Of a stretch of DNA of 64,000 nucleotides, positions 1 through 64,000 are shown in pieces. Below the pieces are notes generated by a model. That model ran no database searches, was not told where the DNA came from, and worked only from the letters and a program-made list of their open reading frames with translations. Origin of the DNA: an uncultured Cytophagales bacterium (GTDB lineage: Bacteria; Bacteroidota; Bacteroidia; Cytophagales; Cyclobacteriaceae); assembly GCA_913057175.1 (NCBI GenBank), contig CAJXNP010000013.1, positions 62,001 to 126,000 of the forward strand, read 5' to 3'. How positions within the stretch are numbered: the first letter of the stretch is position 1; the number at the start of each line of letters is the position of its first letter. The translations under genes and the position numbers were made by a program.

Positions 1-1
1 G

Positions 2-364
2 CTATTTGAAATCGCTTCACTTTATGGATATGATGTCAAGGACCTGAGAGAACGAATTTTCATTCTTTATATCTTTCAAATCACATTTTCCAGTCAGAAG
101 CATCGAAATAAAGTATATGGTATTCTCGAAAATTGGGAGATGGAAAAAGATATATTGTCCGATGACATCAATCAATTGGATTGGCGAACGTATTGGGTGG
201 AGTATCGGGACAACATTGATATGGCTAAATTACTGCAGCTAATCCCTGGATTTGGAGCAATTGTCGGAACGATGGTCAACTATCAGCTAACCAATAAGCT
301 TGGTAAATATGCCATGAATGTCTACCGGATGCGTTTGTTTCATGAGGGAAAGCTGGAAGCCTAA
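2..364 (+). CDS. EcsC family protein (3' part only)
   Basis: The reading frame is already open at base 2, so the ORF-track start at 140 is internal and the gene begins upstream of the window. The visible 120 or so C-terminal residues end with the glycine-rich segment PGFGAIVGTMVNYQ followed by a helix ending YAMNVYRMRLF. This is the typical C-terminus of EcsC-family proteins, which resemble Bacillus EcsC and are of unknown biochemical role, often membrane-associated. It is convergent with eutC, and a small AAAAGGGCCTTTTTT hairpin starts at its stop codon. The family call rests on the C-terminal pattern alone. Confidence 0.75.
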   Translation, partial: LFEIASLYGYDVKDLRERIFILYIFQITFSSQKHRNKVYGILENWEMEKDILSDDINQLDWRTYWVEYRDNIDMAKLLQLIPGFGAIVGTMVNYQLTNKLGKYAMNVYRMRLFHEGKLEA

Positions 365-377
365 AAGGGCCTTTTTT
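363..377 (+). terminator. short terminator-like hairpin after EcsC gene
   Basis: AAAAGGGCCTTTTTT overlaps the stop codon and folds into a very small hairpin followed by a T run. The loop is minimal, so strength is doubtful. The larger hairpins just downstream may do the real work. Confidence 0.35.
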
Positions 378-387
378 GTTTATCCAA

Positions 388-510
388 GATTAAGCTTTAG
401 CTTAATCTGCCCTACGGGTTGACGAAAGACTGCGTTTTTGTCAAGGTTAACCCTGACAAAGCTCCGCTTTCGTCAGCCCAAAGGGCAAATTCTGCTCCAA
501 TGCGGAATTT
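388..510. repeat. three consecutive hairpins in a convergent spacer
   Basis: The spacer between two convergent genes is almost entirely inverted repeats. First comes a perfect palindrome, GATTAAGCTTTAGCTTAATC (388-407). Next is a long nested hairpin (about 408-487) whose arms include GACGAAAG/CTTTCGTC and TGCCCT/AGGGCA, with an inner TTGTCA-GGTTAACC-TGACAA stem. Last is AAATTCTGC/GCGGAATTT (487-510). It could be a bidirectional terminator, a repeat element or a structured RNA. Confidence 0.6.
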
Positions 511-514
511 GGGT

Positions 515-1258
515 TTATTCAATTTGTTTGGAGAAATCATCTTTTAATTCTACGCCGGTAAGTTTTCTTTTTATTGCCTCATTACATAGGTAAAATAGCT
601 TTTCAGCTGCCAACTGATAGCTTAACCCGGCCGGATGGATGTTTGAAATGCAGTTTCGTTTTTCATCTGTTGTGCCTTTTTTGGGATGATAAGTGAGGTA
701 AATACCAAGGCTGTCAGGCGAGGAAAGTCCAGGCCGCTCTCCAATCAGAATAATTACTAGTTTACATTTTAATAGCTCACCAATTTCATCACCAATGGCT
801 ACCCGGCCATATTTCACCAATACAATAGGAGCAATTTGATAATTAGGTACCATTGGTAGCAATTCCTTTAGAAATGGAATGGTTTGCTGTTCAATGGCAT
901 AAGATGAAAGTCCTTCTGAAATAACAATTCCAAGATCATGGTCGGCTTTCCATACTTGCTTTAAATAATGGACCGAAGATGAATTCAGTCTTTTGCCCAA
1001 ATCCGGCCTTTGAAGATAGGTTTCCTTGTCGGCGGCCTGGCTTTGGAGTTGTAGGGTAGGGTACCCGAGCTCATTCAGTTCTTTTTGTGTGGAAGAAAGG
1101 TCCCATTCCTTCCAGACGGCTGCCCTTGCCATTGCATGATCCAACCGGAATTTCATCAAAGAATCAGTTGTCAAACTACCACCCGACCTTCCCATTCCAA
1201 TTCTGGCATGGGTTAAGGTTTTCATTAGTTTCCATGGATCTTCTTTAGTGGGTTTCAT
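515..1258 (-). CDS. eutC: ethanolamine ammonia-lyase light chain
   Basis: Small subunit of the adenosylcobalamin-dependent enzyme that splits ethanolamine into acetaldehyde and ammonia. The 247-residue protein begins with the family pattern of a helical N-terminus (LTHARIGMGRSGG) and continues with the conserved VVISEGLSSYAI-like and LIGERPGLSSPDSLGIY segments, which help form the cobalamin site. Length fits EutC. Its ATG overlaps the eutB stop by 4 bases (ATGA), so the two are translationally coupled. No shell proteins, EutA reactivase or permease follow; the next gene is convergent. Confidence 0.95.
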   Translation of the reverse strand: MKPTKEDPWKLMKTLTHARIGMGRSGGSLTTDSLMKFRLDHAMARAAVWKEWDLSSTQKELNELGYPTLQLQSQAADKETYLQRPDLGKRLNSSSVHYLKQVWKADHDLGIVISEGLSSYAIEQQTIPFLKELLPMVPNYQIAPIVLVKYGRVAIGDEIGELLKCKLVIILIGERPGLSSPDSLGIYLTYHPKKGTTDEKRNCISNIHPAGLSYQLAAEKLFYLCNEAIKRKLTGVELKDDFSKQIE

Positions 1259-2643
1259 GGATTTTTTTCATTTTGTTTAAGATAACCCAGCAGTTTTTGG
1301 TTTCCTTTTATGATTTGAAGCTTGCTGTCCATAAGGTTCATATTCTGCAACCATTTTTCAAATTCCGGCGCTGGTCTGACCTCCAGTAATTGGCGGACAA
1401 ACAAGGCGTCATGGTAAGAAGTACTTTGGTAATTCAGCATGATGTCATCTGCTCCGGGAACACCCATGATGTAATTACATCCACATGATGCAAGAAGAAC
1501 CAGAAGGTTATCCATATCGTCCTGGTCCGCATTGGCATGATTGGTATAACAAATGTCACACCCCATCGGCAATCCCAGCAATTTTCCACAAAAATGATCT
1601 TCCAGTCCTGCCCGGATGATCTGTTTTCCATCATACAAATATTCCGGTCCGATGAAACCGACAACCGTATTGACGAGAAATGGATCAAATGCACTGGCAA
1701 CGGCATAGGCACGGACTTCACACGTTTGCTGATCAACTCCATGATGAGCGTCGGCAGATAACGAACTTCCCTGTCCGGTTTCAAAATACATGATCTGATT
1801 ACCTGTAGGATTTCTTTTCAAGCTCAAACCTGCTTCATATGCATCTTGTAGCATATCGAGCGAAATACCAAAACTGGTATTTGTTTTTTCTGTTCCACCG
1901 ATTGATTGAAAGACCAGGTCAACCGGAGCTTTTCGACGGATTGCTTCCATGGTTGTGGTGACATGGCTGAGGACGCATGTTTGGGTTGGGATTTGGAATT
2001 TTTCCCGGAATTCGTCCAGAATTTCCAAAAGCCGAATAATGGAATCGGTACTATCGGAAACCGGATTGATACCGATTACAGCATCTCCAATACCAAGTGA
2101 GAGCCCGTCGATCATGCTGGCAAGAATTCCTTTTGGATCATCGGTCGGATGATTCGGTTGAAGCCGTGTGGAGAAATGTCCCCTAAGACCAACAGTACTT
2201 CGGAATTTGGTAACAACTTCACATTTTTTTGCAACAAGCATGAGATCCTGATTGCTCATGATCTTACTTACCGCAGCAACCATTTCCGGTGTTAATGATT
2301 TGCTGATTTGCGCCATTTCCTTTCCCGTGGTTGAGTAATCAAGCAGCCAATTCCGGAAATCCCCAACAGTCAAATGAGAGATCTTTTGAAAAGATTCCTG
2401 ATTGTGAGAATCTATGATCAGGCGAGTTATTTCATCTTTTTCGTAGGGGATGAGCAATTCTTCCAAGAAAAGGGAAAGAGGTTGATCTGCCAGGATCATT
2501 TTTGCGGCCATTCGCTCCACTTCATCTTTGGCAGATATTCCCGCCAATTGATCGCCTGATCTTTCTGGCGTGGCTTTTGCCATCAGCGATTTAAGATCCG
2601 GAAATGTATAGGTAAAGTTGGAAATGGAACATTTAAAAGCCAT
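1255..2643 (-). CDS. eutB: ethanolamine ammonia-lyase heavy chain
   Basis: Large, catalytic subunit of ethanolamine ammonia-lyase, a TIM-barrel enzyme that binds ethanolamine and adenosylcobalamin at the interface with EutC. The protein has 462 residues, close to the usual 450-460. Conserved stretches seen include VGLRGHFSTRLQPNHPTD, DGLSLGIGDAVIGINPVSDS, YFETGQGSSLSADAHHG and LPMGCDICYTNHANADQDDM. It is the first gene of a two-gene operon with eutC. The upstream spacer (322 bases) shows no recognisable cobalamin riboswitch by eye. Acetaldehyde would have to be handled by enzymes encoded elsewhere. Confidence 0.96.
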   Translation of the reverse strand: MAFKCSISNFTYTFPDLKSLMAKATPERSGDQLAGISAKDEVERMAAKMILADQPLSLFLEELLIPYEKDEITRLIIDSHNQESFQKISHLTVGDFRNWLLDYSTTGKEMAQISKSLTPEMVAAVSKIMSNQDLMLVAKKCEVVTKFRSTVGLRGHFSTRLQPNHPTDDPKGILASMIDGLSLGIGDAVIGINPVSDSTDSIIRLLEILDEFREKFQIPTQTCVLSHVTTTMEAIRRKAPVDLVFQSIGGTEKTNTSFGISLDMLQDAYEAGLSLKRNPTGNQIMYFETGQGSSLSADAHHGVDQQTCEVRAYAVASAFDPFLVNTVVGFIGPEYLYDGKQIIRAGLEDHFCGKLLGLPMGCDICYTNHANADQDDMDNLLVLLASCGCNYIMGVPGADDIMLNYQSTSYHDALFVRQLLEVRPAPEFEKWLQNMNLMDSKLQIIKGNQKLLGYLKQNEKNP

Positions 2644-2791
2644 TAAGGAAAATCAACATTTTCCAACATTTTCGCAATGAAGAAAAGGAATTATTGCAAT
2701 CGTTAATGAAAAAATAATGAGGTCGATAAAAAATGTTAGTGGGAATGGCCACCATATAAAAAAGTATGTGATTAATCCGGTCTTGATCAAT

Positions 2792-2860
2792 CGTTCCGCC
2801 AGGAACGTCTGGTAGATAGAAAAATAAATCCAGCACATCAATTGCGTTCCGATAGGAACG
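2792..2860. repeat. pair of REP-like palindromes in the 2644-2965 spacer
   Basis: Two short palindromes of the same design, CGTTCCGCCAGGAACG (2792-2807) and CGTTCCGATAGGAACG (2845-2860), lie 53 bases apart, each followed by a TCTGGT/TTTGGTG-like tail. Extragenic palindromes of this GTTCC...GGAAC type are commonly dispersed in Bacteroidota genomes. The rest of the spacer holds no gene I can support; the ORF-track entries here are shadows crossing the repeats. Confidence 0.6.
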
Positions 2861-2965
2861 TTTGGTGATTTTCCGCAAGACAAATTAATTCCTTCTCGAA
2901 AATTAAGAAATGACCAATACGCAAACTTTGCTTGGTTTGGATAAGCATGTCAAAGAAGAAATTAA

Positions 2966-3556
2966 TTATTTTCCCCAATGATTAGCCCTGATATTTTTCT
3001 CGGCTAATTCTACGGTTTCTAATATCCTTTTCAGCCGGGTTTCAGATTTTTTGGCGCTCATGATCCACAGGAGGATGATCTTTTTGGATGATGGAGGAAA
3101 AGCTTCGAAATTCTCGAAAGCTTTCCTATTCGCATCCAATGACTTTTGGAGGTCGTCCGGAACAACGCAATTCTCAACATCGTCCAATGCATTCCATGTG
3201 CCGGATTCTTTGGCCTGTTCGACCATTTTTAATCCTTCAGGCTCCATTCGACCATTTTTAATTAGTCTTTCTATTCTCTCTTTATTGATACCACTCCAGT
3301 TGCTTTTTGGGTTTCTCCTGGCAAAGGATAAGTAGAAACTTTTGTCATCGCGTTTATTTCCCTTGCTGTCGATCCATCCAAAACAGAGTGCTTCTTCAAC
3401 AGCTTCTTCGTAATAGATTGATGGTGCTTCACTTTCCTTGCGGTAAATAATCAACCAGACAAACTTCTCAGTCGAATGATTTTCTTTTAACCACAATCTC
3501 CACTCCTTCCTTGTCGGTGCATAAAATGTTTTCTTTCCTTTATAAACTTTTTCCAT
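2966..3556 (-). CDS. YdeI/OmpD-associated family protein
   Basis: A 196-residue protein from the ATG at 3556; the ORF-track start at 3586 is a TTG that adds ten residues not typical of the family. The pattern YAPTRKEWRLWL, then EALCFGWIDS, then LSFARRNPKSNWS, with a C-terminal PPSSKKIILLWIMSAKKSETRLKRI segment, marks the YdeI/OmdA family. Some members are linked to bacteriocin protection, but the molecular function is not known. It stands alone between eutB and the oppositely oriented ppk gene. Confidence 0.85.
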   Translation of the reverse strand: MEKVYKGKKTFYAPTRKEWRLWLKENHSTEKFVWLIIYRKESEAPSIYYEEAVEEALCFGWIDSKGNKRDDKSFYLSFARRNPKSNWSGINKERIERLIKNGRMEPEGLKMVEQAKESGTWNALDDVENCVVPDDLQKSLDANRKAFENFEAFPPSSKKIILLWIMSAKKSETRLKRILETVELAEKNIRANHWGK

Positions 3557-3724
3557 TGTGTTGTGAATGCCGTGCCAATGGCTCAATTAATTTTTAAACA
3601 AGGAATTTAAATTTAAAAATTTAACAAATACATAAACTTGGAATGATTGACAAATGATAACTTGCCTGTAGAAGCATTTGGTTTCTACTTCTCTTAAAGA
3701 AATGCCACGAATCACACCATAGTT

Positions 3725-5824
3725 ATGAACGAGCCAATCCTTGCCAGGGATAAAACCAATGTAAGCGATATAAAAACTTCTATTGAAAAATACCCGATGG
3801 CCAATCGCGACCTGAGTTGGTTATCTTTCAATTATCGCGTTTTATTGGAAGCTCGTGATCCATCTGTACCGCTCTACGATCGAATTAAATTCCTGTCAAT
3901 ATTTTCTTCTAATCTTGATGAATTTTTCAGGGTCAGAGTAGCTCATTGGCAAAATTTGCACCTTATCGAAAAGAAGAGACTTAGAACTACCCTTCGCGAA
4001 AATCCGGAAGTTATTCTCAGACGAATTCATCAGATTGTTGAATCACAATTGAAAGAATACGGTAAACTGTTTAGAGAGATCATTTATAAGCAGCTGGCTG
4101 CAGCAGGTGTTCAAATCTATAGGAATGAAAAGGTTTTATCGTCACATCGGGATGCGGTCAGGAACTATTTCAGAAGCAAAGTTCTCACTTATCTTCAACC
4201 AGTCATTCTCAATGCCGGAAAGAGTAAAACTTTATTTTTGAAAAACAAGGAGCTTTATTTTGCTCTTTCATTAAAGCGCAAGCTGGGTAAAGATAAAATG
4301 TATTATGCAGTTCTAAATATTCCCTCCCAAGATCTGCCCAGGTTTATCCAATTACCTGATATCAAAGGCAGGAAGTATTTTATGTTTCTGGATGACGTGA
4401 TCCGGGCCAACCTGCAATTTGTTTTTCCCGGATATGAGGTACTGGAATGTGCAGGTATAAAATTGAACAGGGATGCAGACCTGCAAATTGACGATGAGTT
4501 TACTGGGGATTTAGCAGATAAAATCAGGAAACATTTGGCCAGACGCAATGTTGGCAACCCTTCCCGGTTTCTATTTGATGAATCTGCTTCTAAAGAACTG
4601 ATTTCTTATTTTTGCGATCGATATTCCATTTCTGAAATGGAGGCTGTGCCGGGAGGTCGATATCATAATCTTAATGATTTCATGTCCCTGCCAAATCCTG
4701 CATATCCGAGGTTGTCCTATCCTGAAAATCGACCTTTGAGAATTCCAGCGATTGACGATGCTCACTCGATTTTTGAGATACTCGATCGGCAGGATGTTTT
4801 GCTGCATTTTCCTTATCAAAGTTATGACTATGTATTGAGGTTTTTCAACGAAGCTGCCATCGATCCGAAAGTCCGGGAAATTAAGATTACCCTTTACCGG
4901 ATTGCTTCTGACTCCTTCATTGCCAATGCCCTGATCAGCGCCGCACAAAATGGAAAAAAAGTAACGGTGTTTGTCGAATTGAAAGCACGATTTGATGAAG
5001 AAAATAATTTGTTGTGGGCAGAGAAAATGAAGCAAGCCGGGATCAGGATTATTTATTCAATTCCAGGGCTTAAGGTCCATGCTAAAGTATCTGTTGTCAT
5101 ACGGAAGTCTAAGGGCAAAAAAGTGAAATACGGGTATTTCGGAACGGGAAATTTCAATGAGAAAACTGCTGATATTTATGCAGACCACACGTTGCTTACC
5201 TCTCATGAGGCCATGACGATCGAGCTGAATTTTGTGTTCAACCATCTTTGCAATCATCCTGATCCACCTTTATTTAATCACCTCCTTGTGTCCCAGTTTA
5301 ATATGAAGGAAAGATTGCTGGGAATGATCAAACGTGAAATGGAAATTGTGAAAAAAGGTGGGAAAGGCCATGTCGTCCTGAAAATCAATAATCTGGAGGA
5401 GCCACAAATGATCAAGGCTTTGTACAAAGCTGCTAACGGTGGAGTAAAGATTGATCTGATTGTCAGAAGTGTTTGCTGTCTCTTACCCATTTCAGAAAAT
5501 ATAAGAATCATCCGCCTTGTTGATCGTTATCTGGAACACGCCCGGGTATTTTGGTTTGGCAACAATGGCAGTCCGGAAGTTTTCCTGGGCAGTGCCGATT
5601 GGATGTCCCGTAATCTTCATCGACGCATCGAGGTGGATTTTCCTCTTCATGATCCTGCGCTAAAAGAGGAAGTTGAAACAGAGCTCATGCTTCAGCTTGA
5701 GGATAATACCAAAGCATACTACATCAAAAGTGAAACCCAGCAGTTAAAAAAAAATGAACCGAAAAAGAAAAAAGTCCGGGCACAACAAGAGTATTACCAG
5801 TGGTTGAAAAGCCGATGCAGGTGA
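3725..5824 (+). CDS. ppk1: polyphosphate kinase 1
   Basis: Transfers the gamma phosphate of ATP to a growing polyphosphate chain, reversibly. The 699-residue length is normal for PPK1. The N-terminal domain begins NRDLSWLSFNYRVL and continues with FSSNLDEFFRVRVA. The two phospholipase-D-like catalytic domains are present with both key histidines: H452 in KVHAKVSVV, the expected phosphohistidine, and H605 in LEHARVFWFG. The C-terminus is a lysine-rich tail. It is monocistronic, followed closely by the convergent GH3-like gene. Confidence 0.96.
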   Translation: MNEPILARDKTNVSDIKTSIEKYPMANRDLSWLSFNYRVLLEARDPSVPLYDRIKFLSIFSSNLDEFFRVRVAHWQNLHLIEKKRLRTTLRENPEVILRRIHQIVESQLKEYGKLFREIIYKQLAAAGVQIYRNEKVLSSHRDAVRNYFRSKVLTYLQPVILNAGKSKTLFLKNKELYFALSLKRKLGKDKMYYAVLNIPSQDLPRFIQLPDIKGRKYFMFLDDVIRANLQFVFPGYEVLECAGIKLNRDADLQIDDEFTGDLADKIRKHLARRNVGNPSRFLFDESASKELISYFCDRYSISEMEAVPGGRYHNLNDFMSLPNPAYPRLSYPENRPLRIPAIDDAHSIFEILDRQDVLLHFPYQSYDYVLRFFNEAAIDPKVREIKITLYRIASDSFIANALISAAQNGKKVTVFVELKARFDEENNLLWAEKMKQAGIRIIYSIPGLKVHAKVSVVIRKSKGKKVKYGYFGTGNFNEKTADIYADHTLLTSHEAMTIELNFVFNHLCNHPDPPLFNHLLVSQFNMKERLLGMIKREMEIVKKGGKGHVVLKINNLEEPQMIKALYKAANGGVKIDLIVRSVCCLLPISENIRIIRLVDRYLEHARVFWFGNNGSPEVFLGSADWMSRNLHRRIEVDFPLHDPALKEEVETELMLQLEDNTKAYYIKSETQQLKKNEPKKKKVRAQQEYYQWLKSRCR

Positions 5825-5847
5825 AGCATGTATGAAGTTTAATAGCT

Positions 5848-7395
5848 CTATACCTTCAATTTTTCATTGCTTTGTTTGGATGCAAATTCCTCCCATTCCT
5901 CAAATTCGCCTTCCTTCATCACGCGTTTGAACTTTACCTGACCACCTTTTTGTTTCTGGTACTCAATCCAATCGTAGAAAGTGTTCGGAGATACAAATTC
6001 GACTTCTACTCCTTTAAGGGCTTTTCCCCTGGCCACTTTGTAATTCTTGTTAACAGATTTTAGAAATTCATCTAGAGTTTCACCTACCTTACTACTTTTC
6101 AAATGATCCTGATTTTCGACCCCCAGATACCATTTGTGGATGTACTCACCAGAGACTTTTTTTGCTGCTACTGTGAATTCCGGAATGGTAACGTTAAACT
6201 CCTTTTCCAGGTATCGCATGGCATCATTCATCTTCACAACCGACAGCTGAGAACCAACAACATTCAGAAAATGCTTGGTTCTGCCGGTAATTCTAATCTC
6301 ACCCTTTTCTTTATTAGTGATTTCCACCGTGTCGCCAATCACATATCTCCATGCTCCCGAAACTGTTGAGATCAAAAGGATGTATTCAAAACCTTCTTTA
6401 ACTTCACTGATGTTGACGGCGTTTTTAGTATCCTTCACGGACCCGTTATCATCGATGGCATCAGGATGGAAGGGGATAAATTCAAAATAGATCCCGCCAT
6501 CCACATCCAGCGCCATGCTTTTTGTATCGGGTCGGGATTGAAAAGCCAGAAAGCCTTCCGATGTGAGGTAGGTGTCGATAATCGTGAGGGGTTGGGCCAA
6601 CAATTTGTTAAAGCTTTTTTCATAAGGTTCGAAGGCAACACCGCCGGAAGAAAAGACCATCAGGTTGGGCCATAGTTCATGAATGTTCTTCAGATTGTAT
6701 TTATCGATGATGGCTTTCAACATCAGCTCGATCCAGGAAGGGATGCCGGATAATGCCCCGATATCCCATTCGGGCGCTTTTTCAACAATTTTTTCAATTC
6801 GTTCGTCCCATTCATCAATACGAGCCACTTCCTCCCCGGGCTTGTAATAACCCTTAAACCAAAATGGCAGATTGGCTGCGCTTATCCCGCTGATGTCTCC
6901 TTCACGAATATCGTTGTGAATTTTCAAATCTGTGCTGCTGCCCAGCATGAGGATTTCCTTTTCATAAAATTCAGCTGGCAGGTCAAAATTAGCCAGGCTT
7001 ACTACCTGCTTGATCCCGGTATCACGAATGGCCTCCAGCATTTGTGATGTCACGGGGATCCTTTTGCTGGTATTTCCCGTAGTTCCCGAGCTCAGGGCAA
7101 AGTAATCTGGTCGTTCCGGCCAGGTGATATCTCGTTCTCCGTCAGCTACTTTATGCCACCATTCATCGTACATTTTATCATAATCGTGAACAGGTACAGT
7201 CTTTTGAAATTCTTCCTCCGGATTATCGGATTCCAGGATCTGTTTAAAATTATATTTTTTGCCAAATTCAGTTTTTCTGGCGGTATGAAGAAGATCGTTT
7301 AGCACTTCTTTTTGCGATTCTACTGGATCCGTATCAGACGACAGGGTATCCGTCAGGGAAATGGCTGTTTTAATAATATTGCCGATTATATTCAT
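5848..7395 (-). CDS. GH3 family (auxin-responsive-type) acyl-adenylate enzyme
   Basis: A 515-residue member of the GH3 superfamily, named for plant acyl-amido synthetases that adenylate a carboxylic acid and join it to an amino acid. Three nucleotide-binding motifs are visible: SSGTTGNTSKRIP near residue 105, DTYLTSEGFLAF near 275 and WRYVIGDTVEIT near 350, so it is probably active as an adenylating enzyme. Bacterial members are widespread in Bacteroidota, but their substrate is unknown. It is a single gene with no biosynthetic partner nearby. Confidence 0.85.
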   Translation of the reverse strand: MNIIGNIIKTAISLTDTLSSDTDPVESQKEVLNDLLHTARKTEFGKKYNFKQILESDNPEEEFQKTVPVHDYDKMYDEWWHKVADGERDITWPERPDYFALSSGTTGNTSKRIPVTSQMLEAIRDTGIKQVVSLANFDLPAEFYEKEILMLGSSTDLKIHNDIREGDISGISAANLPFWFKGYYKPGEEVARIDEWDERIEKIVEKAPEWDIGALSGIPSWIELMLKAIIDKYNLKNIHELWPNLMVFSSGGVAFEPYEKSFNKLLAQPLTIIDTYLTSEGFLAFQSRPDTKSMALDVDGGIYFEFIPFHPDAIDDNGSVKDTKNAVNISEVKEGFEYILLISTVSGAWRYVIGDTVEITNKEKGEIRITGRTKHFLNVVGSQLSVVKMNDAMRYLEKEFNVTIPEFTVAAKKVSGEYIHKWYLGVENQDHLKSSKVGETLDEFLKSVNKNYKVARGKALKGVEVEFVSPNTFYDWIEYQKQKGGQVKFKRVMKEGEFEEWEEFASKQSNEKLKV

Positions 7396-7872
7396 GAAAA
7401 TTATTGGCTTTTGTAAAAGTTTTTAACCCTTCTTAATTGAAAAATGTGCCAATCCAAAATATGTCTCTAATTGATTATAAAAGAGGTGGAAAAATATTGA
7501 TGGGAAATAAGTTCCACAGTGTCATACTAGCCAACGCCACAAATCATGAACAATTTTCCCAAACGGATCAACGATTTTGAAAAGATGTATTGCTAAATTA
7601 ACCTCAGTTCTAAATGGTATTAATGAATTATGTTTATTCAGTAGGTTCTTCCTTTCTTAAACTTCGCGACTTTGGGCCTTTGTAGCATTAATCTTTCTTG
7701 CCACGAAGCCATGCAGACTCTAAGTATCAGCAAGTTGAATCATTACTATTATGATCTTCATTAATCGAGTTTATATGTTTAAATTATTTGGATCAGCTAA
7801 ATTAAAAATTATCTAATCTGTCAGAATCAGTTTATTTGACGGAGGAGAAAAATTCAATACAAACCAAACAAT
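7396..7872. other. 477-base divergent spacer with a possible degenerate dispersed repeat
   Basis: No gene is visible. Around 7655-7722 the sequence CGCGACTTTGGGCCTTTGTAGCA...TGCCACGAAGCC looks like a decayed copy of an intergenic repeat with TTTGTGGCA/TGCCACAAA-type arms seen in many Bacteroidota; that identification is from memory. The upstream region of the YpdA-like gene contains ACGGAGGAG 24 bases before its ATG, too far to be a normal ribosome binding site. Confidence 0.35.
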
Positions 7873-8922
7873 ATGAAAAACAAATTTGAGGTAGCCGTAA
7901 TCGGCGCCGGACCGATCGGGTTGGAAATGGCTGTTGCATTAAAGGAAAATGATCTTTCCTATATTCACTTTGAAGCAAGGCAGGTTGGAAATACCATTTG
8001 CCAATGGCCAGAAGATACCCATTTTTACAGTGCACCGGAGCGTGTTTCCATCGCAGAAATTCCCGTGCAAAATTCTACGCAGCTTCCATTAACCAAAGAG
8101 TCCTACCTGGCCTATCTCAGGCAGGTAGTTGAAATTTACGATCTTGAGATCCATACCTATGAAAAAGTATTGGAAATTGAAAAACAGAAAGGCTGTTTTT
8201 TGATTAAAACCAATAAGTACCGATCTGGGTATGAGGTTGAAAAGATTATTCTTGCCACAGGGGATATGTCTTATCCAAATAAGGTCTCAATACCGGGCTC
8301 AGACCAGGAGCATGTACATTTTGAATTTCAGAACGTCCATCAATATTTTCGAAAAAAAGTATTGGTCGTTGGAGGAAGGAATTCCGCTCTTGAGGCGGCT
8401 CTAAGATGTTATAGAATTGGAGCGCAGGTTAGTTTGAGTTACCGCAACAGTGTCTTTGAAAAATCAATCACTAAGCCATTTTTGATAGCGGAAATAGAAA
8501 TGCTCATCAAGAAAAAAATGATAGAGTTTTTACCCCATACGGAATTGAAGGAAATCGGTGAAAAGCATGCGGTTTTAAAAACGAAATCCAGAGATAAGAA
8601 AATCAATATCGATTTTGTTTTGTTCAGAATTGGATATGTGGCAGACCTAAGCCTGTTCGAAAAGGCAGGGGTTAAGTTGAAAGGAAAAGATCAGAAACCG
8701 TCTCTGAATCCGGATACAATGGAAACCAATGTGCCCGGAATATTTGTGGCAGGAACAATTGTTGGAGGGAATCAAAGTACCTATGATTTATTTATTGACA
8801 CATGTCATAACCATGTGGAGAAAATCATTCAGCATCTTTCCGGAAATCAATCACCAAAAACCGGCTCTGTTCCCTCCAGAAATTATTCGTTTCAATTGAG
8901 AGATATTCAGCCCAAGCCATAA
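7873..8922 (+). CDS. YpdA-like FAD/NAD(P)-binding oxidoreductase
   Basis: A 349-residue two-dinucleotide-binding flavoprotein. The FAD motif GAGPIG lies at residues 11-16. A second Rossmann motif, VVGGRNSALEAALR, lies near 170-183. The C-terminal FAD-closing motif NVPGIFVAGTIVGG is near 290. The arrangement and the FYSAPERVSIAEIP segment resemble YpdA/Bdr, the bacillithiol disulfide reductase, rather than thioredoxin reductase, because no CxxC redox pair is seen. The thiol partner in this organism is unknown. It stands alone, convergent with the HPF gene. Confidence 0.8.
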   Translation: MKNKFEVAVIGAGPIGLEMAVALKENDLSYIHFEARQVGNTICQWPEDTHFYSAPERVSIAEIPVQNSTQLPLTKESYLAYLRQVVEIYDLEIHTYEKVLEIEKQKGCFLIKTNKYRSGYEVEKIILATGDMSYPNKVSIPGSDQEHVHFEFQNVHQYFRKKVLVVGGRNSALEAALRCYRIGAQVSLSYRNSVFEKSITKPFLIAEIEMLIKKKMIEFLPHTELKEIGEKHAVLKTKSRDKKINIDFVLFRIGYVADLSLFEKAGVKLKGKDQKPSLNPDTMETNVPGIFVAGTIVGGNQSTYDLFIDTCHNHVEKIIQHLSGNQSPKTGSVPSRNYSFQLRDIQPKP

Positions 8923-8933
8923 GGGGTTAGTTG

Positions 8934-9260
8934 CTACCCTTCTTTATAAATATTTGGCTGGCGGTGGTCTTTGTCTCTTTTCTTCGTCTCAGAAAGCTGA
9001 CGTTTTACTTTGTCATAAGCCTTATTTGCGGCAGCATAGATATTTTCACCTGTCCCTTCGGCATATACTTCTCTTCCGGCAAGAAAAACCTTGATCTCTA
9101 CCAGATTGTCATACAATGGATTCTCTTTTAATTTTTTCAGATAAATATCAGCTGAAGTAATTTCGCTGTGGTAGTTGGGCAAATCATCAAACTGCTTATT
9201 TATCTTGTTTATAATGCTTTGATCAGCTTTAAAGTTTACCGGTTCAATTGTCTTGTTCAT
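8934..9260 (-). CDS. HPF/RaiA-type ribosome hibernation factor
   Basis: A 108-residue protein that matches the short ribosome-associated inhibitor fold. It has the typical central pattern of a beta strand (VEIKVFLAGREVYAEGTG) followed by the AANKAYDKVKRQL helix. Members bind the 30S decoding region and stabilise inactive ribosomes in stationary phase. It lies at the edge of a run of small stress-type genes and is separated from the upstream lipoprotein gene by a strong terminator, so it has its own promoter. Confidence 0.85.
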   Translation of the reverse strand: MNKTIEPVNFKADQSIINKINKQFDDLPNYHSEITSADIYLKKLKENPLYDNLVEIKVFLAGREVYAEGTGENIYAAANKAYDKVKRQLSETKKRDKDHRQPNIYKEG

Positions 9261-9289
9261 AGTTGAATTATTTTATTTGTGTGGCGGAT

Positions 9290-9320
9290 AAAAAAGGGAG
9301 TCTCCTTTCGGATGACTCCC
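9290..9320 (-). terminator. rho-independent terminator of the lipoprotein gene
   Basis: On the minus strand GGGAGTC, an 11-base loop and GACTCCC are followed by TTTTTT. This is a clean 7-bp stem with a U tract 40 bases past the stop codon of the coiled-coil lipoprotein gene, upstream of the HPF start. Confidence 0.85.
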
Positions 9321-9359
9321 TGTCAATTATTAGACGAAAGATTTTAGAAAATCATCATC

Positions 9360-9797
9360 CTATGAATCAAATAAATCCTTGATATCATCTCCTACCTGTT
9401 CGATTTCTGCCTCTATTTTAGCATATTCTTGCTCTATATCGGTCTTAACTTCTTCCCAGTTTTCTTCCGTGGAATTATCAATTTCGCTCATTTTGTCCTG
9501 TATATTGGATTTTTTCGCCCGGAGATCTTCTTTTGTCTCCATCCATTGATCTTTGGTGTCATCTGAAACTTCTTCCATTTTTTTATCGATTCTATCGATT
9601 TTCTCGTCAATGTCATTTTCCAGATCACTCAATTCATCCTTCAATTCCTGCCTTTCATCTTGCCAATCCGGAGAAAGAGCTTCATCCTGTTGATTGTTGT
9701 CAGAATAGGACGAACGTGAACTATTTGAACATTGTGTAAATGCCAATACTGCTGATATTGCCAGACAACTGATAAATACATTAATTGCTCGTTTCAT
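9360..9797 (-). CDS. coiled-coil lipoprotein, unknown function
   Basis: A 145-residue protein. The N-terminus KRAINVFISCLAISAVLAFTQC looks like a lipoprotein signal, with Cys23 as the likely lipidated residue, then a serine-rich linker. The rest (about residues 45-145) is highly charged, acidic, with heptad-like spacing (LKDELSDLENDIDEKIDRID), predicted to form a long helix or coiled coil. It resembles small stress-inducible coiled-coil proteins, but no named family is certain. It is on the same strand as the CsbD and YtxH genes upstream. Confidence 0.7.
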   Translation of the reverse strand: MKRAINVFISCLAISAVLAFTQCSNSSRSSYSDNNQQDEALSPDWQDERQELKDELSDLENDIDEKIDRIDKKMEEVSDDTKDQWMETKEDLRAKKSNIQDKMSEIDNSTEENWEEVKTDIEQEYAKIEAEIEQVGDDIKDLFDS

Positions 9798-9857
9798 AAT
9801 AGCTTGTGTTTAATTCTTTTAATCGCTGTTTTGTCGAGTTTTAAATTATTTCTGTTC

Positions 9858-10043
9858 TCAGAAATTTTCTATTTCTGCCTTGAGTTCTTCTTTTGTTTTA
9901 CCTGTCTTCTTTTGCAGTCTTCCAAGGAATTCATCAGCTTCTCCTTCTGCATATTTCAGGTCATCGTCAGTTAGCTGAGCATACTTTTTCTTCAGCTTAC
10001 CTTTAATCTCGTTCCAGTTTCCTTTTACTTGTAATTCGTTCAT
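9858..10043 (-). CDS. CsbD family small stress protein
   Basis: A 61-residue protein beginning with a short leader then KGNWNEIKGKLKKKYAQLTDDDL and ending with GRLQKKTGKTKEE. This is the hallmark CsbD pattern (GxWNQIKGxxKxxWGxLTDDDL). Bacillus CsbD is controlled by the general stress sigma factor; its biochemical role is unknown. It sits 60 bases upstream of the coiled-coil lipoprotein gene and 69 bases downstream of the YtxH gene, all on the minus strand. Confidence 0.92.
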   Translation of the reverse strand: MNELQVKGNWNEIKGKLKKKYAQLTDDDLKYAEGEADEFLGRLQKKTGKTKEELKAEIENF

Positions 10044-10112
10044 AATTGTATTTTTTAATGGTTAATTTATTAGTTGTGAATGTATTCCACTCATTTTGTT
10101 AAAATGAAAGCA

Positions 10113-10304
10113 TTAGCTTGATTTCACTTTCTTTAGAGCCTCATGTATACTTTTGTTGAAGCTTTTCTGAAGACTATTAGCTTCCTTTTTCAATTTTCTA
10201 CGGGTCTTTTTACCTGGATCAGGTGCGCTGAGCAGAGTGATAACAGCGCCTAAAGCCGCACCAGCTAAGACACCACCAACCATTTTAACATTTGTGTTGT
10301 TCAT
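10113..10304 (-). CDS. YtxH domain protein
   Basis: A 63-residue protein with one glycine/alanine-rich membrane helix (VGGVLAGAALGAVITLLSAP) followed by the YtxH signature PDPGKKTRRKLKKEA and a basic amphipathic tail. YtxH proteins are small stress-associated membrane proteins of unknown mechanism. It is the first gene of the minus-strand stress group. A second YtxH protein is encoded at 11102 on the other strand. Confidence 0.9.
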   Translation of the reverse strand: MNNTNVKMVGGVLAGAALGAVITLLSAPDPGKKTRRKLKKEANSLQKSFNKSIHEALKKVKSS

Positions 10305-10681
10305 AATTAGAATTCATTTTTTTCAACATCAATTGGATGTAATTCTTCCAATCACCATACTATTTGAAAAATCCATTCCAAACCAAATAGTTCGAAGGTA
10401 AAATTGTTTATTTATCTGAAAATCAGTTTTTTATAGTAAAAAGACGTTTGTTCTTTAACCTTTTTACCACATCGGACTTGAGGAAAATTTTACACACAAT
10501 AGATTCCAAATTTCACAGTTGGGATAAAATTTTTACCATTGAACATACCGAATTCTAAATTAAGTTGGTGCTTCCCGGCGTCTTTAGCGGCCATTGTGAT
10601 TTTAATTATCTATGTGATGCAAATGAGATAACTCTGGCATGCATTTGGAAAAGTTTAAGGTAGAACCAACTAATAAAAGAT
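10305..10681. other. 377-base divergent spacer with inverted repeat
   Basis: No gene is visible. A perfect 8-bp inverted repeat, ACTATTTG (10359-10366) and CAAATAGT (10384-10391) with a 17-base spacer, lies 55 bases upstream of the YtxH start. It is the most likely regulatory element for this stress gene group. I found no convincing TTTG/TAnnTTTG promoter on either strand, so an alternative sigma factor is possible. Confidence 0.4.
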
Positions 10682-10990
10682 ATGTCCAGACACAATTTGA
10701 AGCCTATGAGTGAGATCATGGAAAAGCTAAAATCAAAAGGATACACCAGGGATTTTAATGTTTTTGATGACAAAATGATTATGGATCATTCTAAAAAGGT
10801 TTTCAGTCCGGAGGAAATTCATATTGTAGATGAATACCGGTTTGAAGGAAATACCAATCCGGATGATATGTCAATTTTATATGCTATTGAAACAAAATCG
10901 GGAGAAAAGGGAATGATTGTAAACGGGTATGGGACGAGTGCCAACCCTGAAATAGATGCATTTTTGTTGGCTGCTGAAAAAGACAATTGA
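10682..10990 (+). CDS. small protein of the family often mislabelled 'phosphoribosylpyrophosphate synthetase'
   Basis: A 102-residue soluble protein. The pattern of a helix ending KGYTRDFNV, then FSPEEIHIVDEYRFEGNTNPDDMSILYAI and a C-terminal KGMIVNGYGTSANP matches a family of about 100 residues, common in Bacteroidota, that databases often call phosphoribosylpyrophosphate synthetase. It has none of the PRPP-binding or ATP motifs of a real synthetase, so that name should not be used. Function unknown. It lies among stress-type genes. Confidence 0.7.
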   Translation: MSRHNLKPMSEIMEKLKSKGYTRDFNVFDDKMIMDHSKKVFSPEEIHIVDEYRFEGNTNPDDMSILYAIETKSGEKGMIVNGYGTSANPEIDAFLLAAEKDN

Positions 10991-11101
10991 GGCAATTTCC
11001 CTAACTATTTCAAATGACAATTGTTAATTTTAAATAGGAAGTGTTACTAAGGAAATGCTACTACCTAAATTAAAATATCAGAAAACAAACTTGAACATAC
11101 T

Positions 11102-11311
11102 ATGAAAGAATTGAAAGTTTTATCAGGCGTACTATTGGGAGCCGCTGCAGGCTTTGTTATTGGATTGTTAATCGCACCTGAGGAAGGAAAGAAAACAAGA
11201 AAGAAAATTCTGGATGAAGCCGATAAACTGGCAGATAATCTTTTGAAGGAAATTGAGGAGGCAAAACCAGAGATAGAAGAAAAGCAAAAAGAAGAGCTGA
11301 AAGCAAGATAA
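11102..11311 (+). CDS. YtxH domain protein (second copy)
   Basis: A 69-residue protein with a single glycine-rich membrane helix (LSGVLLGAAAGFVIGLLIAP) and the YtxH signature PEEGKKTRKKILDEA, then a charged helical tail. It is the same family as the gene at 10113 but diverged. Its stop is one base before the start of the holin-like gene, so the two form an operon. Confidence 0.9.
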   Translation: MKELKVLSGVLLGAAAGFVIGLLIAPEEGKKTRKKILDEADKLADNLLKEIEEAKPEIEEKQKEELKAR

Positions 11312-11312
11312 A

Positions 11313-11639
11313 ATGAGCTTTTCGGAGAAACTTATAAAAGCGATGGCATTCACAGTTATTCCATCAAAACTGGTCAGTAAAGGAGTTGGGAAAGCAAAAA
11401 ACAAGATAAAAAAAGAGGTAAATATGGTGAGATCGAGGGCAAAAGCCATGATCGCGGTGACGATCGTTTTTAATTTCTTTCTCCTGTTTAGCTCCATTAC
11501 CGTGGCTCTTGCCATCAATCACTATTATCATAGCAGATTATTGGGGTTTATCATTCTCGCTGTATTCTATTTTCTCATATTTCTAACTCTAATCCTTGTA
11601 AAGAGGAGGGTTATCATCAAATTTTTTCAGAATATTTAA
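11313..11639 (+). CDS. small two-helix membrane protein, phage-holin-family-like
   Basis: A 108-residue protein with a basic N-terminal region (about 1-45, KGVGKAKNKIKKE) and two hydrophobic helices near residues 46-68 and 74-95, ending with a basic tail. Proteins of this layout that follow YtxH genes are commonly grouped with the phage holin (Holin-X/YqjE-like) superfamily, although nothing suggests a phage here. It probably acts with the YtxH protein encoded immediately upstream. Confidence 0.6.
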   Translation: MSFSEKLIKAMAFTVIPSKLVSKGVGKAKNKIKKEVNMVRSRAKAMIAVTIVFNFFLLFSSITVALAINHYYHSRLLGFIILAVFYFLIFLTLILVKRRVIIKFFQNI

Positions 11640-11642
11640 TCC

Positions 11643-11671
11643 AAATCAGGGCCTGATTCTGACCCTGATTT
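11643..11671. terminator. bidirectional hairpin between convergent genes
   Basis: AAATCAGGG-N11-CCCTGATTT forms a 9-bp stem between the holin-like gene and the convergent CHAP gene. The flanking T/A runs are short, so it may stop transcription from either side only partly. Confidence 0.6.
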
Positions 11672-11733
11672 CGGATGTGATGATGTGCCGGGATATCAAT
11701 ATCTTAGATGACATCCATTTTAATTGATTGTGA

Positions 11734-12789
11734 CTATTGGCAATTACCAACAGAAAGAACGTCCTGAAATTTTCTGGTTGTGACTTTCACTGTTGAGCTG
11801 GCATTCCCCTCTATGGTACGGACGGTGGTATCATCGGTCGGACTATTTGGATCATCAACATATTCGATAAAAATACCACTGTGATGGCCGCCGCTGGCCC
11901 ATTCAAACCGGATATAATCACCGGCAACCAGGCGGTAATCGCCATCCAGTAACTGATCATGTGTGTACATCCTGCCTATTCCGGAGAAATAATCTTCCAT
12001 TGGCTGGGAACCAATATTTCCTCCAGGTGTTTCCCACATGGCTTTTTGCAGGCACCATGATGCAAACTCGCTGCACCATGCTCCTGTACTTCCGTATTTT
12101 CTTCCATCCGTTTTACCGATTTCCCTTGCTGCCCAATGGATTTGCGGAACCCACAAGTTGTCTATCTGATTAAGTTTATGCTCCAATATTTTTCCTGTAA
12201 GTACGATTTTACCATACTCTTCCAGTGTAGATCCGTCAAGCCATAGGTTACAGGTCCAATCCAGGATTGTCTGACCACTGTGCTTGATGCGGACCCTGTC
12301 AATTTTGACACCGTCATTTGAATCGGTAACGAGTGCGATTTCATCCCAAAGGTCGGTTTCGATGTTGTCTTCGAGCCAATCATCTATCTGATTCAGGTCC
12401 CAATTGATCGTTGCACCCGCGGGGAATCCGTTGCTGTAACCATTTAGTTTTACCCTTTTATCAAGACCGAAGTACATCCAGATATACCCTGCTTCACTTG
12501 CAGCGTTGGCATGGCTGGAATCGATCCAGATGGTAATGGAATTTTCTCCAACGGTTGATCCACCTGCACTGTCAGATTCCATTTTGGAAGCCAGATCGGC
12601 GTATTTAAACGCCCGTGGCCCTTCAAAAAACGAGCGAGAAATATCCTTTTTTGTGATACCAGCTTTCTTTGCAAGCCTTTTGGTAAATGCAAATCCTGAA
12701 ACGTTAGTTTCCTCAGCGATATTTAAAGGAGTGTAAACTTTGGTGATTTGCTCAACAGGTGAGACTTGTGATTCTTTGAACTTTTTCAT
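11734..12789 (-). CDS. CHAP-like (NlpC/P60-fold) protein with unknown N-terminal domain
   Basis: A 351-residue protein. The C-terminal third has the features of a CHAP/papain-like amidase: Cys239 in GAWCSEFASWCLQ, a GDYIRFEW segment, histidines at 302-303 in GGHHSGIFIEY and a later TIEGN strand, the usual Cys-His-polar layout. Residues 80-200 look beta-rich and match nothing I recognise, and the first 75 are charged and helical. There is no signal peptide or lipobox, unlike a cell-wall hydrolase exported by Sec. A long upstream spacer suggests its own promoter. An antibacterial effector, a toxin domain or an intracellular amidase are all possible. Confidence 0.65.
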   Translation of the reverse strand: MKKFKESQVSPVEQITKVYTPLNIAEETNVSGFAFTKRLAKKAGITKKDISRSFFEGPRAFKYADLASKMESDSAGGSTVGENSITIWIDSSHANAASEAGYIWMYFGLDKRVKLNGYSNGFPAGATINWDLNQIDDWLEDNIETDLWDEIALVTDSNDGVKIDRVRIKHSGQTILDWTCNLWLDGSTLEEYGKIVLTGKILEHKLNQIDNLWVPQIHWAAREIGKTDGRKYGSTGAWCSEFASWCLQKAMWETPGGNIGSQPMEDYFSGIGRMYTHDQLLDGDYRLVAGDYIRFEWASGGHHSGIFIEYVDDPNSPTDDTTVRTIEGNASSTVKVTTRKFQDVLSVGNCQ

Positions 12790-13097
12790 AGTTGAGTTTT
12801 TTGGTTGATTGTTGATAGATTGATCATCTGAAAAATGAGGTGCATTATTTCAGATTTATGGTTAGTTGGATTTGATCTAAAAAGTAACCCAAAGCTGGAG
12901 ATAAAATAGGTGGCTGAAAATCAAAAAAAATAGTAGTAAAGTTTCACTTTTTAAGTTTTCAAATCATTTGGACAAATTCTTTAGCAACAATTTTGGCAGA
13001 TAAGAGAGGAGCTATTCCGATTTGTAATTGCAATATCATAAGCGTATCCTCAAAGGGTTTTTTCATTTAAAGATTTATCTTTGTCCTCTGAAAATTC
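12790..13097. other. 308-base divergent spacer
   Basis: No gene is visible. A -7-like box TATCTTTG (13076-13083) lies 14 bases before the ATG of the EEP-family gene and fits TAnnTTTG, but no TTTG is found at the right distance upstream. The region is strongly AT-rich. Confidence 0.3.
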
Positions 13098-13946
13098 ATG
13101 AGTAACATGGTACCAAAGCTTATCTTCTCCATACTGATTTCGTTATTGACCCATATGTCTTTTGCACAGCAATTCACCTTCATGACTTATAATATCAGAT
13201 ACGGAACAGCCAGGGATGGAGAGAATAGCTGGGAGTTCAGAAAGAATGGCTTGGCAGAGCAGATCAAGTTTTATGAGCCGGATGTCTTTGGTATCCAGGA
13301 AGGTTTGGAATTCCAGGTTGAATATTTGGATAGTGCATTGTCGGAGTATAATTATTATGGTGTTGGTCGTGACGATGGTCAAACAAAAGGGGAGTACAGC
13401 GCTGTATTTTACAAAAAGAACAAGTTTAATGTTTTGAATAACGGAACTTTCTGGCTTTCACAAACGCCGGGCGAGATATCCACAGGATGGGATGCTCAGC
13501 TTCCCAGGGTGTGTTCATATATGGTTTTGGAGAATAAGGTTGAGGGCGAAAAAATAGCAGTATTTAATACGCATTTCGATCATGTAGGCGAAGAAGCCAG
13601 AAAGGAAAGCGCTCGTTTGATCATTCAAAAAATTCAGGAAATAAAACCTGCCGATGCCGCTGTTGTTTTGATGGGCGACCTGAACCTCGAACCGCAAACG
13701 GAACCAATCAAATATTTGAGCAAGAATTTAACTGATGCCAGGCTGAGCAGCAAAGAGGTCACTTTTGGCCCCGAGGGGACATTTACGGGATTCAATTTCA
13801 CCGAACCGCCAGAACGAAGAATTGACTACATTTTCACGGATCCGGATAGGATTGAGGTGATCAAATATGCCGTCCTGACAGATTCAAAGGACAATAAATA
13901 TTACTCCGATCACTTGCCGGTTTATGTGGAAGTGAATATCAAGTGA
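13098..13946 (+). CDS. secreted endonuclease/exonuclease/phosphatase family hydrolase
   Basis: A 282-residue protein with a signal peptide ending near MSFAQ (residue 24). The EEP-fold metal site is complete: TYNIRYG (Asn), GIQEG (Glu), NTHFDHVG (His), MGDLNLEP (Asp/Asn) and the C-terminal SDHLPVY (Asp-His). Members cut phosphodiester or phosphoester bonds in DNA, phospholipids or inositol phosphates. Exported Bacteroidota members of this size are usually of unknown substrate. It is a single gene with a possible TATCTTTG promoter element just upstream. Confidence 0.88.
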   Translation: MSNMVPKLIFSILISLLTHMSFAQQFTFMTYNIRYGTARDGENSWEFRKNGLAEQIKFYEPDVFGIQEGLEFQVEYLDSALSEYNYYGVGRDDGQTKGEYSAVFYKKNKFNVLNNGTFWLSQTPGEISTGWDAQLPRVCSYMVLENKVEGEKIAVFNTHFDHVGEEARKESARLIIQKIQEIKPADAAVVLMGDLNLEPQTEPIKYLSKNLTDARLSSKEVTFGPEGTFTGFNFTEPPERRIDYIFTDPDRIEVIKYAVLTDSKDNKYYSDHLPVYVEVNIK

Positions 13947-14053
13947 TGATATCAGGGAAATCGCTGTTGAGAATTTTAGCCATTAAAATAAAACTCTACT
14001 TATGTGAGTCGATAGAAAACTCAAATTTTGACTTGAATTATACCATTATTCTC

Positions 14054-14071
14054 TTCCGATAGCTATCGGAA
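14054..14071. repeat. 18-base perfect palindrome in a 301-base spacer
   Basis: TTCCGATAGCTATCGGAA is a perfect palindrome, extended on both sides by CTC/GAG. It lies 108 bases after the EEP-family stop. The core CCGATAGCTATCGG is typical of small dispersed palindromes in Bacteroidota. It may also end transcription weakly. The rest of 13947-14247 shows no gene. Confidence 0.6.
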
Positions 14072-14247
14072 AGAGGAGATTCAGAGGTGTGTTATTTAAA
14101 AACTACATAATTCATGTCAAAATTTCTTCAATCTCAAAGTTAAAAGTGATTTCCCTGGGTAATAATACCCTCATTCTATTTTTTAAATAAAAATAGCTAG
14201 ATTGTTTCACATACGATTTTTTAGGCTATCGAGCCAAACATTCTTAG

Positions 14248-15534
14248 ATGAGTCTCAAAAAAGATATAGATGAATTAGTCAGTAAAGGGATAATCTCGGC
14301 TGAAACAGCAGATAAAATCCAGGTATATTACCGTGAGAAAGAAGAACATTCTCCCAACCGGATATTGATCGCATTTGGGATACTGGGTGCTATCCTGGTC
14401 GGTTTAGGCATCATACTCATCATTGCCTACAATTGGGATGAGTTACCAAGAATCACCAAAACTATTCTGGCTTTTCTTCCATTGGCAATTGGACAGTCGT
14501 TGTGTATGTATGTACTTTTCACAAAGAAAGAAAGTATTACTTGGAGGGAAAGCTGCTCAGCTTTTTTATTCTTTTCCGTTGCGGCTACTATTTCCCTGAT
14601 CAGTCAGATCTATCACATTCAAGGTAATCTCAGCTCGTTTCTGCTGACGTGGATGTTGTTATGCTTTCCACTCATTTACCTGATGAATTCATCCATTACC
14701 TCCTTATTGTATATTGCCGGAATTACATTTTATGCTTGCGAATCCGGTTATTGGACTTTTCCCCACTCTGAATCTTATTATTACTGGGTACTTATTTTAG
14801 CAGTTTTACCACACTACTATTTTCTTTTCAAAGGGAAACCAACCAGTAATTTTCTCATTTTCCACAACTGGTTATTACCTCTTTCACTGATCATTTCCCT
14901 GGGTATCATTGCAAAGGACCAGGAAGAGTTAGTGTTTATTGCCTACATGAACCTGTTTGCAATTTTGTACTTAATAGGAAGCTTCAATTATTTCCGTCAG
15001 CAACAATTGCGCAACAACGGCTTCATGGTTTTGGGATCAATTGGGACCATTGTCATTTTGTTGATCACAAGCTTTAACTGGTTTTGGCAGGATTTACAAC
15101 AAGAGACTTTTCATTGGAATGAAATAGTCGTTTCGCCTGAATTTATTGCAGTCATTTTGTTAACAATTGTCTCTGGAATATTGGTTTTTATTTCATGGAA
15201 GAAGAAATCATTGGCACAATACAAACCTATGGAAGGAATTTTCATTCTTTTCATTTTGATTTATTTGATCGGAGTAAATTCATTCGTGGCTGTTTTTTTA
15301 ATCAATGTATTGATTTTGCTTTTGGCAATCTGGGTAATTAGAGAGGGAGCGACCCGGGACCATTTGGGAATATTGAATTATGGTCTATTGATAATTTCAG
15401 CATTGGTGATCTGCAGGTTTTTTGATACAGATTTGAGTTTTATTTTACGAGGTGTCTTATTCGTTTTGGTAGGATCCGGTTTTTTTGTGGCGAATTATTG
15501 GATGGTCAAAAAGAGGAGGTCGCATGAAGATTAA
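14248..15534 (+). CDS. DUF2157 multi-spanning membrane protein
   Basis: A 428-residue protein. A short N-terminal cytoplasmic helix (DIDELVSKGIISAETADKIQVYY) precedes 10 to 12 hydrophobic segments. The first has the family pattern GILGAILVGLGIILIIAYNWDELPR of DUF2157. The role is unknown. Its stop overlaps the start of a GDYXXLXY-family gene by 11 bases, a pairing seen in many bacteria, which suggests the two work as one membrane complex. Confidence 0.85.
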   Translation: MSLKKDIDELVSKGIISAETADKIQVYYREKEEHSPNRILIAFGILGAILVGLGIILIIAYNWDELPRITKTILAFLPLAIGQSLCMYVLFTKKESITWRESCSAFLFFSVAATISLISQIYHIQGNLSSFLLTWMLLCFPLIYLMNSSITSLLYIAGITFYACESGYWTFPHSESYYYWVLILAVLPHYYFLFKGKPTSNFLIFHNWLLPLSLIISLGIIAKDQEELVFIAYMNLFAILYLIGSFNYFRQQQLRNNGFMVLGSIGTIVILLITSFNWFWQDLQQETFHWNEIVVSPEFIAVILLTIVSGILVFISWKKKSLAQYKPMEGIFILFILIYLIGVNSFVAVFLINVLILLLAIWVIREGATRDHLGILNYGLLIISALVICRFFDTDLSFILRGVLFVLVGSGFFVANYWMVKKRRSHED

Positions 15535-16102
15535 AACGGTTGTCATTGTGTTTTTTGTTTTAGTTGTCGCGGTTCAATGGTATGTTCCGTTAAAAATGAT
15601 TGCTGATAGCGAAAACATTTTAGCTTACGGAACAGAATTTAAATTTAAAACAGCCCCGGTTGACCCAAGTGATCCATTCAGGGGGAAATACATTACACTT
15701 CGATTTGAAGCCAATTCATTTAAGCAGGATAGTGTGTCAGGATTTAGTCGTGGGGAAAATGTTTTTGTCATCCTGACAACCGATAAAGATGGATATGCTG
15801 CAATAAGGAATATTTCTAAAGAAAGGCCGGAATATGTTGATGACTATCTGGAGGTTGTTCTAAGAGGTGTTTTCTATCAGGATGGGAAAATGCTTCTCAC
15901 GATCAACTACCCGTTTGACAGATTTTATATGGAAGAAAGCAAAGCTTATCCTGCTGAAGAAATTTATCGCAAATATGTCTCTGATCCTGATTCCCATACA
16001 TACGCCATAGTCAAAGTAAAAGAAGGACAAGCTGTTCTGGAAGATGTTCGGATAAATGGTCAGTCTATCAGGGAATTAGTAATGGAAGAAATTGGAGAGT
16101 AA
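15524..16102 (+). CDS. GDYXXLXY family membrane-anchored protein
   Basis: The start at 15524 is chosen instead of the ORF-track start at 15485 because AAGAGGAGGT, an unusually good ribosome binding site for this group, lies just upstream, and the protein then begins with a clean membrane anchor (KIKTVVIVFFVLVVAVQWYV). The 192-residue protein carries DPFRGKYITLRFEAN, the local form of the GDYxxLxY motif, and a beta-rich external domain. Function unknown. It overlaps and is probably translationally coupled to the DUF2157 gene. Confidence 0.85.
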   Translation: MKIKTVVIVFFVLVVAVQWYVPLKMIADSENILAYGTEFKFKTAPVDPSDPFRGKYITLRFEANSFKQDSVSGFSRGENVFVILTTDKDGYAAIRNISKERPEYVDDYLEVVLRGVFYQDGKMLLTINYPFDRFYMEESKAYPAEEIYRKYVSDPDSHTYAIVKVKEGQAVLEDVRINGQSIRELVMEEIGE

Positions 16103-16190
16103 ATACTGGAAAATGAAAGCTAAACTTGCCAACTTGCAGGTAATTTCAAATTGAATATTTACCAAATATCGCACTATAAAGGGGTAGCAC

Positions 16191-17366
16191 ATGCTGATGA
16201 ATTTATTTATTCCGGGTATTCTGGCCGTTTTATTTTCTTTTCTGAATTACCATCCCATTCCTGGCTTTAAATCTAAAGCCGAAAAGCTGGCTCAAAACTT
16301 TATTGTTCTTGATAGTCATATCGATCTGCCCGACAGGATATTGGGCAGGACAAATAACATGTCGATCTGGACTGAGGGTCAATTTGACTATGAAAAAGCT
16401 TCGTCCGGAGGATTAAATGTAGCATTTATGTCGATATATGTTTCCAGCAGCAAAAATGGGCACGATGCGTACAATCATGCCAATGATTTGATAGACCTGG
16501 TGGAAAAAATTTGCAGGAGTTATCCGTATGAGTTTGCTCATGCATATGATGTGGCAGATGTTAGGACTCAGTTTCATAGTGACAGAATATCACTCCCTAT
16601 GGGGATGGAAAATGGCAGTCCATTGAATGGCGACTTAAATAATCTGGAACATTTTTATAACAGGGGAATTCGTTACATAACCCTTAGCCATTTCAAATCC
16701 AATGACATTTGTGATAGCAGTACGGATCCCGAACAGCCCCATAACGGTTTAAGCGAATTTGGAGAAAAAGTAGTACGCAGAATGAATGAATTGGGAATCA
16801 TGATCGATGTCAGCCATGTGTCAGATGCTACCATTGAACATGTGCTGGAACTGTCATATGCTCCTGTTATTGCCTCTCATTCAAGCTGTAAGAATTTCAC
16901 CCCGGAGTTTAGTCGTAATATATCCAACGACCTGATAGAAAGGATTGCTGAGAAGGAAGGGATTATAATGGTCAATTTTGGCAATATGTTTCAGAACCAT
17001 GAAGCAAGTACAAATTTCAATAAGATGAGACAAGGGCTTGATGAAAAACAGCTTGAACCTGGAACGGTGGAAGGAGATGAATTCATGGAACAGTTCAGGA
17101 AGGAATATCCAATCGAAGCTGACATTAAAGAAGTTGCCAATCATATTGATCACATCGTTGAGTTGGTTGGCATTGATCACGTTGGTTTTGGTTCGGATTT
17201 TGACGGGATAGGTTCTTTCGTTCCAAAAGGTCTGGAGGATGTTTCCAAATACCCTAATCTGATTGATGAATTGCTAAAAAGAGATTATTCCAATGAGGAT
17301 ATTAAGAAAATATGTGGAGAGAATTTTTTGAGGGTTTGGAAAGCAGTCGAGGAAGTTGCTCATTAA
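16191..17366 (+). CDS. membrane dipeptidase (peptidase family M19)
   Basis: A 391-residue zinc dipeptidase of the renal dipeptidase family, which cleaves dipeptides including those with D-residues. Metal ligands are visible: HID in DSHIDLPDR, the bridging Glu in MGMENGSPL, His in IDVSHVS and in ASHSSC, and Asp in GSDFDGIG. The N-terminus is hydrophobic (FIPGILAVLFSFL), so it is exported or membrane-anchored. It probably has its own promoter; the upstream pair ends 88 bases before. Confidence 0.92.
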   Translation: MLMNLFIPGILAVLFSFLNYHPIPGFKSKAEKLAQNFIVLDSHIDLPDRILGRTNNMSIWTEGQFDYEKASSGGLNVAFMSIYVSSSKNGHDAYNHANDLIDLVEKICRSYPYEFAHAYDVADVRTQFHSDRISLPMGMENGSPLNGDLNNLEHFYNRGIRYITLSHFKSNDICDSSTDPEQPHNGLSEFGEKVVRRMNELGIMIDVSHVSDATIEHVLELSYAPVIASHSSCKNFTPEFSRNISNDLIERIAEKEGIIMVNFGNMFQNHEASTNFNKMRQGLDEKQLEPGTVEGDEFMEQFRKEYPIEADIKEVANHIDHIVELVGIDHVGFGSDFDGIGSFVPKGLEDVSKYPNLIDELLKRDYSNEDIKKICGENFLRVWKAVEEVAH

Positions 17367-17780
17367 AGATTGAGGTTTTGATTATTATTCCAAGGCACTT
17401 TTTACAGGTTTTTTGTATTATGAATAGAACTAATCAAGCAAAACAAACCTTACGATTTAAAGACTAAAAAATCCTTTAATAAACCTCACGCCTGGATCTC
17501 TTTACTTTTTATTCTGCTTACAACAGACTTAGAAAGCCCCCAGCCAGGTAATTACCTTTATGGCACAATGGGCATTAATGATTGAGTTTTCACAAGGAAA
17601 AATCTCGGAATCCTTTTTTATATTTTTTAAAAATTTTAATTATTTTTCAATTGATTCAGATGTGATCAATTGTTTTTAAACCAGGGATTTCAGTAAGCAT
17701 CATTGGAAAAAGCATTCCAATCCTGTTTATAGGAATTTTTGTGAATCGGTTTTAATATTTTTTAACCTAATTTTTTTACC
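17367..17780. other. 414-base spacer with two inverted repeats
   Basis: No gene is visible. CAATTGAT-N9-ATCAATTG (17648-17672) is followed by TTTTT and could terminate plus-strand transcripts. ATTGGAA-N6-TTCCAAT (17702-17721) lies 60 bases before the next start codon, in operator position. Both are perfect stems. Confidence 0.45.
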
Positions 17781-18068
17781 ATGACCGGAGGACTAGGATT
17801 TACAAAATTCGGACAAGCTTTACAGCGGGTAAACCGAAGTTTTTTAAAGCATACCAGAAAAGTAAAGCAAAAGAAAGATGATTTAATCTATCGAAGAAGC
17901 TTAAGGAGATATGAATTTAAAAAATCCAGCAAAAAGGGGCTTGAAGCCACCAAGACCAGGATATTGAAACAAAGAAGACGGGAGATCATCAAATCGACCA
18001 TTATCCTGATCGCAACCTTCATTCTTATTGGGGTGATCTATCTGCTGCTAAGAAAATATATTATCTGA
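17781..18068 (+). CDS. small, very basic single-span membrane protein, unknown
   Basis: A 95-residue protein. Residues 1-67 are extremely rich in Lys and Arg (for example RKVKQKKDDLIYRRSLRRYEFKK and ILKQRRRE) and predicted helical. Residues 70-90 form one membrane helix (STIILIATFILIGVIYLLL), with a short basic end. No family is recognised. The basic part could bind nucleic acid or acidic lipid at the membrane. It is not in the hip operon, because a hairpin with a T run and three operator-like repeats separate them. Confidence 0.6.
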   Translation: MTGGLGFTKFGQALQRVNRSFLKHTRKVKQKKDDLIYRRSLRRYEFKKSSKKGLEATKTRILKQRRREIIKSTIILIATFILIGVIYLLLRKYII

Positions 18069-18106
18069 ATTATCATTTCATTCAGGGATATCCCTTTTAA
18101 CCTTGC

Positions 18107-18143
18107 GACCTCTAATTGCGTCTGATCAGGCATGAGGTCTTTT
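18107..18143 (+). terminator. possible terminator before the hip operon
   Basis: GACCTC (18107-18112) pairs with GAGGTC (18134-18139), with an inner CTGATCAG palindrome and TTTT after the second arm. A tight AGGGATATCCCTTTT palindrome lies just before it. Together they could end transcription of the small basic membrane protein gene. Confidence 0.5.
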
Positions 18144-18170
18144 GCCCTTCTGTCCTCCATTCATGAATTT

Positions 18171-18272
18171 TTTATATTATAACTAATATAATGTACTAAT
18201 TTTCATCTTATTTATATTATAACTAATATAATTATGTATATTTAAGGAATATTTATATTATTTCTACTATAA
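18171..18272 (+). promoter_or_regulatory. three operator-like repeats upstream of hipB
   Basis: Two identical 20-base elements, TTATATTATAACTAATATAA, start at 18172 and 18212. Each is an inverted repeat (TATATTA-taac-TAATATA). A third copy, TTATATTATTTCTACTATAA (17 of 20 identical), starts at 18253 and ends three bases before the hipB ATG. Spacing is 40 and 41 bases, close to four helical turns, so all three lie on the same face of the DNA. They are probably HipB (or HipBST) operators for autorepression. Confidence 0.75.
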
Positions 18273-18274
18273 AA

Positions 18275-18481
18275 ATGGATAGGGATTTAATAAGATTTGT
18301 AAAAATGATGCGGAAACAGTTCGGACTTACCCAGGTAGAATGCGCCAAAAAAGCAGGAGTGGGGCTCATGTTTATCAGGGATCTTGAACAAGGAAAAAAA
18401 TCGTTGAGAATGGATAAGGTAAACCAGGTGCTCCAGTTGTTTGGTGCAGAACTGGGAGTAATAAGACAAAATGAAAAATAG
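18275..18481 (+). CDS. hipB: HipB-like helix-turn-helix antitoxin/regulator
   Basis: A 68-residue Xre-type DNA-binding protein. The helix-turn-helix is LTQVECAKKAGVGLMFIRDLEQG, and the C-terminal strand LQLFGAELGVI is the HipB dimerisation strand. It is the first gene of a hipB-hipS-hipT operon, whose stop codon directly touches the next ATG (TAGATG). Expected role is to bind the three upstream repeats and to take part in holding the toxin inactive. Confidence 0.88.
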   Translation: MDRDLIRFVKMMRKQFGLTQVECAKKAGVGLMFIRDLEQGKKSLRMDKVNQVLQLFGAELGVIRQNEK

Positions 18482-18802
18482 ATGAAGGGTGTCGTTTTTT
18501 ATCGAGAAATAAGAGCGGGTGTAATAGAACAAACTGATGAAGGATATACTTTTCAATATGACAAAGAATACCTGAAAAGAGAAAATACAAAACCAATAAG
18601 CCAGACGCTTCCTTTGCGAAATGAGGAATATAGCAGCAAGGTGTTATTCCCTTTTTTTGATGGGCTGATACCGGAAGGCTGGTTGCTGGATGTAGCGATT
18701 GAAACCTGGAAAATTGATTCCAGGGATAGAATGAGGCTTTTGCTGAAGGTATGCAGGGATTGCGTAGGAGCTGTTAAAGTTTTACAGGAAAATGAAGAAT
18801 AG
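18482..18802 (+). CDS. hipS: HipS-like protein (HipA N-terminal subdomain as separate gene)
   Basis: A 106-residue protein equal to the HipA N-terminal subdomain 1. It has GVIEQTDEGYTFQYDKEYL, then ISQTLPLRNEEYSS, FFDGLIPEGWLL and the end DCVGAVKVL. In classical two-gene hipBA systems this part is fused to the kinase. Here it is encoded alone, as in the HipBST system of enteropathogenic E. coli, where HipS is the antitoxin. It overlaps the next gene by 11 bases. Confidence 0.85.
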   Translation: MKGVVFYREIRAGVIEQTDEGYTFQYDKEYLKRENTKPISQTLPLRNEEYSSKVLFPFFDGLIPEGWLLDVAIETWKIDSRDRMRLLLKVCRDCVGAVKVLQENEE

Positions 18803-19721
18803 ATGTCTAATTTGTTATCAGGAAAATCCGGATGAGGGAAGACACTATCATCCGAAGTGCAGTAAGCTAATATTCGGTTTCGAAGAGCCACCGGAACTAC
18901 CCTATCATTTGGCAGAGATGAAAGAATTGGCAAAGAAAATTGTCATGAGTCAGGAAATTGTTACTGGGGTGCAACCAAAAATTTCTCTGGGAATTGAGAA
19001 TACCAAAAAGAAAAAGGGAAGATTGACCATCATGAGCGGGGAATATATTTTAAAACCTCCCAACGAGAGGTTTGAGGAAATGCCGGAAACGGAAGATCTC
19101 ACCATGCATCTTGCCCAGATCTGCGACATAGAAACGGTTCCCCATGCTCTTGTTCCTCTAGCCAGTGGGGAATTGGCTTACATTACCAGGAGAATAGACA
19201 GAACTGGTGGTAGGAAAACCCATATGGAAGATTTATGTCAGCTAAGCGAATTATTGACAGAAAATAAATACAACTCCAGCGTCGAACGGGTCGGGAAGCT
19301 GATTGATCAATATAGCAGTTATCCGGGATTGGATAAGATCAATCTCTTCGAGCTTACGCTTTTTAATTTTGTCACAGGAAATAATGACATGCACCTGAAG
19401 AACTACAGTCTGATCGACGATCAACGTGGTTGGCACATGTCGCAGGCCTATGATCTTCTTAATGTAAATATCATTCACCCCATCGACACAGAAGAAACTG
19501 CCCTGACCATCAACGGTAAGAAAAGAGGACTTATCAGGACCGATTTTGAAGCATTGGCAAATAATTTTGGGCTAACAGAAGTGCAGATAAGGAATGCCTT
19601 TAATAAAATTATTTCCAAACAAAACGAAATGCTGGACTTTATTGGGATAAGCTTCCTTTCCATGGGTCTGAAAGCGGCCTTTCATGCCCTTTTGGAGGAA
19701 AGAATAATCAGATTGGAATAA
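18792..19721 (+). CDS. hipT: HipT-like serine/threonine kinase toxin (HipA C-terminal domain)
   Basis: A 309-residue HipA-type kinase without the N-terminal subdomain. The catalytic elements are present: the glycine/serine loop GVQPKISLG (Ser65), the catalytic loop GNNDMHLKNYSL (Asp199, Asn204) and the metal-binding AYDLLN (Asp221). The N-terminus carries a small putative zinc knuckle, C5-x2-C8 and H20-x2-C23. E. coli HipT phosphorylates tryptophanyl-tRNA synthetase; the target here is unknown. In that toxin two serines of an SxS motif are autophosphorylated; here the second position appears to be Gly67, which may change control. Confidence 0.87.
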   Translation: MKNRCLICYQENPDEGRHYHPKCSKLIFGFEEPPELPYHLAEMKELAKKIVMSQEIVTGVQPKISLGIENTKKKKGRLTIMSGEYILKPPNERFEEMPETEDLTMHLAQICDIETVPHALVPLASGELAYITRRIDRTGGRKTHMEDLCQLSELLTENKYNSSVERVGKLIDQYSSYPGLDKINLFELTLFNFVTGNNDMHLKNYSLIDDQRGWHMSQAYDLLNVNIIHPIDTEETALTINGKKRGLIRTDFEALANNFGLTEVQIRNAFNKIISKQNEMLDFIGISFLSMGLKAAFHALLEERIIRLE

Positions 19722-19915
19722 ATGGAACATGGTTGGATTCATCCAAAAAATCTGTGGAGCACTGTTTATAAAAGCTCCAACGCACAATAGATCAAATAAC
19801 AAATAAATCACAAAATCAAAAAAGCAATATCCAAATGTTTGATAATCTGATCATTGTCGATTGATATTTATTTGTTGTTTGCATGTTGGAAATTGTGGTT
19901 TTTACTAGACAACTG

Positions 19916-21637
19916 TCAATGCGAATCCCTCGTCACCACGGATCCTGACTTCCCAACCAGAAAATCCATGTCACAGCCTTCGTGGGCTTGTTGGACATGC
20001 TGAATATACAAACCTGCATAACCACGATTTGATTCCTTCAATTCCAATGGCTTCCATTCCTTTCTCCTCTTTTCTAATTCTTCATCCGAAACTTCCAGGT
20101 GCAATTTCCTTGTACCGACATCCAGTTCGATCATGTCGCCGTTTTTCACAAGTGCCAGTGTCCCTCCGATTGCCGCCTCAGGGGAAACATGCAGCACAAC
20201 AGTTCCATAAGCTGTTCCACTCATTCGTCCGTCGGAGATCCGCACCATGTCTTTCACCCCTTTTTTAAGAAGCTTGGTAGGTAGTCCCATATTTCCAACT
20301 TCCGGCATTCCCGGATACCCTTTTGGACCGACATTTTTTAAGACCATTACGCTATTTTCGTCAATATCCAGATTCGGATCATCAACACGTTCATGGTAGT
20401 CCTCGATTGTTTCAAAGACTACAGCTTTTCCCCGGTGTTTCATCAACTCGGGAGTGGCAGCAGATGGTTTGATGACCGCTCCATTTTCACATAAATTACC
20501 TTTCAGAATGGCAATTCCGGCCTCCTTGATCATGGGTTTTTCAAAAGATGTGATCACATCTGAATTATAGCATTCGGCATCTTTGCTATTTTCTACAATG
20601 GATTTTCCGTTAACAGATATGATGTCTTTATGTAGCAAATGTGATAGTTCTTTAATGATATATGGTAATCCGCCGGCGTAGTAAAAATCCTCCATCAAGT
20701 ATTTACCGGATGGCATTAAATTTAAAAGCAAAGGAATCCGGCTTCCGATTTTATCAAAATCGTCCAACTCCAATTTTACGCCCATTCTACCGGCTATTGC
20801 CAGCATGTGGATGATCAGGTTAGTAGAGCCTCCTACAGCAGCATTGACAATGATAGCGTTTTCAAACGCTTTTCTGGTCAGGATCTTGTCCAGGGTCATG
20901 TTTTCCTTCACCATCTCGACGATTCGCATGCCTGTCATGTGCGCCAGGACTTTTTTACGAGAATCCGCAGCCGGGATAGCGGCAACTCCAGGAAGTGTTA
21001 AGCCCAAAGCTTCAACCATACAAGCCATGGTAGAAGCGGTTCCCATTGTCATACAGTGGCCCTGGCTTCGCGACATGCATGATTCGGCAAAGAAAAATTC
21101 TTCTTTCGACATTCTGCCCGTGCGATAATCTTCGTCAAATTTCCAGGTGTGTGTGCCAGATCCGATTTCTTCACCCTTATACTTGCCGTTAAGCATGGGG
21201 CCTCCCGGCATCACAATGGTTGGAAGACCGACACTTGCAGCGCCCATTACCAGCGAAGGTGTTGTTTTATCACATCCCGTCATGAGCACAACACCATCAA
21301 TTGGATTGGCACGGATGGATTCTTCCGTATCCATGCTCGCCAGGTTTCTGAAGAGCATGGCTGTTGGCTTCACAATAGTCTCACCCAACGACATGACAGG
21401 AAACTCGACCGGGAATCCTCCCGCCTCGTACACACCACGCTTGATGACCTCTGCAAAATCCCGGAAATGGGCATTACACGGAGTCAGCTCGGACCATGTA
21501 TTACAAATCCCAATAACAGGGCGACCATCAAATTCGTGGTCAGGTATACCGCGGTTTCGCATCCAGCTACGATGTACAAATCCCATTTTATCGGTTGTGC
21601 CAAACCATTCGGTGCTTCTTAGTTTTTTATCACTCAT
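19916..21637 (-). CDS. IlvD/Edd family dehydratase, probably sugar-acid type
   Basis: A 573-residue iron-sulfur dehydratase; the ORF-track start at 21664 is a TTG, and the ATG at 21637 (MSDKKLRSTEWFG) fits the family better. Cluster cysteines are seen in GICNTWSE, MTGCDKTTPS and QGHCMTMGTAS, and the lysine of GCDK is the usual carbamylated ligand. Features such as LRSTEWF, FVHRSWM and NTWSELTPCNAHF look more like arabinonate/xylonate dehydratases than like IlvD proper. No ilv gene is adjacent. A role in aldonic-acid catabolism is more likely than valine synthesis. Confidence 0.85.
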   Translation of the reverse strand: MSDKKLRSTEWFGTTDKMGFVHRSWMRNRGIPDHEFDGRPVIGICNTWSELTPCNAHFRDFAEVIKRGVYEAGGFPVEFPVMSLGETIVKPTAMLFRNLASMDTEESIRANPIDGVVLMTGCDKTTPSLVMGAASVGLPTIVMPGGPMLNGKYKGEEIGSGTHTWKFDEDYRTGRMSKEEFFFAESCMSRSQGHCMTMGTASTMACMVEALGLTLPGVAAIPAADSRKKVLAHMTGMRIVEMVKENMTLDKILTRKAFENAIIVNAAVGGSTNLIIHMLAIAGRMGVKLELDDFDKIGSRIPLLLNLMPSGKYLMEDFYYAGGLPYIIKELSHLLHKDIISVNGKSIVENSKDAECYNSDVITSFEKPMIKEAGIAILKGNLCENGAVIKPSAATPELMKHRGKAVVFETIEDYHERVDDPNLDIDENSVMVLKNVGPKGYPGMPEVGNMGLPTKLLKKGVKDMVRISDGRMSGTAYGTVVLHVSPEAAIGGTLALVKNGDMIELDVGTRKLHLEVSDEELEKRRKEWKPLELKESNRGYAGLYIQHVQQAHEGCDMDFLVGKSGSVVTRDSH

Positions 21638-21849
21638 GTCAGTAGTCAAAAATTGATGACGCAAATTAGATTAATATCCAAAGATATCAATTGTAGGGAT
21701 TGGTTAATAACACTTTCTTTCAATGAATGAGTATTCTTACCATCGAAATTGATCGGTATTATTTGCAGAATAAAAATTCGACCCTAAATTAACATAGTAA
21801 TTGTCGTGAAATTTTGAAACAATTCTATTTTTTAATTTGAATAAGATTG

Positions 21850-22758
21850 ATGGAATGGTTAGAAAAATGGTGGGCTGAAGCCTCGGGTTGGCAACACAAT
21901 ACCGTCTTAACTCTCGGGGTAATTATCCTGATGTGGATAATCCGCCACTTTGCCCTCAAATTGGTCTTCAAAAATATCCAGAATGTCAAAGACAGATATT
22001 ATTGGAAAAATGGTGTTAAGTACACTACATTTTTCATTGGTTTCATCCTTATAGGTTCTATCTGGATAAGCGAAGTTGAATCGATTGCTACATTTGTAGG
22101 CCTTGTTTCCGCCGGTTTAACGATTGCATTGAAAGACCCGATTGTCAACATTGTAGGGTGGGTTTTTATTATTTTCAGGAAGCCGTTTGTCGTGGGCGAT
22201 CGCATTCAAATCGGGGACCATGCCGGCGATGTGATCGATATCCGTGTTTTTCAGTTTACGATTAATGAAATTGGCAACTGGGTGGATGCTGACCAAAGTA
22301 CGGGGAGGATCATTCACATCCCCAATGGAAAGATATTTACCGAAAGCCAGGTCAATTTTACGCAGGGATTTAGTCATATCTGGAATGAAATAGGAGTGAT
22401 GGTCACGTTTGAGAGTAATTGGGAGCGGGCCAAGGGTATTTTGAAATCTGTAGCTGACAGGCATTGTCCGAAGTTTACAGAAGCAGCAGCCAAAAAATTG
22501 CTCGAGGCATCCAAGAAATACATGATCTTTTACAATAAAATCGACCCCATCATTTATACAAGTGTGAAGGATAGCGGTGTCATGCTTACCATGCGATACC
22601 TTTGCATTCCTACGCAACGACGTGGTTCTGCCCATGCAATCTGGGAGGATATTCTGAAAGAATTCGAGCGATGTGACGACATTGATTTTGCCTACCCGAC
22701 ACAAAGGATCTATTACAACCTGAAAGAAGGGAAAGACGGGGCTAGAAAGATCGAGTAG
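21850..22758 (+). CDS. MscS-type mechanosensitive ion channel
   Basis: A 302-residue protein from the ATG at 21850 (the ORF track uses the TTG before it). Three membrane helices are visible near residues 18-37, 55-75 and 80-110, the last being the pore helix region VGLVSAGLTIALKDPIVNIVG. The MscS beta domain follows (FVVGDRIQIGDHAGDVIDIRVF), then a mixed C-terminal domain. It releases solutes under hypo-osmotic stress. Its stop lies three bases from the stop of the convergent corA gene. Confidence 0.92.
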   Translation: MEWLEKWWAEASGWQHNTVLTLGVIILMWIIRHFALKLVFKNIQNVKDRYYWKNGVKYTTFFIGFILIGSIWISEVESIATFVGLVSAGLTIALKDPIVNIVGWVFIIFRKPFVVGDRIQIGDHAGDVIDIRVFQFTINEIGNWVDADQSTGRIIHIPNGKIFTESQVNFTQGFSHIWNEIGVMVTFESNWERAKGILKSVADRHCPKFTEAAAKKLLEASKKYMIFYNKIDPIIYTSVKDSGVMLTMRYLCIPTQRRGSAHAIWEDILKEFERCDDIDFAYPTQRIYYNLKEGKDGARKIE

Positions 22759-22761
22759 GCC

Positions 22762-23880
22762 TCAAAGCCATTTTTTCTTTCTGAAATAGAAGATCATCCC
22801 AACTAGCACAAATAGCATAATCCCCAAAACAATAAAATAGCCATATTTCATGTGAAGCTCTGGCATAAAATCAAAGTTCATCCCATAAACACCGGCAATA
22901 AAAGACAGGGGGATAAATATGGTCGCCACCAACGTTAAAACTTTCATAGTTTCGTTCATTTTTTGACTTAGCGCAGAAAAATAGATGTTGGATAAGCTAT
23001 CCAGGCCCTGGTAAAGAAAATCGACCTCTTCAATCGCATTGGAGCAGGTGTTTTGAAGGTCGCGGAAATACTTCATGTTTTCCGGTTGAATAAAGTTGGT
23101 CTTCTCGTTCAGGATCTTGTTGAGTGCTTCCCGGAGGGGGAGGAGAGATTTTTTGATGATACCGGTGGTTTTTTTCTTTTCTTCCAGCTTCAGCAAGGTA
23201 TGCTGTTTGGGGTCATTAAATGTTTCACCTTCGATGACTTCCATTTCATCATTTACCGTTTCGATCGTTTCAAAGTGGTTGTCCAGGATGGCGTCCAGCA
23301 AAAGGTACAGCAAAAAGTCACTTCCTTTTTTCCGAACAATTCCCAGGTTTTCCCGAATCCTGTGGCGGATGTGGCCAAAGTGATCACCGACTTTTTCCTG
23401 GAAGGAGATGAGGTAGCCGTTGCCCAGCACAAAGGATAGTTGTTCAATTTCAATTTCACCGTGATTGGTCTCTTTTTCCAGGATAGATTTAATACTAAAA
23501 AAAAGATAGTGTGGGTATTCTTCAACCTTTGGCCGCTGGGTGGTGTCGACAATTTGTCTCACGGTAAATTTGTCTAGGTCAAGTATTTTACCAACATTCT
23601 CAAAAAGTTCTACTTCATGAATTCCATGAAAATTGAGCCAATAGACTCTTTGTGGATTTAGATCATTTAATGACTGGTATTCGTTAAAGTCATCGACTTC
23701 ATTTAATTTATTCTCATCGTATTCAAATAACTGGGATTGAACTTCTTCAATTACCTTCTTTCCGATAAAAGAAATTTTGGCGTCCTTTTTTGTGCCACTT
23801 TTTATTTTGGAATACAACTTCCTGTTTAACCGCGTGACGGACCGAAGGCCGCTTTTTATAATTTTTTCAGCTTCTGTCAT
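22762..23880 (-). CDS. corA: CorA family magnesium/cobalt channel
   Basis: A 372-residue CorA protein. A large N-terminal cytoplasmic domain, with VYWLNFHGIHEVELFENVG and a long charged stalk helix, precedes two C-terminal membrane helices. The signature YGMNF lies in AGVYGMNFDFMPE, between the helices, and a basic tail (RKKKW) ends the protein. It forms a pentameric Mg2+ channel in the inner membrane. It is a single gene, convergent with mscS. Confidence 0.95.
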   Translation of the reverse strand: MTEAEKIIKSGLRSVTRLNRKLYSKIKSGTKKDAKISFIGKKVIEEVQSQLFEYDENKLNEVDDFNEYQSLNDLNPQRVYWLNFHGIHEVELFENVGKILDLDKFTVRQIVDTTQRPKVEEYPHYLFFSIKSILEKETNHGEIEIEQLSFVLGNGYLISFQEKVGDHFGHIRHRIRENLGIVRKKGSDFLLYLLLDAILDNHFETIETVNDEMEVIEGETFNDPKQHTLLKLEEKKKTTGIIKKSLLPLREALNKILNEKTNFIQPENMKYFRDLQNTCSNAIEEVDFLYQGLDSLSNIYFSALSQKMNETMKVLTLVATIFIPLSFIAGVYGMNFDFMPELHMKYGYFIVLGIMLFVLVGMIFYFRKKKWL

Positions 23881-24115
23881 AGAAATTCATTTTCTAATTA
23901 ATAAAAGTAGAAGTAGTCATTAAAGGTGTTTTGACAAAATAATGATTTCACAATATCCAAAAATTTAACAACATCCAAACTTTTCCTGATGGTTTCAATT
24001 GAGTCGTTGAAACTAATGGTTGACCATCAATCCAAATATTTCTTTTTTACTATTTTTAAACTTTATATCATCCAATACATAAAAAAGTACTGACCATTAA
24101 CCGTTCTGCTGATCC

Positions 24116-25177
24116 ATGACAAATCATTCCAACAAATACAATTTCAAAGACCTGATACAATTTTCCACCGGTTTGATGACTGCCTCTGGATTATCAGAGG
24201 AGCGTGCGGTTGTTGTTGCTGAAACCCTCGTGGAGGCTGATTTGATGGGTCATTTCACACATGGTTTGCAACTACTTGTTCCGTATGTAAGTGAATTACT
24301 GAAGGATGATATGACGAAGACCGGCGATCCGATTATCATTCACGACAAAGGTAGCTCCTTAGCCTGGGATGGCAACTATTTACCAGGACCCTGGTTAGTG
24401 AAAAGAGCCATACAGCATGGAATCGAAAGGGTAAAGGAACACGCTGTTTTTACTTCAACAATTCAAAAATCCCATCATATTGGTTGTCTGGCGGCTTATC
24501 CTGAAATGGCCACGAAACAGGGGTTGGTGATGCTTCTATCCTGTTCAGATCCAAGAAATAAAACGGTCGCTCCTTTCGGAGGACTTGAAGGTGTTTATAG
24601 TCCAAATCCGATAGCTGCAGGATTTCCCACAGAAACAGATCCTATCATTTTTGATATCAGCATGTCAACCACAGCCAATGGACTGATTATGAAATTAAAT
24701 AAGGAAAATAAAAAATTACCACACAAGTGGTTGCTGGATGGACAAGGAGAACAAACCGATGATCCTGGTGAGTTTTTTAAAGATCCTCCTGCCACGATTC
24801 TTCCTCTAGGTTCCATCGATACTGGTTATAAAGGTTTTGCCTTGGGCATCCTTGTTGAGGCGTTAACCAGTGCATTAGGAGGGAGCGGTCGTGCAGATCA
24901 ACCTGGCCGTTGGGGAGCGTCAGTCTTCTTGCAAATCATTGATCCGGAAGCCTTTGGAGGGTTGAATTACTTCAAAAGGGAAATGCAACATTTAATGGAT
25001 GCCTCTTTAAAATGCAAACCCCATAATCCTGATAATCCGGTAAGAATTCCAGGACAACGAGCACTGAAACTTCGCGAATTAAGGAAAAAAGAAGGTGTGC
25101 CACTGAGCGATTCAATAGTGGATGGGATGGAGAAAATGAGTAAGGATTTAGGTGTTGAGATGCCGGCGATTGTTTAA
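24116..25177 (+). CDS. Ldh family NAD(P)H-dependent oxidoreductase
   Basis: A 353-residue member of the malate/L-lactate (YiaK/ComC) dehydrogenase family, which reduces 2-oxo acids with NAD(P)H using an unusual fold unrelated to classical lactate dehydrogenase. Typical segments are DLMGHFTHGLQLLVPYV (catalytic His region), KSHHIGCLAAY, VAPFGGLEGVYSPNPIAAGFPT and GYKGFALGILVEALTSALGG. Substrate cannot be told from sequence. It stands alone but lies near a sugar-acid type dehydratase. Confidence 0.9.
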   Translation: MTNHSNKYNFKDLIQFSTGLMTASGLSEERAVVVAETLVEADLMGHFTHGLQLLVPYVSELLKDDMTKTGDPIIIHDKGSSLAWDGNYLPGPWLVKRAIQHGIERVKEHAVFTSTIQKSHHIGCLAAYPEMATKQGLVMLLSCSDPRNKTVAPFGGLEGVYSPNPIAAGFPTETDPIIFDISMSTTANGLIMKLNKENKKLPHKWLLDGQGEQTDDPGEFFKDPPATILPLGSIDTGYKGFALGILVEALTSALGGSGRADQPGRWGASVFLQIIDPEAFGGLNYFKREMQHLMDASLKCKPHNPDNPVRIPGQRALKLRELRKKEGVPLSDSIVDGMEKMSKDLGVEMPAIV

Positions 25178-25210
25178 AAGTGAAATTTTAGATTAGTGTT
25201 CATTAAATTG

Positions 25211-25335
25211 TTAGAATTAGGATTTGTGGGATTTATGGATTAGGAATTTGATATTGATACTTTGGTGATGAACCATGTAATTTTTTTTCAATCAGAATTA
25301 AAAAAATCCAGCTATCCATAAATCCAATAAATCCA
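25211..25335. repeat. long imperfect inverted repeat upstream of the ECF sigma gene
   Basis: The arms GGATTTGTGGGATTTATGGAT (25220-25240) and ATCCATAAATCCAATAAATCC (25314-25334) pair over 21 bases with about two mismatches, enclosing roughly 70 bases. The loop carries further weak complementarity. It may be a small non-autonomous repeat element or a structured leader. The rest of the 289-base spacer holds no gene. Confidence 0.5.
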
Positions 25336-25466
25336 AATACAGACAAAGACTCCATCAATCCCCATATCCAACCTGTCCTTGTTCATGTTAACAAGTTTAT
25401 AGAAAAATTTCTGGAATTTACCTTTTCATTTGTGAGGTTTATGGTTTCATTCTCTATTACTATTTC

Positions 25467-26000
25467 ATGCTTCAGGAAGAAGAGTTTAAGTTAACATTTA
25501 CCAAACACTATTCCTCGCTTTACAATGTGAGTCTGAATATAATTCGTGATCAGGATCTGGCACATGACGCAGTTCAGGATGTATTTACCAAACTCTGGAA
25601 TAAAAGAAAAGATCTAATGCTGTCTGTGCCGATTGAAATATACCTTCGCAAAGCGGTTGTCAATACTTCCCTTAATTTTTTGAAGCAAAATACCAGACAA
25701 GTTTATCTGGATTCTGATTTTGAGTTTTCCTACGAAGACAATGCTAAAATTGATCAGGATAATTTCATGAAACTCCTGGAACAGGGAATAGGCTCTCTGT
25801 CGCCCAAAATCAAAACTATTTTTATCCTCAGTAGAATGGAAGGGCTTGATAATCAGGAAATTGCGGACCATTTAAACATTTCAAAAAAAACAGTAGAAAA
25901 TCAGCTTTCCATTGCATTGAAAAAGCTAAAAGAATATTTTGAAACTCAACGTTCTCAAAATCCAGATCTCTTCCATTTTTTCATGATCTCATTTTTTTAA
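25467..26000 (+). CDS. ECF RNA polymerase sigma factor (Bacteroidetes FecI-like)
   Basis: A 177-residue sigma-70 family protein with region 2 (DLAHDAVQDVFTKLW) and region 4 (LSRMEGLDNQEIADHLNISKKTVENQLSIALKKL), and no other domains. It is of the type that Bacteroidota pair with a FecR anti-sigma factor and a TonB receptor bearing an STN domain; both genes follow directly. It should switch on the downstream receptor genes when the ligand is bound at the outer membrane. Confidence 0.94.
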   Translation: MLQEEEFKLTFTKHYSSLYNVSLNIIRDQDLAHDAVQDVFTKLWNKRKDLMLSVPIEIYLRKAVVNTSLNFLKQNTRQVYLDSDFEFSYEDNAKIDQDNFMKLLEQGIGSLSPKIKTIFILSRMEGLDNQEIADHLNISKKTVENQLSIALKKLKEYFETQRSQNPDLFHFFMISFF

Positions 26001-26063
26001 ATTTTTTTTAAAAGAAATCGGGAGTTTCCTTGTTGACGGTTGTCTTAGGGAAAAAGCAATGAA

Positions 26064-27011
26064 ATGAAAGAACCCGATCACCTTCTCGATCTCATCAGGA
26101 AACACCTTCAGGGAGAACCCCTCGATTCCAGTGAAATTGAAATATTTGAATCATGGCGGACGGAAAATGAAGATGTGTATGAGCAATACAGAAAAATATG
26201 GATTAAATCTGTCGATTTAAAGCTGCAGAAATCTGTGGATGTAGATGAGCAGTGGCAGAACTGGAAATCACAACAAGACCAACCGGCAAAAACCAAATGG
26301 TATGCTGTAGCAGCTGTTGTGTCCCTGCTCGTAGTTGCCACAATTGCATTATTTCAACTCGATAAACCTGAGATTTATTCAGTAGGACAAAACAGTCAAC
26401 CAAAGCTTTTTGTGCTGGAGGATGGTTCAAAGGTGTGGTTGAACCAGAATAGTCAATTGATTTTGGAGGATGGTTTTAACGAAAAGGAGAGGGAAGTTCG
26501 CCTGGTTGGTGAGGGGTATTTTGAAGTGCAATCCAACGAAGAAAAGCCATTCATTGTTCAAAATGAATTCTCATCAATCACGGTTCTGGGTACGAAATTC
26601 AATGCTATTTCGAATGACTCGACCAATGAAGTTCAACTTCTGGAAGGTAAGGTAGAGTTTTCAGATCAATTGGATAAAAGTCAAACACTCCTTCCGGGTG
26701 AAGAAGCCTTTATTTCAAAAGAAGGAGAAATCATGAAATCATCTTTTGCTGATCAGAATTTTTTAAGCTGGAAGACCGGCCTTCTCAGGTTTGAAAATGA
26801 GTCCTTTGGTGCGATGGTCAAAGCATTGGAAAAACATTATCGTGTGAAGATAAATTTGGCAAATGATCAAATCGGTTATTGCCATGTGACAATCACTTTT
26901 GATAATGCAACACTGGACGATGCATTAGAAGAGCTCAGTTTCTTGCTTGATCTGGAATATTCGATTAATGGAAAAATTGTAAACATAGATGGGAAAGGGT
27001 GTGATGAATAA
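26064..27011 (+). CDS. FecR family anti-sigma factor
   Basis: A 315-residue inner-membrane protein. The N-terminal cytoplasmic part (about 1-75) would bind the sigma factor. One membrane helix, WYAVAAVVSLLVVATIALF, lies near residues 77-95. The periplasmic FecR domain (VGQNSQPKLFVLEDGSKVWLNQNSQL onward) follows, then a DUF4974-type C-terminal domain (HYRVKINL...ALEELSFLLDLEYSI). It carries the receptor signal to the sigma factor encoded upstream and overlaps the start of the receptor gene. Confidence 0.94.
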   Translation: MKEPDHLLDLIRKHLQGEPLDSSEIEIFESWRTENEDVYEQYRKIWIKSVDLKLQKSVDVDEQWQNWKSQQDQPAKTKWYAVAAVVSLLVVATIALFQLDKPEIYSVGQNSQPKLFVLEDGSKVWLNQNSQLILEDGFNEKEREVRLVGEGYFEVQSNEEKPFIVQNEFSSITVLGTKFNAISNDSTNEVQLLEGKVEFSDQLDKSQTLLPGEEAFISKEGEIMKSSFADQNFLSWKTGLLRFENESFGAMVKALEKHYRVKINLANDQIGYCHVTITFDNATLDDALEELSFLLDLEYSINGKIVNIDGKGCDE

Positions 27012-29643
27012 TTATTTAAAAATTAAGAAAGTGTTTAAAAGAAGAGGTCTGATTGTATTGTTAATCCTTCTATTTCAATCGATGTTGGTTCTTGGACAAT
27101 CAAATATAGAGAAGCGGCAGATTATTATTGACAGTGAAACAAACACGATCGAAAAGCTTTTTGCCAAGATCAAAAATGACCTGGGGATTGAAATCGGCTA
27201 CAGTTCCAACGAGATTGATGTAAGCAGAAAAATCAATATTCCTTCAGGAAATACTGAGCTTGGAAAGATAATGGAAGAAATATTCCCTGAAGACACTTTT
27301 CGGATCTTATGGAAAAATGATAAGGTCCTGATCAAAAAGATCCGCCGGGATTCGGGAAATGCCAATCAAATATTTGGCTATGTAATCGATGCAGAATCAG
27401 GGGAGAAATTACTGGGAGCCACCATTTATGATTCAAATAGCCAGACAGGTGTTTCTACCAACAATTACGGCTATTTTTCATTGGCAACGTTTGGTGAAAA
27501 TGCTGACTTAACCATTCGGTATCTGGGATATCAGAATCAGGAAATAAAAATAGAGCATACAAAGGATACATTAGTAAATATCACTCTCCAGCCTATTGAT
27601 CAATTTCTGGAGGATGTTGTGATTACTGACGATCGGTTAGCGGAAAAAGTGGTCAGTACGGAATCTGGTGTAGTTGAAATTCCCATTGAGCGGATCAAGG
27701 CTTTGCCTGCTCTTGCCGGGGAGATAGATGTCCTGAAGAATATCCAGCAATTGCCTGGAGTCCAAATGGTTGGCGAAGGGACGTCTGCCTATTACGTGAG
27801 GGGAGGGAATTATGACCAAAACCTGATTTTACTGGATGAAGCGCCTGTTTATAATCCTTCACATGCGCTTGGTTTTTTCTCGGTTTTTAATGGAGACGCC
27901 ATTAAAGATCTGACATTTTACAAAAACCATATCCCGGTAAAATATGGCGGAAAATTATCTTCTGTTTTGGATGTCAGAATGAAAGAGGGCAACAAAAAGA
28001 AATATCACGTTTCAGGTGGGTTGGGATTGATATCCAGCAGACTTTCAGTTGAAGGTCCCATTGCAAAAGACCGGGCTTCTTTTTTGGTGACTGGACGGAG
28101 AACTTATGCTGATTTTATATGGCGAACGATTTCTAACGATGAAGCGACAAAAAATACCTCTATCTATTTCTATGATCTCAATGCCAAAATGAATTATAAA
28201 ATTGGTGAAAAAGATCAGCTTTTTGTCTCTGGGTTTTTTGGGAGGGATGTGAATGAAATTGAAGTGCAGCAATACGGTATTATATGGGACAACAAAACAC
28301 TTACCATGCGCTGGAACCATCTTTATTCAAGCAAACTATTTTCCAACGCCTCACTGATTTACAGCAAATACAATTACGATATCGGGTTAAATGATTTTGC
28401 TGATGGTGTGACCTGGGAAAGTTTCATCGAGGATTATACGGCCAAAATGGATTTTGACTGGTTTGCCAATGCCAGCAACCACGTTCGTTTTGGTTTTTCT
28501 TCTACTTTCCACAACATCGCCCCGGGCAAGGTTTCTGAAGCTGGCTATGAGGATTTGAATATGTCGGATGCGGATGCCTTGGAACATGTGCTTTATATAG
28601 AAGATCGAATTAATATTTCGGAAAAACTTAACATTGAGGTTGGGTTGCGAGGAACCGCTTTTCAGAATATCGGAGAATCCACCCTATACCATTACAATGA
28701 TGATTACATAGCAAATGATTCAGTTTATTACCCGAAAGGTGATATTTACAATACATTCTTTGCGCTCGATCCCAGAGTATCTGCCAGTTATGCACTGAAC
28801 CCGCAGTCTTCTCTCAAGTTTTCCTATGATCATACCAGCCAATTCATACATTTATTGCAGAATAATCTGATCCCTTTTTCATCATTTGATCAATGGCTGA
28901 TCAGCAATCCTAATGTGGCACCTCAGTATGCTAATCATTTCAACTTTGGGTATTACCGATATTTGGGTGGCCCGGGTATTGGTTTGTCGGCGGATGTTTT
29001 TTATAAGCAAATGCTCAACCAGATTGACGCAGCGGATCACGCACAGCTATTGCTAAATAAATACCTGGAAGGTGATGTGAGGGAAGGAAAAGGGCATGCA
29101 TACGGTTTTGAAGTTTCGCTGGAGAAGTCAAAAGGCGATGTTCAGGGAATATTAGGATATTCCTTTTTAAGGGCCCAACGAACTATCAGGGATATCAACA
29201 ATGGCAAGATCTACAATGCTCCATTTGATAAGCCTCATACCATCCAGGCAGCTTTGACATGGAATGCCTCACGTAGAATAGATGTTGGAATGAACTGGAT
29301 CTTTTCTTCGGGAGGTCCGATAACATTACCATCGGAGACCTTCTATTACAACGGGAAAAGTGTCCCGGTTTACAACGGGAGGAACCAATATCGCATGCCC
29401 GATTATCACCGATTGGATCTCTCTTTGACATTGAAAAGAAAGAAAACACAAAATGTTAAAAATCATTCGACTTGGGTATTTGCTTTGTACAATACCTATT
29501 TCAGGAAAAATCCATCTGCAGTTTTTTCAAGTCAGAAGTTAGATCTTGATTACATTGATATTATTGATCCGACTGTACAGGAGATCTACAAAACCTGGTT
29601 GTTTAGCATTGTCCCATCTGTTACTTACAATTTTAATTTTTAA
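27004..29643 (+). CDS. TonB-dependent receptor with STN signalling domain
   Basis: An outer-membrane receptor of about 879 residues. The ATG at 27004 is preferred; the ORF-track ATG at 26989 adds five residues and increases overlap with fecR. A signal peptide ends near LVLGQ. An STN (secretin/TonB short N-terminal) domain follows (EKLFAKIKNDLGIEIGYSS...), typical of FecA-like signalling. Next come a carboxypeptidase-like beta domain (GYVIDAESGEKLLGATIYD), the plug (IERIKALPALAGEIDVLKNIQQLPG) and the barrel. The ligand is unknown; a DUF4249 lipoprotein is its likely partner. Confidence 0.92.
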   Translation: MNNYLKIKKVFKRRGLIVLLILLFQSMLVLGQSNIEKRQIIIDSETNTIEKLFAKIKNDLGIEIGYSSNEIDVSRKINIPSGNTELGKIMEEIFPEDTFRILWKNDKVLIKKIRRDSGNANQIFGYVIDAESGEKLLGATIYDSNSQTGVSTNNYGYFSLATFGENADLTIRYLGYQNQEIKIEHTKDTLVNITLQPIDQFLEDVVITDDRLAEKVVSTESGVVEIPIERIKALPALAGEIDVLKNIQQLPGVQMVGEGTSAYYVRGGNYDQNLILLDEAPVYNPSHALGFFSVFNGDAIKDLTFYKNHIPVKYGGKLSSVLDVRMKEGNKKKYHVSGGLGLISSRLSVEGPIAKDRASFLVTGRRTYADFIWRTISNDEATKNTSIYFYDLNAKMNYKIGEKDQLFVSGFFGRDVNEIEVQQYGIIWDNKTLTMRWNHLYSSKLFSNASLIYSKYNYDIGLNDFADGVTWESFIEDYTAKMDFDWFANASNHVRFGFSSTFHNIAPGKVSEAGYEDLNMSDADALEHVLYIEDRINISEKLNIEVGLRGTAFQNIGESTLYHYNDDYIANDSVYYPKGDIYNTFFALDPRVSASYALNPQSSLKFSYDHTSQFIHLLQNNLIPFSSFDQWLISNPNVAPQYANHFNFGYYRYLGGPGIGLSADVFYKQMLNQIDAADHAQLLLNKYLEGDVREGKGHAYGFEVSLEKSKGDVQGILGYSFLRAQRTIRDINNGKIYNAPFDKPHTIQAALTWNASRRIDVGMNWIFSSGGPITLPSETFYYNGKSVPVYNGRNQYRMPDYHRLDLSLTLKRKKTQNVKNHSTWVFALYNTYFRKNPSAVFSSQKLDLDYIDIIDPTVQEIYKTWLFSIVPSVTYNFNF

Positions 29644-29646
29644 GAA

Positions 29647-30522
29647 ATGAAGAGTATTTGGAAGTTTTTAATGGTAGCATTTTTATGTGTCTCCTGTCTG
29701 GAGGAAATGCCCTATGACCTAAATGAGGTACCAACCAATCGATTAGTAGTTGATGGTGGATTGACCACAGAAAATAAGGTTCATCAGATTATATTGAGCT
29801 TGACAGGAAAGGTTGAGGGTGATAATCCATTTCGACCCGCATCGGGAGCCAATATTCAGGTCTTTGATGGTGAATGGACTTTTGATTTTGTTGAATCAGA
29901 AAATAAAAAAGGCTATTATCAGTCTGATAGCATTTCAGTAGATATTGAAAAGACCTATTCCCTGACAATTGAATACAATGGCCAGGTTTACGAGGCTTCA
30001 GCCAATGGTGTGCCATCACATTCTTTTGAACCGATAGAATATTTTCCTTTTGAAGGTGGCCCCACAATTGGTGAATTCCCACAGGGATTTTATGAAATTG
30101 CTTTGCCAGGAAATTTTGGTGCTGGCGAGGCATATCTTTATTTCCTCGAATACTACACCCCTGAGGGATGGAAAGACGATTTTCCCTATCCGATACCTCC
30201 ACTATATGACGATAATGACAGTTTTGGACCCAGTGATACCACCTATCTGATCCATCCGGGGCTGGAACCGGCAGCATTGTTTGAATATGGAGAAACCTAT
30301 ATTGGAGGCCTTCCACTGGGAACCCAGCTTACTGAGAAGAGATATTATCTAACTGAGGATTACTATTTTTATCTGAGGGCTATTTTAATGGAAACAGACT
30401 GGCGAGGGGCTAACATTATGCAAACTGTGCCAGCCAATGTACCCAGCAATATCAGCAATGGAGCGCTTGGATATTTTTATGTGTTGGATTACTACGAAGT
30501 TGTTTCATATATGTCTGAATGA
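29647..30522 (+). CDS. DUF4249 family lipoprotein
   Basis: A 291-residue lipoprotein with signal WKFLMVAFLCVSC and lipidated Cys17. The start of the mature part (LPYDLNEVPTNRLVVDGGLT-like) and beta-rich body fit DUF4249, a Bacteroidota family found almost always next to TonB receptors of this carboxypeptidase/plug type. It begins 3 bases after the receptor stop, so it belongs to the same operon. It probably sits on the receptor as a ligand-capturing or lid-like partner. Confidence 0.88.
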   Translation: MKSIWKFLMVAFLCVSCLEEMPYDLNEVPTNRLVVDGGLTTENKVHQIILSLTGKVEGDNPFRPASGANIQVFDGEWTFDFVESENKKGYYQSDSISVDIEKTYSLTIEYNGQVYEASANGVPSHSFEPIEYFPFEGGPTIGEFPQGFYEIALPGNFGAGEAYLYFLEYYTPEGWKDDFPYPIPPLYDDNDSFGPSDTTYLIHPGLEPAALFEYGETYIGGLPLGTQLTEKRYYLTEDYYFYLRAILMETDWRGANIMQTVPANVPSNISNGALGYFYVLDYYEVVSYMSE

Positions 30523-30537
30523 TCCCAATTCATAAAA

Positions 30538-30607
30538 TTTGCACAGAGGCAAAATCTAATTATATTTGTAACCTAAAGGTTACATTATATAACACATAAG
30601 TTACAAA
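30538..30607 (+). promoter_or_regulatory. promoter and palindromic operator of the membrane protein-HTH pair
   Basis: TTTG (30538-30541), 19 bases and TATATTTG (30561-30568) match the Bacteroidota primary sigma consensus TTTG-N19-TAnnTTTG exactly. A perfect inverted repeat, GTAACC-taaa-GGTTAC (30568-30583), overlaps the end of the -7 box, and a further inverted half-site GTTACAAA (30600-30607) lies directly before the ATG. The HTH protein encoded two genes down probably represses its own operon here. Confidence 0.8.
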
Positions 30608-30608
30608 T

Positions 30609-31055
30609 ATGAAAAACTTAACCCAACAAATCGAAGACCTCGAATCCAAAAGAATAAAATGGCTGTCCATAAATTTAGCGGGATTCTGCATATGGGATTC
30701 ATTGAGAATTACTACGAATCATTTACTCGACATAAGTGATGCTCCGCTTTTAACTGGAATTATGCTGTTAGGTTGGCTGATCTGGATCATTGGATTGGTG
30801 CAGATCATCCGGTTGAGTTCAAAGGTCAGGAAGACCAGGTTGGCCCTGGAGATTATGAATGATGAATTATTCAAAATCAACTTGTTGAAAGCTTTCAGAA
30901 CTGCTTTAGTAACTGTTATTGTAGCTCAGCTTGCGATAATTTTAATCACAACTTTTATAACTCATTTGTCGGGTATTTTTGTAGCTGAAATATCTGTTTT
31001 TATTTCTGTCACGACAGTAATTGGAGCTTTTCTTTACTTCAACAGAGATAGGTAA
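30609..31055 (+). CDS. small multi-span membrane protein paired with an HTH regulator
   Basis: A 148-residue protein. After a charged N-terminal helix there are hydrophobic segments at about residues 18-40, 45-65, 93-115 and 120-140, so it is an inner-membrane protein with four likely spans. No named family is recognised. Its stop codon overlaps the ATG of the HTH gene (TAATG), a layout common for small membrane protein/YozG-like regulator pairs. Function unknown. Confidence 0.7.
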   Translation: MKNLTQQIEDLESKRIKWLSINLAGFCIWDSLRITTNHLLDISDAPLLTGIMLLGWLIWIIGLVQIIRLSSKVRKTRLALEIMNDELFKINLLKAFRTALVTVIVAQLAIILITTFITHLSGIFVAEISVFISVTTVIGAFLYFNRDR

Positions 31056-31270
31056 TGGCCCAACATGAACTGATTAATACGATCAAGGTTGAACGGGCAA
31101 AACGCAATATGACTCAGGCAGAGCTGGCTATTAAAGTTGGGGTTTCCCGTAAAACCATTAACACCATCGAAACCGGAAAATTCACCCCTTCGACAATTAC
31201 GGCTATCAGAATTGCCCGTGCATTTGAACTAACTGTTGAGGACATTTTTTCGATCGTGCCTGATAAATAA
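31055..31270 (+). CDS. YozG-like helix-turn-helix transcriptional regulator
   Basis: A 71-residue protein that is almost only a Cro/CI-type helix-turn-helix. MTQAELAIKVGVSRKTINTIETGKFTPS is the DNA-binding unit, followed by ALRIARAFELTVEDIFSI-like helices that close the fold. It is the second gene of a two-gene operon with the membrane protein and probably acts at the GTAACC palindrome upstream. Confidence 0.9.
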   Translation: MAQHELINTIKVERAKRNMTQAELAIKVGVSRKTINTIETGKFTPSTITAIRIARAFELTVEDIFSIVPDK

Positions 31271-31319
31271 TTGATACCTGGGTTATTTCAGGCTTTATGA
31301 AACCATTTTATTGCAACAA

Positions 31320-31347
31320 ATATCATTTTTAAGATTGAAAATGATAT
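31320..31347. terminator. 10-bp stem between the HTH gene and the beta-barrel gene
   Basis: ATATCATTTT-N8-AAAATGATAT is a perfect AT-rich inverted repeat 50 bases after the HTH stop. It could be a weak terminator or an operator for the beta-barrel gene that starts 61 bases further on. Confidence 0.45.
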
Positions 31348-31408
31348 TATTTGAATCCAAATAAATACCTTTATCAACTCTTTAAATACGCACCATAATT
31401 TAAGCACT

Positions 31409-32029
31409 ATGAAAAAATTATCCGTACTAATAATTTTATTTTCAGTTATAACTACTGCTAAAGCCCAGGATGTCACTTTATTAACATTTGAAAGCTATAC
31501 CTTTGCTGACAAGGTTGAATTTCCGTATGGTTATGGAAAAATCTATGATGGCTTTCAGTGGGGTGTAGGATTGGAAATCGGGCTTTCTGAATACAATGCC
31601 ATCGAAATTATTTATCAGAATTTGGTAGCAGATGTTTATGTTGAGGATTATTATTTTAGTGTGATAAATCCCGATACCTATTATGGAGAAGCTACATTTA
31701 ATTACATTCTTGTGGGTGGAACCCGATACCTCCCGGTCAATGACGTTCTATCAGGATTTGGCTCGTTAGATATTGGTATGACAATCGCATCTCCAAATGG
31801 AGATCAGTTTGATAGCGTAACAAAATTTACCTGGGCAGGTAGACTCGGTTTACGTGTGAAAGGAAGTGGTAGGCTTAGCTTCAGGGTGCATGCACAAATT
31901 ACCAATCCCGTTCAGGCATTTGGAGGAGGATTGTACTTTGGAACAGGTGGTGCAGGAGCGGGGGTATCAACTTATTCCACTATTTGGCAATTTAACCTGG
32001 GCGGTAGCGTAAATCTTCAATTGAGATAA
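31409..32029 (+). CDS. outer-membrane beta-barrel-like protein, unknown
   Basis: A 206-residue protein with a signal peptide ending at TTAKAQ (residue 20). The rest alternates short beta strands rich in Tyr, Gly and Phe (for example WGVGLEIGLSEYNAIEIIYQN and WAGRLGLRVKGSGRLSFRVH), as expected of a small eight-stranded outer-membrane barrel. It ends with a strand (WQFNLGGSVNLQLR) that has barrel-like periodicity, though not a terminal Phe. It is monocistronic, with a strong terminator downstream. Confidence 0.65.
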   Translation: MKKLSVLIILFSVITTAKAQDVTLLTFESYTFADKVEFPYGYGKIYDGFQWGVGLEIGLSEYNAIEIIYQNLVADVYVEDYYFSVINPDTYYGEATFNYILVGGTRYLPVNDVLSGFGSLDIGMTIASPNGDQFDSVTKFTWAGRLGLRVKGSGRLSFRVHAQITNPVQAFGGGLYFGTGGAGAGVSTYSTIWQFNLGGSVNLQLR

Positions 32030-32081
32030 AACTTTTCAAATTTCGGTACAAACCAAAGAATTTGGCTAAAGAAAATTGAGG

Positions 32082-32112
32082 AAGGGAAGCGATGCAAACG
32101 CTTCCCTTTTTT
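32082..32112 (+). terminator. rho-independent terminator
   Basis: AAGGGAAGCG-N7-CGCTTCCCTT is a perfect 10-bp stem followed by TTTT, 53 bases after the beta-barrel gene stop. It lies between convergent genes; on the minus strand it lacks a comparable T run. Confidence 0.9.
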
Positions 32113-32163
32113 CACTTATAACTACTTATTTATCCTAAACGATTATGAATAAGGAATTTGGGT

Positions 32164-32988
32164 TTAATGTTCAAGGAAATTGATCAAATGCCCTCGATAG
32201 TGATAGTAATCAGGATGTTCGATCACTTCTCTTCTCGTTCGTGGTCTTTCAAGTGGAATTTCTAAAATATCTCCAACAACCGCTCTCGGACCGGAGGTCA
32301 TCATGATCACCCGATCGGCAAGGAATATGGATTCATCCACATCGTGGGTAATCGCGATGGCAGTGATATTTTCTTTATTCCAGACTTCCAGCAAGACATC
32401 CTGAAGTTCAGCTCTTGTCAAAGAGTCCAGCATTCCAAAGGGCTCATCCAGCAAAAGGATTTTTGGTTTTAAAGCAAATGCCCGTGCAATTCCAACCCGT
32501 TGCTGCATTCCCTGACTTAGTTCGGATGCTTTTTTATTGAAGGCATCGCCTAATCCAACCTTATCAAGGTAATATTTGCAAATGTCCAGCCGGTCATTTT
32601 TAGATCCATGTGGAAATACCTGTTCCACTCCAAGTAATACATTTTCCAAAGCGGTCATCCATGGAAAGAGACTGGGCGACTGAAAAACAACTCCACGATC
32701 CGGACCTGGTTTGGTAATGGGTTTGCCATCCAGCAAAATTTCGCCTTCTGAGATATCATTCAACCCTGCAATCATGGTGAGTAGGGTGGATTTGCCGCAT
32801 CCGGAATGTCCGATGATAGAAATAAATTCTTCCTTCATCACCTGAAGATTCAGTTTTTCCAATACCACATATTCTCCCTTTGGGGTTGTGTAAATTTTTG
32901 TCAGATCTTTGATGTCCAGCATTACTTTTTTATCGGAAATTTCTTTCTCAGTAGCAATCGGAGCTTCTTTTATGGCTATTTCACTCAT
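32164..32988 (-). CDS. nrtD: nitrate/nitrite-type ABC transporter ATPase (NrtD-like)
   Basis: A 274-residue ABC ATPase with Walker A GHSGCGKST, signature LSQGMQQR and Walker B ILLLDEPFG, of the NrtD/SsuB/TauB type. The pattern PDRGVVFQSPSLFPWMTALENV is typical of the nitrate, sulfonate and cyanate importers. It is the last gene of the porin-nrtABCD series, 11 bases after nrtC. It would pair with NrtC to drive import through NrtB. Confidence 0.9.
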   Translation of the reverse strand: MSEIAIKEAPIATEKEISDKKVMLDIKDLTKIYTTPKGEYVVLEKLNLQVMKEEFISIIGHSGCGKSTLLTMIAGLNDISEGEILLDGKPITKPGPDRGVVFQSPSLFPWMTALENVLLGVEQVFPHGSKNDRLDICKYYLDKVGLGDAFNKKASELSQGMQQRVGIARAFALKPKILLLDEPFGMLDSLTRAELQDVLLEVWNKENITAIAITHDVDESIFLADRVIMMTSGPRAVVGDILEIPLERPRTRREVIEHPDYYHYRGHLINFLEH

Positions 32989-32999
32989 TTGTATTCAGT

Positions 33000-33881
33000 T
33001 TAGAAGTATTTTAATTTATCCTCTTCTTTTCTCTTTCTGAAGGTCTTGCCCGGCATAATGGGTTTTAGCTCAGGCAGCCGGTAATTGGTCGTCTTTTTCG
33101 TCTTGACCTCGGCGCCCATATCCATCAGATATTCTATGATGTCATTTCTCGTTTTCTTGTATTCTTCATTGTCATTGAGTTCGGTTTTATCCCTTGGCCT
33201 CTCAATATCAATCCTGAATTCAGGACCCAAAGTAGCATTTGGACCGGTTGTAAGTGGAATGATCCGGTCAGCCATTAAGATCCCTTCATCAACATCATTG
33301 GTGATTAACAAAGCCGTTCGTTTGTCCTTCGTCCAGATATTGATGATTTCTTGCTGTAAAGTTCCACGTGTCAAAGCATCCAAAGCGCTCAATGGTTCAT
33401 CCATCAAAAGCATCTCGGGATTCATGGCAAGCGCTCTCGCTACCGAAACCCGCTGGCGCATTCCTCCTGATAACTCTGCGGGTCTTTTGTTAAGTGCAGG
33501 GGTCAGGTTCACCATTTCAATGTATTTCCTGGTGTGGATGTCTTTTGTTTCTTTCGTCCAGTCGGGATACCTTTCATTTACAGCCAGGGCAACATTTTCA
33601 TAAACTGTAAACCATGGAAGCAATGAGTAATTTTGAAAGACCACACCTCGTTCGTGACTGGTTCCAGTGACGGGATTCCCACGAAATAGAATTTCTCCTT
33701 CGTCGGGTGATAAGAGGCCCGAAATCATTTTTATCAGGGTTGTCTTTCCACTTCCCGTGAATCCGACAATTGCCAGAAATTCACCTTCTTCCATCGAAAG
33801 ATTGATGTTTTTCAATACTTCGGTACGGTATTTTCCTTCACCAAATCCTTTCGATACATTATGTAATTCAAGTAGTGCCAT
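33000..33881 (-). CDS. nrtC: second ATPase of the nitrate-type ABC transporter (NrtC-like, no fused binding domain)
   Basis: A 293-residue ABC ATPase with Walker [10 protein letters not shown], signature LSGGMRQR and Walker B MLLMDEP. Cyanobacterial NrtC carries an extra C-terminal solute-binding domain of about 380 residues. Here there is only a basic tail of about 40 residues ([14 protein letters not shown]...RKRKEEDK). The nucleotide-binding half-sites therefore come from two different gene products. It is separated from nrtB by a 198-base spacer with tandem repeats. Confidence 0.88.
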
Positions 33882-34007
33882 TTCTTTTCAGTTATAAGTG
33901 TTTGTTTAAGCAGGGTGCAGAGCGCAAAGAGCACAGGGTCAAGGTGAAAGCTCAAAGCTGAAAGGAAAAAGTTGCGGGTTGCTGGTTGCGAGTTGGCGCT
34001 TCAATCC

Positions 34008-34079
34008 GCCCAATCTCCCCAATGCCCGATTCCCAATGCCTAATTCCCAATGCCCAATGCCCAATGCCCAATCTCCAAT
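34008..34079 (-). repeat. CCCAATG tandem repeat between nrtB and nrtC, G-quadruplex-capable
   Basis: The spacer after the nrtB stop carries a 7-base repeat. Four perfect units (34046-34069) read GGGCATTGGGCATTGGG... on the transcribed (minus) strand, that is four G3 tracts with 4-base loops, and further degenerate GGG units follow. The other half of the spacer (33910-34000) is another low-complexity stretch (AGCGCAAAGAGC, GTTGCGGGTTGCTGGTTGCG). No gene is present. Confidence 0.75.
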
Positions 34080-35099
34080 TTACGCTATCGTCTTTTTATC
34101 AAAACTCACCAGCTTCTGCAACTCAACCATGATCCTGTCGAGAATGAAACCAATAATTCCTACCGTAAAAACGGCCACCATAATTCTCGCGAGAGACTGG
34201 CTGCTGCCGTTCTGGAATTCGTCCCAGACAAATTTACCCAGTCCTGGGTTTTGAGCCAGCATCTCAGCGGCAATCAATACCATCCACCCAACACCAAGAG
34301 AAATTCTCAACCCAGTGAAAATGAGGGGTAGAGTAGCGGGAAGAACAATTTTGAAGGTTTTCTTCGTTGGTGATAGTTGCAGCACTTTAGCTACGTTGAT
34401 GTAGTCTTCATTCACTGATGAAACACCTAATGCTGTGTTGATTAGCGTTGCCCATAATGAGCACAATGAAACCGTGATAGCTGATATGATAAAGGACTTT
34501 TCCAGCCAGCCGTCATTCGTGACATAAACAGCGCTGACAATCATCGTAACAATGGGAAGCCAGGCAAGAGGTGAAACAGGCTTGAATACCTGGATCATCG
34601 GATTCAGTGCCTGCATAATTTTTTTGCTTAACCCACAGATAATTCCGATGGGCAATGCGATCAGCGAGGCGATTAAAAATCCCATAAAGACTGTTTTGAG
34701 GCTGGTGAAAATTTGATCGATGTAGGTAGGTTTGCCTGTATAATCCACCACCCGGATATTTGCATTTGGGTTTTTAGCCAATTTGGCTGCATTCCGGGCA
34801 TCCTGCCTGGCATAAAATTCATCTGCTTTGATCCTCTCATCGACATGTTCTGCCCAAAGTGCTTTAGTTTGTTCCCATACCATTGCAGGGCCTGGTACTT
34901 GCCCCAGGCTAGTGTCGATTTGCTTAGCGCCAAAATGCCATATTAATAAGAAAGTGACAATGGCAATAAGTGGTATTCCAACTGTTCCCCAAATTTCTTT
35001 TAGTTGTTCTAAAACTTCTTCTCCTGAGAATAGCTTGACGAATGGGATGCCCCATTTCATCCCGGTTACACTACATAATTTTAATGCGATAGCTTTCAT
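34080..35099 (-). CDS. nrtB: nitrate-type ABC transporter permease
   Basis: A 339-residue inner-membrane permease. After TM1 (IPLIAIVTFLLIWHFGAK) there is a large charged insertion of about 50 residues (HVDERIKADEFYARQDARNA), then the binding-protein-dependent transport domain with the EAA-type loop (INVAKVLQLSPTKKTFKIVLPATLP). The insertion is usual in NrtB proteins with separate ATPases. The stop codon directly abuts the tandem repeat. NrtA lies upstream, 87 bases away. Confidence 0.9.
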   Translation of the reverse strand: MKAIALKLCSVTGMKWGIPFVKLFSGEEVLEQLKEIWGTVGIPLIAIVTFLLIWHFGAKQIDTSLGQVPGPAMVWEQTKALWAEHVDERIKADEFYARQDARNAAKLAKNPNANIRVVDYTGKPTYIDQIFTSLKTVFMGFLIASLIALPIGIICGLSKKIMQALNPMIQVFKPVSPLAWLPIVTMIVSAVYVTNDGWLEKSFIISAITVSLCSLWATLINTALGVSSVNEDYINVAKVLQLSPTKKTFKIVLPATLPLIFTGLRISLGVGWMVLIAAEMLAQNPGLGKFVWDEFQNGSSQSLARIMVAVFTVGIIGFILDRIMVELQKLVSFDKKTIA

Positions 35100-35186
35100 G
35101 AGTTCTGATGATTTATTTTATCCAAATTTTTTTCCAATGAGTGAGAGAAAAGACGGGGAAGGAATCCCCGTCATATGTCCAACTTA

Positions 35187-36578
35187 TTACTGAGCAGGAT
35201 CCTTAATCCCTACTTCAAACTTGTTTAAATAACCAAGCGGATCCTTTGCGTCATAAACAATTCCATCGATAAAATCCCCTGTGGCCGGTTTGTAACCATC
35301 TGTTTCAGGTATTTCGTCTTCCGTCAGATAGCCTTCTTCCAATAGTTGATTAGCGGCTTCCAGCCATACTTCCGGCAAGTAGATTTTCTTAGCCGTTTCG
35401 GCATACCATTCGGCTGGTTTTGGTTCAGTAATCTGCCCCCATCTTCTCATTTGAGTAAGAAACCAGATACAATCACTGTAATATGGATAGGTGGCGTTAT
35501 ACCGGAAGAATACATTGAAATCAGGCATAGCTCTTTTGTCGCCTTTTTCAAATTCAAATGTGCCGGTCATTGAGTTGGCGATTACTTCGAAATCAGCGCC
35601 AACATATTCCGGTCGTGAAAGGATCTCAACAGCTTCTTTTCTATTGGCTCCGTTGTTTTCATCCAGCCATTTTCCAGCCCTGATCAAAGCTTTTGTAATG
35701 GCTACCATTGTCCTGGGATATTTGTCCGCCCATTCTTTGCTGACTCCGAATACTTTTTCAGGATTGTTTTTCCAGATATCATAATTAGTTGTAACCGGCA
35801 CACCTATGCCTTTGAATACAGCCTGTTGATTCCATGGTTCACCGACGCAATATCCTAATATTGTTCCTGCTTCAAGTGTTGCGGGCATTTGTGGGGGAGG
35901 GGTAACCGAAAGCAGAACATCAGCATCAGTCGTACCGGTAATATCACTTTCAGTATAAAAGCCTGGAGAAATGCCTGCTGCTGCCAGCCAGTAGCGGATC
36001 TCGTAGTTGTGGGTGGAAACCGGGAAAACCATACCCATGTTAAAGGGTTTGCCGGTAGTTTTATAATTTTCAATAACAGGTTTCAGTGCATCTGCTTTAA
36101 TGGGATGGATGGGTTTGCCACCTTCCATTGGCACATTTTTCTTCATTTCAGACCAGATCTCATTCGACACGGTAATGCCATTGCCATTGAGGTCCATGCT
36201 GAATGGTGTGACAATGTCAGCCTGGGTTCCGAATCCGATGGTTGCACCGATCGGTTGACCGGAAAGCATGTGTGCCCCATCTAATTCTCCTGAGATCACC
36301 CTGTCCAACAAGACTTTCCAGTTTGCCTGCGCTTCCAGTTTTACATACAATCCTTCGTCTTCGAAGAATCCCTTTTCTTTGGCAATGGCTAAAGGAGCCA
36401 TATCTGTCAGCTTGATAAAACCGAATGTGAGTTCAATTTTTTCCGGTTCGTCTTCCGGGACAACAATTTCAGATGAATCCATTGTGCTCTGGGAGTTTGA
36501 TTTAGTTCCGCAGGATTGGATGGTCAATCCCGCAAGCAGAATGGAAAGTGTTAGTATGATTGTGAATTTCTTTTTCAT
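35187..36578 (-). CDS. nrtA: nitrate/bicarbonate-type ABC substrate-binding lipoprotein
   Basis: A 463-residue lipoprotein with signal [18 protein letters not shown]-like and Cys at about 23. The body matches the CmpA/NrtA family: [28 protein letters not shown], then [15 protein letters not shown] and [21 protein letters not shown]. It binds the anion in the periplasm and delivers it to NrtB. Specificity (nitrate, nitrite or bicarbonate) is inferred from the nirBD and NarXL-like neighbours. Confidence 0.9.
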
Positions 36579-36598
36579 AGTAGTATTTGTTTGAATAT

Positions 36599-37879
36599 TT
36601 AGTCAGCTTTAGTTGTGAATAATGTTGGTGTGAATGTAAACATGGCCCATGCCCATGCATCATATTTTTTCGGATTAACCGAGTCTTTCAGGAACTCCAT
36701 GGAATCGGTGTAAAACATCTGGGAGTACCCAACCTTCAAGTTGACCGCTGGCGCGATGTTGAGATTGTAAACCAGGTCTAGTTCCGTTCCCAGGGTAGAT
36801 GAGTAATCAGCGCCACTTTCATCTACGCCTACGCTTGTTCCGGACATAAACTCATGCAAGTGGGCAATGAGTGCAGAATTTTCACCGGTTTTGATCTTGG
36901 TTTGTGCGTAGATATCTACCAATCCCTTGTTCTTGTGTCCATTTCCAACATAGAAGAAGTCCATGAATCCGTAAAACTTATGGTTGGTTCCATATAGTGG
37001 ATTGAAGGATTCATTCTTTTCCGTATCAGCTTTATCACCGGATAGATAATCTACACCAAGTGTAAGAGAGGTTGGCTTAGTTGCGAATAGTGTTACGTTT
37101 GCCGAGGCCAACAAACCGCTTAAATCCCTTCCGGCCGGATCTTTACCAAATTGATAGTACAATTCATATCCCAGTTTGACTCCGGTTAATTTCTTCGAAC
37201 CGAAAAGGCCAAGGGTTTGTGAAAAGTTGACGGAAGAATCAGCTGCCTGTACCCCGTTATTCAAGAGCAATAATGAAAGCGCTGAGCTATTCCAGTCTTT
37301 GTGGTACCACGCATACTGCATGGTTTTGTAATTGCCCACGCCGGAATAATACGTGCTGGCCAGCTTGGCATATTCCGGGGTATTGGCATCCTGGTTGAAA
37401 GCCGCTCCCATGTGCAGGCTGGAACTTTCACCGCTGTAAACATATTTTACCAAATCGTGAGACCGGCCTTGCTGCGCCCAGTCAAGATCGCCTAAAAAAC
37501 GCGCATTATCGTAATCCAAAGCCATTCGTCCGACGACGATTGAGTGCTTGGCATTGATTTTATAAGCCCCCCATGCTTCGTAAATATTGTCGAGCGATGG
37601 ATCAGTCTTATAAACCTGACCTACCGCTCCCCAGGTTCTGACGTCCTGCAGGGAAATATAAACATCAAATTTTTCTGACTGAAAGCCAGCGTTGAGACGT
37701 GTTCGTTGTTCAATAAAGAAAGCCGGATCCAGTGACTTCTCCAGTGGTTTTTTAAAACCATGTCTGAATTCGGCTCGTGGCCTTACATCTGCTGATAGGG
37801 TAAATTGAGCAGAAGCTTTTTCGACACCAATCAGTCCGATGATTAGCGCGACAAAAAGAGTTTTTAACCAATTGTTCAT
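36599..37879 (-). CDS. outer-membrane porin of alginate-export-like family, first gene of the nrt operon
   Basis: A 426-residue protein with a signal peptide ending EKASAQ (residue 25). The mature protein starts [18 protein letters not shown] and continues with amphipathic beta strands, a pattern shared with alginate-export (AlgE-like) porins. It lies 20 bases upstream of nrtA in the same direction and behind the TACGTA-box promoter. The simplest reading is a dedicated outer-membrane channel for nitrate or nitrite, not alginate. Confidence 0.75.
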
Positions 37880-37929
37880 TTGCGTAAGTATTAGGTTGTT
37901 AATAATTCTAAGTAGTGACTACGATTAAA

Positions 37930-38098
37930 TACGTAGTATATATACGTAAATATACTGAATTACTTAGAATAAAAGCAAGTAATTTACGTATAAATACGTA
38001 TAAATACGCAAAAAAATCAAGTAGTATGAATGGGTATTGTTGTTAAACTGTTGAAAGTCAGTTTATTATTGATTAATTGAAGGGTAAGTAATTACGTA
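37930..38098 (-). promoter_or_regulatory. TACGTA-box control region of the porin-nrtABCD operon (303-base spacer)
   Basis: TACGTA occurs at 37930, 37943, 37985, 37995 and 38093, with TACGCA at 38005. The three at 37985-38010 are exactly 10 bases apart. On the minus strand CTTG (37976-37979), 21 bases and TATATTTA (37947-37954) form an imperfect TTTG/TAnnTTTG promoter directly downstream of that triplet. No gene is present in 37880-38182. The NarL-like response regulator is the likely binder. Confidence 0.7.
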
Positions 38099-38182
38099 GG
38101 TTTTAAAACAAATGGCTCAAATATGAACAAAGGATATCTCTATAGATTCAGGGTAGGTGTGTGAGTTTTCAGAGTTTGAGAA

Positions 38183-38836
38183 TCAAACCAAATTCTCCTT
38201 CATCGCCTTGTTTACCATGTCAATGGCATTGTTCACGCCCATTTTTTTCATGATGTTAAAGCGGTGCGTTTCGATGGTGCGAACACTTTTACCCAATGTC
38301 TCTGCGATTTGCTGATTTTTCTTACCATTGATGATCAGTCCCAGGATTTCAAGTTCCCTTTTGGTAAGACCATAATCATCGTGTTCTTCATGGGTTTTTG
38401 AGATCGGTCGGCTTTCCAATAACTGACTTGCCAATGCATTGGAAACTGCCCCACTAAAGTATTTGTTTCCGGTCATGACCTGGTGGATGGCTTTCAGGAA
38501 TTCCGGTTTTTCGGTGTCTTTCAATAAGTACCCGCTCGCACCGACCTGAAGAGATTGCAACACGTAATCATCCGAATCGTGCATCGAAAGGATTAATGCT
38601 TTGGTTTGAGGGCTGTATTCATGTAGCTTGGAGGTTGCCTCGATACCATTCATTTCAGGCATTCGAATATCAATGATAAGCAGGTCAGGGTTTAGCTTTT
38701 TGGAAAGCTCCAGGGCTTCTTTTCCATCATTGGCTTCGCCAATCACTTCCAGATCGCTTTCAGATTCAAGCATGGCCATAATTCCCTTCCTGACAAGGGC
38801 GTGGTCGTCAGCTAATAAAATCCTGATCTTATCCAT
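38183..38836 (-). CDS. NarL/FixJ-type response regulator
   Basis: A 217-residue response regulator. The receiver has phospho-acceptor Asp56 (LLIIDIRMP) and the acidic pair DD near residue 10. The LuxR-type helix-turn-helix is at about 150-210 (LTKRELEILGLIINGKKNQQIAETLGKSVRTIETHRFNIMKK). Its ATG overlaps the stop of the sensor kinase gene by one base (TAATG), so it is the kinase's partner. Position between nir and nrt genes points to control by nitrate/nitrite. Confidence 0.93.
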   Translation of the reverse strand: MDKIRILLADDHALVRKGIMAMLESESDLEVIGEANDGKEALELSKKLNPDLLIIDIRMPEMNGIEATSKLHEYSPQTKALILSMHDSDDYVLQSLQVGASGYLLKDTEKPEFLKAIHQVMTGNKYFSGAVSNALASQLLESRPISKTHEEHDDYGLTKRELEILGLIINGKKNQQIAETLGKSVRTIETHRFNIMKKMGVNNAIDMVNKAMKENLV

Positions 38837-40677
38837 TATGCATATTCATTTAGTGGTACAACTAAAGTTACTGTGGTTCCTTTTCCTGGCAACGAACTTA
38901 CTTCCAATTTTCCATTGATGTATTCCGTCCTTTCAAACATATTAAAAAAACCGTTACCGGATTCAGCCATAAAGTTAGGTTTTTCCAATAATTTTTCATC
39001 AAACCCGATTCCCGTATCTTTTATACAGATCATCAGGTTCTCATCACTGTGCTCCAACTCCACGGTGATGGTGTCTGAATGTGAATATTTCAAAGAGTTG
39101 TTAATTGCCTCTTGAATGATCCTGTAAATGTTATTCTCGATTTTGGAAGGAAGCCGTTCTGAAAAATCCGTTTTGTTCGTAAAAGTGATCTCCTTGTTCG
39201 TCAGCTTATTGATTTCCTTTACATAAACCGCCAGCCCGGCGCTGATGCCATAATCGCTTAGTACTGTTGGCTTCAAATTGAAAGTCACGCGTCGTACTTC
39301 TTTGATCACATCTTTGAGCAGGTTTTTAGCATCTTCCAGCTTATTTCGAGACTCCATATAATTCCCCATATCGATACTTTCTATCTGGAATTTTAGTGAG
39401 GTCAGCAATTGTCCAATTCCATCATGAATATCCATGGCGATTCGTTTTCGCTCTTCTTCCTGACCCTCCAGGATCAGTACTGAGCGGAATTTCTGATCCT
39501 TTATTTTTTTGTCAATCTCTACCCTGTCTTTTTGGTGCATCTGAATTTCCGCATGTTTTCTTCTGGTTAGATCCGAACCAACGACCATCATTTCTGTAAT
39601 TTCATGTTGGTTATTGAAGACCGGGGTAACAGTAATGTCCATCCAGATATCATGTTGATCACCTCCCTTGAATTTAATTTCCTTTCGCCAGGAAGATCCC
39701 TCTGAAACCGTATCAATCAACTCATCCATAACGTCCTCGCTGTTTTCTATCCCCGCAAAAAGATCGATAAAAGTTTTACCTATCTCTTTCTTTTTAAGTT
39801 GAGTAATGTCGAAATAAAAATCCGAGATGAATTTTAGGTTTCCGCCTCGGTCGGTTTTTGCAAGTAATTTAGGATTTTCAAGAGGTTGATTAACGGAGGA
39901 TAATTTTTCATAAGATTTTTCCAGGCTGGAATAAAGAACGCCGATTTCCTTGGTCATCTTCTGAGCATTTTTCTCTGAAATGATCAGCTTATTCAACGTT
40001 CTGTTGACACTTTGCGCGGTTGGTTTGAATATGTAAAATATCTCATAGAGAATGACGCAGAGAGAGATTACCAGGAGGATGTATTCGGTGATGCGGAGTT
40101 TTTTTACTTTCTGGCTTGCTTCCAGATCATATCGGAACACAATGGCGTCCATTGTTGTTAAGAAGCTGCCTTCATTTTCCAGGATAATATCGATGTGAGG
40201 GCTGATTTCTGATAGTCCGGCATTTGGGTCATCTTTCAGAATTTTAAGGAGGTTCTGACAACTGCCAATCATTCTATTGTAATAGTTGGCATTTTCCTGG
40301 AACATCGAACGAATAACTTTACTGTTTTTACCGGGTAAATTCAGCGTATCATTGCCGTAAAGCAATCCTTCCTGTGAGGTTTTCCACAGGTAAACAGTCT
40401 CTTCGAATTCCTCAACCAATTGCTCCCTTGTTTTCTTGGAATCCGGTTTTTCAAGTTGCAGGGAGATTTTTGATATTCGCTGGCTGAGCATCCTTTGGCG
40501 GCCTGCCACGTTGATGACCCGGGAATCATAAAACTGGTCCTTTAAAAAGTTTTGAATCAGTAATTGACCTACAATAATGATTGTGGCGATGGTGCTTAAA
40601 GCGACAATGTAAAGCGTTCCAAGGCGGGAAAAATCGCTTTTACCTCTGATATTAAAGTTGTCAAATTTGAAGGCCAA
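38836..40677 (-). CDS. NarX-like sensor histidine kinase (P-box sensor, PAS, HisKA_3)
   Basis: Layout: TM1 (LYIVALSTIATIIIVGQLLI), a periplasmic helical sensor, TM2 (ITEYILLVISLCVILYEIFYI), a PAS domain, HisKA_3 with IAMDIHDGIGQLLTSL, and an HATPase with N-box IIQEAINNSLKYS and GTGIGFDE-like loop. The sensor starts INVAGRQRMLSQRISK, very like the nitrate-binding P-box of NarX and PilJ-type domains. The ORF-track start at 40752 is a TTG inside the nirD terminator, so the in-frame TTG at 40677 is proposed. There is no ATG before TM1. Confidence 0.88.
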   Translation of the reverse strand: MAFKFDNFNIRGKSDFSRLGTLYIVALSTIATIIIVGQLLIQNFLKDQFYDSRVINVAGRQRMLSQRISKISLQLEKPDSKKTREQLVEEFEETVYLWKTSQEGLLYGNDTLNLPGKNSKVIRSMFQENANYYNRMIGSCQNLLKILKDDPNAGLSEISPHIDIILENEGSFLTTMDAIVFRYDLEASQKVKKLRITEYILLVISLCVILYEIFYIFKPTAQSVNRTLNKLIISEKNAQKMTKEIGVLYSSLEKSYEKLSSVNQPLENPKLLAKTDRGGNLKFISDFYFDITQLKKKEIGKTFIDLFAGIENSEDVMDELIDTVSEGSSWRKEIKFKGGDQHDIWMDITVTPVFNNQHEITEMMVVGSDLTRRKHAEIQMHQKDRVEIDKKIKDQKFRSVLILEGQEEERKRIAMDIHDGIGQLLTSLKFQIESIDMGNYMESRNKLEDAKNLLKDVIKEVRRVTFNLKPTVLSDYGISAGLAVYVKEINKLTNKEITFTNKTDFSERLPSKIENNIYRIIQEAINNSLKYSHSDTITVELEHSDENLMICIKDTGIGFDEKLLEKPNFMAESGNGFFNMFERTEYINGKLEVSSLPGKGTTVTLVVPLNEYA

Positions 40678-40723
40678 TACTTTGGTACTTAATTTTTTCG
40701 GTAAAAATACGTAATTGTACAAA

Positions 40724-40749
40724 TAAAAAAAGGCAGCTATTGCTGCCTT
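40724..40749 (-). terminator. rho-independent terminator of nirBD
   Basis: On the minus strand AAGGCAGC-AATA-GCTGCCTT is followed by TTTTT. It starts 28 bases after the nirD stop. A TACGTA box (40708-40713) follows at once, which marks the control region of the kinase gene. Confidence 0.88.
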
Positions 40750-40776
40750 CAATGAAAGTACGGGTTTTCGAGTTAT

Positions 40777-41160
40777 TTATTTGGAAAAACCAATATAAAC
40801 GTATCCATCTTCGATTTTCACAGGAAAAGTCGCGATTTTATGCTCTTCTGCATTCAGACATTCTCCTGATTTCAATGAAAAGGTTCTTTTATGATAAGGG
40901 CATGCCACTTTAGGTTCTTCCCCCTGGGTTCCGATCATCCCCCTCGACAGGATCATCTGCATTTTGTGGGGGCAAAGATTCTGACATGCATACCATTCTT
41001 TTTTTCGGGTAAAATTAAATACTGCTATTTGCAGGTCTTTGTATTTGACGCAAGCTCCACCATTTTCTGGGAAATCTTCCACAGCGGCAGCTTTAAACCA
41101 TGTTTTGATATTACCAGCTTCCTCGACCATATGTTCTTTTAATGCAATTATTTCTTCCAT
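40777..41160 (-). CDS. nirD: nitrite reductase small subunit (Rieske type)
   Basis: A 127-residue Rieske protein, the small subunit of NADH-dependent assimilatory nitrite reductase. Both cluster-binding pairs are present: C-x-H in QNLCPHKM and C-x2-H in VACPYHKRTF. The C-terminal strands (EHKIATFPVKIEDGYVYIGF) are typical. It starts 20 bases after nirB and ends before a strong terminator. Confidence 0.93.
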   Translation of the reverse strand: MEEIIALKEHMVEEAGNIKTWFKAAAVEDFPENGGACVKYKDLQIAVFNFTRKKEWYACQNLCPHKMQMILSRGMIGTQGEEPKVACPYHKRTFSLKSGECLNAEEHKIATFPVKIEDGYVYIGFSK

Positions 41161-41180
41161 TTTCTTCTAGGCTTTTAAGG

Positions 41181-43679
41181 TTATTTGTTCCAATCTACCG
41201 GAACCTTTTGTTCCCTTGAACTTTCAAATTTTAAAGCAGGATCTTGCTCATCGGAGTTGATGAAATGTTTGAATTTCTTTCTCAATTCCGGTGATTCCAC
41301 TACTTTTTTCCATTCGCATTCATATTTATCGATCAACAATTGCATGTCTTGCTCCAACTGTTCCCCGATTCCGAGACTGTCATGAACAACAACCTCTTTC
41401 AGGTAATCCAGCCCACCTTCTAACTTATTCAACCATGTTGCAGTTCTCTGCAAAGGCTCTGCTGTTTTGATGTAGTACATCAGGAATCTGTCGATGTATT
41501 TGACACAGGTTTCCTTGTCAATATCTGCAGCCAGCAGTTGCGCATGTTGAGGCCTGGCGCCACCGTTTCCACAGACGTAAAGGTTCCAGCCTTTTTCGGT
41601 AGCGATGATTCCGAAATCTTTGGATTGAGCTTCGGCGCATTCACGGATACAGCCTGAAACGGCGCTTTTTAGTTTATGAGGGGACCGAAGTCCTTTGTAA
41701 CGGTTTTCGATTTCCAAAGAAAAGGTGACAGAATCTTGGACTCCATACCGACACCAGGTCGATCCTACACAGCTTTTTACCGTTCTCAATGCTTTACCGT
41801 AGGCGTGACCACTTTCGAAACCTTCTGCAACAAGCTCTTCCCATATTTCCGGTAATTGCTCAACTCTTGCACCTAACAGGTCAATTCGTTGACCTCCTGT
41901 GATTTTCGTATACAGATCATATTTTTTGGCTATCCGACCGATGGCAATTAATTTATCCGGTGTAATTTCTCCACCGGGAATTCTTGGGATGACGGAATAG
42001 GTTCCACCACGTTGAATGTTGGCAAGAAACCGGTCGTTTGTATCCTGGATCGTATCCTGTTTCAGGATCATTTCATTCCAGATACTGGCAAACATCGATG
42101 CAGCAGCGGGCTTGCATATCTCACAACCATCACCTTTACCATGTTTGTCTAAAAGCTTATCGTAGCTTTGAATGTTATTGATTTTGATAAGGTCAAACAA
42201 CTCTTGCCTTGTGTAGTCAAAATGTTCGCATAAGGTCTTTTTTACAACCTTGCCCTGGGCTTCAAGTGTAAGTTTTAAGAGGTCTGCAACCAATGGAGTA
42301 CATCCTCCACAACCTGTGCAGGCTTTGGTGGATTTTTTTATTTGACCAATGTCGGTAATTTCTTCTTCAGTGATGCATTTCACTATGTCGCCTTTGCTGA
42401 TATTTTCACAGCTACAGATCTGGGCCTCATCAGGCAGGGATTCTACGCCTCCCAGTGCTCCGCCTTCTCCACCGCCTCGTGCTCCTAAAATAAGGTCTTC
42501 AGGGTTTGGAGGAAGAACCATGCTATTTTGTACCATCTGGAGGAGCATATTATACTCAGAGGCTTCGCCAACTAGAATTCCTCCCAACAGATTTTTGCCA
42601 TCTCTGGTAACGTTGATTCTTTTATAAATACCTTTAATCTTATCTTCAAGAACTATTGTATGTGATATTTCCGGATCAGTGAATGGGTCACCAAAACTCG
42701 CAACATCAACTCCGATCAATTTTAGTTTTGTTGACATGTCAAAACCAGTGAATTCCCTGGTTCCCTCGCCAGCGATCTGGTCGATGACAACTTCGGCCAT
42801 TTCATAACCTGGAGCAACTAGTCCATAGATCATATTATCGTGCAAGGCACATTCTCCTATGGCAAAAATGTCGTTTAGCGAGGTCTTCATGTAGTTGTCG
42901 ACCACAATCCCCCCTCTTGGACCAATTTCAATTCCTGATTTTTGTGCTACTTCATCCCGCGGCCGAATTCCCGCTGAAATCACAAGCATTTCAATATCCA
43001 GTTCAGAACCATCGGCATAAGAAAGAGCAGTGACTTTGCCATTACCTGCTATTTCAGAAGTATTCTTTTGGGTGTGAATTTTAATTCCAAGTGATTCCAG
43101 CTTTGATTTTAGTATCGAGGAACCAGCTTCGTCAAGCTGACGTGGCATCAACCTGGGAGCAAATTCAATGACATGTGTTTCCAATCCCATGTCGAGCAAG
43201 GCCTTGGCGGCTTCAAGTCCGAGTAAGCCGCCACCCATCACGGCAGCTTTCTTTATTTTTTCTCCATAATTGATGATGTCATTCAGGTCTTCAATGGTTC
43301 GATAAACAAATACCCCATCTTTATCTACTCCTGGAACAGGAGGAACGAATGGGCTTGAGCCAGTAGCCAGTATGAGCTTGTCATATGAATCTGTTGTTCC
43401 TTTGTGAGTTTGAATGGTCTTTTTTTCGGCATCAATTTCAGTCACCATTTCACCAGTCACCAATTTTATCTGGTTTTCCTGATACCAGGATGCCGGAGCC
43501 ATTAACAGGTCATCTGCGGTTGAGCCTGAAAAGTATTCACTAAGATGCACCCTGTCGTATGCTGGACGGGGTTCTTCGCCATAAACGACGATGTCGAATT
43601 TTCCGGGGCCAAATTTTGCGACAATCTTTTCGCAAAATTTATAGCCTACCATGCCATTACCTACGATTATTATTCTCAT
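41181..43679 (-). CDS. nirB: nitrite reductase [NAD(P)H] large subunit
   Basis: An 832-residue enzyme that reduces nitrite to ammonium. It has FAD and NAD(P)H domains at the N-terminus (IVGNGMVGYKF; AVMGGGLLGLEAAK; DIFAIGECA). A BFD-like [2Fe-2S] domain follows (ICSCENISKGDIV...CTGCGGC). The ferredoxin and sulfite/nitrite reductase halves come last, with the siroheme/4Fe-4S cysteines in SCVGSTWC and SGCIREC. Full length for NirB. It is the first gene of nirBD and has its own TACGTA-box promoter. Confidence 0.96.
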   Translation of the reverse strand: MRIIIVGNGMVGYKFCEKIVAKFGPGKFDIVVYGEEPRPAYDRVHLSEYFSGSTADDLLMAPASWYQENQIKLVTGEMVTEIDAEKKTIQTHKGTTDSYDKLILATGSSPFVPPVPGVDKDGVFVYRTIEDLNDIINYGEKIKKAAVMGGGLLGLEAAKALLDMGLETHVIEFAPRLMPRQLDEAGSSILKSKLESLGIKIHTQKNTSEIAGNGKVTALSYADGSELDIEMLVISAGIRPRDEVAQKSGIEIGPRGGIVVDNYMKTSLNDIFAIGECALHDNMIYGLVAPGYEMAEVVIDQIAGEGTREFTGFDMSTKLKLIGVDVASFGDPFTDPEISHTIVLEDKIKGIYKRINVTRDGKNLLGGILVGEASEYNMLLQMVQNSMVLPPNPEDLILGARGGGEGGALGGVESLPDEAQICSCENISKGDIVKCITEEEITDIGQIKKSTKACTGCGGCTPLVADLLKLTLEAQGKVVKKTLCEHFDYTRQELFDLIKINNIQSYDKLLDKHGKGDGCEICKPAAASMFASIWNEMILKQDTIQDTNDRFLANIQRGGTYSVIPRIPGGEITPDKLIAIGRIAKKYDLYTKITGGQRIDLLGARVEQLPEIWEELVAEGFESGHAYGKALRTVKSCVGSTWCRYGVQDSVTFSLEIENRYKGLRSPHKLKSAVSGCIRECAEAQSKDFGIIATEKGWNLYVCGNGGARPQHAQLLAADIDKETCVKYIDRFLMYYIKTAEPLQRTATWLNKLEGGLDYLKEVVVHDSLGIGEQLEQDMQLLIDKYECEWKKVVESPELRKKFKHFINSDEQDPALKFESSREQKVPVDWNK

Positions 43680-43718
43680 CTATCCAAATATTTTAAGTAC
43701 TTATACTTAATAATGATT

Positions 43719-43772
43719 CAAAAATACGTAAGTAATTTCAATTGTCAAATAAAAAATACGTAAAAATACGTA
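43719..43772 (-). promoter_or_regulatory. nirB promoter with TACGTA boxes
   Basis: On the minus strand TTTG (43746-43749), 19 bases and TATTTTTG (43719-43726) match the primary promoter consensus exactly. Two TACGTA boxes 10 bases apart (43757-43762, 43767-43772) lie just upstream of the -33 element, and a third (43725-43730) overlaps the -7 element. This is the same layout as at the porin-nrt promoter. Confidence 0.8.
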
Positions 43773-43811
43773 AATCAATTCTTGCAAATATCTGGTGATT
43801 GATCAAAAAGC

Positions 43812-43841
43812 TTTGTTTATATTACTCCATTGTTATTTTTG
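43812..43841 (+). promoter_or_regulatory. promoter of the divergent porin gene
   Basis: TTTG (43812-43815), 18 bases and TATTTTTG (43834-43841) fit the primary promoter consensus and lie 19 bases before the ATG at 43860. This supports the later start; the ORF-track start at 43830 is a TTG inside the promoter. The TACGTA pair at 43757-43772 lies about 40 bases further upstream and could act on both strands. Confidence 0.7.
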
Positions 43842-43859
43842 AAGACAGATCATCCGGCT

Positions 43860-45278
43860 ATGAAAGTAAATTTTATTGCAATACTTTTACTTGGTATTGT
43901 TATTCCGCACTTTTTGAATGCACAGATTGTTTATGAGGAAGCATCTTATGATAAATTTTTTATCGGGTCATATGGTAGGATAGGTGTTGATTGGAATTAT
44001 GAAAATAAAGGGTCTGTAGGCCGGCGCCTCAATTTAAACAACATGGGGAGCATTGGCGGCCGGATGGAGGAGCAGGACTATCTTGAATTGGCCACCGGAA
44101 TCAACTTCACCCCGAAGGTGAAATCTGATAGCATGAATGTGAGGGTTCAAACGAGGTTTTCTTTTTATTCAAGAAGCCTGAATTTGTTTGGCAACAGCAG
44201 TTCAACGGATTTGGGAGGGTTGACCTTTGCCATTCCGGAGCTATACATCGAAGCAAGAGGTGTAGGTAAAAAAGATCTGTTCAATGTTTGGGTGGGGTCC
44301 AGGCTATACCGTGGTCCTGATGTACACATTGCAGATTGTTTTTATTTTAATGACCATTCCGGGCAGGGTGCCGGTGTTGAATATAAAAATACGCGTCTTG
44401 CAGCGATAATGGTGTTTAACCTGGATACTACTGCGACCGTCCCGCCTTATTTTTACCTGAATATTAAAACGGGCACTCCTTCATTGGGACTAAGGCAAAG
44501 AAGTGTCCTCATTTTGGAGCAAGATCAAAAACTCAGTCCTAATCAAAAGCTCACTTATTTGCTTGAATACCACCGAATGGGTGATGCCAGTGAAGAGGAT
44601 ACAGTTACTATCTTAAATTATCCTTCTGACCACGGTTTTGTATTTGGATTGCGGCATCATATAGACCTGCCCAGGTTTATAGAGGGATCTTTCAATGACC
44701 TTGCTATAAGATATGGTAACGGCATTGCAAATGGCGGTGATGGAGGTGTAACCCGGACTTATCTCACCTTTGGGGCGCCAAATCTGGATACGCATGATTT
44801 CAGGGATGCGTATAGCTGGGCATTGGTTAATCAGTTTGTAATGAACCTGTCGAATAAATTTTCATTGCACGGATATCTGATTTATAATAAAAGTAAAGGA
44901 GCGGCAGAATCTGATGATATGGCTGAAACTTACTTTGGAAAAGAAGTTTTCAATAGAAAGGAGGATTTTACAGTAGGAACCAGAGGTGTGACCTATTTTT
45001 CTGATACATTCCATTTGTTGACAGAATTACATTATTCGCAAAGGAAAGATGGCACCCAGCCCTGGTACAGGATGACAAAAATTAGCCTGGCACCTACCTT
45101 ATCCGTTCTTGGGGAAAGAAATATTTGGGCAAGGCCTCATTTGAGATTTGTGTTTTCTCTTGCCAGGTATAATCAATATGCCAGTGATCAGCTTTATTCT
45201 CCTTACCTTGAATATGTCGGTAACGAAAGGTGGGGCTACTATTTAGGAATAAAAGGGGAGTATTGGATATGGCGTTAG
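43860..45278 (+). CDS. LamB/ScrY-like outer-membrane porin
   Basis: A 472-residue protein from the ATG at 43860, with a signal peptide ending FLNAQ. The mature part has GSYGRIGVDWNY near the start and WARPHLRFVFSLARYNQYA near the C-terminus, which resemble maltoporin-type barrels; it ends in a beta strand with terminal WRI/WR-like aromatic residues. It is divergent from nirB across the TACGTA region, so it may be a further anion or solute channel of the nitrogen regulon rather than a sugar porin. Confidence 0.7.
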   Translation: MKVNFIAILLLGIVIPHFLNAQIVYEEASYDKFFIGSYGRIGVDWNYENKGSVGRRLNLNNMGSIGGRMEEQDYLELATGINFTPKVKSDSMNVRVQTRFSFYSRSLNLFGNSSSTDLGGLTFAIPELYIEARGVGKKDLFNVWVGSRLYRGPDVHIADCFYFNDHSGQGAGVEYKNTRLAAIMVFNLDTTATVPPYFYLNIKTGTPSLGLRQRSVLILEQDQKLSPNQKLTYLLEYHRMGDASEEDTVTILNYPSDHGFVFGLRHHIDLPRFIEGSFNDLAIRYGNGIANGGDGGVTRTYLTFGAPNLDTHDFRDAYSWALVNQFVMNLSNKFSLHGYLIYNKSKGAAESDDMAETYFGKEVFNRKEDFTVGTRGVTYFSDTFHLLTELHYSQRKDGTQPWYRMTKISLAPTLSVLGERNIWARPHLRFVFSLARYNQYASDQLYSPYLEYVGNERWGYYLGIKGEYWIWR

Positions 45279-45284
45279 GGCTAA

Positions 45285-45428
45285 TCAGGAATGTTTGTCC
45301 TGATCACTCCACAACTCACCATATTTCTTTTTAAGCTCATGCACTATTTCATCGATGATATATTCTCTTTCAATGCGATGTTTTTGTGATAAGTATTCAA
45401 TTATCTTTTGAAGATCGGAATATGTCAT
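45285..45428 (-). CDS. possible 47-residue protein downstream of the SDR gene
   Basis: The reading frame from ATG 45428 encodes 47 residues (TYSDLQKIIEYLSQKHRIER...), helical and charged, with codon use like real genes. It starts 46 bases after the SDR stop on the same strand. The longer 117-residue ORF-track entry that contains it is mostly a shadow of the SDR gene. No family is recognised. Confidence 0.4.
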   Translation of the reverse strand: MTYSDLQKIIEYLSQKHRIEREYIIDEIVHELKKKYGELWSDQDKHS

Positions 45429-45474
45429 GTTCTTATTTATTCTAGAATAAACTTTAATTTTCAAATTGTAGCGA

Positions 45475-46509
45475 TCAAAGAATTTGTGATAATTTGTATT
45501 CCATGAAACTTTCATCAATTTTTTTCCAGACATCATCGGAATACTCCCATAGTTTAGCCCCTTCCTTTTCATCATAAACTTTTGGGTCCATCTTTTTATG
45601 ATTAAACATGTGCATGTACTCGTTGGTCTTTCCCTCAAATTCAGATGAACTTGCCATGTACGTAACAGGTGTAGCGGCCTTATATGCAGAAGGAAAGAAT
45701 ACTTTGAAAATAAATTTAAGGATTGACCTTAGTATAAACGGTGCATCCCTCGCAATATTCGAATTTACTGGTCCAGGACAGAGGACATTCACAGAAACAT
45801 CCATTTTACCGTTCTTATTTAATCTTTTTGAAAGTGCTGTAGCAAATGTATTCATGACGAGCTTGAAGTAGCTGTAATTATTGATGGCTTTTTGCACACC
45901 ATAATCTTTATAAATTCCAAATTCTTCGTAATCAATTCCGGAAGCGCCCTGGTGACTGTCTGAAGAAATGTAGATAATGCGAGGAATACTTTTTTGTCCG
46001 TTTTTATGATTATAAAAGTCATTGGGAATGATTCCTTCTTTGAGCATTAAATTGATGTAAATAAATTTTGAAAGATAGTTCACCATGAACATTTCTTCCA
46101 TTCCGCTTTGAGTTTTTCGTGCCTTAGGAGGGGCAATGCCAGCATTGGCCACTAAAACATCAATTTTAACTTTTCTGTTTTTTAATTCATCAATAAACTG
46201 ATGAATAGAATTGAGATCAGTCAAATCCAACCTGATCATTTCTACTTTTGATGACCCGGTGAGATCCATTACCTTATTTCCTGCTTCAGGAATTCCGCTT
46301 CTGCAGGCCATGATCACATTTGCCCCTCTTTCAGCAAATTGGGTAGCAATGCCAAATCCAAGACCGGAATTAGCACCTGTAATTAAACATGTTTTTCCTT
46401 CCAGAGTATCTTCGCTTTTTAAATGATTTTTCAGGTCTTGCTTTCTGAAAATGTCCAAAAGTCCTGTTAGTGCTGCTTCTACAGGGTTATTAAATCTACC
46501 GTGAGACAT
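45475..46509 (-). CDS. SDR family oxidoreductase, retinol-dehydrogenase-like
   Basis: A 344-residue short-chain dehydrogenase. The cofactor motif TGANSGLGFGIA is near residue 44, followed by DVLVANAGIAPP, the catalytic Ser in IIYISSDSHQ and the Tyr-x3-Lys in YSYFKLVMN. An N-terminal extension of about 38 residues and the C-terminal half resemble retinol dehydrogenase or protochlorophyllide-reductase-like SDRs. The substrate is unknown. It begins 36 bases downstream of the M48 peptidase gene, in the same operon. Confidence 0.88.
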   Translation of the reverse strand: MSHGRFNNPVEAALTGLLDIFRKQDLKNHLKSEDTLEGKTCLITGANSGLGFGIATQFAERGANVIMACRSGIPEAGNKVMDLTGSSKVEMIRLDLTDLNSIHQFIDELKNRKVKIDVLVANAGIAPPKARKTQSGMEEMFMVNYLSKFIYINLMLKEGIIPNDFYNHKNGQKSIPRIIYISSDSHQGASGIDYEEFGIYKDYGVQKAINNYSYFKLVMNTFATALSKRLNKNGKMDVSVNVLCPGPVNSNIARDAPFILRSILKFIFKVFFPSAYKAATPVTYMASSSEFEGKTNEYMHMFNHKKMDPKVYDEKEGAKLWEYSDDVWKKIDESFMEYKLSQIL

Positions 46510-46544
46510 AAAAATTAACTTTATAAATGATCCGAAATAAAAAT

Positions 46545-48014
46545 CTAATCAACATATTTTTTAGAAATAATTACTTTGACCAGGCGGTTGTTATCAAAAA
46601 TATAATCACTTTCTAGATTATTGATGATCCCCGTAAGTTCTTTGTCTTCAACTGACTGATTTCTACTTATTATTTCAGTCAAACTTTCACCTTCATGACT
46701 TGTGACTACTTTGACTTTCTTGTATTGAATGTTGTCCCAATCATCATTTAAAACCGGTTGGAAGGACAAGGTAGTTGATTTCAAGTCCTCCTTAAGGTTT
46801 TCCGGAGCAACACCGATCAAATTATATAAAAGGGAATCTTTTTTAATCCAGGCACTTTGGAAATAGGAATATCTCTCGTCTTGAAAAGATCTCAATGTTA
46901 ATAAGTGAGCTTGTAGATTGTTTATATGGATTGATTCATTGGTAAGAGTTTCGATATTTTCATTGCGAATAGCACGATGAAATTTGAGTGCAGCACTATC
47001 CGGATCGGACTCCTCTTCATTAATCCTTAAAACAATGGCGGCACTGTGGTCAGGGTCAATAGCTGCTACCATTAATGGTGAATTTCTGATCGTCCAGTTT
47101 TCAGGAAATTCCATCTTGATTTTTAGTTTTGGATGGATAAAAGCATTTTCAATCACTAATCCTTGCTCCGGATTTTGATCAACTACTAAATCATTTAAAA
47201 TAGTTACAAACAGATTATCTTCTAATTCTTTATTTATAGGAGAAATATCCAGATTTTCCTTGGTTTTTTGAATGTATTCTACTCTATCAGGTGTATAAGG
47301 ATGGTCTGTCAGGTAATTTTTCTTTTCCTTCTCCCCGGTCCTCAACTCCAGTTCCTTGCTGATACTGGCCAGGATGACTCCAAGTTTTCCCGGATCGTAT
47401 CCTGCTTTTGCAGCCAAGGACATACCAAGCTGATCGGCTTTTCTCTCATTTTTTCTGCTATATCCTGAGAGATAAATTTTACTTCCGTAGAGGATAGGTG
47501 AATTGATCAAAATACCAACATCCTGTCCGGCGATACCTCCGATAATGCTTCCCGGAATCTGGAGAATTCCTGGCAGAATGCTTTTTCGCATTTGTTTGAT
47601 GGTATGTCTTTCCTGACTATGAATGATTTCATGGGCCATCACACAGGCCAACTCGTCTTCCGAATTTAATAAAAGTAAAAGTCCCCTGGTGATATAAACA
47701 TATCCTCCGGGAAGGGCAAAGGCGTTGGGCTCGCTACTATCCAAAATTCGGAAATGATAGTCAAAAAGCTTTTGTTCAAGATGTTTGATCAGTCTTTGCC
47801 CAATTAATTTAACATAGTCGGATTTGGCCGAATCATCATAAACTCCAATCGACTGCTCAATTTTGAAAGAGTACTCATATCCAATCTTACTGTCAAGGTC
47901 GTGATTTTGAGATTTTGTCTTTGGAACAATAAGAAAGATCAGAGAAAAAAATGTTAAAATCTTTAATATTCCTTGCATGCTGAAATTTAGTATTTTTTTA
48001 ACAACTAATATCAT
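46545..48014 (-). CDS. exported M48 family zinc metallopeptidase
   Basis: A 489-residue protein with the zinc motif HEIIH (in CVMAHEIIHSQERH) and the downstream Glu-containing segment ENERKADQLGMSLAAKAGYDP, like BepA/YfgC-type periplasmic peptidases involved in outer-membrane protein quality control. A signal peptide ends near PKTKSQ; the start could be the ATG at 47978, which gives a more usual signal length. The C-terminal 200 residues are an extra domain with a LysM-like end (HEGESLTEIISRNQS). It leads the operon with the SDR gene. Confidence 0.9.
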   Translation of the reverse strand: MILVVKKILNFSMQGILKILTFFSLIFLIVPKTKSQNHDLDSKIGYEYSFKIEQSIGVYDDSAKSDYVKLIGQRLIKHLEQKLFDYHFRILDSSEPNAFALPGGYVYITRGLLLLLNSEDELACVMAHEIIHSQERHTIKQMRKSILPGILQIPGSIIGGIAGQDVGILINSPILYGSKIYLSGYSRKNERKADQLGMSLAAKAGYDPGKLGVILASISKELELRTGEKEKKNYLTDHPYTPDRVEYIQKTKENLDISPINKELEDNLFVTILNDLVVDQNPEQGLVIENAFIHPKLKIKMEFPENWTIRNSPLMVAAIDPDHSAAIVLRINEEESDPDSAALKFHRAIRNENIETLTNESIHINNLQAHLLTLRSFQDERYSYFQSAWIKKDSLLYNLIGVAPENLKEDLKSTTLSFQPVLNDDWDNIQYKKVKVVTSHEGESLTEIISRNQSVEDKELTGIINNLESDYIFDNNRLVKVIISKKYVD

Positions 48015-48640
48015 TACTTGAATTAATTGTAACGAAAAAGGAGAATTATTAGAATAATATCAGGGATAGGCTTTATCTATAATTATAAATGTACTTTTCA
48101 CACTTTAAATAATCAGATGAGACGTTAAAATTTATTCTGAATAGATTATTAATTTATGACTGAAATATTATATTTGTTATGCAAATCGTCCAAAAAAGGA
48201 TGGTGATTTGTCTTAACAAGCGCTTTTAGAGGTTTAAAATTTTGTATTTTATAAGACTTCAGGCAACTTAAATTGTAATATCCCTAACAAACACCCTTAT
48301 TTTTTTTGAAACTCCAAACGAGCTGAATTCTTTCGTTTTAATGAACTGTAGGTAAATAGTTTTTTACAAATTAAATTTGACATGAGGGATTGCTGTAAAA
48401 CATTTTCCGGAAGTTATTTAAAGGATCTGTGGATTGCCGTTCTATTTTCAAGAGCGTTAAACGATTGATTTATGAGGATTGTCATTCAACAGAAAATAAT
48501 AAATAGTGAAATCGAAATAGTCAAAATGACTAATAGATTTCAATATATTTTTTTAGTAAAAAGAGCAAATCCTTACTTATAGATTTCGAAAAAATTTCAT
48601 TATCAAATAAAAATGAATTTAATAACTAAAATGGAATATT
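48015..48640. other. 626-base spacer upstream of susC
   Basis: No gene of normal size is visible. Two TAnnTTTG-like boxes occur (TATATTTG 48169-48176 and TAAATTTG 48372-48379), but neither has TTTG at the expected distance. The long AT-rich leader directly before susC is usual for polysaccharide utilisation loci. No regulator gene (HTCS, SusR or sigma/anti-sigma) is next to the locus on this side. Confidence 0.4.
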
Positions 48641-51600
48641 ATGGGAAAAAAGTACAAACCACGAGATTGTCAAAATCTTCGTTTCAAAGCGACCGCTTTG
48701 AAATACTTCGCTATTCTGTTGGCGATAGTTTCTGTGCAATTCCTTGCACTGGAAACCTATGGTCAGTCGGAAAAGCATACTGTTACGGGTAAAGTTCTCG
48801 AGACAAATGGAGAGCCAATCATTGGTGCAAACGTCATTTTAAAAGGGACGACTGAAGGTACTGTGACCGATATTGAGGGAAATTATTCAATAGAGGCAGC
48901 CAGTGAAGATGTTTTGGTCGTTTCATTTATTGGATACGTTTCTGAAGAAGTTGAGGTCGGAACCAGAAGCCAGGTCAACATTACCTTGGCTGAAGATGTT
49001 ACTAAACTTTCTGAGATTGTTGTTGTCGGGTATGGATCGGTCAGAAGAGCTGATTTGACCACAGCCCAGACCTCTATTTCTTCTGACGATATTGAAAAGA
49101 CAGTAAACACAACCATTGAGCAGGCCATTCAAGGTAGATCGGCTGGTGTTTTTGTTACACAAAATACCGGGGCGCCAGGTGGTGGCATTTCAGTTAACAT
49201 CCGGGGGATTAATTCCATTGATGGTTCAAATCAACCTTTGTATGTCATTGATGGTGTCCAGATGCAGGGGTCCACTTCTGCGAATGGCGATAATCCGTTA
49301 TCATCTCTTAACCCGTCAGACATAGCCAGCATGGAGGTCCTTCAGGGACCATCGGCTACCGCCATTTATGGTTCACGCGGTACCAATGGAGTAATCATGA
49401 TCACAACCAAGCAAGGGAAATCTGGCGATGTTAAAATTTCTTATGGATTCGATTATAGCATTCAAACAACTCCGAAATCGTTGGATGTACTAACACTTCC
49501 TGAATATGCCCAAATGGAAAATGAGTACAAATCCATCGTCGGAGGTGATGTCCGTGAAGATTTCCTGGACCCTTCCATTCTTGGACCGGGTACCGATTGG
49601 CAGGATGAGCTTTTTAATACTGCTGCCATGCAGAAACATCAGCTTAGCATAAGCGGAGGTTCAGAGAAGACTACCTTTTATTTATCGGGTGAGCGAATGA
49701 ATCAGGAGGGAGTTGCTATGGGATCCGGATTTGAAAGGACTTCATTTCGTTTGAACCTTGACACTAAACCAAGAGATTGGTTCAATATTGGTGCGAATAT
49801 CAATTATGCTGAAACAGATGAGCAGTTAGGAGCAAATAACCTAAGTGGTAGCAACCTTATTGTCAATGCGATCCAACTTGCCCCGCAAATCCCGGTTCGA
49901 AATCCAGATGGAAGTTTTGGTGGTGGCAATCCTGATAACAATGCAGAACAGTTTGCCCCACCTAACCCCATTGGGTTGGCTAGTCTCTCCACCAATGAGC
50001 TGACAAGAAGAAGAATCTTAGGTAATTTATCAGCTGGCATAACTCCTCTCGATGGGTTGGAAATCTCAACCAGTTTTAATATTGATATTGGATATGCCAC
50101 TACTACCAACTATTTACCAACATATGACTGGGGATGGCAGGAAAACAACAACGCAACACTCAATAACACTGACAATTTAAATACCTATTGGGGATGGAGT
50201 CAGACCATAAGATATACCAAGCAGTTTGACAAGCATAACCTTGTTTTAATGTTTACCCACGAATCGCAAGAATCAACCTGGAAAAACTTAAGTGGATCAA
50301 GAACTGGCTTTTTAACAAATGAGGTTCTTGATTTGAATGCAGGGGATCCTGAAACCGCAGGAAATGGTGGTGGCCAGGGTGATTGGGCAATGGAATCGTA
50401 CCTGGGGCGTATCAACTATAATTATGATGACCGATATATCATCATGGCAACTTTTAGGGCTGATGGTTCTTCTAACTTTGGTCCCGGAAATAAATGGGGA
50501 TATTTCCCTTCCTTGTCAGCTGCATGGAGGGTTTCCGAAGAATCATTCTTTAATGTGCCCTTTTTTACTGATTTAAGAGTGCGATATGAGACAGGAACAA
50601 CAGGTGCACAAGGAAGCGGAGGAGCTATTTATGGTTCTTTTGCTCAAGCTGTTCCTACAGAATGGGGTTCAGGTTTCCGTCCTGGAAGATATCCGAATCC
50701 TAATTTTCAATGGGAAGAGACCCTGACCAACAATCTTGGTTTAACTGTTGGTATGTTAGATAATCGAATCCAGATCGATGCGGATATATACCTGAAAAAA
50801 ACGGATAACCTTATCTTAACGGCTGAATTACCATGGTATATGGGTACGAGAGGAGATGCTGCTCCCTCTGCGCCACTTATTAATGTTGGATCACTTGAAA
50901 ACAAAGGAATGGGTATTTCACTCAAAACTGTGAATATTAACAGTAATAACTTCAAGTGGGAATCTAACTTTAACATTTCAGCTTTCAGGACTAAAATCAC
51001 CGGATTAACCACGGGCTCTTCACATATCACCCGCGAGGCCCCTGATTGGTTCCTAAATAATTTCGCCCAACGTTCTGAGGTTGGAAGTCCTCCATGGATG
51101 TTCTATGGGTATATTGAAGAAGGTATTTTCCAAACCAGGGAAGAGGTTGAAAACAGCGCCAGACCTGTTGACAATAACGGTGAACTTCTTCCTGTGGCAG
51201 AAGATGGAATTTGGGTAGGGGATGTGAAATACAAGGATGTTAGTGGTCCTGAAGGAGTACCGGATGGTAAAATCACCGCTGATGACAGAACTTTTATTGG
51301 AAATCCATGGCCATTAACCTATGGAGGTTTTACCAATACATTCTCCTATAAAGGTTTTGAAGTTAGTATTTTATTGACCTATAGTTACGGAAACGATACA
51401 TATAACTATTTAAGGTATCAAAACGGGAATCCAAATAACATAAACTTAGGCCGCAATATGTTTGAAGAAACATTTGATTATGCCAAAGTAGAGTTAGATG
51501 AAGAAGGTGAACCTTATCTTTTAAATCCCGGAACTAACGTAAACCGGTTCTCAAGCAGTAGCCTAAATGGAAACTATGACCGTCTTACTGATAAATATTT

Positions 51601-51871
51601 GGAAGACGGATCTTATTTGCGAGTTAAAAACATAACGGTCAACTACAGGGTGCCTGCATCGATCATCGATAAACTGAAAGTGTTGAGAGGTTTAATGGTA
51701 GGTGTGAGTGCACAAAATATTTACACCTTTACAAGTTATTCCGGATACGATCCTGAAGTTGGATCTTATGTTGGACCTAATTCTGCTCAGGCTGGTGGAT
51801 TTATAGGTGTTGATTATGGTCGATACCCATTAACCCCTATGTACTCAGTAAATGTGAAGGTCGATTTTTAA
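48641..51871 (+). CDS. susC: SusC/RagA family TonB-linked outer-membrane transporter
   Basis: A 1076-residue TonB-dependent importer. The signal peptide ends near LETYGQ. A carboxypeptidase-like domain follows (VTGKVLETNGEPIIGANVILKGT), then the conserved SEIVVVGYGS TonB-box region, the plug (GAPGGGISVNIRGINSIDGSNQPLYVIDG) and a long barrel. It takes oligosaccharides across the outer membrane together with the SusD partner, encoded 5 bases downstream. No STN domain is present, so it does not signal to an ECF sigma factor. Confidence 0.96.
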   Translation: MGKKYKPRDCQNLRFKATALKYFAILLAIVSVQFLALETYGQSEKHTVTGKVLETNGEPIIGANVILKGTTEGTVTDIEGNYSIEAASEDVLVVSFIGYVSEEVEVGTRSQVNITLAEDVTKLSEIVVVGYGSVRRADLTTAQTSISSDDIEKTVNTTIEQAIQGRSAGVFVTQNTGAPGGGISVNIRGINSIDGSNQPLYVIDGVQMQGSTSANGDNPLSSLNPSDIASMEVLQGPSATAIYGSRGTNGVIMITTKQGKSGDVKISYGFDYSIQTTPKSLDVLTLPEYAQMENEYKSIVGGDVREDFLDPSILGPGTDWQDELFNTAAMQKHQLSISGGSEKTTFYLSGERMNQEGVAMGSGFERTSFRLNLDTKPRDWFNIGANINYAETDEQLGANNLSGSNLIVNAIQLAPQIPVRNPDGSFGGGNPDNNAEQFAPPNPIGLASLSTNELTRRRILGNLSAGITPLDGLEISTSFNIDIGYATTTNYLPTYDWGWQENNNATLNNTDNLNTYWGWSQTIRYTKQFDKHNLVLMFTHESQESTWKNLSGSRTGFLTNEVLDLNAGDPETAGNGGGQGDWAMESYLGRINYNYDDRYIIMATFRADGSSNFGPGNKWGYFPSLSAAWRVSEESFFNVPFFTDLRVRYETGTTGAQGSGGAIYGSFAQAVPTEWGSGFRPGRYPNPNFQWEETLTNNLGLTVGMLDNRIQIDADIYLKKTDNLILTAELPWYMGTRGDAAPSAPLINVGSLENKGMGISLKTVNINSNNFKWESNFNISAFRTKITGLTTGSSHITREAPDWFLNNFAQRSEVGSPPWMFYGYIEEGIFQTREEVENSARPVDNNGELLPVAEDGIWVGDVKYKDVSGPEGVPDGKITADDRTFIGNPWPLTYGGFTNTFSYKGFEVSILLTYSYGNDTYNYLRYQNGNPNNINLGRNMFEETFDYAKVELDEEGEPYLLNPGTNVNRFSSSSLNGNYDRLTDKYLEDGSYLRVKNITVNYRVPASIIDKLKVLRGLMVGVSAQNIYTFTSYSGYDPEVGSYVGPNSAQAGGFIGVDYGRYPLTPMYSVNVKVDF

Positions 51872-51876
51872 CATTA

Positions 51877-53562
51877 ATGAAGACAAAAATGAAAAATATA
51901 AATAATATTCTGGTATTGTTGGTGCTGTGCAGCGTGCTGGCTGGCTGTTCAGAGGATTTCCTCGATAGACCTCCAAAAGATGCGCTGGTAGATGCTAATT
52001 TCTATAAGAATGATGAGCAAGTACTTGCCGGAACGGCTCCTCTTTATTCTTCGGTATGGAAAACATATGTTGATAAAGCAAATTGGAAGTTGGGTGACAT
52101 ACGTGGTGGAACGGTTTACAGGGCTTGGGGTGACCAGGATGCGGTACAGTTTAATATCACCGACGTATCTGAACCCAATGAGCAGGCATATCAATCCTTT
52201 TATGTTACCGTTGGTCAAGCTAATTTGGTAATTAACAATATCAATACCTATGCTGGTGAAGAAGTGTCTGAGGAAATCAGGAATCATGCTATTGCAGAAG
52301 CACGATTTATGCGAGCGGTTGCTTACAGGCATTTAGTGATGAATTATGGGGCTGTGCCCATTATTGAAAATAATTTAGAGCATGTGTCAGGCCCAACATT
52401 AAGAAGGAACTTAGTCGAAGATGTCTGGGAGTTTATCAAAAGAGATTTTGAATTTGCAGCGGAAAACCTCTTGGAAGAACCTAGCCAACAAGGCAGGCTT
52501 ACAAAATGGGTTGCCGAGGGTATGCTTGCCAGAACGCACCTGACTTTGGCTGGTCTGGGAGCATCATCAGGATCCAGGGATCAGGCCCATCTTGACCTCG
52601 CTAAGGAATATGCGGAAAGGGTCATTACTATGAGTGGTAAGTCTCTGATGACAAATTATGAAGATTTATTTCTACATCCATATGACAACAATAACGAATC
52701 ACTGTTTGAACTTCAGTGGGTGTTTACTACAGCGCCCAATGGTTATGAGGCATCCAATACCATGGTATCGCAAATTACCCATAGTAATGAAATTGCTGCC
52801 AACGGAGACGGTTGGGGAGGCGACCTTAGCGCTTCCTGGTGGATGCTTGAATTATATGACGGACTAATTGTGGATGATGGGACTACTCCGGGTTTTACAC
52901 TTGACAAGCGATTGAAAACTACATTCATGTTACCGGGATTTACTTATCCGGAGTTACAAGTTGATAATGACGGTGTGAGTGAATCATATGTTTTTCCTGA
53001 TCCGGGCGCTGATTCTGACAATAGTTTTGCCAGTATCAAAAAATATGTGGTTGGTAAATTGCCAGGTGAATCTGACAGGCAAAGGTATCCCAACAACACT
53101 TATATGTTACGTTTAGCAGAAATGTACCTTACCTACGCTGAAGCACAACTTGGTAATAACGCTTCCACAACAGATGCCAAGGCATTGGAGTATTTTAATG
53201 CGGTCCATATGAGGGCAGGCCTACCCGAGTTTACGGATCCTCTGACCTGGGAGGATATTTTTGAAGAACGCATTAAGGAATTTGCAATGGAAAGTATGGC
53301 TTGGTATGATTTAGTGAGGTTGCATTATTATGATGCGCAAAAAGCATATAATATTATTAATGCTCAGGATCGTGGTTTATTCGTGGTTCATCCGAATCAA
53401 TGGCCTGATCCAACTGCATGGACTTTTGAAAAAACTTCATGGTTTGCTTTCAGGAACGCGGATGCCAATTCAGGCAACTTCCAATTGCCATTTCCAGCGT
53501 CTGAACTTAATCAAGCGGCCACTTTGGGTGAGGAACCAGTTCCTTATGAGTTTGGTGAGTAG
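51877..53562 (+). CDS. susD: SusD/RagB family glycan-binding lipoprotein
   Basis: A 561-residue surface lipoprotein with lipobox VLAGC (Cys24) and mature start SEDFLDRPPKD, typical of SusD. TPR-like helices (AEARFMRAVAYRHLVMNYGAVPII) and the C-terminal RLAEMYLTYAEAQ and EERIKEFAMESMAWYDLVR motifs are all present. It forms the lid on the SusC barrel. The ATG at 51889 (MKNINN) is an alternative start with a better signal peptide length. Confidence 0.95.
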   Translation: MKTKMKNINNILVLLVLCSVLAGCSEDFLDRPPKDALVDANFYKNDEQVLAGTAPLYSSVWKTYVDKANWKLGDIRGGTVYRAWGDQDAVQFNITDVSEPNEQAYQSFYVTVGQANLVINNINTYAGEEVSEEIRNHAIAEARFMRAVAYRHLVMNYGAVPIIENNLEHVSGPTLRRNLVEDVWEFIKRDFEFAAENLLEEPSQQGRLTKWVAEGMLARTHLTLAGLGASSGSRDQAHLDLAKEYAERVITMSGKSLMTNYEDLFLHPYDNNNESLFELQWVFTTAPNGYEASNTMVSQITHSNEIAANGDGWGGDLSASWWMLELYDGLIVDDGTTPGFTLDKRLKTTFMLPGFTYPELQVDNDGVSESYVFPDPGADSDNSFASIKKYVVGKLPGESDRQRYPNNTYMLRLAEMYLTYAEAQLGNNASTTDAKALEYFNAVHMRAGLPEFTDPLTWEDIFEERIKEFAMESMAWYDLVRLHYYDAQKAYNIINAQDRGLFVVHPNQWPDPTAWTFEKTSWFAFRNADANSGNFQLPFPASELNQAATLGEEPVPYEFGE

Positions 53563-53594
53563 TTTTAAGTAATTCTAATTTTTAGATAGATATT

Positions 53595-54815
53595 ATGAAA
53601 AAGATTATATATAAAATATTTAGCGGCCTTTTGTTAGCATCTCTTGGTATGCTAATAAGTTGTGAGGATACAGAAACGGGTGATCCCGTTGTTCACTACA
53701 TACGAGTAACAAATCCAGCTTCTTCTGATTCATTACTCGTAGCTGCAGGCCAGGGTCAAATGATTGCAATTATGGGCGAAAACCTTGGCAAGACAATGGA
53801 GGTGTGGTTTAATGATCAGCGTGCTGAACTTAATACTGCATTTATTTATGATAAGTCTATTATCACCCGGGTGCCTTCGGAAATTCCGGAAGTAGTAACG
53901 AATGAAATGAAATTAGTCTTCCAGAATGGAAGTGCCATGAATTATAATTTTTCAGTAGACATCAGTGAGCCTGTTGTACAGCGAATGAAATGCGAGTATG
54001 TTGATGAGGGTGAAACGGCTACAATTTATGGGGATTTCTTTTACGAGCCGTTGGAGGTTATGTTTAGTGGAGATATTGAAGGGGAAATTGTTTCAGTTGA
54101 AGATCAGGTGCTCGAGGTGAGAGTCCCGGCTGGCGTTCAATCGGGACCAATAACCGTTACAACGAATTTTGGATCTGTGGAGTCAATATTTTGGTTTCGT
54201 GATGATCGGAATATCATCCTTGATTTTGATAATATGTCAGGTGATGGTGGTCAGGCACCTAGTAATACAGATTTGTGGCATCCGGCTACGGGAGACTTTA
54301 ACTATGCATCAGCTTCAGTTGATGGAATTCCAAGTATCAATGGAAACTATTTACACAATCCTTATGGGTCAACTGGGTATGGAGCATGGGGTTGGAGTGA
54401 AATATGGACTGGCCAATCTACTGCGCCTGAAAATGCCAGCTTAGCGAATATTCCCGAGCAGGCTTTTGCTAATCCCAGAAATTATAGCTTGAAGTTTGAG
54501 CTCAACACGACAGGAACAATGGCGGGGGCGTGGTTTAATATATGGATAGGCAACGATATCGATAACCTTGCTGGCCGTGGTCCGGCTGATGGTCAGCCTA
54601 ATCCTGATTTATATACCTGGCAGCCTAACATTGACACCAATGGTGAATGGATGACAGTTACTATTCCATGGGAGACATTTTATGCATATGGCACAAGTGG
54701 TAATTTTGAATACGATGCAAATGGGTATGATATATCTATCGTTCTTCAGGGGCCAAACGACGCGCCAATGCAGTACTTTGCAATAGATAACGTTCGCGTA
54801 GTGCCAAATAATTAA
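53595..54815 (+). CDS. surface glycan-binding lipoprotein with TIG domains
   Basis: A 406-residue lipoprotein (LLASLGMLISC). Two immunoglobulin-like TIG/IPT domains (about 35-110 and 120-200) begin YIRVTNPASSDSLLVAAGQ and end before FWFRDDRNIILDFDNMSG. The C-terminal 200 residues form a beta-sandwich, aromatic-rich domain of the DUF4979/glycan-binding surface protein type (YGAWGWSEIWTGQS). It lies third in the locus after susC and susD and helps capture the polysaccharide. Confidence 0.85.
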   Translation: MKKIIYKIFSGLLLASLGMLISCEDTETGDPVVHYIRVTNPASSDSLLVAAGQGQMIAIMGENLGKTMEVWFNDQRAELNTAFIYDKSIITRVPSEIPEVVTNEMKLVFQNGSAMNYNFSVDISEPVVQRMKCEYVDEGETATIYGDFFYEPLEVMFSGDIEGEIVSVEDQVLEVRVPAGVQSGPITVTTNFGSVESIFWFRDDRNIILDFDNMSGDGGQAPSNTDLWHPATGDFNYASASVDGIPSINGNYLHNPYGSTGYGAWGWSEIWTGQSTAPENASLANIPEQAFANPRNYSLKFELNTTGTMAGAWFNIWIGNDIDNLAGRGPADGQPNPDLYTWQPNIDTNGEWMTVTIPWETFYAYGTSGNFEYDANGYDISIVLQGPNDAPMQYFAIDNVRVVPNN

Positions 54816-54836
54816 TTATAACAAAATCATTTAGTT

Positions 54837-56858
54837 ATGAAGAATCTTATTATAAATATTTTTTCCATCCTGGCACTGTTAGCCCTGATTACATTTTCTT
54901 CTTGTGAGGATGATGACCCGGTTAACACAAGCGAGGTTGTGCTGTCGAGTTTCGGGCCGTCAGGAGTGGAACATGGGGATGAAATTATTTTTATTGGGCA
55001 AAATCTCGACAAAGTAACGTCCGTTGTTTTGAAACCAGATATTACGGTCGATAGGAGTCAATTTATCGGTGTTTCGAGTGAGACTTTTAGATTAATCGTT
55101 CCTCAGTCTGCTGAAGCAGGAAAGGTTGTCCTTAATACTTCAAATGGTCAGATCGAATCAAAAACAGTTTTGAGTTTTAAAGTGGATGTGGTAATTACCG
55201 CTATTACACCGGAAGCAAAACCAGGTACCAATATTTTAATTTCAGGTACTAAAATAAACTGGATCGAAAGCGTCACTTTTGAAAGTGACGTAACCGTCGA
55301 AATGGATGACTTTGTAAGTCAATCTGAAACTGAGTTAGTAGTGACGGTTCCTATGGAAGCTCAATCAGGATTCCTGATTTTTTCTACAGGTGGTACCGAC
55401 CCGGTAACTTTTGCGATTGATCAGGAGTTGATTGTTACGGTTCCTACTGTAACTTCATTGAATCCTTCTTCTATCAAGCATGAGGAAAATTTGACTATTA
55501 CCGGTACCGATCTGGATTTAGTTACAGAATTGGTATTTACCCCGGAAGTCTCTATTTCATCATCAAGTTTTGTAAGTCAGTCAGAGACTGAAATCGTGGT
55601 TACAGTTCCAGCAACCGTTGAAACAGGAGCAGTGATACTTAAACAGGCATCACCAGTTGATATTGAGGTGGGAGAGCTAACCATTATACTACCTGTGGGA
55701 ACATCAGTTAGCCCATCACCTGCCGTACCAGGCGTTGATAATTTAACAATTACCGGTACGGATCTCGATTTGGTAAGCAAATTAACATTGCCGGGAAGTG
55801 TGGAAGTTAACGCCACTGAATTTATAAGTCATTCAGCAACGGAAATCGTTTTTGCAATTCCTGATGCTGCTACACAAGGCGCTATCGGCTATGAAACAAT
55901 TCATGGTTATTCAAATAATCTGGGTGTAGTGTTAAAATTGCCCTCTGCGGGAGGATTTCCAACACTCGATTATTACATATACAAAGACGGCCTTCAAAAT
56001 GGTTGGCAAGCTTGGGGAGGTTGGGGACATGTCTCTCAAGATTATGAAAATGACGAAAATGCTGCTGACGGAGACTTTGCTATCAAGTCTGTTTTCAATG
56101 ACAACTGGGGTGCCATTCAAATTAATAACGGGACAGGTGTTGATAATCCATTTGCCGGATATAATTATTTAGTCTTTTATGTTTATGTTCAAGGAGAAGA
56201 ATCTGACATTATAGCAGAACTATCAGGCTCTGGGGGTGAATATTACCCGCCACATTTTACTGGTGATCAATATCATCAAATAGTTGTTCCTTTAGCTGAG
56301 TTGCCTGGTTTTGGATCTCCAATAGGTCAGTTGCATATTAAAAACAACAATCCAGACGCAGGGACAAATAATACCATTGTTTTTGTCGATGAGATTGGGT
56401 TGACAGTGGACATGCCGGAGGCACCATTTGAAGCGCCAGATACTTACATATACAAAGATGCATTGGATGCAGGATGGCAGGCCTGGGATGGCTGGGGTCA
56501 TTCAAGCAAGGACTGGGAGAGCGGAAATAATACTTTCCAGGGTTCAGCTTCCATTGAAGTGACATATAATGATAACTGGGGTGCTCTTCAAATTCATCCA
56601 TTAAGCAGCACAGCTTTGGTTGGTTATTCAGAATTGGTTCTTTACGTTTACTTTGAATCTGATGGTAATTATGCTGTTCAATTCAACGATGGAGCTGAAG
56701 CATCATTTGCTGTTACTGGTGGAGAGTACAATAAAATTGTTATTGACTTAAGTGGCTATTCAGCAGAAACAGCAAACCTCAATGAACTTCGATTTAAAAA
56801 CTACGGAACAACTCAAAATCATACAGTTTATATTGATGAAATTGGGTTGAACTTCTAA
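54837..56858 (+). CDS. large surface glycan-binding lipoprotein, four TIG repeats and a duplicated C-terminal module
   Basis: A 673-residue lipoprotein (LALITFSSC). Four TIG-like repeats are seen, each with a NLTITGTDLDLV-like or ISGTKIN-like core followed by ETELVVTVP. After residue 375 there are two copies of a module of about 130 residues, starting YIYKDGLQNGWQAWGGWGH (near 379) and YIYKDALDAGWQAWDGWGH (near 535), each with DNWGA(I/L)QI. The aromatic-rich repeat is probably a carbohydrate-binding domain present twice to raise avidity. It is the last gene before a strong terminator. Confidence 0.85.
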   Translation: MKNLIINIFSILALLALITFSSCEDDDPVNTSEVVLSSFGPSGVEHGDEIIFIGQNLDKVTSVVLKPDITVDRSQFIGVSSETFRLIVPQSAEAGKVVLNTSNGQIESKTVLSFKVDVVITAITPEAKPGTNILISGTKINWIESVTFESDVTVEMDDFVSQSETELVVTVPMEAQSGFLIFSTGGTDPVTFAIDQELIVTVPTVTSLNPSSIKHEENLTITGTDLDLVTELVFTPEVSISSSSFVSQSETEIVVTVPATVETGAVILKQASPVDIEVGELTIILPVGTSVSPSPAVPGVDNLTITGTDLDLVSKLTLPGSVEVNATEFISHSATEIVFAIPDAATQGAIGYETIHGYSNNLGVVLKLPSAGGFPTLDYYIYKDGLQNGWQAWGGWGHVSQDYENDENAADGDFAIKSVFNDNWGAIQINNGTGVDNPFAGYNYLVFYVYVQGEESDIIAELSGSGGEYYPPHFTGDQYHQIVVPLAELPGFGSPIGQLHIKNNNPDAGTNNTIVFVDEIGLTVDMPEAPFEAPDTYIYKDALDAGWQAWDGWGHSSKDWESGNNTFQGSASIEVTYNDNWGALQIHPLSSTALVGYSELVLYVYFESDGNYAVQFNDGAEASFAVTGGEYNKIVIDLSGYSAETANLNELRFKNYGTTQNHTVYIDEIGLNF

Positions 56859-56876
56859 TAAAAATTGATTTTTATT

Positions 56877-56912
56877 AAAAGCCATCACATTTAAGGTGTG
56901 ATGGCTTTTTTT
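56877..56912 (+). terminator. rho-independent terminator of the susCD operon
   Basis: GCCATCACA-N7-TGTGATGGC is a perfect 9-bp stem, preceded by AAAA and followed by TTTTTTT, 22 bases after the last gene. The symmetry also allows weak action on the minus strand. Confidence 0.93.
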
Positions 56913-57046
56913 CTTTACTAAACCACCAAAATAGAATAGCTTTGAAAACACTAAAGCTTTAATTTTCCTTTTTTTTGAAGAGGGTAAATTATTAAAGGTA
57001 ACATCTTTAAGTGCTTTAATTTTGGTATGTGATAGATTTATACTTT

Positions 57047-60000
57047 ATGTTTAGGTACCTACTCTATATCTTATTTGTGATATTATTCTTTTCCTGTTCT
57101 TCCAAAAAAAATGAAACACTATTTTCTTTGGTGCCCTCAAAAGACACAGGAATTGAATTCACTAACGCAATTCATGAAACCGAAATCAGCAATATATTCA
57201 ACTACGAGTATTTCTACAATGGCGGGGGTGTAGCCGTTGGCGATATCAATAATGATGGCCTAACCGATATTTATTTTACTTCCAATATTTTTGGCAATAA
57301 ACTATACCTGAACCAAGGAGATTTTCGGTTTAAAGACATAACCGATCAATCGAATACTGGCTGTGAAGTGGGGTGGAAGACAGGTGTTTCCATGGTTGAT
57401 ATTAATAGTGATGGGCTTCTTGATATTTATGTGTGTCGTTCTGCAAGCCCGGAAACAGATAGGCGAAAGAATATTCTTTTAGTAAATAACGGGGATTTGA
57501 CCTTCACTGAAAAAGCCAATGAATATAATCTGGATGATGCCTCTTTTTCAACTCATTCTGCTTTTTTTGACTACGACAATGATGGTGATCTGGATTTATT
57601 TTTACTGAACCACTCGCGGCTGCCGCTCTCAAATTCTTACAGCATTGAAAAACGTTATGATAACAAAAGGGTAAATTATGTTGGCAATAAGTTGTATCGG
57701 AATGATATCCTTGAAAGTGGTGTGTTTTCCGATGTCAGCGACTCATTGGGCATCTATGGCCCGGTTTCTAATTATGGCTTAGGTATTGCGGTAGGCGATC
57801 TAAATAAGGACGGCTGGCCTGACGTTTACACTTCCAATGACTATACAGAAAAGGACAAACTCTATTTAAACAAAAATGGGAAATTCTTTAACGAAGTGAG
57901 CGACAGCTTATTAACGAGCATGTCTGTTTCATCGATGGGTGTGGATATAGCTGATCTAAATAACGATGGATTATTGGATATTATCAGTTTGGACATGTTG
58001 CCCGAGTACAATGATCAACAAAAGGGATTTTTCTGGCAACACAAATACGAAGTGTATGAGACAATGGTTGAGCGGGGACTACACCACCAATACATGCGAA
58101 ACATGGTACACATTAACAACGGTGATGGCACATTTAGCGAAATAGGGGAATTATTAAAGATGTCAAACACAGACTGGAGTTGGGCGCCTTTGATAGCCGA
58201 TTTCGATAACGATGGAAAACAGGATGTATTTATCACCAATGGTTTTAAAAAGAATTTCAACTCCAATGATTTTTTGAAAATCCAGGGAGAACTTATTGGA
58301 AGGATCAAACAAGGAAAGAGTGCAGAAAGTCTCATTGATATTCTGGAGCTGCTGCCCGAATATAAAGAACACGACTACATGTTTCGAAATTTAGGAGGCC
58401 TTCAATTCACGGATGTTTCGGAAGAATGGGGGTTTGATCAACCTACGCTTTCAAACGGAGTTGCATATGCTGATCTTGACAACGATGGTGATTTGGATTT
58501 GGTTATCAATTGTATTGACAATGAAGCGTTGATTTACCGAAATAACTCCAAGAGCAAAGAGAATAACTATTTGAAGATTGCTTTGGAGGGGAATAACCAA
58601 AATCCTAAGGGCATTGGCGCCGAATTGACCGTCTATCTGGGAGATAACAAAATGTTTCGGAATGTCAATCCCTACCGTGGATTTCAGTCCTCGGTTGAAT
58701 CGAGCTTGTCGTTTGGTTTGGGCAAAGCCCAAAGTATCGACTCCATGAAAGTGCTTTGGCCTGATGGAAGAACACAGAAATTAGTCAATATCCCAGCTAA
58801 TCAAAATATTCTTCTCAAATACGAAAATGCTACGGAACGAGGGTCAATTGAGCTTGGAATTGAACAAAATAAATTTTTTAAGAAAACCAGTACAATTCCT
58901 TTCCTACATAAGGAAAACAATTTCGTGGATTTTAAATCCCAACCGCTGCTCCCGAGAATGTATTCTACACAGGGTCCTGCTGCGGCGATAGGAGACGTAA
59001 ATGCCGACGGATTGAATGATCTGTTTATTGGAGGTGCAAAAGGGCAGCCCGGAAATATGTTCCTTCAGACATCTTCAGGTGAGTATCGAGAATTCTCGTC
59101 TTCCATTTTTAAATCGGACATGATTTCTGAAGATATCGATGCGGTGTTTTTTGATATGGATGGGGATGACGACTTGGATTTATATGTAGTAAGTGGTGGA
59201 AATGAATTTCAACAGGAAGATACTTTTTTACAAGATAGATTGTACGAAAATATAGGAGGTGGAAGATTAGTCAAAAAAGTACTACCAACAATGCTGATGA
59301 GTGGTTCTTGTGTAAGACCTGCTGATATCGATCAGGATGGGGATCTTGATTTGTTTGTAGGAGGTAGGGTTGTTCCCGGCAGGTATCCCGAAACACCGAC
59401 CAGTTATATCTTGATCAACGATGGAGCCGGGAATTTCTCGATAGGCACAGAAACAATAGCTTCTTTTCTTTCAAAAATAGGAATGGTAACGGATGCGTCC
59501 TGGCTCGACTTAAACGACGATAGTTATCCGGATTTAATCATTGTGGGTGAATGGATGCCGGTTACGATTTGCATCAATGAAAACGGTCAGTTGGTTAACA
59601 AGAGCCATGAGTTCATATCGGGGCAAACGGAAGGCTGGTGGAATTGTCTATTGGTTGAAGATTTCGATAGTGACGGTGACCAGGATTTTGTTGCTGGAAA
59701 TTTCGGGTTGAATTATCAATATAAAGCATCAACTGACGAACCTGTGTCGCTGTATTTTGGAGACTACGACGACAATGGGGAAATTGATCCTTTGTTGAAT
59801 TATTTCATCGGAGATAAGAGCTTCCCAATGCCTTTGAGGGATGAGTTGTTAGACCAGGTGCCAGCTTTTAATCAAAGGTTTCCCGATTACAAATCATATA
59901 CAACAGCAACAATAGAAAACATACTAACTGAAAGGGAATTGGACAATTCAGGCGTTTATAAAGCATACAATTTCCAAAGTTCTTTGTTTTTGAATAACGG

Positions 60001-60337
60001 AGACTCCTTTGCGATAAAATCACTTCCAATCCAGGCTCAATATTCCCCTGTTATGGCACTGGCGATTATGGACGTAAATGCTGATGAAATCCCTGATTTA
60101 ATAACCGGTGGTAACATCTCTGCTATGAATGCTCGTCTTGGTGTAGCAACCGGTAATTACGGATTTGTATTTACCGGTGATGGATCCGGAGATTTTAAAT
60201 TCATTTCACCGACCAGATCCGGAATATCTGTCAAAGGGGATGTTCGAAAAATTATCAGGGATGAAAACAGGCTGATCTTTGTAATGAATAATAAAAGTCC
60301 TGTGGTATATGAATTGATCAAAGAGAACTACTTATAA
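57047..60337 (+). CDS. FG-GAP/VCBS repeat lipoprotein with ASPIC/UnbV domain
   Basis: A protein of about 1096 residues. The ATG at 57047 is preferred to the GTG at 57029 because it gives a clean lipoprotein signal (FRYLLYILFVILFFSC). Many FG-GAP repeats with calcium-binding DxNxDGxxD loops follow (DINNDGLTDIYF, DYDNDGDLDLFL, DLNNDGLLDIIS). Residues 510-600 hold an ASPIC/UnbV domain (PKGIGAELTVYLGD...DSMKVLWPDGR). A beta-propeller role in binding or presenting glycans is likely. Such genes are frequent in Bacteroidota sugar loci. Confidence 0.87.
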   Translation: MFRYLLYILFVILFFSCSSKKNETLFSLVPSKDTGIEFTNAIHETEISNIFNYEYFYNGGGVAVGDINNDGLTDIYFTSNIFGNKLYLNQGDFRFKDITDQSNTGCEVGWKTGVSMVDINSDGLLDIYVCRSASPETDRRKNILLVNNGDLTFTEKANEYNLDDASFSTHSAFFDYDNDGDLDLFLLNHSRLPLSNSYSIEKRYDNKRVNYVGNKLYRNDILESGVFSDVSDSLGIYGPVSNYGLGIAVGDLNKDGWPDVYTSNDYTEKDKLYLNKNGKFFNEVSDSLLTSMSVSSMGVDIADLNNDGLLDIISLDMLPEYNDQQKGFFWQHKYEVYETMVERGLHHQYMRNMVHINNGDGTFSEIGELLKMSNTDWSWAPLIADFDNDGKQDVFITNGFKKNFNSNDFLKIQGELIGRIKQGKSAESLIDILELLPEYKEHDYMFRNLGGLQFTDVSEEWGFDQPTLSNGVAYADLDNDGDLDLVINCIDNEALIYRNNSKSKENNYLKIALEGNNQNPKGIGAELTVYLGDNKMFRNVNPYRGFQSSVESSLSFGLGKAQSIDSMKVLWPDGRTQKLVNIPANQNILLKYENATERGSIELGIEQNKFFKKTSTIPFLHKENNFVDFKSQPLLPRMYSTQGPAAAIGDVNADGLNDLFIGGAKGQPGNMFLQTSSGEYREFSSSIFKSDMISEDIDAVFFDMDGDDDLDLYVVSGGNEFQQEDTFLQDRLYENIGGGRLVKKVLPTMLMSGSCVRPADIDQDGDLDLFVGGRVVPGRYPETPTSYILINDGAGNFSIGTETIASFLSKIGMVTDASWLDLNDDSYPDLIIVGEWMPVTICINENGQLVNKSHEFISGQTEGWWNCLLVEDFDSDGDQDFVAGNFGLNYQYKASTDEPVSLYFGDYDDNGEIDPLLNYFIGDKSFPMPLRDELLDQVPAFNQRFPDYKSYTTATIENILTERELDNSGVYKAYNFQSSLFLNNGDSFAIKSLPIQAQYSPVMALAIMDVNADEIPDLITGGNISAMNARLGVATGNYGFVFTGDGSGDFKFISPTRSGISVKGDVRKIIRDENRLIFVMNNKSPVVYELIKENYL

Positions 60338-60547
60338 AATTCAATGTGATGTAATTCACTTATCGAAAAATTATGTCATTAACCGTGTTACACATGATGG
60401 AAATTAATTGAAACCCTATTTGAAGAATTTTTTAGGAACTTGTAACAGCATAATTTATTGCCCGATAAATTTCTAAATACCATGCTAATAGATGATAAAT
60501 CGTTAATTTTTTCTTATTTAGCAAAATGACTATTTAATCAACTCTAA

Positions 60548-61747
60548 ATGCTTAGAATCTACCCAATAATTACGTTCATGTTACTTTTAGCATGTACAAC
60601 TGAGAAGGATCATTCCAAACTCGATAAACTAAATCAGATCGTTCAGCAATCGCTTGACAAAGCAATTCCCCAATACATTGCCCTTGAACACTCAGTCCCA
60701 GACACCCTGATGCCCCGTTCGGCCAATCCGGATGGTTCGCTTATGACCAATGAATCCGGATGGTGGACCAGTGGTTTTTTCCCAGGTAGTTTATGGTATT
60801 TATATGAGTATTCCGATCAAGATACTTTGCTTGAATTGGCAAGGAAAAGAACGCATCAGATCGAGGAGGAAAAGCTGAATATCTTTGATCATGACATTGG
60901 TTTTAAAATGTATTGCAGCTATGGTAATGGTTTAAGAATATCAGGAGATACAAGTTATATTCCCATATTACTGCAATCGGCAGAAACACTTACCAAAAGA
61001 TTTAAACCGGAAGTGGGTCTGATCCGCTCCTGGGGTGAAATCGATGGAGAATCCGACTACCTGGTTATTGTGGATAACATGATGAACCTGGAATTACTTT
61101 TTTGGGCATCCAGACAAAGCGGTGATCAAAAGTATTACGACATTGCTGTTTCACATGCTGATAATACAATTAAAAACCACTATCGGGAAGATGGAAGCTC
61201 CTGGCATGTAGTTGATTACAATCCTGAAACAGGTGAAGTCACCACCAAAAAGACGGCACAAGGATATGCGGACAATTCTTCATGGGCGAGAGGTCAATCG
61301 TGGGGATTGTACGGGTATGTAATGTGTTATCGTGAAACGGAATTGCAACGATACCTCGATCATGCGGTTAAAATAGCGGACTTTTTAGTGAATCATCCTA
61401 ATCTTCCCGAGGACAAAGTTCCTTTTTGGGATTTTAATGCACCAGATATTCCGGATGCCTTAAGGGATGCATCTGCAGGAGCGATCATGGCTTCGGCCTT
61501 AATAGAATTAAGTGATTATGTTGATGGGGCTAAGAAGGAACAGTATTTGAACACAGCTGAAACCATTATCCAAACGTTGAGCAGTGAAGAGTACAGAGCA
61601 GAAGAAGGCGAGAATAACAACTTTTTACTCATGCATTCTGTTGGTCATAAACCTGCAAATAGTGAGGTCGACGTTCCGCTGAGTTATGCCGATTACTATT
61701 ATATTGAAGCAATGATGAGGTACCTACAACACAATCAGGATATATAA
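60548..61747 (+). CDS. GH88 family unsaturated uronyl hydrolase, lipoprotein
   Basis: A 399-residue lipoprotein (FMLLLAC) of glycoside hydrolase family 88, which removes the unsaturated uronic acid left at the non-reducing end after a polysaccharide lyase has acted. The two expected catalytic aspartates are Asp116 (FDHDIGFKMYCSYG) and Asp176 (VIVDNMMNLELLFWAS). The motif WWTSGFFPGSLWYL is the usual substrate platform. No polysaccharide lyase is in the window, so the lyase must be beyond the right end or elsewhere. FucP follows 31 bases later. Confidence 0.92.
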   Translation: MLRIYPIITFMLLLACTTEKDHSKLDKLNQIVQQSLDKAIPQYIALEHSVPDTLMPRSANPDGSLMTNESGWWTSGFFPGSLWYLYEYSDQDTLLELARKRTHQIEEEKLNIFDHDIGFKMYCSYGNGLRISGDTSYIPILLQSAETLTKRFKPEVGLIRSWGEIDGESDYLVIVDNMMNLELLFWASRQSGDQKYYDIAVSHADNTIKNHYREDGSSWHVVDYNPETGEVTTKKTAQGYADNSSWARGQSWGLYGYVMCYRETELQRYLDHAVKIADFLVNHPNLPEDKVPFWDFNAPDIPDALRDASAGAIMASALIELSDYVDGAKKEQYLNTAETIIQTLSSEEYRAEEGENNNFLLMHSVGHKPANSEVDVPLSYADYYYIEAMMRYLQHNQDI

Positions 61748-61778
61748 GTCTTAAGTTCTATTTTCAGATCCTTTCACT

Positions 61779-63068
61779 ATGAGTTCGCAGGAAGATAATG
61801 TTAAATTTTTGAGTAGGAAGAATCTCCTTCCTTTCATCCTAATCACCAGTCTGTTTTTCCTTTGGGGTATTGCCAATAACATGACGGACACCCTGTTGTC
61901 TGCTTTCAAGCGGATAATGAGCATGACTGATTTTCAAACGTCCTGGATCCAGGTGGCATTTTATGGATCTTATTTTTGCCTTGCGCTTCCAGCTGCCATT
62001 TATATTAAGAAATATACTTACAAATCAGGTGTGCTTTTGGGCCTGGGATTATTTGCCCTGGGTTCGTTTATGTTTTATCCGGCTAGTCTGACAATGAAGT
62101 ACGGACACTTTTTATTTTCCCTTTATGTATTGGCAGGTGGACTTTCTATCCTTGAAACGACGGCTAACCCTTATATTATCGCAATGGGTCCTGAAAAAAC
62201 AGGTACCATAAGGTTAAATCTGGCACAGTCATTTAACCCCATTGGATCACTGACTGGTATTTTACTTAGTAAAATTTTCATATTATCCCATTTAAATCCG
62301 GCGACAGAGGTAGAAAGAGCTACCATGCCAACAGAGCAATTGAAAGCCATTCAATCAGCAGAATTGAATGCAGTTATCGGCCCGTATATAGGTGTAGCGG
62401 TGTTCCTGGTTTTTCTTTGGTTTGTTATCAAATTTGTCAAAATGCCTAAAGCATCTGATGCCGGCTCTGAGCTAAACCTCATTCCAACATTTAAAAGATT
62501 GATCCAAACACCTCATTATATTTGGGGAGTGGTAGCGCAATTTTTTTATATGGGTGCTCAGTTGGGAACTTGGTCTTTTACCATTCGATATGTCATGCAG
62601 GAGTTAAACCTCAATGAGGACGATGCAGCTACCTATTATTTTTATGCCATTGTATTATTTACTATCTCACGTTTCGTCTTCACATTTTTAATGCGTTTTA
62701 TCTCCGCCAGGGTTTTACTTATGATTGCAGCTTTAATTGGAACTACCTGTGCAGCTATTGTGATCTTGGGATCAGGTTATGTTGCTGTTTATGCATTGAT
62801 TGGAATTTCTTTTAACCTTTCTCTTATGTTCCCGACAATATTTGGTCTGGCGGTGAGAGGATTAGGCAATGATACCAAAATTGGTGGAGCTGGGGTGATC
62901 ATGGCGATTTTGGGCGGTGCAGTATTCCCATCTGTTCAGGCATTGATCTCTGATGCTACCAACATCCACACCTCTTTTGTGGTCCCATTAGGGTGCTTCA
63001 TTGTCGTTGCTATTTTCGGTGCAACAGGAGCGAAACTTGAACCTGAGTTAAAAGAAGCGATGGAGTAA
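61779..63068 (+). CDS. fucP: FucP-type sugar:H+ symporter (MFS)
   Basis: A 429-residue transporter with about 12 membrane helices. The FucP signature LFFLWGIANNMTDTLLSAFK lies at the first helix, with QTSWIQVAFYGSYFCLALPAAI at the second, and ETTANPYIIAMGPEK in the middle of the N-terminal half. The family imports L-fucose and related sugars with protons. The exact sugar cannot be decided. It is likely cotranscribed with the GH88 gene. Confidence 0.9.
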   Translation: MSSQEDNVKFLSRKNLLPFILITSLFFLWGIANNMTDTLLSAFKRIMSMTDFQTSWIQVAFYGSYFCLALPAAIYIKKYTYKSGVLLGLGLFALGSFMFYPASLTMKYGHFLFSLYVLAGGLSILETTANPYIIAMGPEKTGTIRLNLAQSFNPIGSLTGILLSKIFILSHLNPATEVERATMPTEQLKAIQSAELNAVIGPYIGVAVFLVFLWFVIKFVKMPKASDAGSELNLIPTFKRLIQTPHYIWGVVAQFFYMGAQLGTWSFTIRYVMQELNLNEDDAATYYFYAIVLFTISRFVFTFLMRFISARVLLMIAALIGTTCAAIVILGSGYVAVYALIGISFNLSLMFPTIFGLAVRGLGNDTKIGGAGVIMAILGGAVFPSVQALISDATNIHTSFVVPLGCFIVVAIFGATGAKLEPELKEAME

Positions 63069-63220
63069 ATTCAGGAGATTAAAGATTCCAAAGAACGTCT
63101 TTTAATTTTCAAAAATACTTATATATAAAGTTAATCTTAGCGATTTTTCCTTCTCTAAAATACGAGTGTGATGTGAAAGATCATTCCTAACATTATGATA
63201 ATATTTAAGTATATTTAACT

Positions 63221-63391
63221 ATGGAAAAGAAAATTAAAGAACTTTTTGAATTTGCCGCAGATCACGAGATCATGATTCAAAACATGAATAAAAGATTAAA
63301 GCTCGTAGAGAGTGTAGGTATTATTATATCAATAGCTTCCATTTCGGCGCTTGTTGGATTAATTGTGGTGTTAGCAAATAGTAGTATTTAA
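63221..63391 (+). CDS. small membrane protein, 56 residues, not in the ORF track
   Basis: ATG at 63221 to TAA at 63391. The N-terminal half is a charged helix (EKKIKELFEFAADHEIMIQN), and the C-terminal half is one membrane helix (VGIIISIASISALVGLIVVLA). The preceding AT-rich sequence has TATATTTA (63211-63218) as a weak promoter-like box. No family is recognised. Confidence 0.55.
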   Translation: MEKKIKELFEFAADHEIMIQNMNKRLKLVESVGIIISIASISALVGLIVVLANSSI

Positions 63392-63430
63392 GTAACTAAT
63401 TGCTATAATTTTTCTTTAGAATTGGACACA

Positions 63431-63781
63431 ATGTCATATATGATTAAGCGCTATTGCAAGACTCTCCAACTCAAAGACGATCCAAAACTCATCGAACAAT
63501 ACAAAAAAGTCCATGGATCAGGGGCGGTCTGGCCTGAAATCACAAAAGGGATGAAGGATGTTGGGATTGTGGATATGGAAATTTACATCTATGGAAGTCG
63601 GCTATTCATGATCATGGACACCATACCTGAATTTGATCACGACAAAGCGATGGCCGAACTTGCCCAAAAGCCTCGCCAGTCTGAATGGGAAGCATTCGTT
63701 TCCAAATTTCAGCAAACCTCATCAGATTCATCAGCCGATGCAAAGTGGCAAATGATGGAAAGGATTTACAAGATGGATTGA
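63431..63781 (+). CDS. L-rhamnose mutarotase family protein
   Basis: A 116-residue protein from the ATG at 63431 (the ORF track uses a TTG at 63422; ATG 63440 is also possible). The RhaM/DUF718 pattern is clear: YCKTLQLKDDP, then YKKVHGSGAVWPEI with the active-site His, EIYIYGSRLFMIMD and the end AKWQMMERIYKMD. It interconverts anomers of L-rhamnose or, in Bacteroidota fucose loci, probably L-fucose. It follows FucP, which fits deoxysugar catabolism. Confidence 0.88.
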   Translation: MSYMIKRYCKTLQLKDDPKLIEQYKKVHGSGAVWPEITKGMKDVGIVDMEIYIYGSRLFMIMDTIPEFDHDKAMAELAQKPRQSEWEAFVSKFQQTSSDSSADAKWQMMERIYKMD

Positions 63782-63874
63782 TATCCCCTGTACGATCTTT
63801 TGCAGTTTTGGACATCGATCAAAACAGCATCACGTACATAAAGTTAAGTGATCAGTGAAACCTGAAAAACTAGT

Positions 63875-64000
63875 ATGAAAATTCTGGAACTCACACTACT
63901 GTCAAATCACCTGCAACAGCAAAAGAAATTTTACCGCGATGTACTTGAATTGGAACTGATTGCTGAACGTAGAGATAGAATTTCTTTTCAGGTTGGTAGT
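63875..64000 (+). CDS. VOC/glyoxalase family protein (5' part only)
   Basis: Starts at ATG 63875 and runs off the right end. The 42 visible residues (ILELTLLSNHLQQQKKFYRDVLELEL) match the first beta-alpha unit of vicinal oxygen chelate proteins. Substrate and full length are not visible. Confidence 0.7.
   Translation, partial: MKILELTLLSNHLQQQKKFYRDVLELELIAERRDRISFQVGS

Follow-up and report, generated by a model that had tools for sequence, protein, structure and literature searches.

A complete hipBST operon lies on the forward strand of the window, by which we mean the whole 64,000-nucleotide stretch of DNA analysed here, from an uncultured Cytophagales bacterium. It is a real, well-preserved HipBST module and belongs to a large Bacteroidota clade. 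Very probably, it is a chromosomal tripartite toxin-antitoxin operon in which HipS is the antidote and HipB is the repressor.

The window encodes a split HipA in a three-gene operon

The first gene, hipB (18275-18481, +), encodes a 68-aa HTH repressor, for which the nearest solved structure is HipB of Legionella pneumophila, HipB(Lp). It is followed by hipS (18482-18802, +), encoding a 106-aa detached HipA N-subdomain that is the presumed antitoxin, and by hipT (18792-19721, +), encoding a 309-aa HipA-type Ser/Thr kinase that is the presumed toxin. The order is that of HipBST, and the genes touch or overlap: the hipB/hipS junction is 0 bases, and hipS and hipT overlap by 11 bases. Profile searches matched HipB to the HTH protein family couple_hipB of NCBIfam (1.3e-21), HipS to Couple_hipA of Pfam, the HipA N-subdomain (1.4e-27), and HipT to HipA_C, the kinase part (3.5e-42). 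HipS is thus homologous to N-subdomain 1 of HipA, which HipT lacks, and the single fused HipA of HipBA systems is not found here. An earlier note on this DNA had described a HipA split into a 106-residue N-subdomain and a separate kinase, with junctions of 0 and 11 bases; the profiles and the gene coordinates agree with it, and its assignment to a HipBST-like family was correct, all three proteins matching HipBST both by profile and by structure. Just 5' of the operators described below, an ORF of 95 aa (17781-18068, +), strongly basic and with a single hydrophobic segment at its C-terminal end, gave only a sub-threshold SecE match in a profile search.

For comparative analysis we used approximately 160 relatives overall, with final clade counts based on 143 kinases and 141 promoters. 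Four loci that had first been put in the clade by their loop letters (L192, L193, L195 and L204) have the N-termini of other clades and were excluded from these counts.

The closest characterised relative is the HipBST of Legionella

The HipBST system of L. pneumophila (lpg2368-70; PDB 7vkb, 8ezr and 8ezt; PMC9325769, PMC10653801) is alike in gene order and sizes and gave each of the three window proteins its top match in sequence and in fold. In sequence comparisons, HipT matched Legionella HipT (9e-47) better than E. coli HipT (6e-11) and Shewanella HipA (5e-6), and the top counterparts of HipS and HipB were likewise from Legionella. An AlphaFold2 model of HipT (pLDDT 87) gave a TM score of 0.92 against HipT(Lp), 0.83-0.85 against E. 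coli HipT and mostly 0.65-0.72 against HipA. The HipBST of E. coli O127:H6 (PDB 7ab3-7ab5; PMC6581861, PMC10627512) shares the split kinase and the Glu-Gly-Trp plug of HipS, but its kinase is distant, carries a double serine loop that is absent from the window, and is encoded without Legionella-type operator motifs (PMC10653801). Thus, the likeness to E. coli HipBST proposed in the earlier note holds for the E. coli-type tryptophan of HipS, while the closest characterised relative is of the Legionella type. The HipBA system of E. coli K-12 also combines an HTH repressor, a HipA-fold kinase and several upstream operators; however, its HipA is fused, its four TATCC-N8-GGATA operators are spaced at 28, 39 and 28, and its HipB is the antitoxin.

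The genome of the window contains a second complete hipBST (L002, contig C22, approximately 23450-24358), with two operator-like repeats 61 bp apart. It has the same three-gene order and differs from the window system in its SISGVQ loop, degenerate knuckle, valine at the position of the HipS tryptophan, and the pitch and letters of its operators.

HipS and the proposed mechanism of control

HipS contains the motif E65-G-W67 (18674-18682, +), the counterpart of E63-G-W65 in E. coli HipS, HipS(Ec). Glu65 is present in 143/143 and Trp67 in 141/143 members of the clade, and none of the HipS partners of SIQ or SIS kinases has this tryptophan. HipS(Lp) has Ile/Met in its place, and the position is not used there. 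Because E-G-W is conserved in the clade, and the W65A substitution abolishes the function of HipS(Ec), the tryptophan plug is expected to neutralise HipT.

By analogy with the characterised systems, HipT would be a toxin and HipS its antitoxin. HipS would bind HipT and place Trp67 at the Gly-rich loop, thereby keeping the loop from closing on ATP. HipB would not neutralise HipT; as dimers on the three 18-bp operators, it would repress transcription of the operon and recruit both HipT and HipS, forming a larger complex on the DNA. Control would run mainly via HipS, because the serine at which E. coli HipT autophosphorylates is missing from the loop of this kinase. In Legionella, HipT(Lp) is neutralised by HipS alone and not by HipB. 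HipB(Lp) bound to three evenly spaced operators carries HipT and HipS in gel shift experiments (PMC10653801). HipT(Lp) shows no toxicity in E. coli, and its target differs from the known ones; its toxicity and target therefore cannot be carried over to the clade.

It could be argued instead that HipB is the real antitoxin, as it is in HipBA (PMC8262856), and that HipS is only a structural subunit; direct binding of HipB(Lp) by HipT(Lp) (PMC10653801) would suit this arrangement. Since Legionella HipB alone does not neutralise the kinase, and Trp67 of HipS is kept almost throughout the clade, we consider this improbable. It seems similarly improbable that HipT is a domesticated regulatory kinase without toxicity, and that the operon signals or regulates without arresting growth. 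The operon does occupy a chromosomal site between what read, by sequence, as housekeeping genes, one membrane dipeptidase-like and one ilvD-like, but its distribution is patchy: any match was found in 80/195 genomes of the order, and a full-length kinase in fewer. Five genomes of the same family lack the system, as expected of a toxin-antitoxin module, and relatives occur on viral contigs. HipS as antidote and HipB as repressor thus remains our preferred reading.

The split of the kinase is old

A scan of GTDB for kinase relatives returned at least 588, of which the best 80 were mostly from Bacteroidota and also from Cloacimonadota, Ignavibacteria, Chlorobiota and others. The arrangement hipB-hipS-hipT was present in 103/110 loci, the remaining seven lacking a detected neighbour, and a fused kinase was found in none of the 110. 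A tree that also held fused HipA proteins of the same order set the split kinases apart from the fused ones, in three groups; support was good for the SIS group, the SIQ group and the bulk of the group that contains the window's kinase, with weak deepest branches and long fused-HipA rows. The same-order fused HipA proteins are distant from HipT, with a SAGGARxK loop and approximately 430 aa. Sequence, structure match and the tree, weak as its deepest branches are, all put the kinase nearer to HipT than to the fused HipA proteins.

Because no fused relative was found among the 110 loci and the kinase groups with split kinases, the system is, as judged from these comparisons, an old HipBST and not a freshly broken HipA. 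The opposite reading, that this is an ordinary two-gene hipBA in which hipA was recently split by mutation, draws on the fact that HipS and HipT together make up one HipA and are encoded by overlapping genes. The phylogeny that the earlier note had suggested as a check on this point gave no sign of a recent split: with 0/110 fused loci, the position of the kinase in the tree, the distance of the same-order fused HipA and HipT rather than HipA as the nearest structures, we rule it out. The surprise that the note attached to a HipBST in a Bacteroidota chromosome is not warranted, as homologues of HipBST(Lp) are widespread in the FCB superphylum (Lin et al. 2023, PMC10653801).

Several related modules were seen among the relatives. 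Seven viral contigs from IMG/VR (L135-L141) carry kinase relatives, at least three of them in a full hipB-hipS-hipT; these may be phage genes or prophage flanks. In genome G194 (contig C2, 143169-145989; L023, L115), a hipBST of the clade has a SAGGAR-group kinase of the HipA type at a distance of approximately 1.4 kb, a pairing reminiscent of the HipBST and HipBA neighbours already published from Bacteroides.

The HipT loop lacks serine and the N-terminal knuckle is intact

The Gly-rich loop and the catalytic and Mg motifs of a HipA-type kinase are intact in HipT. The catalytic motif reads N197-N-D199-M-H201-L-K-N204 (19380-19403, +), and the catalytic and Mg-binding residues are invariant across 27 relatives. 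The P-loop, I56-V57-T58-G59-V60-Q61 (18957-18974, +), is flexible and of low confidence in the model. It has no serine at either autophosphorylation site (the S57 and S59 positions of HipT), and Ile56 aligns with the serine position of HipT(Lp). The earlier note had counted one serine in the loop; the aligned motif reads Ile-Val-Thr, and S53 lies outside it. Neither the SxS double serine that marks the Gly-rich loop of the E. coli subtype nor the S[VI]Q loop of the Legionella subtype (SVQ in Legionella itself) is therefore present. Serine-poor Gly-rich loops of the types T[IV][TP] and PsiPsiT are known among HipT kinases (Baerentsen et al. 2023, PMC10627512), and the IVT of the window fits PsiPsiT; those groups concern the loop only, were drawn from 48 kinases, and come without a description of the knuckle, the operators or the HipB code.

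In the 143 kinases of the clade, the first loop position is T in 69, A in 48, S in 17, I in 2, V in 1 and C in 1, with 5 unread. Because serine is rare at this position (17/143), these alignments indicate that loop autophosphorylation cannot be the general control in the clade. Consistent with this, the S54A variant of HipT(Lp) remains toxic.

Residues C5-C8-H20-C23 at the N-terminus of HipT (18804-18860, +) form a CxxC...HxxC knuckle, a presumed metal site. Its ligands are kept in 143/143 kinases of the clade and are lost in Legionella HipT. The same N-terminal segment reads CPITY...YSxxG in SIQ kinases and CPGTL...YSxxC in most SIS kinases, and some SIS kinases retain CxxC...CxxC. Thus, the knuckle reported in the earlier note is present, but it is not an extra element: it is the ordinary HipT N-terminus, a segment whose ligands have been lost in other clades. 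Four apparent absences (L052, L059, L089 and L090) were artefacts of ORF starts set too far upstream. The simplest reading of these sequences is that the knuckle is an ancestral, putatively metal-binding site that has degraded in the characterised lineages. We found nothing on a zinc site in HipT in the literature, which is no proof of novelty.

Three operators precede hipB at a clade-specific pitch

Three unstranded operators of 18 bp lie upstream of hipB. The distal copy, TATATTATAACTAATATA (18173-18190), is palindromic at 7/9 positions. The middle copy (18213-18230) is identical to it over 18 bp and lies 40 bp further on, and the proximal copy, TATATTATTTCTACTATA (18254-18271), is 41 bp on from there and 15/18 identical, with the hipB ATG 3 bases after it. 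The earlier note gave these spacings and the 3-base gap correctly; its term 'near-identical' was generous for the third copy. Three evenly spaced 18-bp operators, with 53-bp gaps, have already been published for hipB of Legionella (PMC10653801), so the phased array is less of a surprise than was implied. The gaps in the window are 22 and 23 bp, giving a pitch of 40/41 in contrast to 71 (18+53) in Legionella, and the operator letters also differ.

The best internal repeat lag was 39-42 bp in 108/141 clade promoters, or 130/141 counting double spacing. The corresponding numbers were 11/137 and 13/137 downstream of hipT, and 15/141 and 34/141 inside hipT; among shuffles, 7% had such a lag at single spacing. 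Three-copy arrays made up 63 of the first 92 and four-copy arrays 18; the 197 spacings included 97 of 40 and 92 of 41. Although the G+C content of the region is 28% and the copies consist almost entirely of A/T, the chance that the repeats are a mere product of A/T-rich DNA is negligible and was ruled out, as the repeat was stronger than in any shuffle and its spacing recurs in relatives with other operator letters (TATACCC....GGGTATA) and is absent from the control stretches.

The promoter repeats were 60-62 bp apart in 6/9 promoters of the SIS clade and 70-71 bp apart, the 18+53 of Legionella, in 7/12 of the SIQ/SIA clade, both small samples. Each HipT clade thus appears to have its own operator pitch, approximately 40/41 here, 61 in SIS and 71 in Legionella-like systems, with small SIS and SIQ samples. 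Periods of 40.5, 61 and 71 would correspond to about 4, 6 and 7 turns of approximately 10.15 bp, which suggests helical phasing. Cooperative repression by a large complex, as the note proposed, is plausible; the Legionella study described possible intermediate occupancy, in contrast to the cooperativity of E. coli HipB (PMC10653801). Loci L189-L198 and L032, with SIQ/SIA kinases, are Legionella-type hipBST modules in Bacteroidota, and their promoters mostly have repeats 70-71 bp apart that are TTACCGC....GCAGTAA-like, at the Legionella pitch; the kinases of L192, L193 and L195 have a SIA loop, not SIQ or SVQ.

Within the genome, the exact operator is confined to the operon of the window. A search of the genome for a wider regulon brought up a single additional site, which differed at two positions; the control gave the same number. 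A promoter and terminator scan, of a kind that does not cover Bacteroidota promoters, gave nothing above shuffles.

HipB residue 32 tracks the operator letters

Operators in most of the clade read TATACCC....GGGTATA, and those of a second lineage TATATGY; TATATTA was found only in the window and one relative (L034, Bacteroidetes bacterium OLB12). Met32 of HipB (18368-18370, +) sits at the position whose residue varies with operator bases 5-6 throughout the family: Arg occurs with CC in 87/88 cases, Thr with T- in 27/27 and Met with TTA in 2/2. This table was made before the reassignment of L192, L193, L195 and L204, three of which are possibly among the Arg rows. The single Arg32 HipB without a CC operator (L180, TATATCA) possibly represents a fourth operator class.

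Among all HipB positions, residue 32 had the highest mutual information with operator bases 5 and 6, and, judged against other HTH_3 proteins, we take it to fall within the recognition helix. Adjoining positions co-vary almost equally, because the operator classes coincide with lineages. On the tree, residue 32 requires only three changes, and no more than two independent pairs were on supported branches; both went as expected (sign test p = 0.5). A code linking residue 32 to the operator is therefore a good hypothesis, not proven. The literature yielded nothing on such a code, an absence that does not establish novelty.

Implications for the HipBST family

In the literature searched, we found no earlier description of a clade-specific operator pitch, of the match between HipB residue 32 and the operator letters, or of an ancestral knuckle. 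A more ambitious interpretation, speculative and doubtful as a whole, would join three proposals. In the first, the knuckle would have a function in HipT, either structural or as a sensor of redox state or zinc, and would go back to the ancestor of the split kinases, with loss in both studied clades. In the second, each clade would hold to its pitch (approximately 40, 61 and 71 bp, or some 4, 6 and 7 turns of the helix) since adjacent HipB-HipS-HipT complexes would have to come together on the same side of the DNA. In the third, HipB residue 32 would dictate the operator letters and thereby keep systems that share a cell from regulating one another.

In the literature found, HipBST has been studied in E. 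coli and Legionella, both of which lack the presumed metal ligands that a large clade has kept. In this clade, the position of the P-loop serine is often occupied by Ala, Ile or Val, which makes its members well suited to testing the role of this serine. The clade also provides a repressor-operator code that can be put to the test (Arg32/CC, Thr32/T- and Met32/TTA), and one cell with two hipBST systems that differ in operator letters and pitch.

Follow-up and report, generated by a model that had tools for sequence, protein, structure and literature searches.

Within the window analyzed here, namely, the whole 64,000-nucleotide stretch of DNA from an uncultured Cytophagales bacterium, an nrt-like cassette is found on the minus strand. 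In the order in which they are read, the genes and the elements lying between them are:

34080..35099, minus strand: nrtB-like permease gene (339 aa); best match to TIGR01183, below cutoff
34008..34079, minus strand: heptamer array of the ATTGGGC family (family A), its G-rich strand being the coding one, as seen in the sequence; TRF score 91
34046..34069, minus strand: strict quadruplex motif (GGGCATT)3GGG, GGGCATTGGGCATTGGGCATTGGG, from a G3-N1-7 motif scan
34009..34034, minus strand: second, looser quadruplex motif, GGGAATCGGGCATTGGGGAGATTGGG, from the same scan
33971..33998, minus strand: second heptamer block, AACCCGC family (family B; GTTGCGG on the plus strand)
33941..33965, minus strand: third heptamer block, TTTGAGC family (family C; AAAGCTC on the plus strand), with TTTGAGC/TTTCAGC units
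33910..33939, minus strand: fourth, degenerate heptamer block, TCTGCNC/TTTGCNC family (family D; GCAGAGN on the plus strand)
33882..33909, minus strand: A-rich leader before the nrtC start codon, seen in the sequence
33000..33881, minus strand: nrtC-like ATPase gene; best match to TIGR01184, below cutoff
32164..32988, minus strand: nrtD ATPase gene; TIGR01184, above cutoff

Judged by sequence, the cassette would encode an ABC transporter of the nitrate/CmpABCD type, with nitrate being the likely but not certain substrate. The substrate is uncertain because nrtB and nrtC score under the NCBIfam curated cutoffs (168 of 209 bits and 267 of 292 bits, respectively) and only nrtD scores above.

The G-rich array directly adjoins the nrtB stop codon (TAA, 34080-34082) on the coding strand. 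Read along the minus strand from position 34079, it comprises the units ATTGGAG, ATTGGGC, ATTGGGC, ATTGGGC and ATTGGGA, and then continues to position 34008 as ATTAGGC, ATTGGGA, ATCGGGC, ATTGGGG, AG and ATTGGGC. This confirms the earlier description of a repeat that starts at the nrtB stop codon, is G-rich on the coding strand and contains four GGG tracts separated by identical loops, followed by degenerate units. The array presents the top tandem-repeat score of the window (91, TRF) and contains both of the G3-N1-7 motifs that the entire window has. Given this score and the 0 strict period-7 arrays obtained in shuffled sequence, a chance origin was ruled out. Overlooked in the first-pass annotation were the three further heptamer blocks (33910-33998) that share the 198-bp nrtB-nrtC spacer, nearly all of which consists of heptamers from the four families A, B, C and D, with the A-rich leader being the sole clearly non-repeat part. 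A search of Rfam yielded no match, except for one that was far under threshold and outside the repeat, ruling out a known structured RNA as the identity of the spacer.

Comparison of homologous loci, by gap length alone, revealed the nrtB-nrtC gap to be 198 nt here, as opposed to a median of 16 nt in 85 homologous loci, of which a minority presented long gaps (about 80-247 nt). For G007 and G019, which belong to the same family, the gaps are 1 and 17 nt, respectively, while at the locus showing the greatest similarity among those found (nrtB 72% identical, in a Bacteroidia MAG), the gap is 20 nt. With homologous spacers at the 85 loci being mostly short, the idea that the repeat at this locus was inherited from a common ancestor was rejected on the basis of gap length. 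Absence of the repeat from close relatives, considered earlier as evidence against a regulatory role, was thus borne out in part, in that the repeat would not fit into most homologous spacers, in relatives that were all from other genera. Across the order, the heptamer families are sporadic, with CCCAATN being found in 7 of 59 genomes, GTTGCNG in 12 of 98 and GCAGAGN in 4 of 98.

The distribution of heptamers was considered in a sample of about 2 Mb of the genome, part of which was picked because it bears repeats, with genes being called by a simple ORF rule. Since a 13-letter pattern was counted 15 times in the window versus 11 times expected, array statistics were relied upon instead. Strict period-7 arrays numbered 15 in the 2 Mb sample and 0 in shuffled sequence. 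In a test that made no use of family definitions, 57 intergenic and 10 coding arrays were detected at lag 7, as compared to 2-13 intergenic arrays at each of the other lags from 6 to 11, and to 0-2 arrays in shuffled controls for period 7. Seven is, therefore, the dominant intergenic tandem period in the sample, such that period 7 is over-represented in intergenic DNA, as in the general class of heptamer simple-sequence repeats. Indeed, all four families of the nrtB-nrtC spacer recur across the genome as degenerate arrays. At three or fewer mismatches in three units, 20 intergenic and 3 coding arrays were found for family A, 41 and 5 for B, 16 and 7 for C, and 23 and 1 for D; the corresponding controls with reversed patterns gave 3 and 1 (A), 3 and 1 (B), 1 and 5 (C), and none (D), with the families far exceeding these controls at 2-3 mismatches. 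When islands were called using a loose 4-mismatch setting, which lets in some chance arrays, several families were found in one spacer in 34 of 91 islands. The lengths of period-7 arrays, moreover, differ between genomic copies.

Islands are not placed at random relative to genes. Of 66 islands, 25 start 10 bp or less from a stop codon, as compared to 7.4 expected upon random placement in the same spacers; the same test applied to start codons gave 3 of 60 islands versus 5.3 expected. Arrays next to stop codons are also similarly oriented within each family, at ratios of 15:1 for B+ (GTTGCNG), 8:1 for D+ (GCAGAGN), 7:1 for A- (ATTGGG) and 5:0 for C+ (AAAGCTN), family signs having been set after inspection of the stop-adjacent arrays, with G-type denoting the stop-adjacent orientation. 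Where the first and last arrays of an island differ in type, the G-type array comes first and the C-type array last in 17:0 cases. In the family-free test, G exceeded C on the sense strand at a ratio of 14:2 in period-7 arrays near stops and of 251:245 in ordinary spacers, used as control. In G081, a genome of another genus, the bias recurs, with B+ arrays lying next to stops at a ratio of 16:3; the orientation bias was absent from the smaller samples of G053 and G017/G024.

The nrtB-nrtC array probably represents one block within a composite, stop-anchored heptamer island grown by slippage, of a kind dispersed in this Bacteroidota-type genome, with its quadruplex capacity probably being incidental. 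According to this scenario, 7-bp units would multiply by slipped-strand duplication in the spacer just past the stop codon, presumably because little else is constrained there. Slipped-strand growth of the array is plausible, given that period-7 arrays vary in length throughout the genome. The resulting islands would be either tolerated or would serve as generic 3'-end RNA elements. A layout of G-type followed by C-type arrays would allow transcripts to fold back, such that some islands, namely, those containing GTTGCNG inverted pairs, may have become hairpins of a generic, terminator-like kind at 3' ends. As for the nrt operon, a normally short nrtB-nrtC junction would have been stretched by the island, and the array is probably incidental there. 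Counting against this explanation, some islands sit between divergent genes or far from any stop codon.

Alternatively, the island could be a partial terminator or attenuator, relying on an intrinsic hairpin or on Rho loading onto its C-rich half, and so lower expression of nrtCD relative to nrtAB with no quadruplex involved. Such activity would fit with islands being located at stop codons, being relatively common in convergent spacers (18 of the 80 islands, with 87 of the 678 ordinary spacers being convergent) and rare in divergent ones (8 of 80 versus 157 of 678), and with the second part of the nrtB-nrtC spacer being C-rich (39 C and 17 G in 120 nt). In G081, moreover, GTTGCNG forms B+B- inverted pairs in the same order in 9 of 9 cases, often from the stop codon onward, with the eight pairs that were folded giving z values of -4.5 to -9.5. 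At the nrt locus itself, however, the hairpin predicted for the full spacer is not more stable than those of shuffled sequences (z +0.37), arguing against selection of the spacer as a hairpin, and a stable hairpin leading into a T run, as expected of an intrinsic terminator, was not found within the spacer. A strong terminator in an ABC transporter operon would, furthermore, lead to a shortage of the ATPases unless a second promoter were present, and none of the sigma-70 type was found in a scan that does not cover Bacteroidota promoters. Termination or attenuation at this site is, accordingly, considered unlikely.

Elsewhere, inverted GTTGCGG pairs were observed between convergent genes in G081 (L233, 9995-10065; L235, 8534-8621 and 10542-10616; and L234, 2092-2202). 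These pairs fill the spacer nearly from stop to stop, and the predicted hairpin is very stable; such pairs may provide both flanking genes with their sole terminator.

The first-pass annotation had proposed that a quadruplex, of RNA or DNA, might form between nrtB and nrtC and reduce nrtCD expression relative to nrtAB, a suggestion that now appears quite improbable. The sense strand does contain the perfect (GGGCATT)3GGG motif and, when the 72-nt array RNA is folded in isolation using ViennaRNA, two quadruplexes are preferred (-15.2 kcal/mol with quadruplexes, -3.0 kcal/mol without). Oligonucleotides of related repeats, (GGGGATT)4 among them, are reported to fold as quadruplexes in K+ (PMC4692102), while another study describes how nitrate assimilation in Paracoccus denitrificans is affected when a ligand stabilizes a quadruplex located in the nas promoter (PMC5123632), although that quadruplex lies in a promoter and not in an operon-internal spacer. 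By contrast, when RNA of the whole spacer is folded using the same model, the predicted optimum contains no quadruplex (-60.6 kcal/mol either way) because the G tracts pair with the downstream C-rich blocks. Given this and the unexceptional stability of the hairpin, neither structure looks selected at this spacer, as far as can be predicted. Nor is quadruplex capacity maintained within the repeat family, with only 3 of 28 intergenic CCCAATN (family A) arrays containing the motif. As the other families are mostly incapable of forming quadruplexes, this capacity is not the property that the islands share. Homologous nrtB-nrtC spacers are, as noted above, mostly too short for the repeat, and enrichment of quadruplex motifs across the genome was ruled out, with 8 being found in the 2 Mb sampled and 6 in Markov sequence. 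The array can, therefore, be described as quadruplex-capable in terms of predictions for the isolated sense RNA, but not in terms of the full-spacer fold or of most family members. Beyond the motif itself, a quadruplex switch specific to nrt finds no support; quadruplex potential would instead be a by-product of the unit sequence, rather than a dedicated means of nrt control.

Finally, that a length-variable repeat tunes or phase-varies nrtCD through slippage is very unlikely, despite the near-perfect 7-bp units and the differing lengths of genomic copies, since the array lies between complete genes, such that slippage leaves the reading frames unchanged, and since the Xanthomonas and Nostoc counterparts lie beside general metabolic genes, with phase variation being judged unlikely in that report (PMC4692102).

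The stop-anchored heptamer island thus remains the preferred explanation, and the array probably belongs to a known kind of bacterial repeat and is not a special nitrate-transport switch, given that the genome contains dozens of seven-base patches like it, which often follow a stop codon and are mostly incapable of forming quadruplexes. In Cyanobacteria, STRR sequences are short tandem heptamers, such as CCCCAAT, that are dispersed in the genome. The islands considered here are alike in form, in being dispersed short tandem heptamers, but occur in another phylum. In Xanthomonas and Nostoc, dispersed quadruplex-forming heptamers (GGGNATC or GGGGA(C/T)T) are described as following a stop codon on the coding strand at 50 bp or less, sometimes overlapping it, or else as preceding a start codon on the non-coding strand; they are rare between divergent genes, include some inverted pairs and had no function found (Rehm et al., 2015; PMC4692102). 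The repeats described here are similar in having a 7-bp G-rich unit, in being dispersed and mostly intergenic, in following stop codons on the coding strand, in seldom lying between divergent genes and in including some inverted pairs. Indeed, the nrtB-nrtC array is a tandem of at least two 7-bp units with a GGG tract, its family has many dispersed copies (in 2 Mb, 20 that are intergenic and 3 that are coding, at three or fewer mismatches), and it lies directly past a stop codon in the orientation favored 7:1 by stop-adjacent copies. On the other hand, the phylum differs, the unit is ATTGGGC, several mostly non-quadruplex families share islands and polarity here, and most copies lack four GGG tracts, these being present in the array yet in only 3 of 28 intergenic copies. 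The units, moreover, read GGGCATT or GGGAATT, with one GGGAATC, and so depart from the consensus GGGNATC or GGGGAYT. Because of these last two differences, namely, in consensus and in the preference for four G tracts, the array was assigned to the general class of intergenic heptamer repeats.

TAACTGA heptamers and mixed heptamer assemblages have been described in Beggiatoaceae, Cyanobacteria and Bacteroidetes, with Gramella, Aequorivita and Elizabethkingia presenting several heptamers per spacer and close relatives of some such Bacteroidetes having shorter spacers without obvious repeats (MacGregor, 2015; PMC4679880). Intergenic heptamer arrays, several heptamers per spacer and short spacers in relatives were likewise seen here; unlike TAACTGA, which in that study mostly lies just upstream of start codons (Beggiatoaceae, Flexibacter), other units are involved and these mostly follow stop codons. 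Heptamers were also identified as the commonest long simple sequence repeats, with polymerase slippage being proposed (Mrazek et al., 2007, cited by both PMC4679880 and PMC4692102). This is a statistical class, with composite islands and polarity not being described in the passages considered.

It is possible, albeit doubtful, that the heptamer families, although unrelated, belong to a single system with a shared, quadruplex-independent grammar, being stop-anchored, with G-type arrays first and C-type arrays last. If so, a strand-aware process at gene ends would create or keep islands, candidates being the termination of transcription, hybrids of RNA and DNA, or a protein that reads 7-nt repeats, and islands would be 3'-end elements of many genes. 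The observations suggest that the stop-anchored, strand-oriented placement reported for quadruplex heptamers extends to non-quadruplex heptamers, which points away from the quadruplex and toward a process connected with gene ends and with the 7-nt periodicity, one that is testable with existing genomes and RNA 3'-end data. Strand-linked polarity across unrelated heptamer families is the aspect that deserves follow-up.

Several individual arrays were also noted. In G016, long near-perfect GTTGCAG arrays (L249, 9473-9556, and the end of L250) include one at a contig end, suggesting that assemblies break at heptamer arrays. The longest lag-7 array in the sampled part of the present genome (G000) spans 118 bp on contig C1 (L209, 15276-15393) and consists of about 16 units of the GTTGCNG family. 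On contig C23 of G000 (34654-35063; L230, 14654-15070), copies containing GTTGCTGGTTGCTTGTTTC are spaced 132 bp apart (34654, 34786 and 34918), constituting a higher-order repeat made of heptamers. Lastly, three islands combining GATTACN and CCCAATN lie in the same orientation within 2.5 kb on contig C18 of G000 (L218, 15153-15219, 16471-16578 and 17605-17686), and may be local duplications.
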